A stretch of 64,000 bases of DNA. Origin: Paramecium tetraurelia (lineage: Eukaryota > Ciliophora > Oligohymenophorea > Peniculida > Parameciidae). A program made the translations under genes and the position numbers. Shown one piece after another: positions 1 to 64,000 of this stretch. The stretch is from contig NW_001798967.1 in the NCBI RefSeq assembly GCF_000165425.1, positions 345,657 through 409,656 of the forward strand, in the 5' to 3' direction. How positions within the stretch are numbered: position 1 is the stretch's first letter; each line of letters starts with the position of its first letter. Below the pieces are notes generated by a model. That model was not told the DNA's origin. It did not search any database and saw nothing but the letters and a program-made list of their open reading frames with translations.

Positions 1-460
1 AATGAAATAGTGAGATATTTAATATTGATACCTCAAATTTATTTAATCATAATAAACATAATGGGTTTAATATATGTTTGAGATAGTTTTTTATATTTTA
101 TCAATTATAATTTAAGTTTTGTTGTTCATCTCTAATGACCTGAATGTTTTAAATTATATAGTTTAAAAAAGATTTTGAGACAAGAGAATTAATACAAGTA
201 CTAATGTTAAATATATAGTTATAATTAGAACAATAAACATTCAATAACAATTCAACTTTGCCATACCAAATTTAGGTTAATTCTTGAATAAAAGATTTCT
301 GGAAACTTTTTATATAAATTTAAAAGAGTGTTATAAAAAAATAACAAAAGTATTATCCAAAATACATCACTAAAGTAAAAGCTGGTAATTTAGATCCTTT
401 AAAAATAACAATTTCCCCATATTTAATCCACCATGGATTTAGTCATAATAAGTGCTATGA

Positions 461-870
461 ATTTAAAAACAATGCTTAAAATTGTAGCAATCAGGAGGTA
501 TGATTTAAACATTCTAAAAATGGAAAATATAAATAGTAAAAGCGTTATTAAAACTAAATAACAAGAAATTGCATGCATAATTGTTGCTGGTATTACCTCA
601 CATTCATTACCTTAATTATGAATTCACAATACTTATCTCAGAAGTGAAGTTAGTAAATGTTATTCCTTCCAATAAACAAACAAATACAGACAATCCTAAT
701 GTTAAAATTAACAATTGCAAAGTTTTCTTTAATGTTGGTGGAAGCTATTTATTAAACAATGATTATTCCATACTATAACTTGATTATATAATAATGCAAG
801 TTATTCATGTAAATAAAACTAAATACAATGAATTCTACATTCCGGCTAATTTTAACTAACTCATTTAAAA
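461..870 (+). other. Open frame of uncertain status
   Basis: The stretch is free of TGA for 136 codons; an in-frame ATG at 500 would give about 123 residues ending in a Lys before TGA at 868-870. The central part (581-778) has few Gln stop-reassigned codons and a fairly normal amino-acid mix (NVIPSNKQTNTDNPN, FFNVGGSYLLNNDYS), unlike random A+T DNA. I recognise no family. A second open frame starts at 871, so this could be a decayed or spliced gene rather than a complete one. The rest of 1-1012 shows nothing I can support. Confidence 0.25.
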
Positions 871-1012
871 ATGAAGAATGAGTATATTAATTAAATCTAA
901 TAGCAAGTGGATTTCTATATCTATTTTGAATACAAAAGTTAATGTTTCAGAAATTTTATTTACAATCAATCCATATATTTATAATCAAATAATTTATTAT
1001 AAAAAAAGTCAA

Positions 1013-1715
1013 TCATAATTAAGTTTTTTTCTTTGGTTTGATTTCAAAAACAGATTTCAAAGCATAAGTCCCTGGCCCAGGTGATTCGTTCTTCAGTCCA
1101 GGTAATGGTCTATCTCCAAATCCGAATGTGATTTATTTAAATCTATTGTTTTAAATGATGTTATCAGTGGGAAGATAAATAGTTGGGGAGGCTGTTTTTG
1201 GTAATTTGATATCAGAGCTAATAAATAACTTTTGGTTCGTACTTAATTTTGCCATAGATACTAAAGGCTTTAGTTTTATTCAGCAATTTTAGATCATATG
1301 ATCCAGGACCTGGAACATCCAAAGTTCTTGTTGATTATAGTTTCATTCCAAAACTGCATGATCTACAAGATGACTATTTTAAATCATAAGTTCCAGGAGC
1401 CGGATTTAATTGATCTCTTTTCTCAAGATCTAATGGTCTAAGCTATTTGTTCCCGAATCCAAAAGATGTAGTCCTTTTAGTTTTAGTGTCTGTTAGACAA
1501 AGATATTTTGGAGAAGGAAGTTAAGGAGCATGATGAGATTAGAATCTTTCAGCTCTAGGAAATGATAATTAAGGATTGGTTTATTATAAAATGCTTGAGC
1601 TAAGTTGATTTGGTTCACTAAATTATCCACGAAAGGTGTTGTTATTAATCAGTTTCATGACTGAAAAAAGAGGTTTGCTTTTAAGATGTTATGAGTTATT
1701 CTCATTATTTATCAT
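1013..1715 (-). CDS. SHIPPO/ODF3-type repeat protein
   Basis: About 225 residues with one 25-nt intron (donor GTACGAACC, acceptor TATTAG, near 1211-1235); the spliced length is an exact multiple of three. At least three copies of the SHIPPO motif (consensus Pro-Gly-Pro-Gly-x-Tyr) are visible: NPAPGTYDLK, DVPGPGSYDLK and, near the C-terminus, ESPGPGTYALKS. SHIPPO proteins such as ODF3 and CIMAP are associated with axonemal microtubules and sperm-tail structures; in a ciliate a ciliary or cortical microtubule role is the natural inference. Further FGFG-type segments precede the motifs (TSFGFGNK, TFGFGDRP), which is typical of the family. The start ATG at 1715 is the first in frame. Confidence 0.8.
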
Positions 1716-2196
1716 AATAAAATAAAATAAAATCTATTCACATTATATTATAAATGGGACTTATAAAAATAATTGTGATTTTTCAAAAAAATTGTTATTA
1801 AATCAAATTTTCAAGAATTATTCTTTAATATTCTAAATAAAATCATCATCATACAGTGTTATTATGACATGTATATTATTATTTATATTGTTCAATTGTA
1901 TAATTTATAATGTAGTTTTATTTTGAAACATAGAGATAATTATATTGTAGAGTTTTTAAATTTAATTTAAAGGTTAAATTCACCTGATTTTGTATTAAGA
2001 CTAACAACCTACTTGATTAAATGATGAAATCACTATCATTTAGATATTTCTTAAATACAAGTATATAAGAGGGGTTGTATTTAATATAATTAGATTGAAT
2101 TGTAAGCCTAACACTATCTGTTATTTAAAAGTTTGATAATTTTTCATTTGTGTTATTAAACTTTTTGAGTAAAAATAAAAATATAATATTAATATA
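1716..2196. other. Intergenic, divergent promoters
   Basis: This A+T-rich gap separates two divergently transcribed genes. No coding stretch or structured RNA was recognised. Confidence 0.5.
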
Positions 2197-3108
2197 ATGT
2201 ATAGAGCAAGAAGGCATCCAGATCTTGATAATATGCCTGAGTTTTTATTCGAAAGTAAAAATAGTGTAATGATTTCAAGATACTCTGATATTATCGGATC
2301 CAAGAGAGGAAAATTGTTATTCAACAATAAAAGATTATTGTTGTCCAAATTTCACTTTGATGTCTTTTACTGCCATAGTTTCATTGATTCAATTGTCTTT
2401 GTTTATTGTTATGTGTTTCTTTGGGGATTTTAATCTTCAGAATACTATTTTGTGTATAGTATTTAAATATTATTTACTAAAGAATTCTCTGACGAAACTC
2501 TTGATAGTTTTGGAAGGTGCTCTGCATATAATGTGAAATACCAATTAGAGTTCTATAGACTATTAACTTGTCTGTTCATTTTTAACAATGTCAAAGATTT
2601 GTGTGGAGAACTATTGTTGTAAGTGATTGTTGTTTCAATGGCGGAGAAGTTTATTGATAAGAAAACCACGTTGTGCCTTTATTTGTTGACTGGAGTGGCT
2701 GGATCTATAACATTCATAGTGTTTTATGATCAAAGTATACAAGGAAATTCATTTTGTGTTTTTGGAATGGTTGGCTTAATGTTTGGGTTTATAATTTAGA
2801 ATGCATAATAAGTAAATTAAATTACAATATCAAAGGATGAGGCAAGACAAGTAATCATGCAAGTAACCATGTTTATATTTATTATTGGACTAATTGGGTT
2901 TTTTTATAAAAACTCATTAATTTTTGGAATTTACGGAAGTTTCTTAATTGGAATTATAATCGGATTGATTTAACCAACATAAAATAGAATCTTTTAAAGA
3001 ACCAAATTGAAATTCGTTGGATTAGGTGTTATTTTCATGTACTTTACTGGATTTATTTATATTTTTTTTTCTTTTAGAATACCATCACGTCCTATTCAAT
3101 AACAATGA
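2197..3108 (+). CDS. Rhomboid-like membrane protein, probably inactive
   Basis: A single intronless frame of 303 residues. After a hydrophilic N-terminal region of about 50 residues comes a hydrophobic segment, then a block resembling the rhomboid L1 region (LEFYRLLTCLFIF corresponds to the family's E-x-W-R-x-x-T-x-x-F) and a series of hydrophobic helices (LYLLTGVAGSITFIVF, FGMVGLMFGFII, TMFIFIIGLIGFF, FGIYGSFLIGIIIGL, FVGLGVIFMYFTGF). Active rhomboid proteases have Gly-x-Ser-Gly in one helix and a catalytic His in a later G-rich helix. Here the equivalents look like GNSFCVFG and IYGSFLIG, so the second Gly and the His are missing. The fold assignment rests on pattern, not a search. It could be an iRhom/derlin-like pseudoprotease acting in ER membrane-protein handling. 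Start at the only sensible upstream ATG. Confidence 0.55.
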
Positions 3109-3190
3109 GTTTTAATTATTTTGATTAATTAATTTATTTGAATAACAAAATCACTCTATTTAATTATATTAAAATTAAAAACGAAGATAA

Positions 3191-4735
3191 ATGGACAAAA
3201 AAGGCAACTTTGAAAAGTTAAGGTAGAAGTTGTAAAGTGATTTATTCAAAAACGAGAATCACTAAAAATAGTAAACCGACGAAATCATAAACTAATGTCC
3301 TTAGATTTTAGACTATGTTCATTGCTCAAGTTAGAGTGAACTTAAAGAAGTGCCAACTAAATTGATAGATGTTCTCTCAAATCAGAAACAATTGGAATAA
3401 ATGAAGCAGTCCTTTCAAAATCAGTACTAAGTAGGTAAGACATTAGGAGAAGGTGCTCATGCAGTAGTTCGACAATGTTGGCAAATTACAAATCCTGATG
3501 AAACCTATGCTGTCAAAATTACCAGGAATCCAGACCCTGAAATCACAGAAATAATGAAACAAACATTCCTAAATACAGTCTCCTTGAATCATCCATATAT
3601 ATGCTAAACTAATATGCTTTACATAGATCCTAATATGGAGTGCTCATATCTAGTCATGGAATATCTGCCATATCCAAGTCTATAGCAAATCCTCAAAGAA
3701 AGATAGAAACTGCAATTTGAGGAAGTCCGCTTAATTACCAGACAGTTATTTGAAGCAGTATCTTATCTCCATTAAGTTGGATTATGCCATAGAGATATTA
3801 AACCAGATAATATAGTATTTGATAGTGATTCGAATTCAATTAAATTGATTGATTTTGGTGTTTCAAAAAGATTTCTTGTTACTGAAAAAGGTTGTAAAGA
3901 TATTAAAAATAACCTTATGTGGACTGTTACTGGAACCATGCCATATCAAGCACCAGAATTATGGAAAGGAACCGGATATTCCAATAAAATTGATATATGG
4001 GCTATAGGAGTAGTTTGCTATTAAATGCTATGTGCAAAGTTGCCTTTGGATTAAGCAAACCAAATGGAAAGTTTTTCTACTTAAACTGAGTATACTGGCC
4101 ATTTTCAAGACGAATAGTTTGCTAAGCTTCCTCCATTAATTATTGACTTTGTTAAAAGAATCCTAAAATGGGATCCAGAAAAACGAATCACATCCTAAGG
4201 TATTATCAATTTATAATTTAAAGAGGCTCTTCTTCATCCTTGGCTTTATTAATCAAAATTAATACCAACACATTTCAAAGGAAATTCTAAAGATGATAAT
4301 TTCTCCAGTTCAAATGATAAACCTTTATTAGCCCTTTTGAGATCTATGTAAGCTAATGCTAAGATTTTTTCATAATCTGTTTCCAATGCCAACGAGAATT
4401 GTATTGATAAAACTGACTTCAATAAAAATCATGGGTAAATCATAATTGGTTTAAAAGAAACGAGTTAATAAATAAGAGATAAATCCATTCATTTTTAATA
4501 ATCAATTCATTCTATGAATCTAAATAAATGCTTTTCTAAACCTAATACAGATGATGTTAAAGATCTTTTTGATGTTATTAGTTATTGTGATAGCAATTCT
4601 TCCTTTGAGGATCTAGAAGAAAAACCATATATATAAACTCAAAAATAAAATAAGCAATATAGCTACAACAATAAAAAATGGCATTTTCCAAAAGAATCAG
4701 CATTATTAAAGAAGAACATGGATAGCTTTGAGTGA
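3191..4735 (+). CDS. Serine/threonine protein kinase
   Basis: About 514 residues. The kinase domain occupies roughly residues 80-355. Motifs seen: glycine loop GKTLGEGAHAVV, VAIK-type lysine in YAVKI, catalytic loop HRDIKPDN, metal-binding LIDFGVSK, activation-segment end YQAPELW, and the subdomain IX block KIDIWAIGVVCYQML. All residues needed for phosphotransfer are present. The arrangement resembles CAMK/ULK-like kinases, but I cannot place the subfamily. The C-terminal 150 residues are low-complexity and Ser/Asn/Gln-rich. A 24-nt segment at about 4200 (GTATTATCAA...TTTAAAG) sits just before ALLHPW, where most kinases have no insertion; it may be an in-frame 3n intron, giving 506 residues. 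The downstream stop is TGA at 4733. Confidence 0.85.
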
Positions 4736-5542
4736 ACTATTTGATTTCAAATATTAATGTTGAAAATTCATCGAAATTTAGATTGATATTTCTTCTAATT
4801 TAAAAGATTTTATTAATTTCATTAATATTTTAGTAGTCATTTATTATATCAAGATGTAAATTCATATTCATTTGATCCTCATCAATTATATGTCTTAAAT
4901 ATGATTTATATTTTTGATAAGAAAACCACTAAGTATTAAATTTAATAATATTCTTCTATTATCATTTCATCAAAATAACTATAAATTCTTTAAATCCTTT
5001 TAAATTATTTTAGTTTGTTTATTTTAATTAAGAATAATATGGATTGAACAATATTCCAATATTATAGGAGAATCTAGAATAGAAAGGGAGTGATTAAATG
5101 GTTAGAATAACATTTTATAATTCTTATATGTGGTATATTTTAGGCTAATATTATCTCTTAAATCAGTTTAGATATATTTATATTCTAAACAGAATAACTC
5201 ATTATTATAATAAAAAATGAATGAATTCTATTTTTTGTTTAACATTTAATCCAAGATTGAGCGAATTCTTATTAATTATCACATCCTAGCATAGAAATTA
5301 AAGGAAAGATCTAAATTTATAAACTTTCCTAAAACATATATTAAGTGTGATGTTGAAATTTCAGTTATTTTTAATGATTATAGACTGTGAAGAGGTGATC
5401 GAATTGAGTGGTTAAGAGAGTGTACAAGTTTAAATGTTTTAAATCTTGAATGGATATTATGATATTTTATACATTAATTAGATTGGAATAAAGTGTCAAA
5501 GGATTATAGCATAATTTAAAAATAATTTTTTAAATAAATACA
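4736..5542. other. Gene-poor stretch
   Basis: About 800 bases between a kinase and the P2 gene on the same strand. Short TGA-free runs exist on the plus strand (for example 5060-5220, hydrophobic), but none has a convincing start, intron pattern or family similarity. I see no gene here. Confidence 0.4.
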
Positions 5543-5929
5543 ATGTAATTCGTCGCTGCTTATGCTTTGTTAGTTTTGGGAGGAAAGGCTCAACCAAGTA
5601 ATTCATATCACAATGAATATCGTAGCTGAGGCAGATATCAAGGGATTATTGGCTGAAGTAGGTGCTCAAGGAGCTGATGATTAAATCAAGGCAATTGTTG
5701 ATGCATTGAAAGGAAAGACTCTTGCTGATGTTATCAGTGAAGGATTGAAAAAAGTAGGCACTCTCTAATTGGGAGGAGGAGGTATATATCCGAATCACTA
5801 TCTTAAGCTGCATCAAATGCTCCAGCTAAGGCCTAAGCTCCAGCTGCTGCCAAATAAGAGGCACCAAAGCCAGTTGAAAAGGCCCCAGAACCAGAAGAAG
5901 ACGTTGACATGGGTGGTTTGTTTGACTGA
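5543..5929 (+). CDS. RPLP2: 60S acidic ribosomal protein P2
   Basis: 110 residues after removal of two introns, 28 nt at 5598-5625 (GTAATT...CGTAG) and 26 nt at 5782-5807 (GTATAT...TTAAG). P2 forms the lateral stalk of the large ribosomal subunit that recruits translational GTPases. Visible family features are the N-terminal helix FVAAYALLVLGGKAQP, the helical dimerisation domain (DDQIKAIVDALKGKTLADVI), an Ala/Pro-rich hinge, and the acidic tail EEDVDMGGLFD, which matches the conserved P-protein ending. Intron 2 falls inside the Gly run LGGGG and is confirmed because only its removal restores the hinge frame. Its AAG acceptor shows that introns here need not end in TAG. Confidence 0.95.
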
Positions 5930-5979
5930 TTATACATTTTAGTACATTCATATACATATATTAAATATTTTATCATAAA

Positions 5980-7297
5980 TCAATTAGCCTTTGTTGACAA
6001 TATTGCTGGGACACTAACATTAGTGGATTGAGGTTTAGCATTGTTATTATTACTATTGCTTCCATTGAAACTATACCCACCGAATTAAGCTAAAACTCCA
6101 TAAGTATGAATACCTTAGACTGAGTTCCTCCTTAAACTTAATATACTTTCAGGATCGATTTCATGAGCAGAATCCCTACGATTTTCGTTGGCTATTTAAA
6201 TCATTTCATCTTCTCTGGGAATATATGGAGCTGTTATTTATCTGTCTAAAAATTTATCCCAACAATAATCTTTAAACCATTAATGGGCCTTAACTTCTTC
6301 AGGACCATTCACTCCTAACCTATTAGCAGGCTTCCTTTAGATGAGCTTAATTTTAATCAGAATTTCTACTTTATTGGCAAAATCAACTGCCTCTAATGAC
6401 CATCCTGCGGGAATGTCAGTGTTTTTTATTTAGACTTGTTTAGCAATAACTTGATCTCTAATCTCTTATCTGCTTTTCCCAACATATGGTCGCTTACCCA
6501 TTATGCATTCATATACAATAACTCCCAGTGCATAATAATCAACACCCACTCCATGATTTTATCCTATTTAATTAGATTTAAAAATTGAAATTCTTACTGC
6601 ACATTACTTCCGGAGCCATGTATCCAGGTGTGCCACTAGTGTCTTATGCGTTTTCTGGTTTCCACTAACGGGCAATTCCCATATCTGTCAATTTTAAGTA
6701 TCCTTTATCATCAAAGACTAGATTTTCTGGTTTCACATCTCGATGGAGAATGCCATTTACATGTAAATATTCCAAAGAGACTATTATACAAACCACAAAG
6801 AATTCTATTTTGTTTATTTTTGAGTACTAGTTTGTTCTTCAGTAAATTTCCTTTATTTACATAGATGGTATCTCAGATCTCCGCCTGTTAATAAATCCAT
6901 GACCAAATAGAGATTGTCTCTATCCTAGAATGCTCCTTACATATTAATAATGAAACTAAGTTATTGGTTACTTTTACTTATGTTTCAATTAACTAAGTAG
7001 TTATAATTCATTCATTACTGATTACACACTTTTCTTGGCGATGATCCTATTTCAAATATTTACATTATTAACTTAGCTTTTGACATTATTTTCATAGCAT
7101 ACAAACTTTTTGACTTTTTGTTCTCTACCATCCAGACCTAATTTCCTTTATTATTTTGTTTAATCTTACCTTTCCAAAGCCTCCCTTGCCTATAACACTC
7201 TTCTGTGTGAAATTAGAGATAGAAATTACTAAACTTACCTAATAGTATTACCTGTTTAATCTTCTGACTCTGTTGACTTTAGTGTGCAATTTCCCAT
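5980..7297 (-). CDS. AGC-type protein kinase, STK32/YANK-like
   Basis: 377 residues after seven introns (23, 32, 26, 22, 23, 34 and 24 nt), total in frame. The protein starts MGNC, a strong N-myristoylation signal with an adjacent palmitoylatable Cys, as in STK32A, so plasma-membrane attachment is likely. Kinase motifs: GKGGFGKV, YAMKIM, the family-typical LLTGGDLRYHL, HRDVKPEN, TSGTPGYMAPEV, GVDYYALGVIVYE and QRKPANRLG. The metal-binding motif is DMG instead of DFG; Asp is kept, so activity is still possible (STK32 itself has DFN). The C-terminal extension ends with an FGGYSFNG segment resembling an AGC hydrophobic motif. It lies tail-to-tail with the P2 gene, 50 bp apart. Confidence 0.88.
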
Positions 7298-7409
7298 TTT
7301 TATTAATTAATGATTACAACAGCAAATTAACTAATTAACTATAAGAATATCATGTATACATTTATTAAAAACTGTTGTTCATCAACCTAATAAGTAGTCT
7401 AGACAGGTT

Positions 7410-9611
7410 ATGATGACCATCATGGATTTACCTATTAACTTAGATCAAATATGGAATAGATAAAATAATACTACTGAAGATATTCAGTTTATTATCATAA
7501 TAATCATCTTCATTCTAACTAAAAAATGGTACTATTAATCTGGAAGTACTATTTTAAGTTGTAACCAAGAAGAAGTCTCAATAATGAATGATCAATGTCA
7601 AAATTTAACTAATTATAAGACCAGATTGAAATTTTTATTACTTACTCAACCTGATTAAATTAACTAAATAATATATGGATATCAAAAAAATCAAACTAAA
7701 TAATAACAGTTCGCAGTGAGAACTTGTGTTATTTAACAATTGATGATGCATATATATTATTTTTAAGCATTATAATAATTAGACAAATATATTTTATGGA
7801 ATCTAAATTATTGATTATAATATTTAAATAATCATATTCTCTCTATTCTATAAAAAATTACGAAAAATGGTAAATATCCACCAATTTAAAACTTAATGAA
7901 AAACATATTATTATCTAAATATTGATATTAATGAGTATTTTAAATTATTACTATGTGATAAGAAAAATTATATATTTGGAATTTAGATAAATGGAAGCAT
8001 AGAATAATTACCTCAAAAAAGTTTGATTAGAAGATATCTAATGGTTGTTTGGATATTTTGATAATCAAGACTTTAGGATATTCTTTACCAAGTTTGTCAT
8101 TGTGAGGAGCATTTAAATTTAGTATCATTATATACTATATATGATATATAAGAAAAATTTATAAATATAATGAATAATTCGACCTAAAGCTTACGAAATA
8201 TGTTCATTATTAAAAATAAGCCACCAATTATTATCCTTTATTTTTAATAAATTTCTTTAAAAGTTTTTGAATATGAATTACCTGCTAATGATTTATTATA
8301 GGCAAAAAATATAAATAATCCATCAGTATAGGATGTATGTTGTGAATATCTTTATTTAAGTATATAGAATAGATTTTTAACTAAAATTTATTAAGAAATA
8401 ATAAATTTTTTAAATTATTTATGTCCATTATGTATTCCTCCTTTTAAAGAATTCAGTATCTAATTCTATGATTGTAGGTATCATTTATTCATGGTTTTCC
8501 TTTAGATGAAAGGATTCTTATTATCTTTCTTGTACGACTTTTGCATTTTATATGGGAATTTCATTTAATTTTAATAATTATTATTAATTATCATTTGTTA
8601 ATTATTTGAATTTTATTAATAGAATTATATATCCAGGTCATATCTTAATAATTATAAAGAATACATTAAATTTCAATTATTAATTAATTATAAAAAATTA
8701 CTTAATTAACATAAAAGTAAAATAATTTCATAATAAAGTCTCCTTCTCTTTATGTCTTCATTTTATATTTACAAAGAGATCTTCATTACAAATGTATATT
8801 CATTTCATCCTTTAATTACTCAATTACTTCATTACTAATCAACTCTTTATAAATGAATCAGTATGGAATTAAATAGTAGAGTCATTTTTAATAAATTGAT
8901 AATTTTTTTCAACCAGAATCTTTGAACCTAGACATTTTGCTCGATAAGTGTTAGTTATTTTTTGGCTTTTTTTTAACCAAAAATTTAGAAATTAAATAAC
9001 ACTTTTAGTATTCGATAAAAACTTCTTTCATCTAATCTTACCCAAATGTTTCAGTATGATCCTTGAGTATAAACATTATTTAATCTATCTATGGCACTAA
9101 ATAAAAATAGAAAATATAAAGTTATAAATAAAGATAATCATAAATGAATAGTCGAAAAAAAATCTATTTGAAAAAAGTAATATTGAATTAATTCTAAATT
9201 ATTATTAATTCCAAAAATTGTCTGGATTCTTTAATACGCCAATAAACAATCTTTCAAAAAGAATTTATTCTTATTATATGCAATAAATAATAATTTGTAA
9301 AAAGATTAAAATTTAGTACATTAAAATGCTCAATCCTCTGTTATCGGTAAAATAAAAATAAATATGGAGATTAATGAAAAATTAGATTTATTAACTAATA
9401 ATTACACAAAAAATCTCAAATTAATTTAAGAAATCTATTATATATCGATTGAATATCTATTAAATAATCTTATTCTTAAGGGTCCTTATATTTTTAGAGA
9501 ATAATTTGATCAAAGAAAATAATCCAAAATCAAAAAGTTAAATAAATTCTCTCTAAATCAATTAATAAAAATTACAGATTACTTTATTTATATAAAATAA
9601 ATATTGAATAA
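7410..9611. pseudogene. Unresolved gene-like stretch, possibly a decayed gene
   Basis: About 2.2 kb with no clean gene model. Coding-like runs on the plus strand succeed one another in changing frames: from ATG 7410 (MTIMDLPINLDQIW, then NQEEVSIMNDQCQNL) to about 7820; around 8030-8165 (LEDIQWLFGYFDNQDFRIFF); 8170-8590 (MNNSTQSLRNMF, FEYELPANDLLQAKNINNP, SVQDVCCEYLYLS, CPLCIPPFKEF); and 9190-9611 (IPKIVWILQYANKQSF, MEINEKLDLLTNNY, EYLLNNLILKGPYIF). The composition is more protein-like than flanking A+T DNA, but I could not join the pieces with GT...AG introns and recognise no family. It is either a large intron-rich gene I failed to splice or a decaying one. Confidence 0.35.
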
Positions 9612-9776
9612 ATGAATAATTCTGAGTATTAATATCCAAGAGGAGCAAATTAATTTACTTATTAACCTGTAGAGAGGCCTAGTACTATTAATTTGAGTCC
9701 GTTTGAAACTAAATTGATTTATGCAATAGGCTTTAGTTTAATTCTTTGGGGATTGATAAGATCGTATAATTATTGA
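9612..9776 (+). CDS. Small single-pass membrane protein
   Basis: An intronless 54-residue frame. It begins MNNSEYQYPRGANQF, continues through a Pro/Thr-containing segment (PVERPSTINLSPFETK), then one hydrophobic helix (LIYAIGFSLILWGLI) and a short basic/aromatic tail RSYNY. The layout (soluble N-terminus, one helix close to the C-terminus) is that of small mitochondrial or ER membrane subunits, but no family is recognised. It ends 69 bp before the convergent KIF-binding protein gene. The short length means chance cannot be excluded. Confidence 0.5.
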
Positions 9777-9844
9777 GATATAGAGAGAAATAATATATCA
9801 TTTAATTTATTATTAAGATTTTAGTATATTTAATTAACACTAGC

Positions 9845-11448
9845 TCATATTTAATTAATTCTATCAATCCTTGATGGTAAAATATAAATCATTTCCTCGC
9901 ACTTTTATAACATAGCTTAAAATTCATTTTATTAGTTGATAAATTGAGCCAATTATTTATATTAATTTAAAGAATTGGCTAAATAAGTAAGTTTAATTTT
10001 TTTGTCTTTCGAAAAATACTTAGACTGTGCCTTAGCAATATTTAATAAGCCCTAGTAATGGATATATAATATGCTCATTCTATTTTGTCCCCTTCACTCA
10101 ATTTCAATTATTCAACTATTTTTTCATAATATTGAATAGCATTAAGACAATCTTTATTCATTTTTTCAGTTAGTTTTTTACTTTTCCCTCCAAAAATATC
10201 ATCGATGCCATTAATTTTCACAATGAATTCATATAATTCATTATTGATTTCTGCAACATCAACCAATAACATTTCATAAATAGTTTAATTATCTTTTTGA
10301 TTTAGGGCATTAAATACTGGAAGTAATAGGTCTAATCTCTTTTCTATATAGGAAATAATATTATTGGGGTCTGGTTCACGAAATATAATAACTCTATACA
10401 TAGTGGATATATCACTAAGTATTTGGATATGTTCTGTTACAAAACCATCGAATACAAATATAGATAGGGCTTTTTTGTATAAAGTATTAGCATGCCTAAA
10501 TAAGGACTTTATTCATCATAAGTTTTACTTGGTTAGAATACCTAAAGTAATCAAAGTAAGCAATACTAGTTATTTAACATTAACATCCTCAAATGTAATA
10601 CTATATATATTAAATAGTTTAGGAAGATTGGGGTCGTTCTATTAATTGCTCTTAATGCAATCAATACAATATGACATCATACTTCCTATTACTCTCCCTT
10701 AAGCCTTTTGTAAATTAGCTCGACTGGAATTATAATAAATGAATACAGCTTTTTTCTTTTTCCTTCTGGAATAACTGATTCACCAACTAGAAGTAGATAA
10801 AAAGCATAGGTGAAATTCTATAAACCTGAATAATGATCAGATAAAGATATGCAGCTGAAAAAAAAATCTTTTAATTCATAAGTTTTAGATTTGATTTATC
10901 TTAGCATTGACTATCCAAAATAAAAACCTACCTAAACTCATTAATTTATTTATACTTTGTCTTTGTTCTAAGTTTGCCATATGCTTAAGTAATCTAAATC
11001 GTTGATTGTTTAAAATTCTTAGGCTCTTTCAAATCCTCCTTCTATTTTTAAGGGTCTCTTTTCAAAGTCTCCTTTAGCTATTAAGTACTCCCCTAATCGT
11101 TCAGCTTTGGCCAATATGGCTAATCCAGTTTCAATTTCATTATCGTCAAAATTAACTACCAAGAATCCTAAATGATTATTGATTGATTAAATATAAGTCA
11201 AGTAACTTTCTATATCCTTAATCTAAGAGAAGAGTTAAAGTGACTTTTCCATATTCTTTTTTGCTTTAGGAAATTTACTCCCAATTAATAATGGATGATT
11301 GCTTATTGGAAAGGGTCTTATGTTTTTTGTAATAATTATTGCAATAAGGTTCTTGCTCTGTATTTATAAAGAAAGGGCTATTCTTTAGACTTGGAAACTT
11401 TTCTAAGTGTTCAACCTAAAAGAGTGTGCTTTCAAATTCGTATAGCAT
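9845..11448 (-). CDS. KIFBP: KIF-binding protein (TPR-like)
   Basis: Spliced with introns of 22, 24, 23, 33 and 41 nt, plus one doubtful 24-nt intron, the model gives about 478 residues, a normal KIFBP length. KIFBP binds kinesin motor domains and blocks their microtubule attachment. The best match is the segment ALSIFVFDGFVTEHIQILSD, equivalent to the conserved F-x-x-DGxVTDHxEI block, followed by RRIxMLEP-like EKRLDLLLPVFNAL. The N-terminal part contains ETGLAILAKAERLGEYL and the C-terminus ends CEEMIYILPSRIDRINQI, like the family's KEMVSLLPTKMERF. An in-frame TGA lies between GDKIE and AYYISITRAY, near 10070. It disappears if GTGAAGGGG...AATGAG (24 nt) is an intron, but GTG is an unusual donor here. 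Confidence 0.85.
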
Positions 11449-11502
11449 ATTAATTGATTATTTTAAATATTTTATTGTAAATGTACACTTTATTATCTCT
11501 AC

Positions 11503-12185
11503 TCATTTCTTGGTTTCTTTAGCTTGCTTTCTCTTTTCCTTGACTCCCACGAATTTAGCATTATACCAATCTTATCTTAATCTTCTGTAAACACTCTTAG
11601 CTCTTAATTCTTTTGAGATTACTGTGGCTTTCTCTCTCTTTGGAGTTCTTTAGAATGTGATTACCTGAAAATAATTGATATAATAGATACTTCTGGATTA
11701 GTATTTTATGTCACTGGTTATGCTACAACATCATTTCCTGAGTCTTTAACAACTCCATTCTTTGGTTTGCCAGCCACTCTTGGGAATAAGACTAATTTAG
11801 ATAAATAAGCCTTGATTCTCTTAACATTAACTGCCAATTCTTCTTAGTTATTGTTTCTTCTTCTGTGATCAACTGCAATTCCTACGGTTCTGGCGAATTA
11901 AGCATTAAGACCTGCTTCCTTCAATTCAATCAATGAGAATCCTCTTCCTAATTTCTATACTCCATTGTATTTGATTGTTTATCCTCTTACGACTGGTCTA
12001 AGTAATTCAACTGGTCTTGGAGAAGCTCCTATTGAGGATTTAGATTATGATTATTTACTTAATGCATTAGCTTATCTTCTTTATTATCTTCTTCTCTTGG
12101 CAGCTGGTTGATTGTAAAATGTCTTTACAAATCTTGTCCAGTGTTTTCTTAAATGGGCATTAGGGAGTTGTTAATTGTGCTTCAT
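11503..12185 (-). CDS. RPL13: 60S ribosomal protein eL13
   Basis: 218 residues with one 26-nt intron (GTATCT...TTTCAG, about 11660-11685). eL13 is a structural protein of the large subunit. Seen: the N-terminal block NAHLRKHWTRFVKTFYNQPA, followed by RPVVRGQTIKYNG, GRGFSLIELKEAGL, ARTVGIAVDHRRRN, LFPRVAGKPKNG, and the C-terminal region FQRTPKREKATVISKELRAK. Basic residues dominate throughout. TAA and TAG codons occur at Gln positions (for example HNQQLPN), which supports the code assignment. Length is close to the usual 206-211. The gene is oriented with its neighbours KIFBP and SF-assemblin on the minus strand. Confidence 0.95.
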
Positions 12186-12649
12186 TTTTAGAAAAAATTT
12201 AAAAAATAAATATAAGGATATTTAAAAATATATTAAATGACTCAAATTAACATTTTATTCATATAAACAAAATACTCTTGCTTCTCTATTTATCTTCAAT
12301 CATAGTCTCACTATTCTATTTATCACATGAATCCAATCTATTCACTTTTCTCATAGTTGAATTCTGTGATTGAAAAAATAACGACTTTTTATTATAAAAG
12401 AATCTATATTTCATAATTAAACTAAATTTCCTTATAAATCATTTATGAGGCCATATATATAAAGTGAGAAATTGTTCAAATCGTTAAGATTCCTAAAAAA
12501 CCAATGATATTATAAATGAAACTAAAAGATTAATGAAGGATTAATTTAAAAGAGAATTGAGTTTAGAAACCTAATTAATTAATTTGGATCTGCACCAATA
12601 AATATTATAATTATATATGAATATGTCTATATTTATAATCTCAAAATAT
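12186..12649. other. Intergenic
   Basis: A+T-rich spacer between two minus-strand genes. It should contain the eL13 promoter at its left end. I see no gene or repeat. Confidence 0.5.
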
Positions 12650-13472
12650 TCAATCTTTAGCTGCTCTATAAATTTTATTGCATGCATCTTCTAAAAGTCC
12701 TAAGAGAGATTCTTGAGATTCTTCTCTTAATTTTTTTTCTTCTTCGATTTCGCTCTTGACTCTGGAAACAAGGTCTTTCAGCATTTCAAAGATTGCTGCT
12801 TCCGATTCCTCTCTGAAATTAATTTATTCAATCAGTACCTTAATTTTTTCTAGTTGCCCAATCCCTCATTCAATCGTTTAATTTCATCTCCAGCTCTTCT
12901 CAAAGTACCATTATCACTGTCTTCCCTGTCTTATCCTTCTGTTTTAACCATGTCATATAACTTAGGTAGATCATTTTCCAAAGATGTCGTGATATTTTCG
13001 ATTTGCTCTTATCTAATTTTCCCTTCAGTTTAGATATCGGACTTCAAATAGACAACCTATGTGGAACGATTATTGATACTTTTTCATCTAAATATCCTGC
13101 TAATTTGAGATTTCCATCCTTTCTTAAAGCAATTTCTTATTCGAGTTTAGTTGTGATTCTACTTTCGAAAGCAGCAATTTCTCTCACTCTCTGTTCAAAT
13201 TAAGTCTCGAAGGCATTGTTTTCCTCTTCGATTTATTTTTGAAGACGAACTATTTCATCTTTCAGTGCATGCTATTATGTTATTAATACAATATTTACAA
13301 GTTTCCTATTGTATGAGGTAATTGTGTCTTGCATTCTCTCCTCGACGCCTGTGATTCTTCCGCAAATAGTGTCAATTCTGTGGGCTTTGGATGAATCATG
13401 TTATAATTAGATTGAGTTGAGCTTTTCAGAGATTTTAGCAAATCTTTCGTTGAAGGGTGTATTTGGATTCAT
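12650..13472 (-). CDS. SF-assemblin / beta-giardin family coiled coil
   Basis: 257 residues after introns of 23 nt (GTATCAATAA...CACATAG) and 26 nt (GTACTGATTG...TTTCAG); the total is in frame. SF-assemblins build striated rootlet fibres at basal bodies. Seen: a short head (MNPNTPFNERFAKISEKL), then one long heptad-patterned helix with the family blocks ERMQDTITSYNRKL, IVRLQKQIEEENNAFE, REIAAFESRITTKLEQEI, RAGDEIKRLNEGLG, and the conserved C-terminal type ending EESQESLLGLLEDACNKIY. Length and head-rod design match the family. Paramecium is known to have many such paralogues. Start at the only ATG that precedes the head sequence. Confidence 0.85.
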
Positions 13473-13954
13473 TTTATTAACAAATTTATTTAAGTATATT
13501 TATATTTAAAGCTTAATAAAAGAAATAAACATAATATAAAATTTAACAAAGATATTATATTCATAATAATTAATTTACAAACCGGTTTTTAAGTAGTCTT
13601 CTTATTTTGGTTCTTCCCATGTGAATTTCAGAAAAGTTTCCTATATACTTTTGAGTCAAATCTCAAGAATACCGACATCATGTAATTTTAATAAAATAAA
13701 TATTATGTTTGATACGTCTTTTTAGTATTAAAATAAATGCCAAATTTTATTTACTATTTTACATTTAGAACTTAATATCCTTTCTAATTAGGTTAATCGA
13801 ATACAAGATTGATAATTATTATGATATATTTAAGTTTAATGACTTAAATAATAATTTATTTAATTTCTTAAAATAATGATACCTCCAGATAGTTAATTCC
13901 TTCTTAAATTTAAAATTTTCGCCAATTAATAATTATTAATAAATTATCACACTT
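13473..13954. other. Intergenic with a possible short exon
   Basis: On the minus strand near 13575-13670 a 32-nt GT...AG segment could join MMS to ETFLKFTWEEPKQEDYLKTG, which looks protein-like. The frame then runs open into A+T-rich DNA and meets the SF-assemblin start without a stop. It may be a gene remnant, an upstream exon, or chance. The rest is featureless. Confidence 0.25.
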
Positions 13955-14576
13955 ATGAACAACGCTATCAAGAGTGAAGAAAACTTAGATTTTCAAAATA
14001 GTTTTGAAAAGTATAAGTAATTTGATATTTATGAATAATTCCAGAAAAAATAATCGACCCTCACATTATCAAAAGGTTGACGAGAATATTAGACAGCAAA
14101 TTATAGATTAAGCATGCAACATGGGGTAGCCATTAAGATAAGTAAAATCATTTTTAATTTCAGATAGCTCAAAACCATGGAATTAAATATTCAACTGCAA
14201 AAGCTATTGTCTAGGTGTACCAAAACGAAGGAAGAATAGGAAAAAAACGAACAAGAGATAAACGAATTTTTTAAGAGATTGAAACCTTCATGATAGTTGT
14301 TCACAAGTAATCAGGCAAAATAGAAAAGCTCAAACACAAATCTGAATGCAGTGATCTAAAAACCAATTTTCAGACTGCTAAAATAAAGTAAAACCACATA
14401 AATTAAAGGTTATTAGTCTTGAAGAAGCCCACTATTCTTAGCTAGCTCAATATTTTGGAAAGTATACTCTGTATTAAGAAGATGAGGCATAAAGTTCATA
14501 AAATGAAACCTTACTGAACATTGTTAAAACTTTAAATGAGTAATACTAATAATTTTAGAATGATCCTTCACAATGA
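13955..14576 (+). CDS. Helix-turn-helix (homeodomain-like) protein
   Basis: 180 residues after introns of 34, 22 and 23 nt, exactly in frame. Residues about 25-85 form a homeodomain-like/paired-type HTH: helix 1 ENIRQQIIDQACNMG, helix 2 LRQIAQNHG, recognition helix IKYSTAKAIVQVYQNEGRI, then a basic cluster GKKRTRDKR. This resembles the HTH found in transposase N-termini and in small ciliate and microsporidian nuclear proteins. The C-terminal half (EAHYSQLAQYFGKYTLYQEDE) is acidic and unrecognised, and no transposase catalytic domain follows. DNA binding is inferred; the role is unknown. The first intron decides the start: ATG at 13955 with splicing is preferred over an internal ATG at 14031. 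Confidence 0.65.
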
Positions 14577-15409
14577 CGACGATTAATTTATTTATCAATA
14601 TAAAAAAATAACTTTATCCTTAAAAATGGCACTTTTTATTTTTTAATTGTTCTTTCTATTTTATATAAATATATTAATTTTACTATTTCTTTTATTTGAA
14701 TGATGCAATATATTACTAATAAGTAATGAGAAAAATGATAACACATCTAATCATGAATAATATTAAATTTCTTGATTTGATGATAAACATCTGGTATACA
14801 AATTATTTAGATAATAATTTAGAAGATAAATTATTGATTGATAGTAATTTGAATTATATTTCATTAATAATTAAAAATATTAATAATTAATAAATTGTAA
14901 TAAATTTTTCATTAAAATAAAATATATTTATATATTCTGAATGAATAAGATTAAAGAATAAATTATTTTCAAATGCTACTTATTCTAAAGAGCCAATTTA
15001 ATAAGTTAAAGTTACAGTTTTGTGAAAAATTATTACATTTATTCAAATATCTACAATATAGCTTGCTGATATAAAATTTTTATTTTTGATATCTAACCAT
15101 ATTGTTTATGAAAATTGACAGCGACATTCCCTTCTACAACCATTAAGTAATCAGTTTTTTATGATTTCCAATATTATTGCATTATTAGCTTTTAGTATGG
15201 ACTTCTTCCTTTTATAATCACAAATGTAGCCCTTTTTGTTGCCTAAACTGTTTCTCTACTAGATTGTAGCTTTTCAATGACAAAAGAAAAATAAAAATTA
15301 AATTAATTTCTATGAAATTTAATATATAATTTAATATTAAATATAAATTGTGAAATAGTACCATAAATTTTTACGAGACATAAATATATAATTAAATATA
15401 TCTATAAAA
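14577..15409. other. Gene-poor stretch with a possible minus-strand remnant
   Basis: Between 15290 and about 15000 on the minus strand an open frame without ATG reads IEKLQSSRETVQATKRATF, FVIIKGRSPYQKL and DYLMVVEGNVAVNFHK. The pattern YLMVVEGNVAV faintly resembles a cyclic-nucleotide-binding beta strand, but this is speculative. No start, introns or neighbours support a gene. The rest (14580-14990) is very A+T-rich with nothing visible. Confidence 0.3.
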
Positions 15410-16661
15410 TCATTATTAACATTTTACTGCCGATCTCCTACAGTAGGGACAAGAATTCTTGATTTTCAACCATCTAATTAGACAGTCAGAATGAAATATA
15501 TGTTAGCATTCCAGTAATATAATTTTCTATTTTTTTTGGATATCATCACCGCAAATGGGACATTAAATTGTATTATTATTCTACTCTTCCAATTAGGCTA
15601 AATCTACAGCTTAGTTTCGTTTTTATTACACTTCTAGTTAAGAATTAAAGGACTTAATTTCTAATTTTTCTAAATCCTCTTCTCTCAAATTGGTAACTTA
15701 AACTTGAGGATTGTCATTAAAAAATCTTCCGTCTCTACAGTTCCTTAATTATAAATAATATTGCCCCTCGATAATATGTAAATGTTTACTAATATATGAA
15801 GGTTATAGATGAAGGCGATCACAATGCTTGCTACAGTTACACCAGCAATTAAGTATGAAATTTACTCATAGTCAATAACCAATTAGATACCATCTATGAT
15901 GACTTGTAGGAATTGAATTAAAACAAATAGATTTATCACAAGGTAAATCTTAGTAATCTCAAAGACATGAAACATTAACTAATTTATGAGAAACTTAATG
16001 AAAGGCTTGATTTCCCTCTGTAAATTATCAAACTTGATAGAATAATAGAAGCCTAAGATTTCAAATATGAATATTTACACACAAAAATGATCAGTGTTTA
16101 AAAATAAAAAAGGTATTCATATGATAAGAATAATCTTCTGTCACAAGGGGGAAGCTAATGTACATCGTTCCTTCTGATTATATTTCTCGAATAGAATGAA
16201 TAAAGATGATTGCAGACAAAAAATGCTGATGCATAATATAATAATTGGGTAGCGGTGTATTTTTAAAGGTTTGTATCGAATGTTCCATATAAAGCAATAA
16301 TGAAACTAAAAATCTAGTTGGATGAATAAAAAAAACACTACCTCATTAAAAAGTATAATAGGGTATGAGACTTTGTAATGATTTTGCCATAAATTGATTA
16401 GTAAGTTCCTTAAATTATCTCCAGTTCCCAAATAGGCATGCCAAATTAAGGTAACCCAAATATAAATAACTCCTAAATGATACAATATTAAATAAGTCAA
16501 AGGTATTTTTAGTGCATAGGCTGTCTAAATTTTATGCAGTATTATACTTCTGATCTATCTGTTTAGATTTGGTCATATAAATAATAAGAGCTAATTGAGA
16601 TTGGGCAACTTATAAATATAATTGCTATGGTTGTGTGAAATATGAGTTTGAGAAAGACCAT
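15410..16661 (-). CDS. Multi-pass membrane RING-H2 E3 ubiquitin ligase
   Basis: 382 residues with introns of 23, 28, 26 and 26 nt; the spliced length is an exact multiple of three. The N-terminal two thirds contain several hydrophobic helices (LKLIFHTTIAIIFISC, LGVIYIWVTLIWHAYL, IFSFIIALYGTF, YLVINLFVLIQFLQVII). A Cys-rich linker follows (NCWCNCSKHCDRLHL), then the C-terminal RING-H2: CPICGDDI, LECQHIYHSDCLIRWL, NSCPYCRR. All eight zinc ligands are present in the C3H2C3 order. The design (TM bundle then cytosolic RING at the C-terminus) fits endomembrane E3 ligases. An alternative unspliced reading has in-frame TGA codons and is rejected. The substrate is unknown. Confidence 0.85.
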
Positions 16662-16965
16662 TAATATTGATTTATAAAATATTAGTATAAAAATTAATAT
16701 AATTATAATAAGGTGTAATTAATTATATTGGGCATGTCATATTAGTTATAATTCTGAATAAAAATAGTTACTAATTTATTTAAGTTAAAGTAAGAAGACT
16801 GATGTACTCAAAAATATTTTTAAATAAGTAATATGATTATAATTACTGAATGATTGAAATATAATGTATTATATATAATTATTCTGATATGAACTGATAA
16901 ATAATTCTATTATTAAAATTTGAAAATAATTAATTACTGGATATAGGAAGAATAATTAAAATTAA
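16662..16965. other. Divergent intergenic region
   Basis: About 300 bp between divergently transcribed RING and ATG8 genes, presumably holding both promoters. No specific element recognised. Confidence 0.5.
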
Positions 16966-17352
16966 ATGAAATTCAAATACAAAATACAAAATTCTTATGA
17001 ATAAAGAACATAATAATCTTTTAATCTAATTGAAAAGCATGGATAAATGATACCTGTAATAATTGAATTGGTTTTAAAATCGAGATGGCTAAAAGAAATT
17101 TTTAATAAACATAAATAATTTTAAAAAATGATTGTTAGAGAAACTATTTCAGTTCAAGATCTATTCAATACACTTAAATATAAATACTATCCATAAATGA
17201 CACCTACATTTGGAATATTTATATATGTTGGGGGAAATAAATTATTATTACATAATTCATTTCCAAAATCTTTAAAAGAATTTTATGAATAAAATAAGGA
17301 TAGTGATGGTTGGCTTTACTTAGCATTGACATTTTAAGAATGTTATGGTTGA
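16966..17352 (+). CDS. ATG8: Autophagy ubiquitin-like protein ATG8, divergent
   Basis: 128 residues, no intron. ATG8 is conjugated to phosphatidylethanolamine on autophagosome membranes. The start MKFKYK matches the family's first beta-helix element, and IPVIIE corresponds to the conserved IPVIVE strand. FIYVGGNKLL matches the F-x-F-V-N-N strand, and the end DGWLYLALTFQECYG fits the E-D-G-F-L-Y-x-x-Y-x-x-E-x-x-Y-G ending. The reading stops directly after the Gly, so no ATG4 cleavage would be needed before lipidation. Divergence is strong in the middle (residues 50-70), where the usual D-L-D-K-K-K-F-L-V block is not obvious. Confidence 0.82.
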
Positions 17353-17622
17353 TCTATTTATTAGATTTATGTTTACTCTTATATGAAAATATTAAAATTT
17401 TAAATTAATTTAAATGTTCTTCATAAGGACAAATTTTATGAAAAGCATCCTAATGTTTTGATTCTCAAAATATTCAACCAACCATAGGATATCTTCTAAT
17501 CAATTTTTCAGGTAAACATCCTATGTTTCCATTTATCTATTTTTCCAATCAATAATTATTCTAATTACATAATAATAATTTAAATATCAATTAATATCAA
17601 TATTTATATAAAAATATATTAT

Positions 17623-18200
17623 TCATTAAGTTTCTCCTTGTTGTTATTACTATGGATGAGCAATATATTCAAAGTCTTTTTTATTTTACAGACCCAGACA
17701 ATTTGTTATCCATTTTGTTAATTCTTCTAATAATTTTGGGTATTTGTTCTAATCTTTAATCCATATTGAGATTAGTATAAAGTTTTTTTTAGAGTGAGCA
17801 ATCTTAAAAATAAATATTAATTTTACGATTCCGCATACGCCTTGTAAATGTGGATTATCATCACTTAAGATAGTGCAATATTAATTCTTCCCACACTCTA
17901 TTTTCAAATCCTCTCTTCACTCTAAGAATTAATCTACCACCATTCATGTTTTATGGATCTTCCCATACAGGTTGAATTTGCTCTTGGAATAAGAAAAATT
18001 GTGCTCCAAAAGGTAACTTCTCAGGTTTAACCATATAAGAATAGTATGACCAAAATTCTCTAGCGGTTCCAAATGAGCCTTGAATATGTCTATAGTTTAC
18101 CTATTTATTTAAGCTGATCACTAAAATTGTCAATATTTTAGTCTTTGCTGACACTCAACCAAAAGGTAAACCTTGATCTTAATTAAGAATCCTAGTTCAT
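17623..18200 (-). CDS. eIF4E-family cap-binding protein, with a frame problem
   Basis: eIF4E proteins bind the mRNA 5' cap. Seen: FTFWLSVSKDQNIDNF, SFGTAREFWSYYSYM, PEKLPFGAQFFLFQEQI, PVWEDPQNMNGGRL, NRVWEELIL, GVCGI and LISIWIKDQNKYPKLLEEL, in the family's order. Introns of 22 nt (GTAAACTATAG...CAAG) and 24 nt (GTAAAATTAA...TTTAAG) fit. Between VWEELIL and the next block the frame breaks at CTT AAG TGA TGA near 17865: one extra nucleotide must be skipped to continue with DDNPHLQGVCGI. Removing a 31-nt GTG...AAG segment would also restore frame but deletes the conserved Trp-Glu. It may be a pseudogene, a recoding site or a sequence error. GGRL replaces the common GGRW. Confidence 0.75.
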
Positions 18201-18350
18201 ACACGTAATTATGTAAAAATAAATAAGTTTTATTTAATGAATATTTACATTTTTCAATTCTGATTAATATGACAGGTTTGTAAAGAATAGGGAAACTAGT
18301 AGAACATATATATGATGGTTATTTAATGTTATGAAATAAAAATATTAAAT

Positions 18351-19824
18351 TCAATCTGATATAAAAGCTTTTTATCTATCCAAACCTTTTTAAGGGACTT
18401 CGCTTTAAATTATAAAATTAATTATACTCTTCTTCATTGCCTGAAGGTCTTTTATCTGAATTTTGTTATTAAATAATTTCCTTCTCTTATTTTAATCTAT
18501 CCACATTTAATCTATGGACATTTCCAGGTGTATATGGACTCGATCTTCTTTAAGAGTATCTTCTCTCAGGAGTAGCGTCATTCTTAATCAACACTCCTGA
18601 GATGTATGGTTTTTAAGGAGAATATCTTCTAGTTCTTTTATTGGAATATTCATCTAGTTTGTGTCTTAGTATAATGTCAAAATATACCTAATATTTTAAA
18701 CTCTTTTTTGAATATTTTAAGATTCAATAGACTCAGCAGGTTTTAAATCAATTCTATGTTGTACTGTCTTCAAACTCTTTTTACAATTAAAACCCTATAA
18801 GCCTTTCTATTGAACTTCATATGGATTTATTTAATGAGTGTCACAATGAAATAGTTCTCCAATATAATTTTACAAATCTCCCTTTAATCTTTTGGTTTTC
18901 TAGGATCTTCTAATGTGATCATTTTCATCAAAATTTGAGGGCTGTTAGAAGTTCTTAGGACTTCTAAATTAATCTTTAGGACGTGCCAGTTTTGGAGATA
19001 ATATTTTGATGTTATTGGAATCATAGATGAATGTTTTTGATTATTAGTTTGTTGAATAGTTGCCTCTTTTGTGAATGATACTATGTTAAGAGTCTAAATA
19101 ACTTTTTTTAGGTAATGTCACTTTTCCAATGACAACAATTTAACTTTCAACTAATGGCTATTCAAGTTTTTATTTTTATGCACCATCTGATGCATCTGCC
19201 TATTATGGGATTTCTGCCAATTTGGTTTGCATTTTACTAATTGAAAGTTCATTAAATTAAATTTAACTTTTTTTTGCCAAAAACTAAGAAAAAATATCAC
19301 TTTCATTTGGAACCACTTCGTCCTTTTGTTTTTAATCAGTGCTTGTTTAAACCATTTCACCTAACTTTTTATATAAATCTTCAAGATTTTCACATCCTTA
19401 AATTTAAGATACTATTAACTTTTTTTTTTAAGGATCTCCCTTAAACATCTTAGCATCCTTATCTTCCAAGATTACAAGCACTTCTAACTTTTCATCTATC
19501 ATCTATAATTTATGCTAATTGGCTTTATAATTAAATTCCCATGATTCCCAAATCTTAATAAAGTTTTCTTCATTTAAGTGTTAATCCTTAAACAATTCAT
19601 TCCTAGGATGATAAGGAAACTTACAAGTTTAGACCTTTTGCATAGTCAGCAAAATCTTAAATTTACAATTCTTGAGCATTCTCTTTCACCAAACCTTTAT
19701 ATGCTTCTGATGGATTCTTGAACTTTTACTAAAGGTTTTTCTTTAGAATAACCCAATTCTCGAGATTTGCTTATTGAGTCTACAAGACTTGCTTCTATTT
19801 GGTTAATTCTTCGATTTCGGACAT
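18351..19824 (-). CDS. Uncharacterised coiled-coil/low-complexity protein
   Basis: 467 residues after introns of 22, 23 and 25 nt; the spliced length is in frame. The N-terminal 100 residues are helical (MSEIEELTKQKQVLQTQQAN, EAYKGLVKENAQELQIQDF), followed by a Lys/Gln-rich mid-region. The C-terminal 150 residues are basic with many Ser-Pro and Arg-Tyr-Ser sites (TRRYSPQKPYISGVLI, ERRYSQRRSSPYTPG), the kind of sequence phosphorylated by cyclin-dependent or NEK kinases. I recognise no domain. It lies 31 bp downstream of the GBP gene on the same strand. Confidence 0.75.
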
Positions 19825-19855
19825 GATATTATTAATTAATTAAAATAAATTTTAT

Positions 19856-22090
19856 TCAATATTACTTTAAACTATTAATGAGTGCATCATTTTATTTCTT
19901 TTCTTCTTATATTTTATAATAGGCTTCTTGCAATTGTTTCCTTATGTATTCCTTTTAATACTTCCATTCTTACAATGTATTTTCGCTTTGTTTTTGCATA
20001 TTATTAATGAAGGCACAATCATTGGTGTTATGTTTTTATTATTTTCTGGCTGAATAATAATTTTCATTCTTTTTATCACCTTCAACCTCACCTCTGTTCT
20101 CTTTAATTTATATTTGATAATCCGATATCTATGAGTTCAATTTGAATATTTCTATTTTGAATTCGTTTAATTCTTATTAGTGTTCTTTCTCTTGTTGTTG
20201 ATACAAATTTGAGAATTTATCAATGTTGACATTCGAATCAATCACTCTTTATTCGAATTTAGATATTATAGATCTTAATTTGTTGAGTTCCTACTTATTT
20301 TGGTTGTCAATTGATTTTAACTATTAATTATGATCTTATTGTAACTATTCTAATTATAATTTTATATCAGCTATAAGAGTTTCTGAAACAGAATTTCGTT
20401 TCTTCATTTACTCATTTTCAGCCTTCAATTTTTCAATCAGTTTATCCTTTTATCTATTATCCTCTAATTGAAATTCTTAATAACTCTGTAGTTCTGTTTA
20501 TAATCTTCTAATTTCAAGTTCTTATTTTGATTAAATTTGAATATGCAAATTCGATAGATTTTTAATAATATGAAATTCGTGTTATATTCTTTGAACTGTA
20601 CTTTCCCAAATCTATGTGATATAATTTTAAAGTTCATTGACATTGATATTTTTAGACAGATATTCTGAGACTGCATTATTTGCTATATCAACAATTCCCC
20701 AAAAGTCCTCTTTATCATAATGATGAATTTCGTCTATAAAATTGTTTTTTATTGTTTCTAATTAAATCAATTATATATCCTAATATCTTCTCTACGAATC
20801 ATTAAACAATCTTTCCAAATCCTTCTTCACACTCTTCCATCTCTTCATAAAAATCTCTTTCTCACTATTCCCTTCTAAGTGATTCTTTATTTTCTTTAAT
20901 AACTACAAATAAATTATTGAGTTTACAATTTAATTTAATTCCACCAGATCTCCCAAATCTTGATCTTGAAAGAACTCTTCAATAGCTTATTTATAATACT
21001 CAATTTAAGTGTTGATATGATATTCAAACTCCTGCTCCTGAATCATTTGCCATTAGGTTGCTATCTCAGGCAAAGTACCTTCATTTATTGCATCCACAAA
21101 ATACCTAAATTAAATTTTCTAATACTTGGACATTTCAATAAAAGTAAATGGAGTTATGGCTTTGCCTTTGTATTGTTTGAACTATACTTTAAATGATAAT
21201 TTCTTCCTCAAGGCAAGCACCTATTCCTGAAATTCAACTCTTAATTCTTCAAAATTTATACTACTCAACTCTTAGAGTGCTTTTTCATCCTCTATAGGTC
21301 TTACAAGAGTGATGCAATCCCTCTCAGCAAAGAATTAAGAAATATGTCTCCTAATTTTATTTTTATTTTCTATAGTTTCACTTATTCCTTTTAATGGTTT
21401 AAGAGCAGCTTCTAAATAATCCTTTGGAAGTATCTTATTCCCATACTCATCTTAAAGTCTTAGTGTGAAATCTCTCAAGATCCACAAAAAAGAAGGAAAG
21501 GTTTCAAATAAATCCTTTTATGTATTTTGATCTGCCTTCTGCAGCATTTTTGTTAAGTTAACCTACTTTAAATTATTAACTTACAATTAAACCCAAATTC
21601 TACAATGCCATATCATCTATAGTCCCAACACTATTATAAATAAAATAGCTGCTCATTAACATTGCCAAAAGGAATACTTTAACATCATGATTCATATCTT
21701 CTTCAACTGACCCAATCCCTTCTGTATCAATTAAAATGGCTGGAATTGGTTCCTTACTTCTGCTAGACTCAAAATAAATCAACTCGGACCACATCCATAA
21801 ACCCTTAATATTATTCAATTTGTATTACTTTAGTACAAGCATTGATAGTAGAACCTACTTCAAACCCTCTACTTTATTAAAGCAATAATTAATTAATTAG
21901 GTAGCTTTTTCCAGTTCGGTATTTGCCAACAACGACAATCACAGCAAAATTCTTGCATTTATCATTAAACGATTTTATTATCTATACAGCCTCCTAACAA
22001 AGGACTAATTCTATTAATTTCCTTTAATTTAATACTTTTTGTTTAAGGCTCAATTGCAATCAATTAAATAGCTCTTGGACTTTGTTGCAT
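19856..22090 (-). CDS. Guanylate-binding protein (GBP/atlastin-like large GTPase)
   Basis: About 718 residues with three introns (31 nt near the start, 25 and 22 nt), in frame. GBPs are dynamin-superfamily GTPases that act on membranes. The G domain shows the P-loop VVGKYRTGKSYLINQLL (G1), GSTINACTKGLWMWSE (switch region), IDTEGIGSVEED (G3, DxxG), LMSSYFIYNSVGTIDDMAL, LWILRDFTLRL (the GBP-specific R-D guanine motif) and ERDCITLVRP. A helical middle domain and a long C-terminal coiled coil of about 300 residues follow (for example ELEIRRLQTELQSYQEFQLE). There is no CaaX box; the protein ends in QY. Length is somewhat above animal GBPs because of the coiled coil. Confidence 0.9.
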
Positions 22091-22188
22091 AGTAAATTAA
22101 TTTAACGATTAAGTTTTATAATTAATGTAATTTATGCAATAGTGAATAATTCATACACAAAAACAAAACGTTTGAACTTCTAATATTA

Positions 22189-22560
22189 ATGCAGGAGGTC
22201 CAATTTGATTATATCTACTAAATGCTAAATACTAGTTTCTATAAACTTAAAACGATCTAAATGAAGAATGTTCTAAAAAGAAACTTATACAAATAATAAT
22301 AATAATTGAGGATGAATATATAATAGATCCTTAAATTAGAAAAAATTCAATCTTTAATAAGGTCCAGTATTTTTACTTTAAAGAACTAATGGATATAGTG
22401 GATACTATTATGTATACCGTCTATCCCATTTAGTAATTATTGTAGAAAGTCAGGTTTTCAATACAGAACATTATAAGGCATAAATTATGGGCTATATATG
22501 GATAGAGGAAGTCCATTATCAAATATATTATATTTATAATGTAGCAATAATTTTATTTTA
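22189..22560 (+). CDS. Possible small gene, model uncertain
   Basis: An ATG at 22189 opens a frame (MQEVQFDYIYQMLNTSFYKL), and a second protein-like stretch follows in another frame (EDEYIIDPQIRKNSIFNKV). A good 32-nt intron (GTATTTTTAC...GGATATAG, about 22369-22400) would join the latter to HGYYYVYRLSHLVIIVESQV and GYIWIEEVHYQIYYIYN. The first junction cannot be spliced convincingly. No family is recognised. The remainder up to 22892 shows nothing. Confidence 0.35.
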
Positions 22561-22892
22561 ATAAACTTTGGATAATTTACTAAAGTCAATTATTTCTAAT
22601 TAGTTTGTCTTTCTTATCATTTAATTTTTTCATTAGCCACTCTTTATCAGAATTACATAGGTTAGATAAAATGTGGTATTTAATGAATTTTTATAAAGAT
22701 CTCAATCAAGTTATATGACAGCTCAGTGATTACAAAAATCTGCTTAATATAACTATTATGGGTTTGGGTTTTGTAATGTTAGTTGAACTAAATTGAAATA
22801 TTGTTTGATTAAGTGATAAACTCTTAGTGAGAGAGTTATAAATTTATTCACATTTTTGTTTAATCTGTACATATTATTATATTTAATTAAAT

Positions 22893-25316
22893 ATGAACGT
22901 TTAATCAACTCACTAATCTACTTTACAGGACTTCTAAATTATTCAAGAATTGGGATCTGGTTCATTTAGCAACGTTTATAGAGTATACATAGTTTGTATT
23001 ATTCTTAGGTCAAAAGGATTGCAGATGGATAAGAATATGCTTTAAAAAAAGTTAAAATAGCTAACCTGAAACCTAAGGAAAAATAGAATGCTCTAAATGA
23101 AGTGAGATTTTTATATTCTATTAATCACAAACATATTGTTGCATACAAGGTAAGTTCCTTTTTTGGAATTTTAGGAAGCCTTTATTGATGAACCGTCTTA
23201 ATGCCTTTGCATAGTTATGGAACTACTGTCAGGCGGAGATGTCTATAAAAAGATTTCTTAAGCCAGAGGTTCCACTCCCTTTACAGAAATAGACATCTGG
23301 AGAGCACTGATTCACATTACTTTAGGGTATTGTGAATTCATATAATTGATAGATTGAAGGCTCTTCACGATTAAAAGGTAGTACATAGAGATCTAAAGTC
23401 TGCTAACGTTTTTTTATCAAGTGATGGAACTTTCAAACTTGGAGATTTAAATGTTTCCAAAGTTGCCAAAGCAGGCTTTGTATATACATAAACAGGTACT
23501 CCATATTATGCCAGTCCAGAAGTATGGAGAGATTAACCATACGATATGAAAAGTGATATCTGGTAATTATTTTTTTTATTTTTAAGGTCACTTGGATGTG
23601 TAATATATGAAATGTGTAGTTTGCAGACTCCATTCAGAGCAAAAGATATGGATTTGTTATTTCAAAAGGTCTAGAGAGGAACTTATGATTAAATACAAAG
23701 TCATTTTTCAAAAGATCTATCTCAAATGATCTCGAGCTTATTGCAAATATAGCCTCATCTAAGACCAACTTGTGATTAGATACTTGCTAATCCTATTGTT
23801 TAAAAACATATGAAGAATTTAGAAACTAACATAGAAACAAAACCAATTAATAAAACTCTTATGGAAACTATTCAATTTCCAAATAATTTTAAATAATTGA
23901 AAAATAAATTGCCAAAGGTATTATTAAATTAAATTATTAAGTCAAATTACGATGAAGTTAATCCAAATGTTAGTGCTGATAGAGTTTAAGACAACAAATC
24001 TACTGATAAATCTACAAGTCCATTTCGATACCCTCAACAATAATACCTACCTATTACCGAATCAGGAATCAGCCAAAGTTAAAGTTAAAGCCAAGTCAAT
24101 GTAATATAAGCACAACAATCTTCTCCTTAGTAAATTAAAAATAATTCTATTTTGGATAAAAATTCAATTGGCGTTCAGCAACCTCAACCTCAAATTCGCT
24201 AATAATCTTACAATAATAAAACTGAAAAGCCTCAGTCTGCCTAACTTAATTCAAGATAAAATCCTTATGAAAGAGCACATGAATTGAAAGAACAAAAAGA
24301 AAGGGAAATCAGATAATAAAGAGAAAAAGACTAATTATTAAGAGAAAAACGAGAGAGAGATGCTAGAGAGGCTAAATTAGCCAAAGAAGCTAAGGAGAAA
24401 TAAATCCAAGAAGCTAAAGAGAGATAAATCCAAGAAGCTAAAGAGAGATAACTTCAGGAAGCCAAACTTCGAGAGAGTAGAGAATAATAAAGGCTTTTAA
24501 TGGAGAAGCAACAAAGAGAATAACAAGAATAACAGTAATTTAGAAGAGTTTCTCCAATCTCAGCTTAACCTCGAGACTATTAGAATGCTAACTATATGAA
24601 CTAACAATAACCAAGAAGTCAACATTCCTATTCTCCTATCACTAGACAAGCGGAATAATAATAGGGTTATAAGTATTACATTATTTCTATTTAGTGGCTA
24701 AAGAGTCAATTATGGTAACTAATTGCAACAGAGACCAATAAATAGCCAGTCAATCAACGTGAGTCAAAACTATCCTAGTCAATATAGCAGACCCTATAAT
24801 TAGGAAATACCTCAGCATAGAATATCATAAACTCCTTAATCTGCTGCTCCTAGACAATAATACAGTCCTTTTCAAAAGCCAGTTACAGAAAGGTACCCTG
24901 CTCATCCACAATCTGCTTTACCATCATCTAATATTAGAGAATCTTAGAAATCTGAAAGGCCTTAAGTGTTTCCATCCTCAGCCAAAGTTGTTAAATAAAG
25001 ATAATCTGATACTAATTTGAAAAAAGAATTTTCATCACCCGCCTAATAATAGGCAATTAGGCCTGCTGGAAAAGCTTCAAGGCAATAATCCAATAATATT
25101 TTTTAACAAATAGACAGGATTAAGTCTGATCCTAAACCATAGAATAACTTTATTGCTGGCAATTATAATCATTTCTATCCAATTGATAATTATCAGAGAC
25201 ATGCATCAGATTAGAATTTAATAAAATATTAGTAATAATTTTGGTTATATTATAGACTTCGATAATAAGATAGACAAGTATTACTACGTCCACAGATTAA
25301 TAACAGAAAATATTGA
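22893..25316 (+). CDS. NIMA-related (NEK) protein kinase
   Basis: 766 residues with introns of 26, 25, 26, 24 and 22 nt, total in frame. The N-terminal kinase domain shows GSGSFSNVYR, ALKKVKI, VMELLSGGDVYKKI, HRDLKSANVFLS, TGTPYYASPEVW and SLGCVIYEMC, the standard NEK set. The DFG motif is replaced by DLN (KLGDLNVSK); Asp is retained. After the kinase domain comes a charged coiled coil (REARLAKEAKEKQIQEAKE region) with tandem KEAKER-type repeats, then a Gln/Pro/Ser-rich tail. NEKs in ciliates control ciliary length and basal-body behaviour, so that is the likely setting. The intron in the middle of the kinase domain (after HITLG) restores LKALHDQKVVHRD. Confidence 0.92.
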
Positions 25317-25591
25317 GTTTGAACTATATTACTCAAGTTAAAAAATTATCATTTTTACATTTATAATAAAATTATTCTAAAAATTCAATGTTCAATTAAT
25401 CTATTCTAGATCTGAATTCTTATTAAGATTATGCTAATTATATGAGACTTTAGTGTTGATATGAGGGATAGGAGGAGTATTAATTCTTAGTGAGGTAGAT
25501 GTATTTATTATTTTAATTTATTTTATTAGATTAAATTATTTAAAAATATTAGAATAAAAATAAAAAGATTTAAGAAATTTTAAATTTTGAC

Positions 25592-26076
25592 TCAACCTTC
25601 TGTTATTTGATTACTGAATAAAAATGGTGCTGACTTCAATTTAATCAGTTTCCCCATTCTTTATTACAATTAACATTCATTCATTTTTTAGATGAACTCA
25701 ATATCATGCAATTGACCCTTTTTACTCTCTATTGTTTCTTGGATTATCTCATTTTTTCCCTATTAGCTTTTTTGCCCATTCAATATGATATTTGCAGCTC
25801 TAAGCTTCTAAATACAAGTTTAAAACTTAGTTTTTTTTAAGAAGTTTATTTATTTTTTCAAATCGAAATGTTCTAAATATAGTCGTAGTATAAGTTACTT
25901 TTTCTTGGTTATAAATATTTATTAAGATGCTGCGGAGTCAAAAGTCCTTGTTGAACTACTTTTTTTTCCATCTCATAACTCTAAAAGATGCGATTAACAA
26001 ACTTTCTTTAATCGCCTTTCTTCAAACAAGGCAATGCAGAATCAAAATTGGATGTATGTTCAGACTCAGTATACAT
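25592..26076 (-). CDS. Small coiled-coil protein, uncharacterised
   Basis: 152 residues with one 26-nt intron (GTAACTTATAC...ATTTAG), in frame. Sequence features: acidic/polar start MYTESEHTSNFDSAL, then a basic helical region (KKGDQRKFVNRIFQSYEM) and a Lys/Gln-rich helix (QLHDIEFIQKMNECQLQQRM), ending FLFSNQITEG. No domain recognised. It converges on the NEK gene with a 275-bp gap in which nothing else was seen. Confidence 0.65.
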
Positions 26077-26251
26077 ATTTCTTCCAGCTTAATGGATGTC
26101 TTAGATTAAAGTGCTCAATTTAATAGATTAATAAGTCTTGAAGGGTTCAAAAGATTGGAAATTTTTATTTCGCATATATAAATAATATTAATATTTTCTA
26201 TCTGAAAGTTTGTAAATAGAAGGCTTAGTTTGTTCATGTAATGTAATTATA

Positions 26252-26580
26252 ATGTATGGAAACGGAATTATTAATTACAGTGATATATCAAAAAAACAGG
26301 AGCTACTTTTAACTGATATACTATTTATTTTTGGAAAGTATTAAAATTAAGTTTTTTATTGGAGAGTTAAAATGTATTTTCATTATTAAATAATATAATT
26401 TTGGAGGTAATACTTACAAGGGAAAGTTTATAAATAATTGCAGATCTAATAGATATTAATAGTTTTTAAGGGGAACTCATAAGCCCTTTCACTCATTAAA
26501 GAAAAATAGAAAATTGGTGAAGAAATAATTTACTAGTATAAATTGATTAAGAATTTGAAATGAATATTTGAAGTGGGTTA
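26252..26580 (+). pseudogene. Possible decayed gene fragment
   Basis: The open frame from ATG 26252 starts with protein-like text (MYGNGIINYSDISKKQELLL, TDILFIFGKYQNQVFYW) and then turns into A+T-type filler, while a different frame continues plausibly (LEVILTRESLQIIADLIDIN, SFQGELISPFTHQRKIE). The switch is not at a GT...AG intron I can place. The second piece resembles C-terminal parts of large ciliate membrane surface proteins only by general impression. The gap 26077-26631 otherwise holds nothing. Confidence 0.3.
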
Positions 26581-26631
26581 AAACAAAGCGATTTTTGGTT
26601 TGATATATAAGGTTGATGTTTAATAATACAA

Positions 26632-28686
26632 TCAAGAATCCAAAAATGATTTCTAATGCAAAAACTTTATAAATGATTAAGTTAATTAGGTTTGATCAGT
26701 GTAGATATAGAAGGATAGTTTATTTTAATACACATTGTGTGTTTAGATTAAATCCATCATGGAAGGAAACACATTCATGAAATCTTTTTAGACTGAGTTG
26801 TTTTCATAATACACGTTTTGAGATTGCTGAACTGAATTATAAGGTCCTATTTTTTTGAGTAAAAAATTAGTTATAGGGTAGGTTAATATGAAGTCTTAAT
26901 TGTTGTTGCTTTGAAAGTCTTCAAAAGACTTAGGATTTAGAATAATTTGAGTTTACGGTTGAAGTTCAATAAATCTTTCGGTAAGAAAAGAGAACTCAAA
27001 TTTGATTAATTTCTGAAAATCTGTTTTAGTGGGACTCTCTTCTGATTCCAAGACCACTTTTTTTATGAAATCAAACTCTTTAATACAACTATTTTCTAGA
27101 GGAATATTCTCTTGTTTCAGCGGATTTAAGTTCAGTTCTGTTCTAATAGTTAATGTTATAATTGTATTGACATCTGCTTAAGCTAGACACTATTCAAAAA
27201 TATTCATAACTATTTAAGAAAGAAATTTAGAATTGATTTTGACATTGCAATCTTCTAAACACAGTTAGATAACAAATTTTTTCTTCAATGCATCTGACAT
27301 ATATTAGAAATAGGGTTCCAAATTTTTAATAAAATTCTTTAGATTAACAACTTTATAACTTACTGAATCATTGTTTATTCTACAAGCATTTACAAAATAG
27401 TAAAAGTTTTAAAATTAATTCATTATTGATAGATTTAAGCATTTGATAGACCATACTTTATCATTGCCTACAGAATTCAGATTCAAGATGGCACTCGAAA
27501 GATTAGATAGCAATGCCAATATTTGATTTGACACAGAAGTGATTATTTTATTGAGAAATTTGATTTGTTCTTCATTTTTAGTCATCACTTATTGTGGCTT
27601 CTCTTCTTTTAAAACAAATAAAAGGTAATTCTTTCCGTATGTAAGTTATCTAATATCAATACTGAGAATTTTATTTTTTTCCTTCTCGTTCTCAAAATAC
27701 ACTCCATCCAAATTCTCAATAAGTTTAAGATCATCGTGTTTTATCGATAAATTTTGTTTAATTTTGTAAAAAGAGTACTCTTCCAATGTTTATCGCTTCT
27801 ATTACACTTTTTTTGCTGACAAGTCTGCTGACTTTTGCATTGGAATAGAGGACAAATCCACAAATGTAGGTATTTAATTCTTATGTGAAACCTATATATT
27901 CCTCAAAACTTCGATCATAGACTTTGTATCTTCAATATTTAATTAATTCTTAGCCTATTGATTTAAGAATTCTAGTTAAAAGGAATTGTTGTGTTCATTT
28001 AAACTTATTGCAAAGAAAGAATGTGGTACATATTCCTCTAGTAGTTCTCTATTATAAAACTACAATAGATTACCTATATTTAGCATTCAGATGGGTGTAA
28101 GAAAACGCTAATCTAAACATAAATTCATTGTAATGGGAGTATATGACAACCAAAAATTGTGATGCAAACATGAGGATGATATATGAGAAATCTTAGTTAG
28201 TAAGAGCGTCTAATATATATAGTTAAACTGTAGGAACAATTACAAATGCTAATAGTCTTAAGCGAAAACTGCTAAAGAGATACTGGATAACTGAAATTGA
28301 CCCACTGTAAAATCCATACAAATAGAGAGCCCTAAAATCGAGAGAACAAATTACTTTTATTTAGTCTCTGTGGCTATGTACACACTGATGATGATAGACA
28401 TTAGGTACATAAAAAAGTAATAATATCTTATCTTTTTGTCAAATATTTTAGTAATTATCAGGACACCTAAGATAAATGCACCTAAAACAGCCAACGAGAT
28501 TATCAAAACCAAATGTTGTCCATCAATCAAATAAATAATAAAAAAGTAGAAACTTAAAAGCATAACGACTATCTCTATGATGCGAAAATAATGAAGCCTG
28601 TATTTACTCATCTCAATTTCATACAAATCTTCAAAGTCTTGGTTTCTAAATCTCAAGGTCCATCGATTAAATAGTAAATTATTCAT
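26632..28686 (-). CDS. Membrane sensor, degenerate histidine-kinase-like
   Basis: About 668 residues with introns of 23 and 25 nt, in frame. Residues 1-230 carry some six hydrophobic helices (IIEIVVMLLSFYFFIIYLI, LVLIISLAVLGAFILGVLII, FFMYLMSIIISVYI, LRLLAFVIVPTVQLYIL, IILMFASQFLVVIYSHY). A linker and then a helical/alpha-beta C-terminus follow. The latter has the layout of a sensor kinase: a dimerisation-like helix NQILALLSNLSSAILNLNSV with no His at the expected place, then VNLKNFIKNLEPYFQYM and FLSQIVMNIFEQCLAQAD, like an HATPase N-box in which the key Asn is replaced. Glycine-rich G boxes are not evident. This suggests a pseudo-histidine-kinase; the assignment is by arrangement only. An upstream in-frame ATG at 28728 would add 14 residues. 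Confidence 0.6.
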
Positions 28687-29289
28687 AATTATTACAACTA
28701 ATTGAAAATTTAATATATATATGCTCAAAGCTCCCTCAATTTGCTATAATCTAAACATAAAATTATCAAAACTTTTCCGAATTTCCTACCCTTTTACTCT
28801 CCTTAATTTAAAAAAACTTACATATTAAAACAATAAAATCTGTGAAATCTATTAGGAACGTATAGAGCAATATATTAAATTAGAGATGTTACAATCGATC
28901 TTCAAGTGCAAATAATGTTGAAATGATTCACAAATATTTGATTATATACACAATTTAAATTCGAAAAAATTAATTAATTAAATTTTATTTAAAATATCAA
29001 GTCATTAAGCAATGTTATCTGTAAATTGATTACCTTAATAATTTGAGAATCATTATAATTAAAATGAAATAATTCTCTGAATTATAGTAAATTCTAAGTT
29101 GAAGCAAGTTTATCCAACAATTTATGATTCAAATTAAGTAGATTGAAATGTGACATCAAATTATCAGTATAGGAAGATAATTCTTATGGCAGATTGTAGA
29201 ATGCAGTGAAGAAGAGTTGGAGATTAGAGATTTTTGGTGAAAATGAATAGAAAGAAGAGATAATTTCATTATAAAATTATTATAATTTA
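28687..29289. other. Divergent intergenic region
   Basis: About 600 bp between divergent genes. A+T-rich with short TGA-free runs on both strands, none convincing. I see nothing specific. Confidence 0.45.
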
Positions 29290-30173
29290 ATGAGTGATAT
29301 ATTGATTGATGATCGTATTAGGGACTGGGTATTCTTGCCAATAATAATTGTGATGTTTATGATTCAGATGTTCAGAGGATTGTTAACAAAATATATGGAC
29401 AATAAAAAGACATCGCAAAAAGTGACATCAAAAGCTTAAGTTTCAGAGATGATTGATAAGTACATAGAGTAGACAACATAATTAGAAATATAACTCAACA
29501 ATCTTAAAGACTAGCACGATTATATGGATTATTGCCAGATCATTCTTTTAAGATGAAGAGGGCTCATTTATGCGATAATAAGTCAGGCATATTAACAAAG
29601 GCAAGTGAAAAGCCAGCAAAGGATCCAATGCAATCAATGTCAATGATGAATCCAGCTGCCATGGCTGATATGCTAAAACAAAATTTAAGTGGAATTGTAT
29701 TCATGGCACTTCAATATTAATGGGTTTCTTATTTTTTCTCTGGTTTTGTGATTGGCAAAGTCCCATTTCCCTTGACTTAGAAATTCAGAACAATGTTATA
29801 GAGAGGAGTAGATGTGCAAAATTTAGATGTTAGATATATAAGTAGTATCAGTATTTACTTTGTGTTGTTGTTTGGAGGTCTTTAAAAGATTCAGTAATTG
29901 ATGTTTGGAGATGATACTGACGAGTTTGTTGATGGTATTGAGTGTTTTTTGAGTATTATTAGACACTCAAATGTAGATGTAGATGTAAATGATGGGAATG
30001 CCAACGATGCCATCTTTTGGATAATAGAATGACCCAGGAAAATTGTTTATAGCTGAAAGAAGTAACTTAATATATCGAATTTAGCTCGTTTGGAAGGAGT
30101 AAAACATTCATTTGAATTGAATAAATCATAGGAGAAGGCCATAAAATCCTTAAAGAGATTTTTAATTCAATGA
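29290..30173 (+). CDS. EMC3: ER membrane protein complex subunit 3
   Basis: 268 residues after introns of 26 nt (GTACATAGAG...AATTAG), 28 nt (GTATTGAGTG...ATTAG) and 23 nt (GTAACTTAAT...TTTAG), total in frame. EMC3 is the Oxa1/YidC-like core of the EMC insertase that places tail-anchored and multipass proteins in the ER. Seen: the start DRIRDWVFLPIIIVMFMIQM, cytosolic helices, the hydrophobic block YFFSGFVIGKVPFPLTQKF, TMLQRGVDVQNLDVRYISS, IYFVLLFGGLQKI, a Met-rich loop (MQMQMQMMGMPTMP) and the C-terminal FIAERTRLEGVKHSFEL. Order and spacing match the family, and the length (about 260) is normal. Confidence 0.93.
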
Positions 30174-30271
30174 TGTACAATAAATGTTATATATTATTTT
30201 GATAAACCATTCGAATATTTGTCCTACTTATACTGGGCTGGGGTTTCTACAAGAATATAATTATCTCCCAA

Positions 30272-30838
30272 ATGAATATCAAACACCCAATAGAGTTGAT
30301 CAAGAAAAAAGTGAATTCAGATGGCATCACCTACAAATTTAGATGGAGCAACAATTCTGTTTCTATTGAACCCATGACTCAATTAACTCAGGAGATGTTA
30401 GTGTTGGTTAATGATTTTGAATTGAGAAATTTGGGATTTGATCCTCAGGAACCAAAACCATAAAAACACATCAAGCAAGATTCCTAAGTTGTCAGATAAC
30501 CAGAAGAACAAAAGAGAGAGAGGAGATAGAGTGAGAAAAGGGATAAATCATTAGATAAAGCACCTGAAAAATAAAAATAAGCAAAAGACACTGACAGCGT
30601 TTAGACTAATAATACTATTGGGAATACTGCTCATAAACCAAGAAAAAGCAAGGCTTGCTAAGTGAAATCAGTTAAACATGATTGTGGGAGAATAGAATTC
30701 TTTGTTTGTTTTGATGAGTCCACTGAATCCAAATGGGTATCACTAGAGGAAATGAAGGAGAAAGCTCCTTTGGCAGTTTGTGAATTCTTATTGGGGAAGG
30801 TCAAGTATGGAGGAGGAGGAGCTAGCAATAAAAAGTGA
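30272..30838 (+). CDS. HP1-like protein: chromodomain plus chromoshadow-like domain
   Basis: 188 residues, no intron. The N-terminus (HPIELIKKKVNSDGITYKF, RWSNNSVSIEP, LVNDFELR) has the length and layout of a chromodomain, although two of the three aromatic cage residues are hard to find. A highly charged hinge follows (KRERRQSEKRDKSLDK). The C-terminus HDCGRIEFFVCFDESTESKW, VSLEEMKEKAPLAVCEFLLG fits a chromo shadow domain (the K-x-P-x-x-V-x-x-F block). HP1 proteins bind H3K9 or H3K27 methyl marks; in ciliates such proteins work in heterochromatin and programmed DNA elimination. Assignment is by pattern. Confidence 0.6.
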
Positions 30839-30871
30839 TTAAGAAATATTATTTTATTAATTATATTAATT

Positions 30872-31573
30872 ATGGGATATAGATTATCTGATCCTAAGAG
30901 ATTTGGATTAGCCAGAACATCAAAATAGAGATGGCATTTGTGGAGAACTCAAATGACCCAATTAGTGACACATGAACGTATTCACACTACTTGGGCCAAA
31001 GCCAGAGCACTCCAATTTGTAGCTCATAAGACATTCAAAATGGGATAAGATGCCAGCAAAAATAGAGGCAATGCTATCAATAGATTAATGGGTATCGCAT
31101 CTATTTACTACTAATTAGGTATTCTAACTACTAAATTTGCTATTAAGAAGCTCATTAATGAAATCGTACCTAAATTCAAAGATCCAAAAGAATAAGTGTT
31201 TAAAGTTGTAGAAACCAAAAGAAGAAGAAGTGATTTCGCTAGAATGGGATATATTGAGTTTACAAAGAATGAAATTGCCAAATATGAAGAATCTTAATAA
31301 AAGTAATTGTAGGAGACAGGTAAGATTGTGGATATCAGTAAATACAATAAAACATGGTTGATAGAAGAGAGAGACTTCATTAAAGATAAATTAGACTAAG
31401 CCCAATCTAGATTTGATGCTCTCTAAGCTGATCCTAACACTCCCAGTGTTGAAATTAAAAGAGCAGATTAGGATGTTAAATTTTTCAAACGCAAACTAGA
31501 AACCGTTGAAAAGGACCTTTGGATTGAAAATAAGAATCCATTAGATATGAGAAGATATTTCAGAATTTATTGA
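30872..31573 (+). CDS. MRPL17: Mitochondrial ribosomal protein bL17m
   Basis: 233 residues, no intron. The first 130 residues match bL17: RTSKQRWHLWRTQMTQLVTH, ERIHTTWAKARALQFVAHKT, IKKLINEIVPKF, KVVETKRRRSDFARMGYIEF. The last hundred residues form a charged helical extension (for example KDKLDQAQSRFDALQADPN) not present in bacterial L17 (about 127 residues), a common feature of mitochondrial ribosomal proteins. A mitochondrial rather than cytosolic role follows because cytosolic ribosomes have no bL17. The last 14 nt overlap the convergent gene on the other strand. Confidence 0.9.
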
Positions 31574-32203
31574 TATAAGGAGATGCATTATTCCTATCAA
31601 CCAATCTTGCAAAATCCATATTTCTTCTATAAAAATTAGGTCTTTTTTAATTATAATGTACTTCAAATGTAAGTATGTTTATGTTGCCTTCCTATCATCT
31701 ATATGATATTATGATGTTGGTCTCTATCTATTAAACGATCCTTTAGAATAGTTGACATAGCAAATGGTCTTCGGTTTTGGAGGATCGCTACTCAAATCAG
31801 GCATTACGACTTAAGTATGCCACGATTTTCTTTTCGTTTATTTATCAAGTGGAATGTGTTTTCTCGTTGGCTCCCATGGAATTACAAAATTAGTGGCTTA
31901 CTGCAGTTGAAAATCTTTTTGTTCTTCAAATATCGTCACTCTCTATCTACAATTGATAGAGACTGAAGGAGTTCTGGGTCTGATGCATTTCCAAAATTCA
32001 TCCTATATTTTGTCAACCTTGTTTCTGAATCTGGATGTAGCTGAGTGCTCTCTCTTGGCAGTTGTATGAAAATGTTAATGAAAGGCTTGTAAATTAACTA
32101 ATTGATCCTCATTTTGAATGCATTCTACAGGTCCATCGACTTTCAAAATCTATCCTAACGATTTATCAAGAAGCATTTATCGAATTTTTGATTTTTCGAT
32201 CAT
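31560..32203 (-). CDS. Uncharacterised protein, tail overlapping MRPL17
   Basis: 202 residues with one 35-nt intron (GTACATTATA...TTTTATAG), spliced length in frame. Sequence features: helical start (MIEKSKIRQMLLDKSLGQIL), an Arg-rich middle (FHTTAKREHSATSRFRNKVD), a Pro/Lys region (MPDLSSDPPKPKTICYVNYS) and the tail KRNMDFARLVDRNNASPYIN. The tail resembles short conserved ends of small ciliary/cytoskeletal proteins, but I cannot name a family. Its stop lies inside the L17 coding region on the opposite strand. Confidence 0.7.
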
Positions 32204-32330
32204 TTTAATTAATATAGTTAATTAATATGCCATTCTTAACTCTCAATTAAAGACACAATCAGAAAAATAACCATATGGCCAACTAGAAATTTGATCTCTA
32301 TTAAATGCCTTATGCATTTTTTTAATTTAT

Positions 32331-33407
32331 TCATTTTATAGTAATATCAAAAATTTTCATTTTTTACTAATCCACAATAGCCATCATCACTTTGTCTTGG
32401 TTTTTAATTAATTGGACTCTAGATTTTAGTCTGAAATCATATTAATAATACATACTTAGATGAAAGTTAGATTATTCCATCAATTACCAAATCTTTTTAT
32501 TGAATTTTATACTAACCATTATCTCTATTCGATATTGCAGACATTAACAATTCTCAACTGGAATACAAAGAGCATATGTTACTTAAGAAGGAGTGAATTC
32601 CATCAGTACAACGTCAATATCATTACCATATAAAATGTAATCTCTGTTTGTATTGCATACCTTAATACCAATACTAGGTGCAATCAGCCATTCATCAATT
32701 GATAATGGGATCATCGTTAAACTACAAGGCAACATGTTTGTATTCACCTTTCTTAATAATTTCTCCTTATAATTTACTTAAATTATAGTTGCTCCTTATT
32801 CTCCAGCCATGTATACACTAAACAATTCTTCAGGTTTAATCAATTCCATTTTATATTATTTTTATCTATCTTGTACTTTTAAATACTAAAATTTAGAAAT
32901 AATTCTAGTTTGGTCATCTCTTTATATTCCAATCTTCCATCAGCATCTAGAAATGCAAATGAATTATTTTGCAAATTTAGACCTGATAAAATGGGTTTAT
33001 TTGAAAGTGTACATTTATCCTATATTTTCGCAGTTTGTCCTTAATAAATCCAGTAATAAACTTAACCATCATCTGCTTCTGTTATAAAAGTGTTCGGTGA
33101 TTATGATTCTATCCAGTTTATCCGTTGAGTATGCCCATCAAATGCCAATAAAGATTTCTTTTTTGAGTGTCAAACACCCTCCATTTGGAATCATTTTAAG
33201 CATTCATAACAAATGTTGAATTAGATAATCCGATCACTACCCCCCTATTGTAAAATTTAATGTAAACTTTCTATTCAATTTTAAATGGGACCATTCTTTT
33301 TTCGTAAGATCTAAGGCCCTACTGAATTTACAATATGTTCCAGATTAACCAATAATAATTGAGTCTGAAAGCCCATTCATTTCACTTACAATTGTTTTAG
33401 GATTCAT
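32331..33407 (-). pseudogene. WD40-like beta-propeller gene with frame breaks
   Basis: Protein-like sequence runs throughout: GLSDSIIIGQSGTYCKFSRA, KGVVIGLSNSTFVMNAQNDS, LLAFDGHTQRINWIES (a WD-type turn), TFITEADDGQVYYWIYQG, SGLNLQNNSFAFLDADGRLE, PEELFSVYMAGEQGATIIQV, MIPLSIDEWLIAPSIGIKVC. A 23-nt intron (GTTTACATT...ACAATAG) fits near the start. Frame is lost at an A6 run near 33160 and again near 32915. The first break could be a 20-nt GTG...AAG intron; the second finds no intron. Taken as a decaying or mis-assembled WD40 gene. It may instead be the C-terminal part of the helical-repeat gene directly upstream on the same strand. Confidence 0.55.
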
Positions 33408-33419
33408 TTGACTGTTTTA

Positions 33420-34560
33420 TTAAAAATTAATACATTATTACACTAATTATGGAGATTAAGGGAGGTATTCTTAATTAAAACAATAACCTAAATATAGTTT
33501 TATAAGGTTCTTATATTGTCGAGTATTTATCTTTATTAATCAGATTCAAAATCTTTGGCGACTCATTTGCTATTAACAATTTTATGAATGAATCCTATAG
33601 ATATTCTTAAATACTATCATGAATTAGTTTTATTTTTCTTAGATATTCTTCTGAATTATCTTAAATTACTAGTCAGATAAGTGCAGATAAAAATGAATTG
33701 GCTTCAAGAAAGAATCTAGAATAGAATTGCCTACTGATTTATTCAATAATGACTCACAGTCTGAGTAAAATTAGTCAAATTTTCGAAATATGCTTTCTTT
33801 AATTTATTGCAAGTGCATCTAGAACGGTTTTACTATAAATATCATAGCCGAAGCCGCTAGAGTCTTTTAAGTGTCAATATTATCTGAATATAGTTATAGA
33901 TTTTAAGATTTCATGAATATTTAAAACTATTCTAATGAAGTTTTATACTACTGCCCTAGTATATAGATTAGCTGAATTTAGCAAGGAATTGTTTTATCTC
34001 AAGCACATTATTACTGTGCTCCATATGTGCATCCTCATTAAAGTATTATTAGCAAAGTAATATTTCATTCTTTTAGATTTCTTATCTGCACAGCCTTTGA
34101 TAATAAATCTTTGCTTACGATCTTTGCAACGTAATATAACTTAAAATAACGAAGGGTATCTCTTCTTGCATGGTAAAAATAAAAATATATATTTTACAAT
34201 ACAATTTATCCTAACTTAATTAATTAATATATAATCATTCATCAAAGCTAATTTTCACATTGATTAAAATTTTTATATTCTCTTTTATACTATCAACTTC
34301 TGATTCTAGCAAACATTAAAATACCTCAAAGGGTATCATATAATTACACTCCTTTATATATAGAAATCGAATTATAGCTTAATATAATTCTAATACACTG
34401 TTGATTTTTGGGATTAGATTTAGTAATTCTTTGAGTCATATTCTAAGCCTTTAGGATTGATAGTACTAGGCTGTATTGTAGTGATATTAATAAGAATTTC
34501 ACTTTAAAATTCAAAATAAATTGGTTGTCATCAGAACTATTACAAAGAGAATATATATTA
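33420..34560 (-). CDS. Probable alpha-helical repeat (HEAT/ARM-like) gene, model incomplete
   Basis: Coding-like helical segments follow each other on the minus strand: SEILINITTIQP joined by a possible 38-nt intron to LLNLIPKINSVLELYQAIIR, MIPFEVFQCLLESEVDSIKE, then FANNTLMRMHIWSTVIMCLR, SLLNSANLYTRAVVQNFI, DSSGFGYDIYSKTVLDALAI, NKSVGNSILDSFLKPIHFYL, and finally DSIQEYLQDSFIKLLIANES with PYKTIFRLLFQLRIPPLI. Amphipathic helices of this kind suggest a HEAT/ARM solenoid. Start, introns and end could not be fixed; it may run on into the WD40-like segment downstream. Confidence 0.4.
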
Positions 34561-34595
34561 ATTTATTAACGGTTATATCTCAAAAAGACTCAAAA

Positions 34596-35307
34596 ATGAA
34601 TTACTATATAGAAAGCCAATTGTAAAAGATGAGCTAACTTTTAGAATCAAAGCAATCTGAGATCAATAAATTGAAGGCATAAGTGGAGAAATATTAAAAC
34701 TATGATTAGTAAGAAATGCTATTTATTTCAGATAATTGGAAGAACTAAACTAGTACATCATGTAGTTAAATTACTAATTCGAATAACAAGAATAGACTCA
34801 CAAGGATTAGATTTATTTTATGCAAAGGGAGTTGGCATTTGCCTAAGACGAAATAAAAAATTTGCAAGTATTCATATTCATGTTTTTATTAGAGAACAAG
34901 AGGTTAAACTGAATAACAATAAATAGCTTCACTTCTAAAGGAGTTGTCAGAAATCAAACAAGAGAACAATCAACTTAAGGTAGAATTGTCCAGGTAATAA
35001 CAAAAACCAAGAACGAATTCTATTCAAGAGAACAGTTTTCAAGAAGTTAAAGTAAATTTGTAGAATTAATAAATAGAGACTGTCTCCTCACTTGAGAGTG
35101 CATAATTGCAGTTTTACAAGTCCCTCCTAGAACCTAGTAAAAGAGAGAAGAGTTCCTTCACTTCCTGATGTTAACTCAAATAGATTATCCATCAACAAGA
35201 CTTCGTTTCACAATTTGTCATAAAATCAACCATATTCCAAGAAACCTCCACTTCAATAGATACATAATATCAGTCCTAATAAGTAAGTAGTAATTGTTCG
35301 TCAATGA
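34596..35307 (+). CDS. Coiled-coil protein, 212 residues
   Basis: Introns of 23 nt (GTAAGAAATG...TTCAG), 25 nt (GTATTCATAT...ATTAG) and 25 nt (GTAAATTTGT...ATAG) give an exact multiple of three. The first 125 residues are a heptad-type coiled coil rich in Gln/Glu (ESQLQKMSQLLESKQSEINK, LLKELSEIKQENNQLKVEL). The tail is basic and Ser/Pro-rich (RRVPSLPDVNSNRLSINKTS, NQPYSKKPPLQQIHN). No known domain. It is followed after 53 bp by another coiled-coil gene on the same strand. Confidence 0.75.
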
Positions 35308-35360
35308 TTAAATACAAATATATATATATATGGGGACTTTGAAAATTTAATTTATAATTA

Positions 35361-36703
35361 ATGAGTAGTTTTAATACAAAATTGAATTTCTTATAATAAG
35401 AAATTAAGCTACTTTAAGACGAAAACACAGAGCTTAGACATCTCCTATAATTAAATAAACAAATTATTAAAATCCAAGGAGGATAAGCAAGCACAAACTT
35501 TGTATTTTAATTATTGAATTCAGTCATTACCAAGTGGTCCATAGTTGTCAATTGAAGTTTGCAAGTCTGATGCAAATGATTATCATGACACTTAATTCGT
35601 GATAGCAAATTTGATGGATGAAAATAATAAACTACTATCCATCAATGAAGAATTAAGAAAGTAGAGAGATTAATTGAGAGCTCAAGTTAGTTAAATATAT
35701 TATTTTAGAATCTCCTATTACAACAAATTGAAATTGAAAACTCTTAAAGAATACTCGATATCCAGGCTGAAAAGCATCAGAAATTAATTGATTTCTAAAA
35801 TTAAATTCTAGGAAAAGATAATCAAATCTAAGAATTGAGTGATTAATTGTAGAACATTCTCTCTAGAAAACGTCTCAAAACCAAAATCGTAATTATTTTA
35901 TACTATAGATTAAGTAAATACCTTTGTAAAGTGAGTACCTAATCTTTTAGAATCAACTTGAGACTATGAGCAAAGCTCTGAACTATTACTATTAGGAGAA
36001 TAAACTATTCAGGTAAGAGAATAAAAAGATGTCATTATTGTTGGATTTATTAACCACAGATAAGAATGCAGAAAATAAATTAAATTCAGAATAAAGTCCA
36101 GATATCAATGATTCAAGTTATTTTTTGGAGTCACTCCCAATGAAAGTTAAACAACCTCCTAATCCTAATTAGTTAATCACAGTACCCAAGCTTGATCTTA
36201 ATAAAGCTCGCAAGATCCAATAACTTAATGTTGAGAAACAACAGGAATCTGAAGAATAACACCTTCCCTTAGAATAGTTTCTAACAATTGATAAAAAGAT
36301 TTATCCATAGACAAACGCTCAAACTCCCAGTTAAGGCAGAGGGGGACAATTCATAAGTCCAAATAAATTGTTGATTTAATTGACCTCATTGGCAGACTCA
36401 AATAAAACTTTGAATAAACAACTTAATCAATATAAATAAAAGTTGCAGGATGAATTACTATTAACAAAATCACTTGAGACCAAACTAGATGAATTGTATC
36501 GATATGTTTAAGACCTAGAAAAAACAAATGAAATTTTAATCGCTTCTTAAATAAAACTTACAAATAATCTTTAGAAACTAAAAATTTTCGTTATTACAGG
36601 TAAAAAGGAATAAACAATAAGTAAACATAAATATAATATGTCCATTTAATATAAAGCGGATTTATATTAAAAAACTAAAGATAGAAGTAATTCGATATAC
36701 TGA
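35361..36703 (+). CDS. Coiled-coil protein, 425 residues
   Basis: Introns of 22, 23 and 20 nt; the spliced length is exact. The N-terminal 180 residues form a coiled coil (SSFNTKLNFLQQEIKLLQDE, LMDENNKLLSINEELRKQ). A middle segment with Pro and Ser follows (SLPMKVKQPPNPNQLITVPK), and then another helical stretch (LQDELLLTKSLETKLDELYR). The 20-nt intron (GTAATTATTT...ACTATAG) is among the shortest here. Likely structural or cytoskeletal; no family recognised. Confidence 0.75.
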
Positions 36704-36779
36704 TTTATGATTAATTAATAAAATATATGAAAAAATAAACAAACTAGAAATTAGTTCCTTATAGTCGCATTTCTTATAT

Positions 36780-37650
36780 AAGAGGTGTTTTTAACACTAT
36801 GATCATAAGGAAGAAGTATAAATCATCAGGTTTCGTTAAATTGCTAATAGATCAACAAAAGGTTTTTAGTTATCCAAAATCATATAAAGTTGGTAATCTC
36901 TGATCAATGTTTGCCAAATTGAAAACCTTATAATTAGGTAATTTAAAATATATGATTAGTATTGTTTTCATCATTTGCTATTTTGGATAAATATTTATTC
37001 ATCCATTTATGTGCCATGGTTAGTGTCAAAGTTCATAAAATATAAAACGATATACTATTGGGTGATTTGATATCAGATAAAGCAAAATCCAAGATTGAAA
37101 ATATCAATAACAAAAATAAACAGTATTTTTAAATAAAAAGCAGAATCAAACAAATAAATTTACAATTTGTAAAATTACTATAAGATTTATCGAAATCTAT
37201 GAATAAGTTGACAGAAGATCATTAATTATCCATTAATAATTATATGGAATAAATATCACTTTTTTGAATTATAAAATTTACTATTGTGTCTACAGATTTT
37301 TCATATCCCTCATTATAAACAATGTACACTTAATTGGGAACACACTTTAATATCTGTCATATTTTCATATGATGAGTAATTCATATATGAAATGAAGTTA
37401 TACTCTCATATTGCAGTCTTCATAGTAAGCCCTCTGATTTTAACCTTCCTAAGTAAATTGGAAAACATTAGCATATTTAATATTGCACTATAGACAACAA
37501 ATATTTCGATGAAATCAATTTGATTAAGGCCTTTTCAAAATTAATTCATTATCTAAGGGAGATCATAATGGTAGATAATGCTAAAATATTAAAAATTGAG
37601 ATTTGTAGTAAAGTAACTAGTTGAAAATGGATGTGAGAATGCTTGAGAGG
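36780..37650 (+). pseudogene. Possible decayed or unresolved gene
   Basis: The best coding-like part starts at ATG 37017 and reads VSVKVHKIQNDILLGDLISD, KAKSKIENINNKNKQYF and FVKLLQDLSKSMNKLTEDHQ up to a TGA at about 37264. Upstream (KYKSSGFVKLLIDQQKVFSY) and downstream (LIKAFSKLIHYLREIIMVDN) pieces lie in other frames and could not be joined. No family is recognised. Confidence 0.3.
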
Positions 37651-37749
37651 TTCTTTAACAATACAAAAGTTAATAACTATCTAAATTTTGATAGGTGTCT
37701 CATATATTTGATAAAAATATCTTTATTATTAATAATTAATTATTTAAGA

Positions 37750-40700
37750 ATGGCTTCCTTTAGACCATAGTCTTCATAAGCTATTTCAGTCAGATCACCC
37801 AGTAGAAGTATGTGATTGTTATTATGAGTTAGTTATTCCAATTGCATCCAACATGGGTCATTCTTATGTGATTCCAGCAGCCCAAAATTTACCAACCACA
37901 GTAATAGTAAAAGAGAAAAACCCTGTTTCATATGATAAATCAAAAGAACATGATGATGAGTATAAGGATGAATTGGAGTTGTGGAAGAAAAAATATTTTA
38001 CATTAGAGGCTTAATTGGCTAAATATGATATTGAAAACGAAATAGTACTCAATTAATCTGACTATTTAAGAAAGATGAATTACAATCAAGGATTTTGGGG
38101 TCTCAAGAAGATGCCAAAAAGTTCTAAATTGATATTTCCAAAGTTCAGGCGGATATGGACAAATAAAGAGGAGAAATGAATGATTTAGTAATTGAAAATC
38201 AAAAACTACTGAATTAATAAGTAGAAGTGGAAAGATTGAAAAAATTAGTTGGTGAAAGGGAGGATACAATAGGCTAAGTATTAATTTTTTCTAATTAATA
38301 GTTGTCACAAAAATGTAGAGAATACTAAGAATAGTTATAGGAATTGGAAGCATTTCAATAAGCATTGCAAGATATGCACAATCAAAATGAAGGTAAAGAA
38401 AGGATGATTGAATAATGGAAACTAAAATATATAGAAAATGATTAAAAGAAGCAAAAGGAAATAGATGAGTTAAAATAAAAGTTAGCTGAATACAATCCAA
38501 CAGAAGTACAATTTCTAAAAGCTCAATTGGATAGAGAAAAATAAGAGTGGTAGAATAGCTAAAAGAAACTCTAACAGGATTTAACTGATGCTCTTAAACA
38601 ACTAGATTAATGCAAAATTAAATATAATGTAAGAGTTTTTCTCTAAAATAGAATCTTGATATGCAACATTAACAACTCTCATCAGCATAAAAGGAATCTG
38701 TTGCAAGAATAGATGCCTTAAATCAGGAATAAAATAAACTCACTGTTTAAGTTCATAATTTGAATGATGATAAACAAAAGCTATAAATAGAGTTGGAAGC
38801 CACAAAAGGATAATTAAAATTACATTAGGGTTTGATTGGAGAGTTAGATAGATTGAAGAGGTTGTTAACCGATAAAAGTGCAGAACTTTAATAACTATAA
38901 CAATAATCACAATAAAAGGATATTGATCTTAATAATGCAGATTTAACTATTTAAGAATAAAACCAAAAAATTAAATCATTATCCTTATTGTAGTAAGAAA
39001 ATTAAAGATTGCAATAGGAATTAGATTAGCAACATAGATAAAATGAATAGTTGCATTAATAGAATGCTGAATTATTGAAAAATCTAGACAAATTTAAGCT
39101 ATTAGAAGAAGAGAAAATGCAATTAGAAAATAAAGTAAGTATGTTGGCAGCAGAAATAGAAAGATTAAAAGTTTAATTGAAATAGAAGAATGATAAAATT
39201 TTATAAGAACAAGAAGAATTGAAAAGACTCTAAGAATAATTGAATGAAATAGATGAATTATAAAAGTAGAATGAAGATTTAATACGTTAATTAGAATAAG
39301 CAAATAGTACAATTAATGAATTAGAGAAGAAATTACAAGCAATTACGGAACTTGAATAAAAGCTCTAGGATGCTAATAATAAAATATATGATTTAGAAAA
39401 TAAGGTAGCAATGTTGAGTGCTGAATCTCAAAGATTAAGATATCTAAATGATTAAAAGACTGAATAATTAAAAGCAGCTGAGCAATAATTATCAGATCTC
39501 AATTTACTTAAAGAACAACTACACTAATTATAGAGTAAATACGATGCACAATAATAAATGAATTAGAACTATTAAGCTGAATTAGAAAAACTAAGAGGAC
39601 AATCAACTTAATAAGATACCAATATTGCAGAATTGAGAAGACAATTAGATGAACAAAAAGCTTAAAATATAGTACATAAGCAAGCTAATTCAGAACAAGT
39701 TATTTCAGATTTATAATAATAATTAAGTTCATTGTAATAAAGTTATAAGAAGGTATCTGAATCCAATTTAGCCAATGAAGAGGACCCAACTTTGGATTTA
39801 TAAAATAGATTAACTTTATTGAAACAAGAAAATCAGAGGTTGAATTAAACAATTGTATAAAAGAATTAAGAGGTCTTAAATCATTAATAATAAAATCAAT
39901 AATTACAAAAAGACTTGTTATCCTCTGATACTTTGAAGGTGTAAATTCAACAATTACATGAATCAAATTCAGTGTTGTAAGAACAACTATAGAATGAGAA
40001 ATAAGGCCGAAAGGATTTAGAGGAGAAGATTTAATAATCAGAATAAGAGAAATACGATCTATAAAGTAAATGTGCCATGCTTTCAACACACATCGAAGGT
40101 ATGAAGTATAAACTTGAAAAAATGGAAAACGTTGATGAACTGAAAAAGATCATATAAGATCAATAAGCCTAATTGGCTGAGATGGATGCCTTAAAATTAG
40201 AAATTGAAAGTCTTAATGACAGAATAGCTGAATTAGAAAAAGAATTAAAATTGTGGAAATAAAAACATGAATAATTGGATTAACAATATCAATAGTTACT
40301 TCATGTGAAGGAATAAATGGAAAATAAATTAGCTATGCTTTCATCAGAAATTGAAAGATTAAAAGTACTCAACTAAAAGAAGTAAGGGGAAATTGATCAA
40401 CAAAACTAAGAAGTTAATGAAAATGGATTAAGAATTAAACGATTTACATAATCAACTAGAAGATATTAATGAATTAAAAACTTAATTGAGTTCGCTTGAA
40501 AACCAATTATAATAATTAACTGATGAAAATTAAAATAAATCAGCTGAAATTACTCAACTTAAATAACAAATTGCTGAAATAGAAGGATTACTAGTCAATT
40601 AAGAGGATCTTTAGAATTAAATTAAGAAATTAGAAAAGGAGTCACAATCAAAAGATGAAATAATAGAATAGTTTAAATAAAAGATTACATAATTAGAGAG

Positions 40701-41131
40701 TAAGATTGCAGAACTTGAAGACATCAAAGTATTTATATTCTATAATATTATCAGTATAAATATGAAGATAAAATGGCTTTATTAAGTAGTGAAGTTAAGA
40801 GATATGAGTTTAAAGCTAAGAAATTGGAAGATAAGTCTAACGAACTATAAATCTCAGTTGAGCAATTAACTCATGATTTGAATGAAGCAGATTCAAAAAT
40901 TGTTGAATTAGAAAAGGTATAATTCTATAGTTGAATATTTTTTAGGATTTAGGCTAATGGAAGTTTGAATATTCCAAATTAAACAGTCTTCAATATAAAA
41001 TAGATGAATACAGTTTCTTATTAGTAGTTTCATTTGCTGAAATTGAAGCTTTAAGATCATAAAACTCCTCATTAAATGAATAATTAGATAATCATTAAAA
41101 AACAAAAGTGGCCCTTGCATTAGCATAATGA
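37750..41131 (+). CDS. Long coiled-coil protein with recurring MLSxEIERL motif
   Basis: About 1,058 residues. Introns of 31, 26, 24, 23, 26 and 29 nt are clear. One more frame shift near 40370-40420 needs either a 46-nt intron (GTACTCAACT...AACTAAG) or a 1-nt indel; with the 46-nt intron the total is exact. Apart from a short head the whole protein is coiled coil, rich in Gln, Glu, Lys and Leu. A motif recurs at irregular distances: ENKVSMLAAEIERLK (39118), ENKVAMLSAESQRLR (39396), SKCAMLSTHIEGMK (40070), ENKLAMLSSEIERLK (40321) and DKMALLSSEVKRYE (40768). Such proteins in ciliates are typically cortical or basal-body fibre components. No motor or nucleotide-binding domain is present. Confidence 0.8.
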
Positions 41132-41283
41132 GAGTTATAATAATAAATAAATAATTTATATTTTATAATTTGATATTCAACAGTATTTGTTTAGTTGTGG
41201 ATAAAAAAAAAAAGAGTAGAATTAAATATTAATAGGTATATATTAAAATAATATTTTGTAATTTAAAAATTATTAAAGCTTTC

Positions 41284-44200
41284 TCACTCTGTCTACTAGA
41301 ACTTATCATAAAACATCGAACAAAAAAATTCAAACATTTATTGCTTTGATGGTTAATTTGATGAATGGATTGGACTTGTAGGGTAGGAACTAGAATTCTT
41401 GTAAGGCATCTAATTATTATTCCTTTAATCTTAATAAGGGTAAGGCTAAGCATGCATATTGGATGGCCCCTGATTGTGATTAAAGCTTTAATTATTAGAA
41501 TATTATTCATGATAAGGATTAAATTTTCTTTGCTTTTTTATGTGAGGTTCTTAGTGATTCTAATAATTTTATTTTTACCTATAAAACCCTTATTGACGAT
41601 GAGGGGACTGGTTTCTAAATTTATTATCCCTTGGTTTTTAATTATTATAGAATTATTGTTATTATGGATGCTAATATTATTATTATTATTAAAATGGTTA
41701 TTATTATTGTTATGATTCATATTATTACTACTAAAATTGCTATGGGTATTATTATTATTATTATTACTACTATTACTTCCTATAATTATTTTATTTTATG
41801 CTTGGAGATTGTACTTATTCAAGATCATATTAGACAGGATTGACAATTGATTTTTAAATGTTTTTCTAAATGGTCTAGTCTTTTTTAGTTAAAAATTCTT
41901 AAATTCCATACTATTCTAAGGGAAATGCATAACTGTTTTATCTTTATTACTATTGATTTTATTGGGCATTAACTTATTCATTGGAATTTTAGTTTCTTTA
42001 GTGTCTATCATTTTATTTCTAGTTTTGCTAATGGAATTATTAATTATTTTATGAATCCCATTGTTTGTTTTATTGAGAGTGGGGCATCATTGATTTTTCA
42101 TGGCCTTAATTGTATTATTAAGATCTATTTCCAAATGATTAACTTTCCTATATTTTTTATTGATTTTACTAATTATAATTCTAATTATGGTTCTAATTAT
42201 GATGTTTAAATTTTGCATCTGTATTGCCATATTATTAATCTTAAACTTATCTATCAAATGGTTTAGTTTTTTAATTTTGTTCTTAAATTTAATTATCATT
42301 TTTATAATTTTAATAAGATTATTAGTAGTTTTATTAATATTTCTTATGTTGATGATGGTGATGATGATGTTGATGCTAGTGTTGATATTATTATTATTCC
42401 TTTAATTCTCTTTCTTTAATTTCTTTTTATATAGCTTGTTATTAAAGGTACTCTTATTCTTTCTAAAATTCAATTTCTTCAGATCTCAATTTCTGTAGCC
42501 TTATTTCAGCTTTTTTGATATTCTCTTAATGAATCCTCTCTTTTTCCTTCTTCTTCTATTCCTCCTTTAATCTCTCTTTAGCTTCTTTTTCTGCTTACAT
42601 TTATTTGAGAATATCTTGACCACTTTTCCTTTCGCTACTCTTTCTTCTCTTATTATCTTTACTCTTCTCTTTTCTTTTAGATTATTATGAACTTTTAGCT
42701 CTTTTCTTTTCTTTACTATCCTTTTTAGACCTAGTTTTTGAATTTTCACTCCTTTCTTTTTAATGTTATCTCTTATTATTTTTATTTTTTTATTTATCTT
42801 TAACATCAATATCTGATTCTGAGAGTTTTTTGTCTCTAGATTTTTATTCTTCTTCCCTTTGTTCTTTGGTGTTAGGTTTCTCCACATTTTTTTCTGGTTC
42901 TTTTTAGATATCCTTATTCTTTTATTGATTAATTTATTCTCTGGACTCTTTTTATTTTTTATTGGCTTAGGTTTCACCAAACTATATGCTACTTTAATCA
43001 CTGATCAAAATTGATGATGAACTTACTATTGAATCTGGACTATCAATATCATTATTATCTTGAAATAGATTATCAATATCATCATTCATTTAGTTGTTAC
43101 CTTATTAAAAGGTTGAACAAACATTGTTTTAATTTTAAATTTTAATGCCTTCCCCTTTTTATTGTTGAAAAGTTGGCTATTGTGGTTTGGAAATGATTTC
43201 ATCATTTGAAGATTCAATGCATATAATATTTGATTTATTAGAATGACTCTGTTATTATTAAGTTTCTTATAATTTAAGCTATTTATCAACATTTTCTGGT
43301 TATATTTCCTTTGATTTAGTAATTTCTGAATTCAATCTATTTGAAGCTGTTTTAATTATTTTAGATGATTAGCCCTTTTTGTTGATATCTCCTTGAGAAC
43401 TCTTAAATATCTCATTATCAATATCAATTATTTAATAAGGAGTTACTTCTTAAATCTCATTTTACAGTAATTAATTTTGGTTAATAAAGGTATCATCATC
43501 TGCCCTAGAAGTAAAATGATTGCTTTCCTTATTGATATAATCTAAATGATCTTGTTATTTATGAATTTAAGGCTATTAAAAGTCCTATGGGTTCTTAATT
43601 GAATTTTTCTAATTTTAATTTAGATTATTGTCATCAATTAATTTAGTATAATCAAATTTCTCTGGAGAAGAACTAATATGAATTATTTTCTATCCATCAG
43701 AATTTTAATTATCCACCAATATATTTGTTTTTTCTTGATCTGGTGCTCTATGAAGTCTAGTAAGAGTTGTTTCAATTTCAGTAACATTTTTCCTTGTTTT
43801 GATAGCCCATCTTTTCATTAATATAGGTAATTTTTCAAACAATATCAACTCAAGTTCTTTATCACTCATTGCTTTATGGCATCTATCTTAGAATTTAGAC
43901 CACCAATAATTCTATTAACACTTCTCTTTTAACAAATCATACAATTTAATTAATTCTGTATCTTGAGAAAAGTCAAATTCTTATTGTTCTTTATCACTTA
44001 GGGTATCACTTAACTAATTGATTTTATCTGATTCATTGTTAAAATTATTATTTGCTAATATTTATTCTGTATTATTTATTTTCTCAGACATTTCAGTAAT
44101 TTATTCTTTTTGTTTTGGATTAGATTTGGATTTAGAAGAAGGGAGGTTTTGTTATTGTTGAACCTTATCTGATTGCATTGTAGCCATCCCAGGTACTAAA

Positions 44201-45127
44201 TAAAATAAAAGAAAAAATACATTTTTAATCTGGTAAATCATCTTTAAAAACAGATTCCAATGAAATTTTTTGTTGTTCTGAAAAATAAGATCCCTTTGGG
44301 TTGTCTATATTATTTTGGTGCTTCTAATTTTGTATTACCTATTATTATGCTTATTATTATCTATTTGATTCATTTTATTGTTACTATTAGAGTGTTTTAT
44401 CCTCTATCTCTATTGATGATATGAGTGTTTTTTCTTTATTTATTTACTACTATTATATAACTTCTAAATTTTGCTTTTAGGCTTGCTCTGTATTTATCAT
44501 TGGATTTATTGAATCTTGATTAGACTTGACTTCTTCAGGACTCTTTTAATCTAATTAAACCTCAGAGACTTGATTTCTATTTATTTAATATTAATTTTCT
44601 TGTTTTTAATTCTTATGAAATCTACCTTTCTTTTTATTCTACGATGTCTAATTTTAATTAGATTACAATTCTCCTTATAAATTAAACTCTTGAGTTACTT
44701 ACCCATTTTGTAGTTTGAGTAAATATTAATCATAAGAACTGATGATTTTTTGAAATAAGCCTTCTAGGAACTTAAATTCTCCTAAAATGTATTGATGCAT
44801 AATCATTTACACTGGTTCTACCTTCATCTACTCAATATACCATAAGGCTGCAGGATTATTCATAAAATCATTGAAAAGTTTTGTCTAGTTAAAATCTTTT
44901 GATGCCAAGATTTGGAGCAATCTAAAAATATCATTTTTGTTATGGATGATAAGCAATAAAGCTAGAGTCTTTAACAACTTTGGTAATTTCTCCTTTACAT
45001 CTATTCTATTTTGCTACTATTCTTGCTTGATATAATCCAAAATTATAGCAACATCATACTATTATGGTTTAATGAGACTATAGGTTCTACAGTCATAAAT
45101 GCTCGTGTTATCAATCCAAAAAATCAT
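41284..45127 (-). CDS. Large Gln/Asn-rich low-complexity protein
   Basis: 1,272 residues with a single 25-nt intron (GTATTTTTTC...TATTTAG, about 44196-44220); the length is exact. The N-terminal 170 residues look like a folded helical domain (IDVKEKLPKLLKTLALLLII, LFNDFMNNPAALWYIEQMK), and a second helical block follows the intron (CHKAMSDKELELILFEKLPI, LMKRWAIKTRKNVTEIETTL). The middle is Lys/Glu-rich (KKDSKEKKRAKSS-type). The C-terminal 400 residues are Gln/Asn/His-rich with runs of up to about nine Gln encoded mostly by TAA. The end FEFFCSMFYDKFQQTE is again ordered. The helical N-terminus plus basic middle resembles IWS1/TFIIS-type transcription regulators, which is a guess. Many standard-code frames here are shadows. 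Confidence 0.75.
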
Positions 45128-45598
45128 TATTATATTTTTATAAATTTATATTCAAGAATCTTAAGACATTAAAAAATCATTGAATTTATTAAGTTTTAAA
45201 TTTGAAATTTAAGACTCTCACAATCATTTAATTAAAGCATTTCTTTTTAATAAATATTTAATTTCCTTTACTGTTCATTATAAAATAATTATTGATATCA
45301 ATATGAGAGTATGAAATCCCAATGCTCATAGAAAGCAACAAGAATAATCTATTTAGTGCTGGATCCTACTATTAATTCTATATTTTAATGTATTTTTAAC
45401 TTTTTCTATGAATTCTGTATTCTCTCTTATTAAACAAAAGTTAATCGATAATGAACTCATAAGAATTTTTAGAATTATTAGACTGAAATCTTATTGATAT
45501 TATTTGGTGATTGAGATTAATTAATTTTAGTAAGATGTTTTATTGTAATTCATTTATGAACTGCTAAATTTAAGTATTAAATAAAATTTTATTAAAAA
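45128..45598. other. Divergent intergenic region
   Basis: 470 bp between the divergent Gln-rich protein and pseudokinase genes. Nothing recognised beyond A+T-rich sequence. Confidence 0.45.
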
Positions 45599-47147
45599 AT
45601 GGGAAACAAAGTATATATCATAAAATCGGCAGACAAATCATTTTTCAATTAGAATCAATCACTAGAAGATTAATTTGAAAGTGTGGGAGGGTAATCTTTC
45701 CCACACATTGATCGTGTTGAACTTTATAGATTAAAAAATGAGAATACAAAATATGCAACCATCTTTGAAAAAAGACATTCGAATACAGCAACTGACGATG
45801 AAGGGCCATTGTTAGAACTTCATGAATAGCTAATGCTTCTAAAGCACCATCATTTGGTTAAATATTATGGTTTATGCATTGACCCCAACCTCACTACAAA
45901 TTAACAAATAAGCAGATGGTTTTATGAAGCAGTTTATAAGACCTTGAAATAGGTTTGTGGACATCATTTTTCAAATAAGAGTTATATTCCAGAAAGGTAA
46001 TTATGGAAGAGTCTTCATGAAATATTATTAGCCTTACATTTTCTTGATGCAAGATAGAAATGGCATACTCACATTCAACCTGATTCAATTTATTTAGACA
46101 AAAACGATACTATCAAACTGATTCCCAAGGGGGTTCTAAGACTTATGAGTGGATATCAAATAGTACTCACAGGAAAAGGATAAGCCTTATTATCACCTTA
46201 ACAGATGGAAGGTTTAAAATAAAAGTTGGAAATTCCAATTCATGATATTCAAAAGTCTGATGTTTTTTCATTAGGAATGACATTCTTGGAGTTGATGACA
46301 CTCAAGGATAGCTTTGAGTGCTATAATTATGATCTTCATAATCCATACATAAAAGAACAAGTATTGTAGGAGAGACAACTAGAAATTCAAAATATTGGAT
46401 ATTCTACTGATCTAGTGAGGATTGTCCTGACAATGTTATAGTATGAAGAGATAGATAGACCCACTTTTATGGAATTATTAGTATTATTTCACTTATATAT
46501 AGAACTCCCATGAAGTTACTTAAAATCTAGCGAACTTTAAAAATAATCCATTGCAACCAACTACTCACACTCCTAAACAAGACCTAAAGATTTTTTAAAA
46601 TAGATTTCCATCTGATTCCTCTAGTTTGAATATAGTTTAGCCAAGCATCCCTATCACCAATAATCAATAATAAATACAATCCTCTCCTATTAGAATATAA
46701 TCACAAGTGGTTCCTCCTCAGTATTTACCTGTCAATAATCCTAAGTAACAAGAAGCGGATCGTCAAAGATAAGAACAAATTTTAAGAGAATAACAGATAC
46801 AATAACATTTATAATTATAATTAAGATAATAACAATAACTATTACAACAATAGGAATAATAGTAGCAATAGTAATAGCTGTTAATTTAATAACAATAGCA
46901 ATAAATACTTCTATATTAATAATAATTAGATAAGTTAAAGAACTTAGCACCTTAACCAAAAATCAAGGAACAAAAAGCACCAAACTTACAGGATTACATG
47001 ATACATCCATTACCTACTCCACCAATTGTATTGGATCCTAATGCACGAAATTCAACTATCGACGAATTCTAGGAAAGCCAAGAACTAAATAATAGAATAA
47101 ATTCTGCTTTAGCTTTATCGAGATAAGCAATTAATAAATATAAATGA
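45599..47147 (+). CDS. Pseudokinase with N-myristoylation signal
   Basis: 508 residues with one 22-nt intron (GTATTATTTC...ATATAG), exact. It begins MGNKVY, a likely myristoylation site. Residues 25-300 follow the protein-kinase fold: N-lobe start, FEKRHSN with a possible beta-3 Lys, a C-helix stretch (LLELHEQLMLLKHHHLVKYY), the E helix LHEILLALHFLDARQKWHTH, then IQPDSIYLD where HRD-x-K-x-x-N should be, and LIPKG where DFG should be. The APE position reads LSPQQ. The subdomain IX block KSDVFSLGMTFLELMTL is well kept. Catalytic Asp, Asn and DFG-Asp are missing, so it is a pseudokinase. The tail is Gln-rich (about 40 Gln in 60 residues) and ends with a short acidic helix. Confidence 0.85.
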
Positions 47148-47501
47148 TTATCTAATGTATTTTATTTAGAAATATACAACTTTAATTAATTTATTGTCTC
47201 TAATTTGATTGATTGCAATCCTAAATTTAAAAAAGGAAACAATCATCCTCTTATTTATAATCTTAGAATTCGTAAAATATTTCTATTATTTTTATTTATA
47301 AATAACCAGAGATATTCAACATAAAATGCTTTCATTAAGTTTATAATGACTTTTTAATGGTTAATAAATGTGTAACTAACCATCCATCCAAAATTTAAAT
47401 GAAATTAGTTGTATAAAGATATAAGATAAATTATTTAACCAATTAAGTAATAAATCCTAAAAAGAAATGAAATAATATTATTTTTAAAGTCATTTATAAT
47501 A
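47148..47501. other. Convergent intergenic region
   Basis: About 350 bp between convergent genes; A+T-rich and presumably holds both 3' ends. No gene seen. Confidence 0.5.
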
Positions 47502-48276
47502 TCAATTCTTCCCTTTTTTTTGTTTTTTTGATCTAGCAACATCCACAATATTCTTTGTTGGGGTTGATTGTGTAGTACTACTAAATTAAGAGGGACAGAT
47601 TTATTTTTCAGGAGTAGATGAAGTATCATTATTATGATTATTGTTGTTGTTATGATCATGAAACTCTTTCATGATTTATTCAAAAGTATTTCTTAGTTTT
47701 TAAGCTAGTTTTTAGTTTTTTTAGTTTAATTTCTTTTTATGCATTTCTAATTCTTATTAATCCTTTCTTAGATCATTAATAATATGATTAGTATTCTAAT
47801 AAAAGGAAATGGATTTATTAATTTCAATAGTTGATAATTATGATATTTGTGTATTTTACAAATCAATCTTCTAATCCACTTTTTGATTAAATTCATTAAC
47901 ATAAGTTAAAAAATCCAGTTTTTCATTGTTTATCTCTTACTTAATTTATTCTTTGTAATCTGTCAATTTCTAAATTAAATTATTCATGCAATTATCAAAT
48001 TATTGATCTACCTTCTCTGAATTATTGCATATTGGCTAAATCGACACGGATGCCAATTTTTCTATCTTACCTTTCAATTCAACTTCGAACTCTGATATTA
48101 ATCTTCTATGATGAGAGCCAAAATCATTTGGTACGTGAAATTCCAAAAAACAATCGGCACAACCTACATCTAAGATATTTTCCAGTACCTATCTTTTATT
48201 CCTGATCACAGTGTTTGTCTAAGCAGATGTATTTAATTCTTTGACAATCATGGTGTTTAATTCTGCACTAATTCAT
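47502..48276 (-). CDS. Zinc-binding (B-box-like) coiled-coil protein
   Basis: 251 residues with one 19-nt intron (GTACTGGAAAATATCTTAG), exact. The N-terminal 55 residues contain ordered Cys/His pairs: CRIKHHDC, YICLDKHC, then after the intron GCADCFLEFH and GSHHRR. The spacing resembles a B-box zinc finger (C-x2-3-H ... C-x2-C ... H-x-H) as in TRIM proteins. A coiled coil follows (FEVELKGKIEKLASV, FNQKVDWKIDLQNTQISQ), the usual B-box partner. The tail is Lys-rich. An alternative start at 48251 without the intron is also open, but it loses the Cys/His pairs, so the 48276 start is preferred. The role may be scaffolding or ubiquitin-related; there is no RING. Confidence 0.7.
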
Positions 48277-48312
48277 ATATAAATTAAAATAATTAGCGCC
48301 AAATATAATTAA

Positions 48313-49945
48313 TCAATTCCTATACTGTCTCTATATTTGACCATCAGGATAAACTATATCTACATTTCCATTTGGATATTCGATTTACTTTACTTTTTAA
48401 CTATTAATCTTTTATATTATCCCATCACTGAAGAAAGTCTACTCTTCACCACTGGCATTTATGTACTTTTCAGTTCCATCTCCAAATCTAATTTCTTTCG
48501 TGCCATCATTAAAATGAATTTCGATCTATTAATTGGAAAAACGATAAATCTAAAAATCTATCTAAATATAATACATTTGGTCCATTGGCAATTGTAATTT
48601 GAGTCGTACTTGCATCAGCAAAATAATATATTACTGTTCCATTGGGTAAAGTCTGCTTTACATCTTTATTGGTAAAGTGAACTACAACATATCCATCAGG
48701 AAATACTTCCCTCTTAACTCCATTATGGAAAACTACCTCTTTTTTACCATTAGAATATTGTCTAGATATTTTACCATCAGGACCAACATTTTGATTAATT
48801 ATTTTTGAAGGAACATCCTTATTCTTTCTATAACCCTGATAAAAACGATTTTAATCATAATTAAATTCCTATTCCGAAATCAAACTATTGATATTTTTTA
48901 TTGTAAATGGGATACCTTCATCCTACATTTCTACTAAATCATATTTCTTAGTATTTTATTATTACAAATTTCTTTTTTATTTTTCCTATCTATAATCATT
49001 CTCCTCTTAACTATCATCACTCAGGTCATCATTTTATTATTCCTCATCATTATCGTTATCATAATCGTTTTCATCATCTGATTCTTATTTCCTATATTCC
49101 TATATTGATTATTTATGTTTTATTTATTGTTCCTCCACAAAACTGTTTGGGCTTTGTCTTCTATTCTTTTATTGTGGTACCTCTTTCTTTTAAGAAAGTC
49201 CAGAAACACTGGGTTTCAATTAAATTTATTAGGATTTGCTTTATTAAATTGTTGCTTAAGAGTTTGGTCTCTTCTATTCTAACAATCTAAGTTCTAAGGC
49301 TTTTACCTCAGCCTACAATTCTTAGTTTCTTTATGATAATTCTTCATTCTATTTCTTTAATCTATCATAGGATAACTTATTCTTTTGATCTTTTTATTTC
49401 TATTCTTCTGTTAATTTTTAAACCTACTATTTTAATAATTCTATTTCTTCTCGTTCTTTTCTATTGGGCAAATTTTATATCGTTTTTTGTTGCCTTTCTT
49501 ACACTCTTTTTTCCCTTAGCATTTTTTTTTTCTCTTCTTCCTTCCATTCTTCTAATTCATGTTTTTCTATTTCTTTTTACTTCTCCCACTCTTCTCTCTC
49601 TCTTTGTAATTATTTCAATTAATCATCACATTTCACTTTAGCTTTCTTAACCTTTTCATTTTCACTCTTAAATTTAGCAATTTCAGCATTTAAATTATCA
49701 ATCTTGTCTTATACATATTTCCTTACGATTTCTTCTTCAGATTCTTGAGGTTAAGGTTTCTCTTATTTTTTTTCTTTTCCATCTTTTTCCTTTTTTAATC
49801 CAAAATAGGAGGTTGCAATCTTGGATTATTTAGGAGGTTCATCATTCCAATCTTCATTATCATCAAATTAATATTCTTAATATGAGTCTTGATGATTTTC
49901 AGATTCTTCTTTTTGTTTGAGAGGTTTTTATTATATTTATTATTG

Positions 49946-49982
<37 letters not shown>

Positions 49983-51651
49983 TACTTAGGAGGCTATTAT
50001 TATTTAGGTTATTCCTTTGATAAATCCTATTTTTTTTGTCTTTATTAGACTTCTTTCTATTCTTACTTAAATTCAACTTTTTATTATTATTATATTTTTT
50101 AAGGTTTAAATTAATTGCTTTAATTTTAAATAGGAAGAACCCCTGAAGCATTATTCTCCTTTAAAATTTCAGCATGTTCTTTTTTAGCAATATCAGATCT
50201 TTACTAAGCGTTTGATAAAAATTATCTTGTTCCTTTTTTCAAAAATGCTTTTTTCTTGGCACGCCCTTAATCTTCAAAATTAGCCTCTTCAAGTGGTTTT
50301 TTAAAGTGATTTCTCGGAGGCATTTCATCAAACTCCTGGTTTTTGTTAGATTTAATAGGCATGTCATCAAATGCTGAATTTTTATTGTTTCTAATAGGGA
50401 TCTCATCGAATGCAGAATTTTTATTTGTCTTTATAGGCATATCATCAAATGCTGTGTTTTTATTTGTCTTCACAGGTATTTCATCAAAAGTTTAGTTTTT
50501 ATTTGTCTTTATAGGCATGTCATCAAAGCCTTAATTTTTATTTGTCTTAATAGGAATGTCATCAAAACCTTAATTTTTATTTGTTTTAATGGGTATATCA
50601 TCAAAACCTTAATTTTTATTTGTTTTAATTGGTATGTCATCAAATGCCTGGTTTTTAGCAGGTTTAATTGGAACTTCATCAAAGGAGTTCTTTTTGGTTT
50701 TGATTGTTTAATCTTCATAACCTTTCTTAACAGGTTTAATTGCAATTTCATCGAAATTATTTTAATTTTGCTTTGTGGAAGGGATTGGGACTTCATCAAA
50801 AGGATTAGAATAGTTTGTTCTCTTAATGGGTTAATCTTCAAATTATTTAGATTATTTATGATTTTATTAATTTTGCCATTGTGTTTCTTCTTATTATTTA
50901 GTAAAATCATCTTGTTTCATAGTTCTAATAGGAATGTCATCGAAATTATTGCTTTTTATAGGTTTAATTGGCATTTCATCAAAGGGATTAGATTATTATT
51001 TAAAATCATACTCATCTTATTAATATAAATTATTTTTATTAAAATTGGATCGAATTTATTGTTCATCTTGAGTAGCTTATTTAATTGGTATATCATCAAA
51101 AGCAGGAGTTTTCTTTTATGGTTATTTTTGTTATTTATTGTACATGTCTTCATTATCTGATTAATCAAAATTTTGAATTTATTATTTAGTTGATCTCTGA
51201 TCTCCATATTCATTGAGTCTATGTTAGCGTTGTTTTTGATCTTATTTATTTTTATATTAATTGAACAGTTCATTATCTGGCAAAGTATAATCATGAAACT
51301 CATTTCTGTAATTCGAAGTTACTTAAATATCATCAAAGTGAAGTTATCTATTGGTGTTTACGTTGGTTTCCTACTTAATACTAATAATTACTTCTTAGTA
51401 TTTGGATGGATTATAGTTATGGATGAATTAGGATGACTATTATAATTAACATTCTTCAGGTTTCATTTGGTTGTAGAATTAATTCATATCATTAACTTTG
51501 TTATGGTAAAACTTTTCTAAATCAAAACCTTGACATAAGAAAATCAAATACCAGAAGATTGGGTTTGCATCATTTACATCATTTGCTGTTGAAACATTTT
51601 CATCATACTCTGCATCATGACATCGTTGGGATTGATGTTTTGATTTGTCAT
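48313..51651 (-). CDS. SAS-4/CPAP (CENPJ) homologue with TCP10-C domain
   Basis: 1,096 residues with introns of 23 nt (near the start) and 25 nt (near the C-terminus), exact. SAS-4/CPAP builds centriolar and basal-body microtubules. The C-terminal 190 residues are the TCP10_C/G-box: GPDGKISRQYSNGKKEVVF, FPDGYVVVHFTNKDVKQTLP, GTVIYYFADASTTQI, IHFNDGTKEIRFGDGTEKY and YPNGNVDIVYPDGQIQRQY, with the typical recurring PDG/NG turns. Preceding it is a coiled coil (EREEIELLKQQVQKL). The N-terminal half is unlike animal CPAP: about 17 copies of F-D-[DE]-x-P-[IV]-K, the best ten in a 14-residue tandem, followed by a polyQ tract at 49935-49985. The N-terminus is Met-rich (DVMMQSMMKMFQQQMMQMMQ). The tubulin-binding PN2-3 motif was not found. 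Confidence 0.85.
50300..50720 (-). repeat. 42-bp coding tandem repeat in the SAS-4 homologue
   Basis: About ten consecutive 42-bp units, each coding for 14 residues of the type NKNxxFDDxPIKT (for example GFDDIPIKTNKNQ, AFDEIPIRNNKNS). Degenerate copies extend to about 51110. Neighbouring units are nearly identical at the DNA level, which suggests recent unequal exchange. Confidence 0.85.
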
Positions 51652-51735
51652 TTCATTTTAGAAAATTTGTTAGCCAAAATTGCTTCGTTGTTATTGCATT
51701 TGGAAATTGAATTCAAATTTTAACAATTAATAACT

Positions 51736-53247
51736 TCAAAATTAACTCCAAAATTCAAATAGAAATTAGGCTTGGTGATCATTTTAAATCTTTTTCAACT
51801 TATCACAATGTTGTAAGGCTTCCTTAACGATCTCACTGGATTTGCTAGCATCAATCAACTTTTGAGTGCGTAGTTTGAATTAAAATAAATATAATATTTG
51901 AATATATGGGAATCTATCGCATAATTTTATATAATACCTATTCTCTTTCTCTTCTTCAATAACCTACTTGATGAAGTCTATATTCTCATCAAGATATTTA
52001 TTAATTTCATGTATTGCCCCTTAAAACTCTTATTAAATAGTATTAGTTTATTTAAATCCTTCATTATCGAATGTTACATCGATTTCACTTGGAATTAGAA
52101 ATTTGGAGAACTCATCTTCACTAATCATTGTATCTAAAGCTCCATTTTAATATATTTAATTAAGAATCCTTATTTTTAAGTTATTTAGTTATTGTTCTTC
52201 AAAAGTAATAATAACATTAATGCCTTCCACTTTCACATTGATAATTTTGAGAGCATTTTCGTTATTAAACAGTTCAAAGGAGTTCTCCACATTAGTTATT
52301 GCCCTGTTAAATTATAATGTGACTGAATTATTTGAAATCTTTTCGACTTTTGTTACACCAAAGGGTTAAACAACACCAACTAGCCATCTGTGATATAAAA
52401 AAACACCGTGTTCTTTTGGTTGTATATAAATTGCTTATTAAATTAGTTCTGTTTCTTCTTTCAATCTATCATAAGGCAAAGGTAGTAAACCTAAAATTTT
52501 ATCAGATTTAATTCTCTCAATGATATTTTCAGGTTAATTGTAGTTTTTCATAAAAAATTTGCTTCTGAAGTGATAAGCCGAAAAATTACTAAAGTTTTAT
52601 TCAATCTAAATAGTATTATTAATAAATATACCTTTTTCTTAGTAAATTCATCTTCTCTTCCAAAAGCACAAATTGATGATAACCAATTTCTATAATTCCA
52701 AACATGAAAATTACGTTCGTCTCTGTCTAACATTTTGCTGCATAATTCATATTCCTGTTTGATGGCTTCTATCAATTTAAGTTAGTTATCTTAATTACTT
52801 TATAATAAGATTAATTAAATACATTGAACTAATGAGCTAATCTATTTCTTAGCTTCTTAAAACCATCCATTATCTATGAGTCCAAAGAGTGTATGATTTT
52901 GGATGCTATTTTAGTAATATAGCTATGAGCATAAACTCAGATTGAATCAATTTGACTAACTACTTATATGCATCTATGCTTTTTGATTCTGTAAGTAATC
53001 CTCCTAAATGATCAAACTTTGTTTAAAGCACCTCTCTTCTGTAATTATAAATAGTAGCAATTTCAGGACATAACTTAGCCATAAGTTCTGAAAAAGCTAA
53101 TTGATCTTCAGGTTAATTCACTTGATTTTTTCTCACTTTAAAAAAATAGTCTAAAGAATCTAATATCTATTGTCCTTTTTCTGCTCTTTGCTTTATCTCT
53201 TCTTCAGACAATATTTCAGTCCTTGATTTAGATTAACCATGCATCAT
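51736..53247 (-). CDS. RABGGTA: Rab geranylgeranyltransferase alpha subunit
   Basis: 478 residues with introns of 25, 26 and 24 nt, exact. With the beta subunit and REP it adds geranylgeranyl groups to Rab GTPases. PFTA repeats seen: IYNYRREVLQTKF, SYTLWTHRQWMVL, ERNFHVWNYRNWLSSI, AYHFRSKFFM and VFLYHRWLVGVV, with the conserved W-x-x-R pattern. After the fifth repeat comes a beta-rich stretch (KVEKISNNSVTLQFNRAITN, NVKVEGINVIITFEE), where mammalian RABGGTA carries an Ig-like domain. A helical C-terminus follows. Start: two adjacent ATG codons (53247 and 53244). The gene stands 84 bp upstream of the SAS-4 homologue and 45 bp downstream of BUD23 on the same strand. Confidence 0.9.
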
Positions 53248-53292
53248 CTTTTATCAGAATATATAAAATTAAATAAAATAATTTAAAATACA

Positions 53293-54207
53293 TCATTTGA
53301 ATAAGCCTAGATTATTTCTTTTTCTTCCTGTGTATTTGGTAGTCTTTTTAATTTTCCTACCTAATCTAGCCTATTTTTCTTTTCTCTTAATAATCCATAA
53401 TTTAGATTTTTCATTTACATTCTTTTATTTTTTTTATTTCCTAATTTTCTTTTATTATCTTCCAATAACTTTAACTTTTTCATCATCTGATTCTTCAACT
53501 AATCCTTAAATAACATCCATAGTCTTTTTGGATGATTATCCTCCTAATTGTACAACTAGATAAAGCTTTTTGGCTTTAGCAGAATTAGGATAGTCAACAA
53601 CAATGTCACCACTAAAACCTAATTACATAACTCTTCTTTAGAATACCTGCTCTTAAAGCGGCACTAGTAATCATATTTATTTATTCGTTGTTCTCTGGAT
53701 AGAATTGAAAAACTCCCCTTCCATTATTTTTTAAGCAGTTTCTAAGAGATTCAAAGAAAACAGTGCATCTTCTATATGGGTTTTCTGATTTCTTAAAACT
53801 CACGCATAACCATTAAATAACAGAAATTGAAATAGCAGCATCAAAGACTCCTGGTCTAAATTTAAAACCTTGTCCAATATCGCATAATAATAATTCCCCT
53901 TCTGTCTTTTCTTATTGAGCTACATTCAACATTGATTCTGAAATATCTAATCCTACCCAATTCACCCCTTCTTATGTTAGATAAAACCCTGAAATTCCAG
54001 AACCACACCCAATATCAAGTACTAAACTGCATTCATCTAGATTTAGATCCAATAATTAGATAGCTCTTTCACTTAATTAAGTTTGAATATTGATAATTCT
54101 ATTGCAATTAGTATATTTAACACTTTCCTATTGATTATAATACTAGAGGATGACTACATGATGATACTTACTAGATTTGGTGGTAATTGTGATTCTGGTC
54201 GTGACAT
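53293..54207 (-). CDS. BUD23: 18S rRNA (guanine-N7)-methyltransferase BUD23
   Basis: 285 residues with introns of 29 nt (GTAAGTATCA...CCTCTAG) and 28 nt (GTATTCTAAA...AATTAG), exact. BUD23, with its partner TRMT112, methylates a guanine in 18S rRNA during 40S maturation. Seen: the start MSRPESQLPPNLYYN (family-typical), SAM-binding motif I LVLDIGCGSGISGFYL, motif II VGLDISESML, CDIGQGFKFRPGVFDAAISI followed by VIQWLC, GRGVFQFYPENNEQINMI, and the C-terminal lysine-rich BUD23 extension with RLGRKIKKTTKYTGRKR. The whole set matches, and the length is normal. Confidence 0.95.
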
Positions 54208-54248
54208 TAATTTTATAAATTAATATTATAATTCAATGATTTATATTC

Positions 54249-55733
<1,485 letters not shown>

Positions 55734-56127
55734 CGCACTCAATTTCCTTTTATTGCTATTTGCATTAACAAGCACCCATCTATAAATCAATTAATAAACA
55801 AACAAATTATCAAAAATCTTGATTTTATAAGTCAAATTAATAAATTATTTTTATATTATAAATTCAATTGGGAATAATTATTTTAATAGATATATTAAAA
55901 AATTTACTACCTCAATAAATCTTACATTATTTATGCATGTATTCAATTAAACTATAATATAATTGCTTTCTTATTTTTTATATCGGTTAATTCTAAATAA
56001 ATAAACTTTAAACCTTAACTAATTACCACATAAGTATAATTTTAAAGAACAAAAATAGTAAGCATCCTTTATAATTAATTCAAAAATCTCAAATTATTAT
56101 ATATATGATATATCTCAATATAAAAAT
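55734..56127. other. Intergenic
   Basis: About 390 bp of A+T-rich sequence holding the CDPK promoter. Nothing else recognised. Confidence 0.5.
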
Positions 56128-57795
56128 TCAAAGGTTTTACTATTCTTATTATTTTTCATCTTGTTCGAGTTCCTCAAGCTTTCTCTTTAATTATGTCACA
56201 GTATTCATCATAAAATCAAAAGAAATCTTTGATTAATCTAAAGTAGATCTTGATGATTTGGATTACATTGATTTATTTGTTGAAATGTTTAAACCTTATT
56301 TATTGAGATAAATCTATTATAAAATAAGATAATACTCTTTAAGTGCTTGGAATCTTTAATTTGAGTTGATTTATTTGACCTGTGGACTATCTTTATAATT
56401 AAAAATATTTATTTGAAAGGGTTGTACTAGGAATCACAGTTTATGGAGGCTATTAATTAGACTGATTGGTTTATTGTGATTATTGAGTTTATTGTTATTT
56501 TTTAGCTGTATAGATAGATGGTTGCGATGCCTTTTGAGGAGTTTACTCAATTTATTTGGTTCCAATTTCTTAGTGAGTTAAATTTTAAGATTTTCTTGAC
56601 AAACGCTTTTATTTTTCAATGGGTAATTCTGATATTGAAGGGAGATTTGGCAATTAATTGAAGGTTATTCTATTAACATTCAAACTTGTATTAGATAAAA
56701 GAAGTTTCTCCTTTTCATTCTCTTCTTTAGCATTAACCAGCTTTCTTAATTTTTAAGACATCAAATCTCTAAAATAGATTATTAAATTCTTACGCTTTTC
56801 TTTCAAATTAAGTTTATTCACACTATTATGTATATTATAAAAAGCAATCCAAACAAACTTAGGTGGTTAAGTCTTTCCAACTTTAATTTTATTATAATTA
56901 TTAATATTTTTCTTCATTAATTTTACCCCAAACTTTGAGAATCAAAGGAGGAATATGATTAAAATTAAACTTTTAATCCTCTTATTCTTCATTCAATAAT
57001 TAAACTAACTCTTTAATTTATGTATATAATTCATTTTCTGTTAGTTTATTTTAGCAGATCTTTTTCTTTTCAATTAAAATATTATTTGAGTTATTATCAT
57101 TCTGAAATTCATTCTAAACCTCATATTCTAAATGTCATAATGATTATTACCTTCTTTAAGGTTTTATTTTTACCTCACTCTAATGTTTCTGGAAAAAGTG
57201 ACTTTAGGAATTTATTAATCTTATTTCTATTTCATCTTTTCTAATTCTTCAGGCAACCTAGTAAAATCTTTCTTCACTAAATTCTTATATTTTAAATTAA
57301 TACTTATTTAAAGCTTTCAATAATAAATTGTAATTTCAATTGATATAGTTAATGAGAAAATCTATCACAATTGCTACAGATATTTTTAAATTAATATAAT
57401 AGAGACTGCATTTCACCTTAATTATTTATTTTAATAACAGTCTAAGCCTATTCCTTGGCAAAAGACACTGGTTCTTGATCTTTTCTTAAAACCCTAAAAA
57501 TAGGAGAAAACACTCTTTGCTATTGCATTATATCATTAAACTTATCCTTCACCTTAATATTAGTACAAAAAAGCAACCATATCCTATTTTCATAATCAAC
57601 CTTAAAATATAGGACCATTCTTATTATTTAAATGTTCCCTCCTGACACTTCTAAAATGTGTTTTACTATATTCACACATAATTATTCTAAATCTGCACTT
57701 AATAAAGGAGAATTGATTGAGTCTGCTTGTATTAAATATTCTGGTCCATCAAAAGTAGCAACTCTTTCAACTTGAGTCTTCCTTGTATCGTTCAT
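56128..57795 (-). CDS. Uncharacterised protein, basic tail
   Basis: A model of 518 residues needs introns of 20 nt (GTGAAGAAAG...TACTAG, unusual donor), 23 nt, 46 nt (GTAAAATTAA...TTAAAG) and 22 nt; the sum is exact. The N-terminus looks globular (VERVATFDGPEYLIQADSIN, NIVKHILEVSGGNIQIIRMV, YENRIWLLFCTNIKVKDKF). The middle contains NICSNCDRFSHQL and PPKFVWIAFYNIHNSVNKLN. The end is Ser/Gln/Lys-rich and then helical (MMNTVTQLKRKLEELEQDEK). No domain recognised. The unusual introns make internal boundaries uncertain. Confidence 0.55.
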
Positions 57796-57983
57796 TTTAT
57801 TGATATTTGTCTTCCTCATAACCAGGCAGAATTATGGAGACCACGTGACTTTAATCAAAGAGTTCTAATCGTTTTTTGGGTATATAAATCTTGTATATTT
57901 AAGATTCATACTTTTATAGGACTAAATTTAAGTCTTTCTCTCTCTAATGAAGAAATATTATAAAATTCTCATAATCCAAATAC

Positions 57984-58319
57984 TCAAATGTAATAATCTC
58001 TTGTTATTTGCTTTGCATCTGAAGTATATATATAATTTTAAATTATACCTGACTTGTCATTAATTAAGCCACTGTATTCTCCTGGTTAAATGAACTTTCA
58101 ACTTGATCTATAAATACTCTCTCTTTAGTTTTCCTGATAATTTACCCATCCGATACAGTAAAATATCCTTAAATTATTATGCTATTTACTAAAGTATGGC
58201 TAAGCCCAACGATAAATGATTGAATCTGCAACAAAAATTCCATCACAACTATGTCCAGTCTTCGGATTTTTTTTCCATATATGAAAGAATAACCACTCTG
58301 TACATGTTCCCAATTTCAT
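57984..58319 (-). CDS. Small uncharacterised protein or C-terminal exon
   Basis: 104 residues with one 21-nt intron (GTTGAAAGTT...AACCAG), exact. Text looks protein-like: MKLGTCTEWLFFHIWKKNPK, HSCDGIFVADSIIYRWAQPY, LRIFYCIGWVNYQENQRES, EYSGLINDKSGIIQNYIYTS, ending QITRDYYI. Trp, Cys and Gly content is well above background. An ATG upstream at about 58361 opens another frame that could be a first exon. No family recognised. Confidence 0.45.
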
Positions 58320-58693
58320 AAATAACAATCTAATTTATTTATAATATTAATCTGTTTCGACATTACAATTAATAATCTTAAATTATATAAATATGTGATA
58401 TTAATAGCTTTTGGGTTGCTTAATAATACATTATTTTATTAGAAACAATAAAGTCCTTTATGTAAGTTAATTATGCATTACTCTTTTTAACAATCCAAAA
58501 ATATACAAATCTATATTTGTCTTTACAATTACAACCCAAATAGATCGAATCTAATATGCAAAAATAGATTCAAATCTAATCATAATAAATGATTTATAAT
58601 AATGTTTAATCAAATAATATTCAAAATTACTTATTAATTTACTTTAGAAGATCTTCCATTGCTTAATTATGAGTCGCTAAACCTTATTTGTAA
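58320..58693. other. Intergenic
   Basis: About 370 bp between two minus-strand genes. A+T-rich; no convincing gene, apart from a possible short first exon for the gene at 57984-58319. Confidence 0.4.
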
Positions 58694-61600
58694 TCATTAC
58701 AAAGATTTTTTACAAGCTAATTAATATTTCTTAAATTATACTTAGAACACATCATTAAATTATTATCCATCCTCTTCTTGCACTTCATTAATTTACAGTT
58801 TTAGTTTTAATAACTTTTCAGTAATGTCTTAAATAATTATTTTATTTTATACCTGTTAGCAATTTCTCAATATTTGAAACTGATTCTATATACTTGTCCA
58901 CTTCTTATTATAATTTATTATCCAATTCATCAAGTTTTTAAACTAAACCTTGTATTTATTAATCATCATCTCCATTCCCTCCCTTTTTCTTTTTGAGTTT
59001 ATTTAAATCATCCTGACTTTTGGCGATTTATTTTTCTAAATCTGATCTTCTTTTATCGCTTTAAGTAGATTCCTTTTCCAAATTATCTAGTATTGGTTTT
59101 TATTCTTAAATAAACTTTCTCAATTTATCAATTTCTCCTTTTATATCATCCTTCTTCAATTACTGATTTTCTTTTTATAATTGATCTATTTATTTTTATT
59201 TTTCTTTAATTTCATCCTCTTATTACTTGGCTTACTCTTTAAGATTTTATACCTGAGTATCCAGAGCATTGCATTCATCATCTAAATCCTTATTTTCTTT
59301 CTCTTTTTATTTTAATTGACTATTAGCTTTATCCAAATCTTTCTTTGCCTAATTTTACGCTTAAATGGCATTTTTAGCATCTTGTTCTGCTTTTTATAAT
59401 TTATTTTTAACTGCCTCTGGGTCTAATTAAGCTATTTGTTTTTCAGCTTAAGCTAATTTGTTTTAGGTATCTTTTAATTGTTTTTTCAAATCATTCAAGT
59501 TTTACAATTCTTATTTTAATTTTTCAGCCTCATTAATAGCTGCTTGTCTTTATTAATCTAAGTGATCACATTCGGCATCCAAATCTTTTACCTATTTTTC
59601 TAAGTCCTTTCTTTATTAATCCTTATCTTTTTGCTCTTTTTATTCTTTTTATTTCTACTCTTTTAGTTTATTTAATTCATTTTATACTTTAGTTAATTAA
59701 TCTTCTTTTTATTTTAGTTATTATTAGGCTTTATTTAATTCATCATTGAGTCTGTTAATTTCTGAGTTTTCTTGTTATTCCTTTATTTTTTATTAGAGTT
59801 TTGCATCTAGATCATCACATTCCTTATTCAGATTATTAACTTCATTTTATAGATTTTTCTTCTCTTTTTCTTGTTCTTTAATTTAATCCTTCAATTACTT
59901 AATTTCATTTTATGCATCCTATAGTTAATTTTTCAATTAATCCTAAGTCTTATTCTATTTCTACTCAGTATTGTTAATTTAATCTTATAATTTTTAATTT
60001 TGTTTTTTTGACTCATTTAATTATTTATTTAAATCATTATTATTTTATTGCAATTGTTTATTTTCTTATTACTTACTTTAATTATCTTACTTTTATTTTT
60101 CTAAATTCTCTTATAATTTTTAAATATCTTTAGCTTGTTAATCTATTTATTTCTATTTTTAGTTAATTTCTTTATTTAATTAATTAATTTAATCATTTAA
60201 TGAATTAATTTCTTTTTATAATTCTTTATTTTCTTACTCATATTCATCTAAATCCTTATTTAATTGTTCTGCATTATTGTGCTTATCATTCAATTCTTTT
60301 TATGCTTTCACTAAATCTTTTTATTATTGCAATGCCTTCTCTTCAGCCTAATTGAACTTTTAATGTAAATTATTGTTATCTTAAATTAAATTTTATTTTT
60401 CTTTATTCAAATCTTTGATTTCTTTTTCAAGATCTTTAATTTAATTCTGTTAATCTTTAACCTTTTATTCTAAGTCAGCAATTTTTTAATCCAATTGATC
60501 CAACTCTTCATTAGCAGCGTTAATTTATTTTGCCTATTCATCATTTTTATCCTTCAATGTCTTATTATTTTTGTCCAAAGTAGCAGTTTTCTTAAGTTCC
60601 GCATCTAATTTCCTCTAAACATCTTTAACTTCTCTATCTCTCTTATTATCAGCGTCTTTAAGTTCTTTTTGTAATTATGATATTTATTTATTCTACGCCT
60701 CCAGTTAATTGGCCTTATTAGAATTGTCCTTTTCAAGTTGATCTATATTGTGATCTTTTTCATCTTCAGTTGCCTTAGCATTATTTAGCAACTCTTTGAT
60801 TTGTTTTTCATATTAATTCATTTGATCTTACAATTATTTTTCAAGCTCTTAAATGTATTAAGCCAATTGTTTAATTTTGGCTTGAGCATCATTATATTGT
60901 CCTTCATAGTTTTATACTCTTTACAAATCTTCAGCAAAGAATTACAATTGATCTTTGAGGGAATCTATTTCTGCCTGCTTCTCTTAAAGTAGTTTATAAT
61001 ATTGGTCATTCTATGTAACAATAACTTAGTTATCGTGCTACATTTCTGCCAATTTAGCAAGGGTGTCATTGATGATTTCTTATTATCTATTAATTTCTCC
61101 ATCTTTTAATTTGATGATCTTCTCTTTGCCTACTATAAATCTTTCTCTATCATTAACTGAATTTCTCAAATATTAAGCCTCCTTCTGTAAAGTGCTAATT
61201 TGGTTAGCCTGATTCAAGGTATTTCTTTGTTCTACTTCCAACATCTATCCTAGACTTTGTAGTTGTTCATCCATAACTTATTTACTAAGATATGCGTCAT
61301 CCAACTTGGTTTGCAAAATTTACAATTCGTTTTTTAAATTAGCATTTTCTGCCAATGCCAGTTGCAATTCTCCATTTCTGGATCTTGATTTTACAATTTC
61401 ATCATTAGCATTTTGTGATTTCAGTTCGGCTATCTCTTTATCTTTACCTATTACAACTGATTTAAGAAATTCGGCTTAGTCTTGAGTTTCTTTCAAAAGT
61501 TCTGAGTATTCGTAATTTTCCTCTTTGAGAAGATTGATTTCGGACTCGTATGTCTCCTTCATTTTTTCAGCTTCTTGCTGAAGCCTTTCAATTTCGTCGC

Positions 61601-61715
61601 TTGGATTAACTTTTAACTTCAATGCTCTTATTTCATTATCCTTCATCATCAAACTTAGTTTGAGCCTGGATATCTCATCTGATTGTTTTTCCGGTTCTGG
61701 AGATTAATTACTCAT
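58694..61715 (-). CDS. Long coiled-coil protein, 998 residues
   Basis: One 25-nt intron near the 3' end (GTATAAAATA...TTTAAG) gives exactly 999 codons. Nearly the whole protein is heptad coiled coil, starting SNQSPEPEKQSDEISRLKLS and continuing through repeats such as EETKLDDAYLSKQVMDEQLQ, KQISQLQKELKDADNKRDRE and ECDALDAQVQNLKEQAKQQ. Near the C-terminus a Lys/Gly/Asp-rich break (KKKKGGNGDDDQQ) interrupts the rod, and the last 100 residues are helical (EVDKYIESVSNIEKLL). No enzymatic domain. Likely a structural or tethering protein. It shares a 25-bp divergent upstream region with the TALE homeobox gene. Confidence 0.85.
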
Positions 61716-61740
61716 TTTTATTAATAAAGTTTATTTATAT
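61716..61740. promoter_or_regulatory. Very short divergent intergenic region
   Basis: Only 25 bp lie between the start ATG of the long coiled-coil gene (minus strand) and the first in-frame ATG of the TALE homeobox gene (plus strand). Any promoter must be shared or lie within coding sequence, or one true start is further in. ATG choices are inferred. Confidence 0.4.
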
Positions 61741-63341
61741 ATGACTGAGTCTTAGTGTTAAATTTGCATTTAATTTGAAGCTGAAGATATTTGTATCCTC
61801 TCCGAAATGCTAAGTTAAATTACTACTCCAATTTCTGGTATGAAATCGAATATTTATATAGACCATAAAATACCTATTCAGATGTTTCCTTACATTTTTA
61901 AAAGTTTGAAGTTCCGTAAATGTCTTGCTCAAATATTTGATACCAAGTACCTTGAAATATGCGAAAAATGCTCACATAATAGACTTTAGCAGGTGTTTTT
62001 GCCTTTATTTTCATCTACTGTTACTGAATATAATGAAACTTAATTAACATAACAAATAGAAGAAGGATTAGACAAATTATATGAATCCATACAAGAGAAA
62101 CAATAAAAACTCAAGTAATCCAAAGAATAGTTTGATAAACTGGCTTCTCAATTGTTTAATTGTGAAGATGACGTAGAAGAGAGCAATTCATTAGGAGAGG
62201 AAAGCAGTAGCAATGAAGAAATCAGTAAAAATTATATGTTTAAAAGTAAAAGAAAAAAATGAGGATGATGACCAACAACCCATAATGCAGTTTAACAAAA
62301 ATTCTAACAAGAACAAATTTCAGAAGAGATCTATAGACATTCTTAAAAAGTGGTTTTTGGATCATCTCGATAATCCATATCCAGATAATACAGAAAAGTA
62401 GAGACTCTCTAAGATTACTGGAATGCACGTTCGATAAGTAACTCTAGATAACATATATTTTATAGATTTAAAATTGGTTTACAAACTCGAGAAAAAGATA
62501 TTTGGAACCTTTAAAAAAGAAATTTGAGCATGGATTAATGAAGGATAGTGATAGTCAAGAAGAAGACTCCTCTAAAGAATAGAAAAAACCGTTAAAGATA
62601 ACTTAATAGCAACAACAATAATAATAATAGATAATCTAACCTTAATAATTGAATATTGCTTCGTAATAATTACAATAATAATAATTTTAATAACAATAAT
62701 AATAATAATAATTTTAACAATAATAATAATAGTAATTATAATAATAATAGTTACTATAATAATAATTTCAAATGCAAATACCACTTTAAAAGAAAGTGAA
62801 AATGGAGGAAGGCAGCCAAAATAAATCCTCCGATCCAAACAACATTAAGTAGGAAGCTAAAATTGGATAATTTCCTTCAGATCTTTTATAATTCCAACAG
62901 CCTAATCAATTTTAGTAATTCTAATAGATGTAATAAATCGCTCAATTATAACAATTACAATGGCTTAATCCTCTAAATCAAATAAACCCTCCTCTTTAAT
63001 TTTAAATTCCACCATAATTTTTATCTCAATATTATAACTTCTAAGATCAATCAAAAACCCCTCCTCTTAACGGAATACCCTAAATGCACTAAGTTCCTCT
63101 ATTTCAAATATTGCCCTCATTGCAATAAGCTGGATTTCAATAATTTTTATAGTAAGGTCCAGGATAACCAATTTAATAACAAGTTTAACTTCCAAATATG
63201 TAGGCTTAACTACCTTAAGTGTCCAACATACAAGCACTTTAAGCAGGATTTCAATAGTTAAATGGACAAATGTAAAATCCTTAAAATGGATTATTGTACC
63301 CGATGTATTAATAGTAAATGCTTAATGAATAAAAGAAATGA
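61741..63341 (+). CDS. TALE-class homeodomain protein with Gln-rich tail
   Basis: 516 residues with introns of 22 nt (GTAAAAATTA...TTTAAAAG) and 28 nt (GTAACTCTAG...TTTATAG), exact. The homeodomain (about residues 190-250) shows FQKRSIDILKKWFLDHLDNP, then PYPDNTEKQRLSKITGMHVR and IQNWFTNSRKRYL: the PYP three-residue loop extension defines the TALE class, and WF-x-N-x-R is the DNA-contacting recognition helix. The second intron splits the recognition helix after VRQ. The N-terminal part has scattered Cys pairs (CQIC, CEKC) and an acidic region (EDDVEESNSLGEESSS). The C-terminal 260 residues are Gln-rich (runs of TAA codons around 62605-62770), a likely transcriptional activation-type region. 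Probable nuclear transcription regulator. Confidence 0.88.
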
Positions 63342-63398
63342 AATCAATAGATTTATATTTTTAATTGCATAAATTTATATTAATTTTAATGAACTAAA

Positions 63399-64000
63399 TC
63401 AAAGAAGTTAAGGCTTTTTTTTCAATGCTTAAGTATTAATTTTACCACGTATCATAGACTTAGCATGGTTATCTTATTATTCAACTACTTATTGAAACGT
63501 TTAAGTATGAATGTTACCACGTATCATAGACTTTGAATGATTATCTTATTATTCAACTACTTATTTAAACGCTTAAGTATAAATGTTACCACGTATAATA
63601 GACTCGTTACATTATTCTAATGCTTCTTTAACTTTCATTGCCCTATCATGATTTTCTTCTCTTTAAGCATCAGTTATGGGTTATTATGTCATAGTTTGTA
63701 CAATTTTATTAGGTTGAAATTAAGAAACTTAAAGGTCATTGACTGACTTGTTTTTATTAATCTTTTTGGTTCCTCCTTTTGTTAACTTATTTATTACTTC
63801 ATTAATTGTAATTCTCTTATTGGGATCGATTTACATCATTTATAAAACAAGATTGACATGCTCTAAATTACCAATCTTGTTTTTAATTTTTTCCTCTAAG
63901 CTTTCTTATTTAGTACTCAATATCAAATCAAAGATTTCTTAGTTGCTGTTGCCCATGAATAAGACCTCTCCAGAAAATAGTTCATAAATCACTGCTCCTA
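63399..64000 (-). CDS. Serine/threonine protein kinase, C-terminal part (cut by window end)
   Basis: The frame enters from beyond position 64000. It shows kinase subdomains IX-XI (GAVIYELFSGEVLFMGNSNQ, VNLVLQMMQIDPNKRITINE), enough to recognise the C-lobe, so HRD and DFG must lie outside the window. A Lys/Gln-rich linker (TKKINKNKSVNDLQVSQF) follows, then nearly three copies of a 24-residue repeat containing SMIRGNIHTQTFQQVVEQQD, and the end ALKKKPQLL. No intron is needed in the visible part. It converges on the TALE gene with 57 bp between stops. Confidence 0.8.
63425..63607 (-). repeat. 72-bp coding tandem repeat
   Basis: Units start at 63425, 63497 and 63569 (period 72 bp; the third is partial). 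Each contains ACCACGTATCATAGACT or a close variant. On the minus strand they code for a 24-residue repeat at the end of the kinase gene. Confidence 0.9.

Follow-up and report, generated by a model that had tools for sequence, protein, structure and literature searches.

A SAS-4/CPAP protein of Paramecium with an array of motifs related to the opening of the CPAP tubulin-binding region

Introduction

CPAP/SAS-4 sets the length of centrioles through its tubulin-binding region. The opening segment of this region is positioned on the longitudinal, plus-end-facing side of β-tubulin near the vinca-alkaloid site, and the capping helix is located next to it. The SAC box, which is found further on in the chain, grips the outer face of β-tubulin. 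Sas-4 proteins are reportedly needed in the duplication of Paramecium basal bodies, as the title of a study by Gogendeau from 2011 has it. A gene of this family from Paramecium tetraurelia, contained in a 64,000-nucleotide stretch of DNA that is called the window here, encodes a protein with numerous copies of a short motif, FD[DE]xP[IV]K, in its N-terminal half. The locus raises the question of what this motif is, and what so many copies of it could do in a SAS-4 protein.

Results

Gene structure and family assignment

The gene is encoded on the minus strand (48313..51651), with the ATG at 51651 and the stop codon ending at 48313, in a spliced model that agrees with the relatives of the protein. 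The interval proposed in an earlier note on this DNA corresponds exactly to the gene from ATG to stop codon. Translated with the ciliate code, the protein is 1096 residues long in the model used here, and would be 1089 residues long if a possible third intron were removed. Intron 1 (51529..51551, minus strand, 23 nt) and intron 2 (48550..48574, minus strand, 25 nt) were located from the sequence and placed by comparison with paralogues. The junction of intron 1, SSG-FDLEKF, is identical in the paralogues C200 and C189 and in the protein from P. sonneborni. The junction of intron 2 reads NGPN-IYRF in the paralogues and P. sonneborni, with SGPN-IYRF in C189. The possible third intron (51371..51391, minus strand) is 21 nt long and frame-neutral, and it is likely spliced out of the window gene, because C189 requires the removal of a 22-nt intron at the same place to maintain its reading frame. 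Among the matches listed, the named relatives with the best scores belong to Paramecium species.

The protein had been described as a SAS-4/CPAP homologue with a clear TCP10 domain, and this assignment holds. The spliced C-terminus scores 67.7 bits against the TCP10 profile, compared to a cut-off of 36, and the unspliced C-terminal exon alone remains under the cut-off at 28.4 bits. The best five matches in a structural search are TCP10 domains of CPAP. The strand part of the TCP10/G-box domain, which holds intron 2, corresponds to 48313..48802 of the minus strand according to its predicted structure, structural matches, and profile score. The central coiled coil (49271..49738, minus strand) is predicted to be a single long helix and includes the conserved sequence PNRKEREEI, an instance of the [PD][NK][RK]KEREEI stretch identified in an alignment of 18 proteins. 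The SAC box motif FLK[KR]G is also present. In a phylogenetic tree, the long proteins of Paramecium are united in one short-branched group (92/95), and a branch with a length of 1.43 leads to the short paralogues; the deep forks of the tree are weak, with long branches meeting, and the placement of P0003 is also weak (69/53). On the basis of its sequence, the window gene encodes a Paramecium protein of the SAS-4/CPAP family. The long Paramecium protein looks like the conserved SAS-4, and the short one like a faster-changing copy.

The two neighbouring genes at 51736-54052, also on the minus strand, presumably encode a protein-prenyltransferase alpha subunit and a Bud23-like methyltransferase, and the counterparts of both adjoin C200. 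The window contains two other tandem repeats, one at 24384-24466 (24 bp × 3.5, with a unit that is a multiple of three) and one at 63427-63604 (72 bp × 2.5).

Organization of the motif array

The array is composed of 17 FD[DE]xP[IV]K-like units (50312..51100, minus strand) in a part of the protein that is predicted to be disordered, with a pLDDT of about 35–41. The count covers the region N-terminal of the SAC box and relies on a pattern with six scored positions and one deviation allowed. When this region is shuffled 1000 times, it contains 0.13 units on average and never more than 2. A stricter pattern identifies 15 units. The initial count of about 17 copies in the N-terminal half stands; both unit patterns, and the helix pattern employed below, were drawn up after the sequences had been inspected. 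An outlying degenerate unit at residue 98, FDDIQVT (51317..51337, minus strand), is an 18th unit added by eye. The successive spacings of the units are 39, 13, 34, 14, 15, 12, and 12 residues, followed by nine spacings of 13 residues. Units of the array are represented by the sequence FDDIPIKTNKNQG.

The regular part of the array (50312..50683, minus strand) contains 10 units in a 13-residue register. The earlier note had identified a ten-unit tandem but described it as a perfect 42-bp repeat. However, the period of the DNA is 39 bp, the pairwise DNA identity of the 10 units ranges from 0.51 to 0.95, and the last unit is degenerate, with the sequence FDEMPPR. A recent perfect DNA repeat is ruled out, because the units have diverged in their DNA. 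In the 55 units from the window, C200, C189, and P. sonneborni proteins, the commonest residues at positions 1–7 are F (49), D (48), E (34) or D (21), I (31), P (47), I (44), and K (41). Position 4 is occupied by I, M, V, Q, or N, and position 10 is K in 41 of the 55 units.

The motif corresponds to the opening segment of CPAP PN2-3

An alignment of 27 rows, from which P0022, P0023, and P0024 were dropped as they contain no recognisable SAC box, places the motif at one fixed position, which precedes both the capping helix and the SAC box, with the first residue of the motif 12–16 residues before the first F of the helix. At this position, the human CPAP chains from the tubulin complexes 5itz, 7z0f, and 7q1e read IEERPIK, which corresponds to residues I322-K328 in the numbering of F338, E343, and F375 given in PMC4912634. 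The refuting outcome named in the earlier note, a lack of the motif in orthologues, did not occur: [DE][DE]xP[IV] is found at the canonical place in 16 of the 22 non-array rows, and four others (P0015, P0018, P0019, and L015) deviate from it at one position. P0005 has no motif at the canonical place and three copies upstream, and the gene model of P0016 is cut short there. The first position of the motif is F in ciliates and I, L, T, or H in vertebrates. The motif is not unique to the window protein, since SAS-4 proteins of vertebrates and of the ciliate type carry single copies at this position; the label ciliate-type was assigned in this analysis to P0003-P0005, P0013-P0015, and P0021.

Profile comparisons point to the same correspondence. 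A profile built from nine ciliate-type regions, none of which includes a Paramecium array, was compared to 177635 PDB sequences. Four human CPAP chains rank first, with E-values from 5.1e-4 to 4.7e-3, and the next match, which is unrelated, has an E-value of 0.094. Aligned by hhalign, the nine-region profile reaches 91.4% against human CPAP and 98.0% against the window region. In the Pfam profile PF25779, the P of FDDIPIK from P0003 shares its profile position with that of the vertebrate sequences LEDRPIR and TEERPIV. PF25779 has no match in the window exon, the window PN2-3 piece, or the short-paralogue piece, nor in 10 of the ciliate-type or Paramecium proteins, of which 12 were scanned; of the other two, P0003 exceeds the cut-off and P0005 falls slightly short of it. 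A profile of the array unit alone has 0 matches in the PDB. The homology of the motif to the opening of the CPAP tubulin-binding region, that is the start of LID, is well supported by these sequence comparisons. Because the motif is a homologue of the first residues of that region, it is not itself new, and the unusual part is the number of its copies.

BLASTP aligns a short paralogue to the window region with 37 of 66 residues identical and pairs the single motif of the paralogue with the last unit of the window array, the degenerate FDEMPPR. The window protein therefore seems to have a decayed copy at the ancestral position. It is the copy nearest to the canonical place, and many intact copies are located upstream of it.

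Decay of the capping helix and preservation of the SAC box

The array is followed by a remnant of the CPAP capping helix (FKKPLEE..., 50255..50311, minus strand), recognized by alignment with a short paralogue. A nine-position helix pattern derived from the alignment was scored in 25 rows, with L013 and L015 excluded. All 20 non-array rows score 8–9 out of 9. By contrast, all five array proteins score 5–6, and the window protein scores 5. The window protein retains F-KKP-LEE of the capping helix, and the helix with its EE343 pair is otherwise not matched. The SAC box (KKKAFLKKGTRQFLSN..., 50153..50254, minus strand), which is the second half of the CPAP tubulin-binding region, was delimited by alignment and hhalign. 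It is intact in all five long Paramecium proteins, whereas the capping helix has decayed, and its dN/dS between the window protein and C200 is 0.014.

The regular array has a unit length of 12–13 residues, similar to the 12–14 residues by which the single motif of ciliate-type proteins is separated from the first F of their capping helix, and within 50312-50683 the F-D-D of each next unit falls at the place of the F-E-D of the capping helix. The unit may be a copy of the motif together with the linker up to the start of the capping helix.

Of the 22 non-array rows, 14 (L013, P0003, P0004, P0006-P0015, and P0021) have a second box of the FLxxGxG type after the SAC box. The five long Paramecium proteins all lack this second box, which could provide another grip on tubulin.

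Distribution and copy number of the motif

The 69-Mb assembly of the same genome contains two further array genes. C200 has 15 units, including the doubtful YDDNYIK and the degenerate FDDIPRK, and C189 has 13, including MEEQPKK. In a comparison of open reading frames, the neighbours of C200 match those of the window gene on both sides, and C200 therefore looks like its whole-genome-duplication copy. The proteins from P. sonneborni and P. bursaria contain 10 and 9 units, respectively, so that the five long Paramecium proteins have 9–17 units each. The units of P. bursaria read ED[DE]RPIK, with R as in the human EERPIK. Three more TCP10 genes were found in the genome: C222 (L013), C143 (L014), and C181 (L015). 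C222 and C143 have one motif each and match short proteins from other aurelia species. C181, which has a motif-like site, is very divergent, with a tree branch of 2.88.

A search of the genome with the array as the query yields six matches with E-values up to 10, confined to the three long SAS-4 genes; no arrays were found in other genes by this loose first pass, which is not a proof of absence. The search of proteomes for such arrays, which the earlier note had suggested, identifies five proteins among 6392 candidates limited to 0.55–1.75 of the query length, all of them TCP10 proteins from Paramecium. Among the matches listed by this and two other searches, P. octaurelia, P. pentaurelia, and P. 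primaurelia are represented by short paralogues, and long orthologues of these three species are absent. The first search for relatives scored the best 7988 candidates by common words.

According to the stricter pattern, the regions N-terminal of the SAC box contain three copies in P0004 and P0005, four in P0006 and P0007, which are from Tetrahymena, two in P0013, P0015, and P0021, and one in P0003, P0014, each of the short Paramecium proteins P0008-P0012, the turtle protein P0020, and the frog protein P0017; P0019 has none. The pattern with one deviation allowed finds two copies in Tetrahymena and none in frog. The motif is single in human CPAP and in the short paralogues of Paramecium, and other ciliate-type SAS-4 proteins mostly have 1–4 copies. 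Judging by these counts, more than one copy of the motif is common in ciliate-type SAS-4. Comparison of the presence and number of repeats among orthologues shows that the motif is widespread, but long dense arrays are limited to Paramecium among the matches listed by three capped searches.

Conservation of the motif relative to its linkers

Between the window protein and C189, dN/dS is 0.092 for the motif and 0.519 for the linkers, and the difference in pN was reached in 0 of 2000 permutations. The difference from C200 has the same direction, with 0.132 for the motif and 0.272 for the linkers, and is weak, as it was reached in 107 of 2000 permutations. Within the regular tandem (nine full units, 36 pairs), the motif has a dS of 1.735, dN of 0.107, and ratio of 0.062, and the linkers, with a dS of 2.551, dN of 0.242, and ratio of 0.095, are almost as constrained, so that this comparison, in which dS is near saturation, hardly separates motif from linker. 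All these values are counting estimates; the within-tandem pairs are non-independent, and the aligner favours motifs.

The array could be an expanded repeat of little intrinsic function, located in a disordered linker of the Q/N-rich kind found in ciliates; slippage and unequal crossing-over would have multiplied the ancestral motif, and the number of units would drift. Such tracts are abundant in ciliate proteins, and the window protein itself also carries a poly-Q run. In addition, some of the units form a regular 39-bp tandem whose linkers are similar too, and the number of units differs among the paralogues (17, 15, and 13). However, the motif has been kept and the linkers have changed between the window protein and C189, the irregularly spaced units keep the motif, and P. 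bursaria has its own type and spacing of units with the same core. A repeat expansion is an unlikely explanation.

Discussion

The array probably arose when a weak tubulin-binding segment multiplied and became a disordered, multivalent tether for tubulin, with the blocking helix lost. An N-terminal stretch of PN2-3 is reported to sit in the vinca site (Campanacci 2022). This stretch should include the motif, because the CPAP chain in 7z0f starts at about residue 319, as inferred here, and the helix starts at residue 338. KVSD and a second stretch of β-tubulin, which line the vinca site, are present in the β-tubulin exon of the same genome, and this shows only that the site exists. The exon aligns without gaps over 331 residues to β-tubulin chains from the PDB, with no mismatch to the best of them.

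Human PN2-3N (residues 323-361) binds tubulin with an affinity of 68 µM, the SAC peptide binds it with 4.8 µM, and the two together reach 25.6 nM (PMC4912634). The presence of PN2-3N makes the binding of SAC about 140-fold stronger, and PN2-3N crosslinks to the lumen side of β-tubulin, from which vinblastine displaces it and colchicine does not (PMC4912634). The same source describes an approximately 8-fold lower affinity and faster growth in vitro for EE343RR, and overlong centrioles upon changes of the glutamate pair, EE343RR in human cells and EE78RR in flies. The release of CPAP-bound tubulin is not fully understood, in the words of its authors (PMC4912634). The 68-µM peptide includes the helix, and the motif alone may bind more weakly still. 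Because of these affinities and the displacement by vinblastine, together with the reported placement in the vinca site, each unit of the array is expected to be a weak β-tubulin ligand.

In the mechanism that we infer by analogy with human CPAP, each copy would act as a weak hand for β-tubulin, and the SAC box would be the stronger ligand. A row of many copies could keep more than one tubulin dimer, or more than one exposed β-tubulin end, near the SAC box, by holding or rebinding them. With the blocking helix gone, release would be favoured, and the held tubulin could be handed over to the growing microtubules of the basal body. It is possible, though put forward here only tentatively, that the one-to-one tubulin clutch of CPAP became in Paramecium SAS-4 a polyvalent chain of up to ~17 peptides of the vinca-site type, which loads several tubulins and, as its blocking helix is lost, feeds basal-body microtubules and does not sequester tubulin. 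If this is the case, the number of units would be a heritable setting for the supply of tubulin in cells that build thousands of basal bodies.

The motif was initially proposed to bind tubulin or a cartwheel protein many times over. Tubulin is the better candidate, since the motif is a homologue of the tubulin-binding opening of CPAP and binding by the copies may be expected by analogy; nothing was found that supports a cartwheel partner. The array might nevertheless bind another partner many times, for example a protein of the cartwheel or basal body, or one similar to Atg8, with the tubulin link of the ancestral copy not extended to the others. The aromatic residue at position 1 in ciliates and the variability of position 4 indicate that the specificity may have shifted, and FDDI resembles the core of an LIR motif. 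However, an LIR core does not accommodate the M and Q that occur at position 4, and an Atg8/LIR array was set aside because of these residues. Moreover, the same core has been kept at the CPAP position in relatives with a single copy, and another partner seems quite improbable. It is very improbable that each chain binds one tubulin through the SAC box and the many copies only raise the chance of docking on the same dimer. This would agree with the single SAC box per long chain and with a simple chain model of assumed lengths, in which a site at a distance of 5.2 nm is out of reach for the adjacent unit. However, the array is far longer than one ligand requires, and the model does allow units that are two to four positions apart to reach a site at this distance, at 0.1–0.6 mM.

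The long SAS-4 proteins of Paramecium, in which evolution has removed much of the capping helix and multiplied the segment next to it, represent a natural experiment that could tell the tubulin-holding half of LID from the blocking half. The array also supplies ready-made, presumably multivalent peptides for the vinca site of β-tubulin. No description of an array in SAS-4 was found in the literature searched; the 2011 study of Paramecium Sas-4 by Gogendeau, which was outside the search, may mention repeats.

The closest known system is PN2-3 of human CPAP/CENPJ (LID and SAC; PF25779; 5ITZ, 7Z0F, 7Q1E), which shares with the window protein the order of the motif [hydrophobic or F]-[DE]-[DE]-x-P-I-[KR], the helix position, and the SAC box, followed by the central coiled coil and TCP10 domain. 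Human CPAP has one motif and an intact capping helix, whereas the long Paramecium SAS-4 proteins have 9–17 copies and a decayed helix. The SAS-4-type proteins of Tetrahymena (P0006 and P0007) resemble the long Paramecium proteins in having more than one copy similar to DDERPIK or EEIPIK, but the copies are scattered, the capping helix scores 9 out of 9, and a second SAC-like box is present. The short Paramecium TCP10 paralogues (P0008-P0012, C222, and C143) share the motif, SAC box, and TCP10 domain with the window protein, and differ from it in their single motif, preserved helix (8 out of 9), length of about 580 residues, and long tree branch.

The TOG arrays of XMAP215 are tandem tubulin binders built from folded domains. 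If the tether reading is right, the Paramecium array is similar to them in placing repeated tubulin-binding units beside microtubule-binding parts. By contrast, the Paramecium units are short motifs in a disordered chain, and no homology to TOG domains is claimed. CPAP itself is likened to XMAP215 in PMC11756378.
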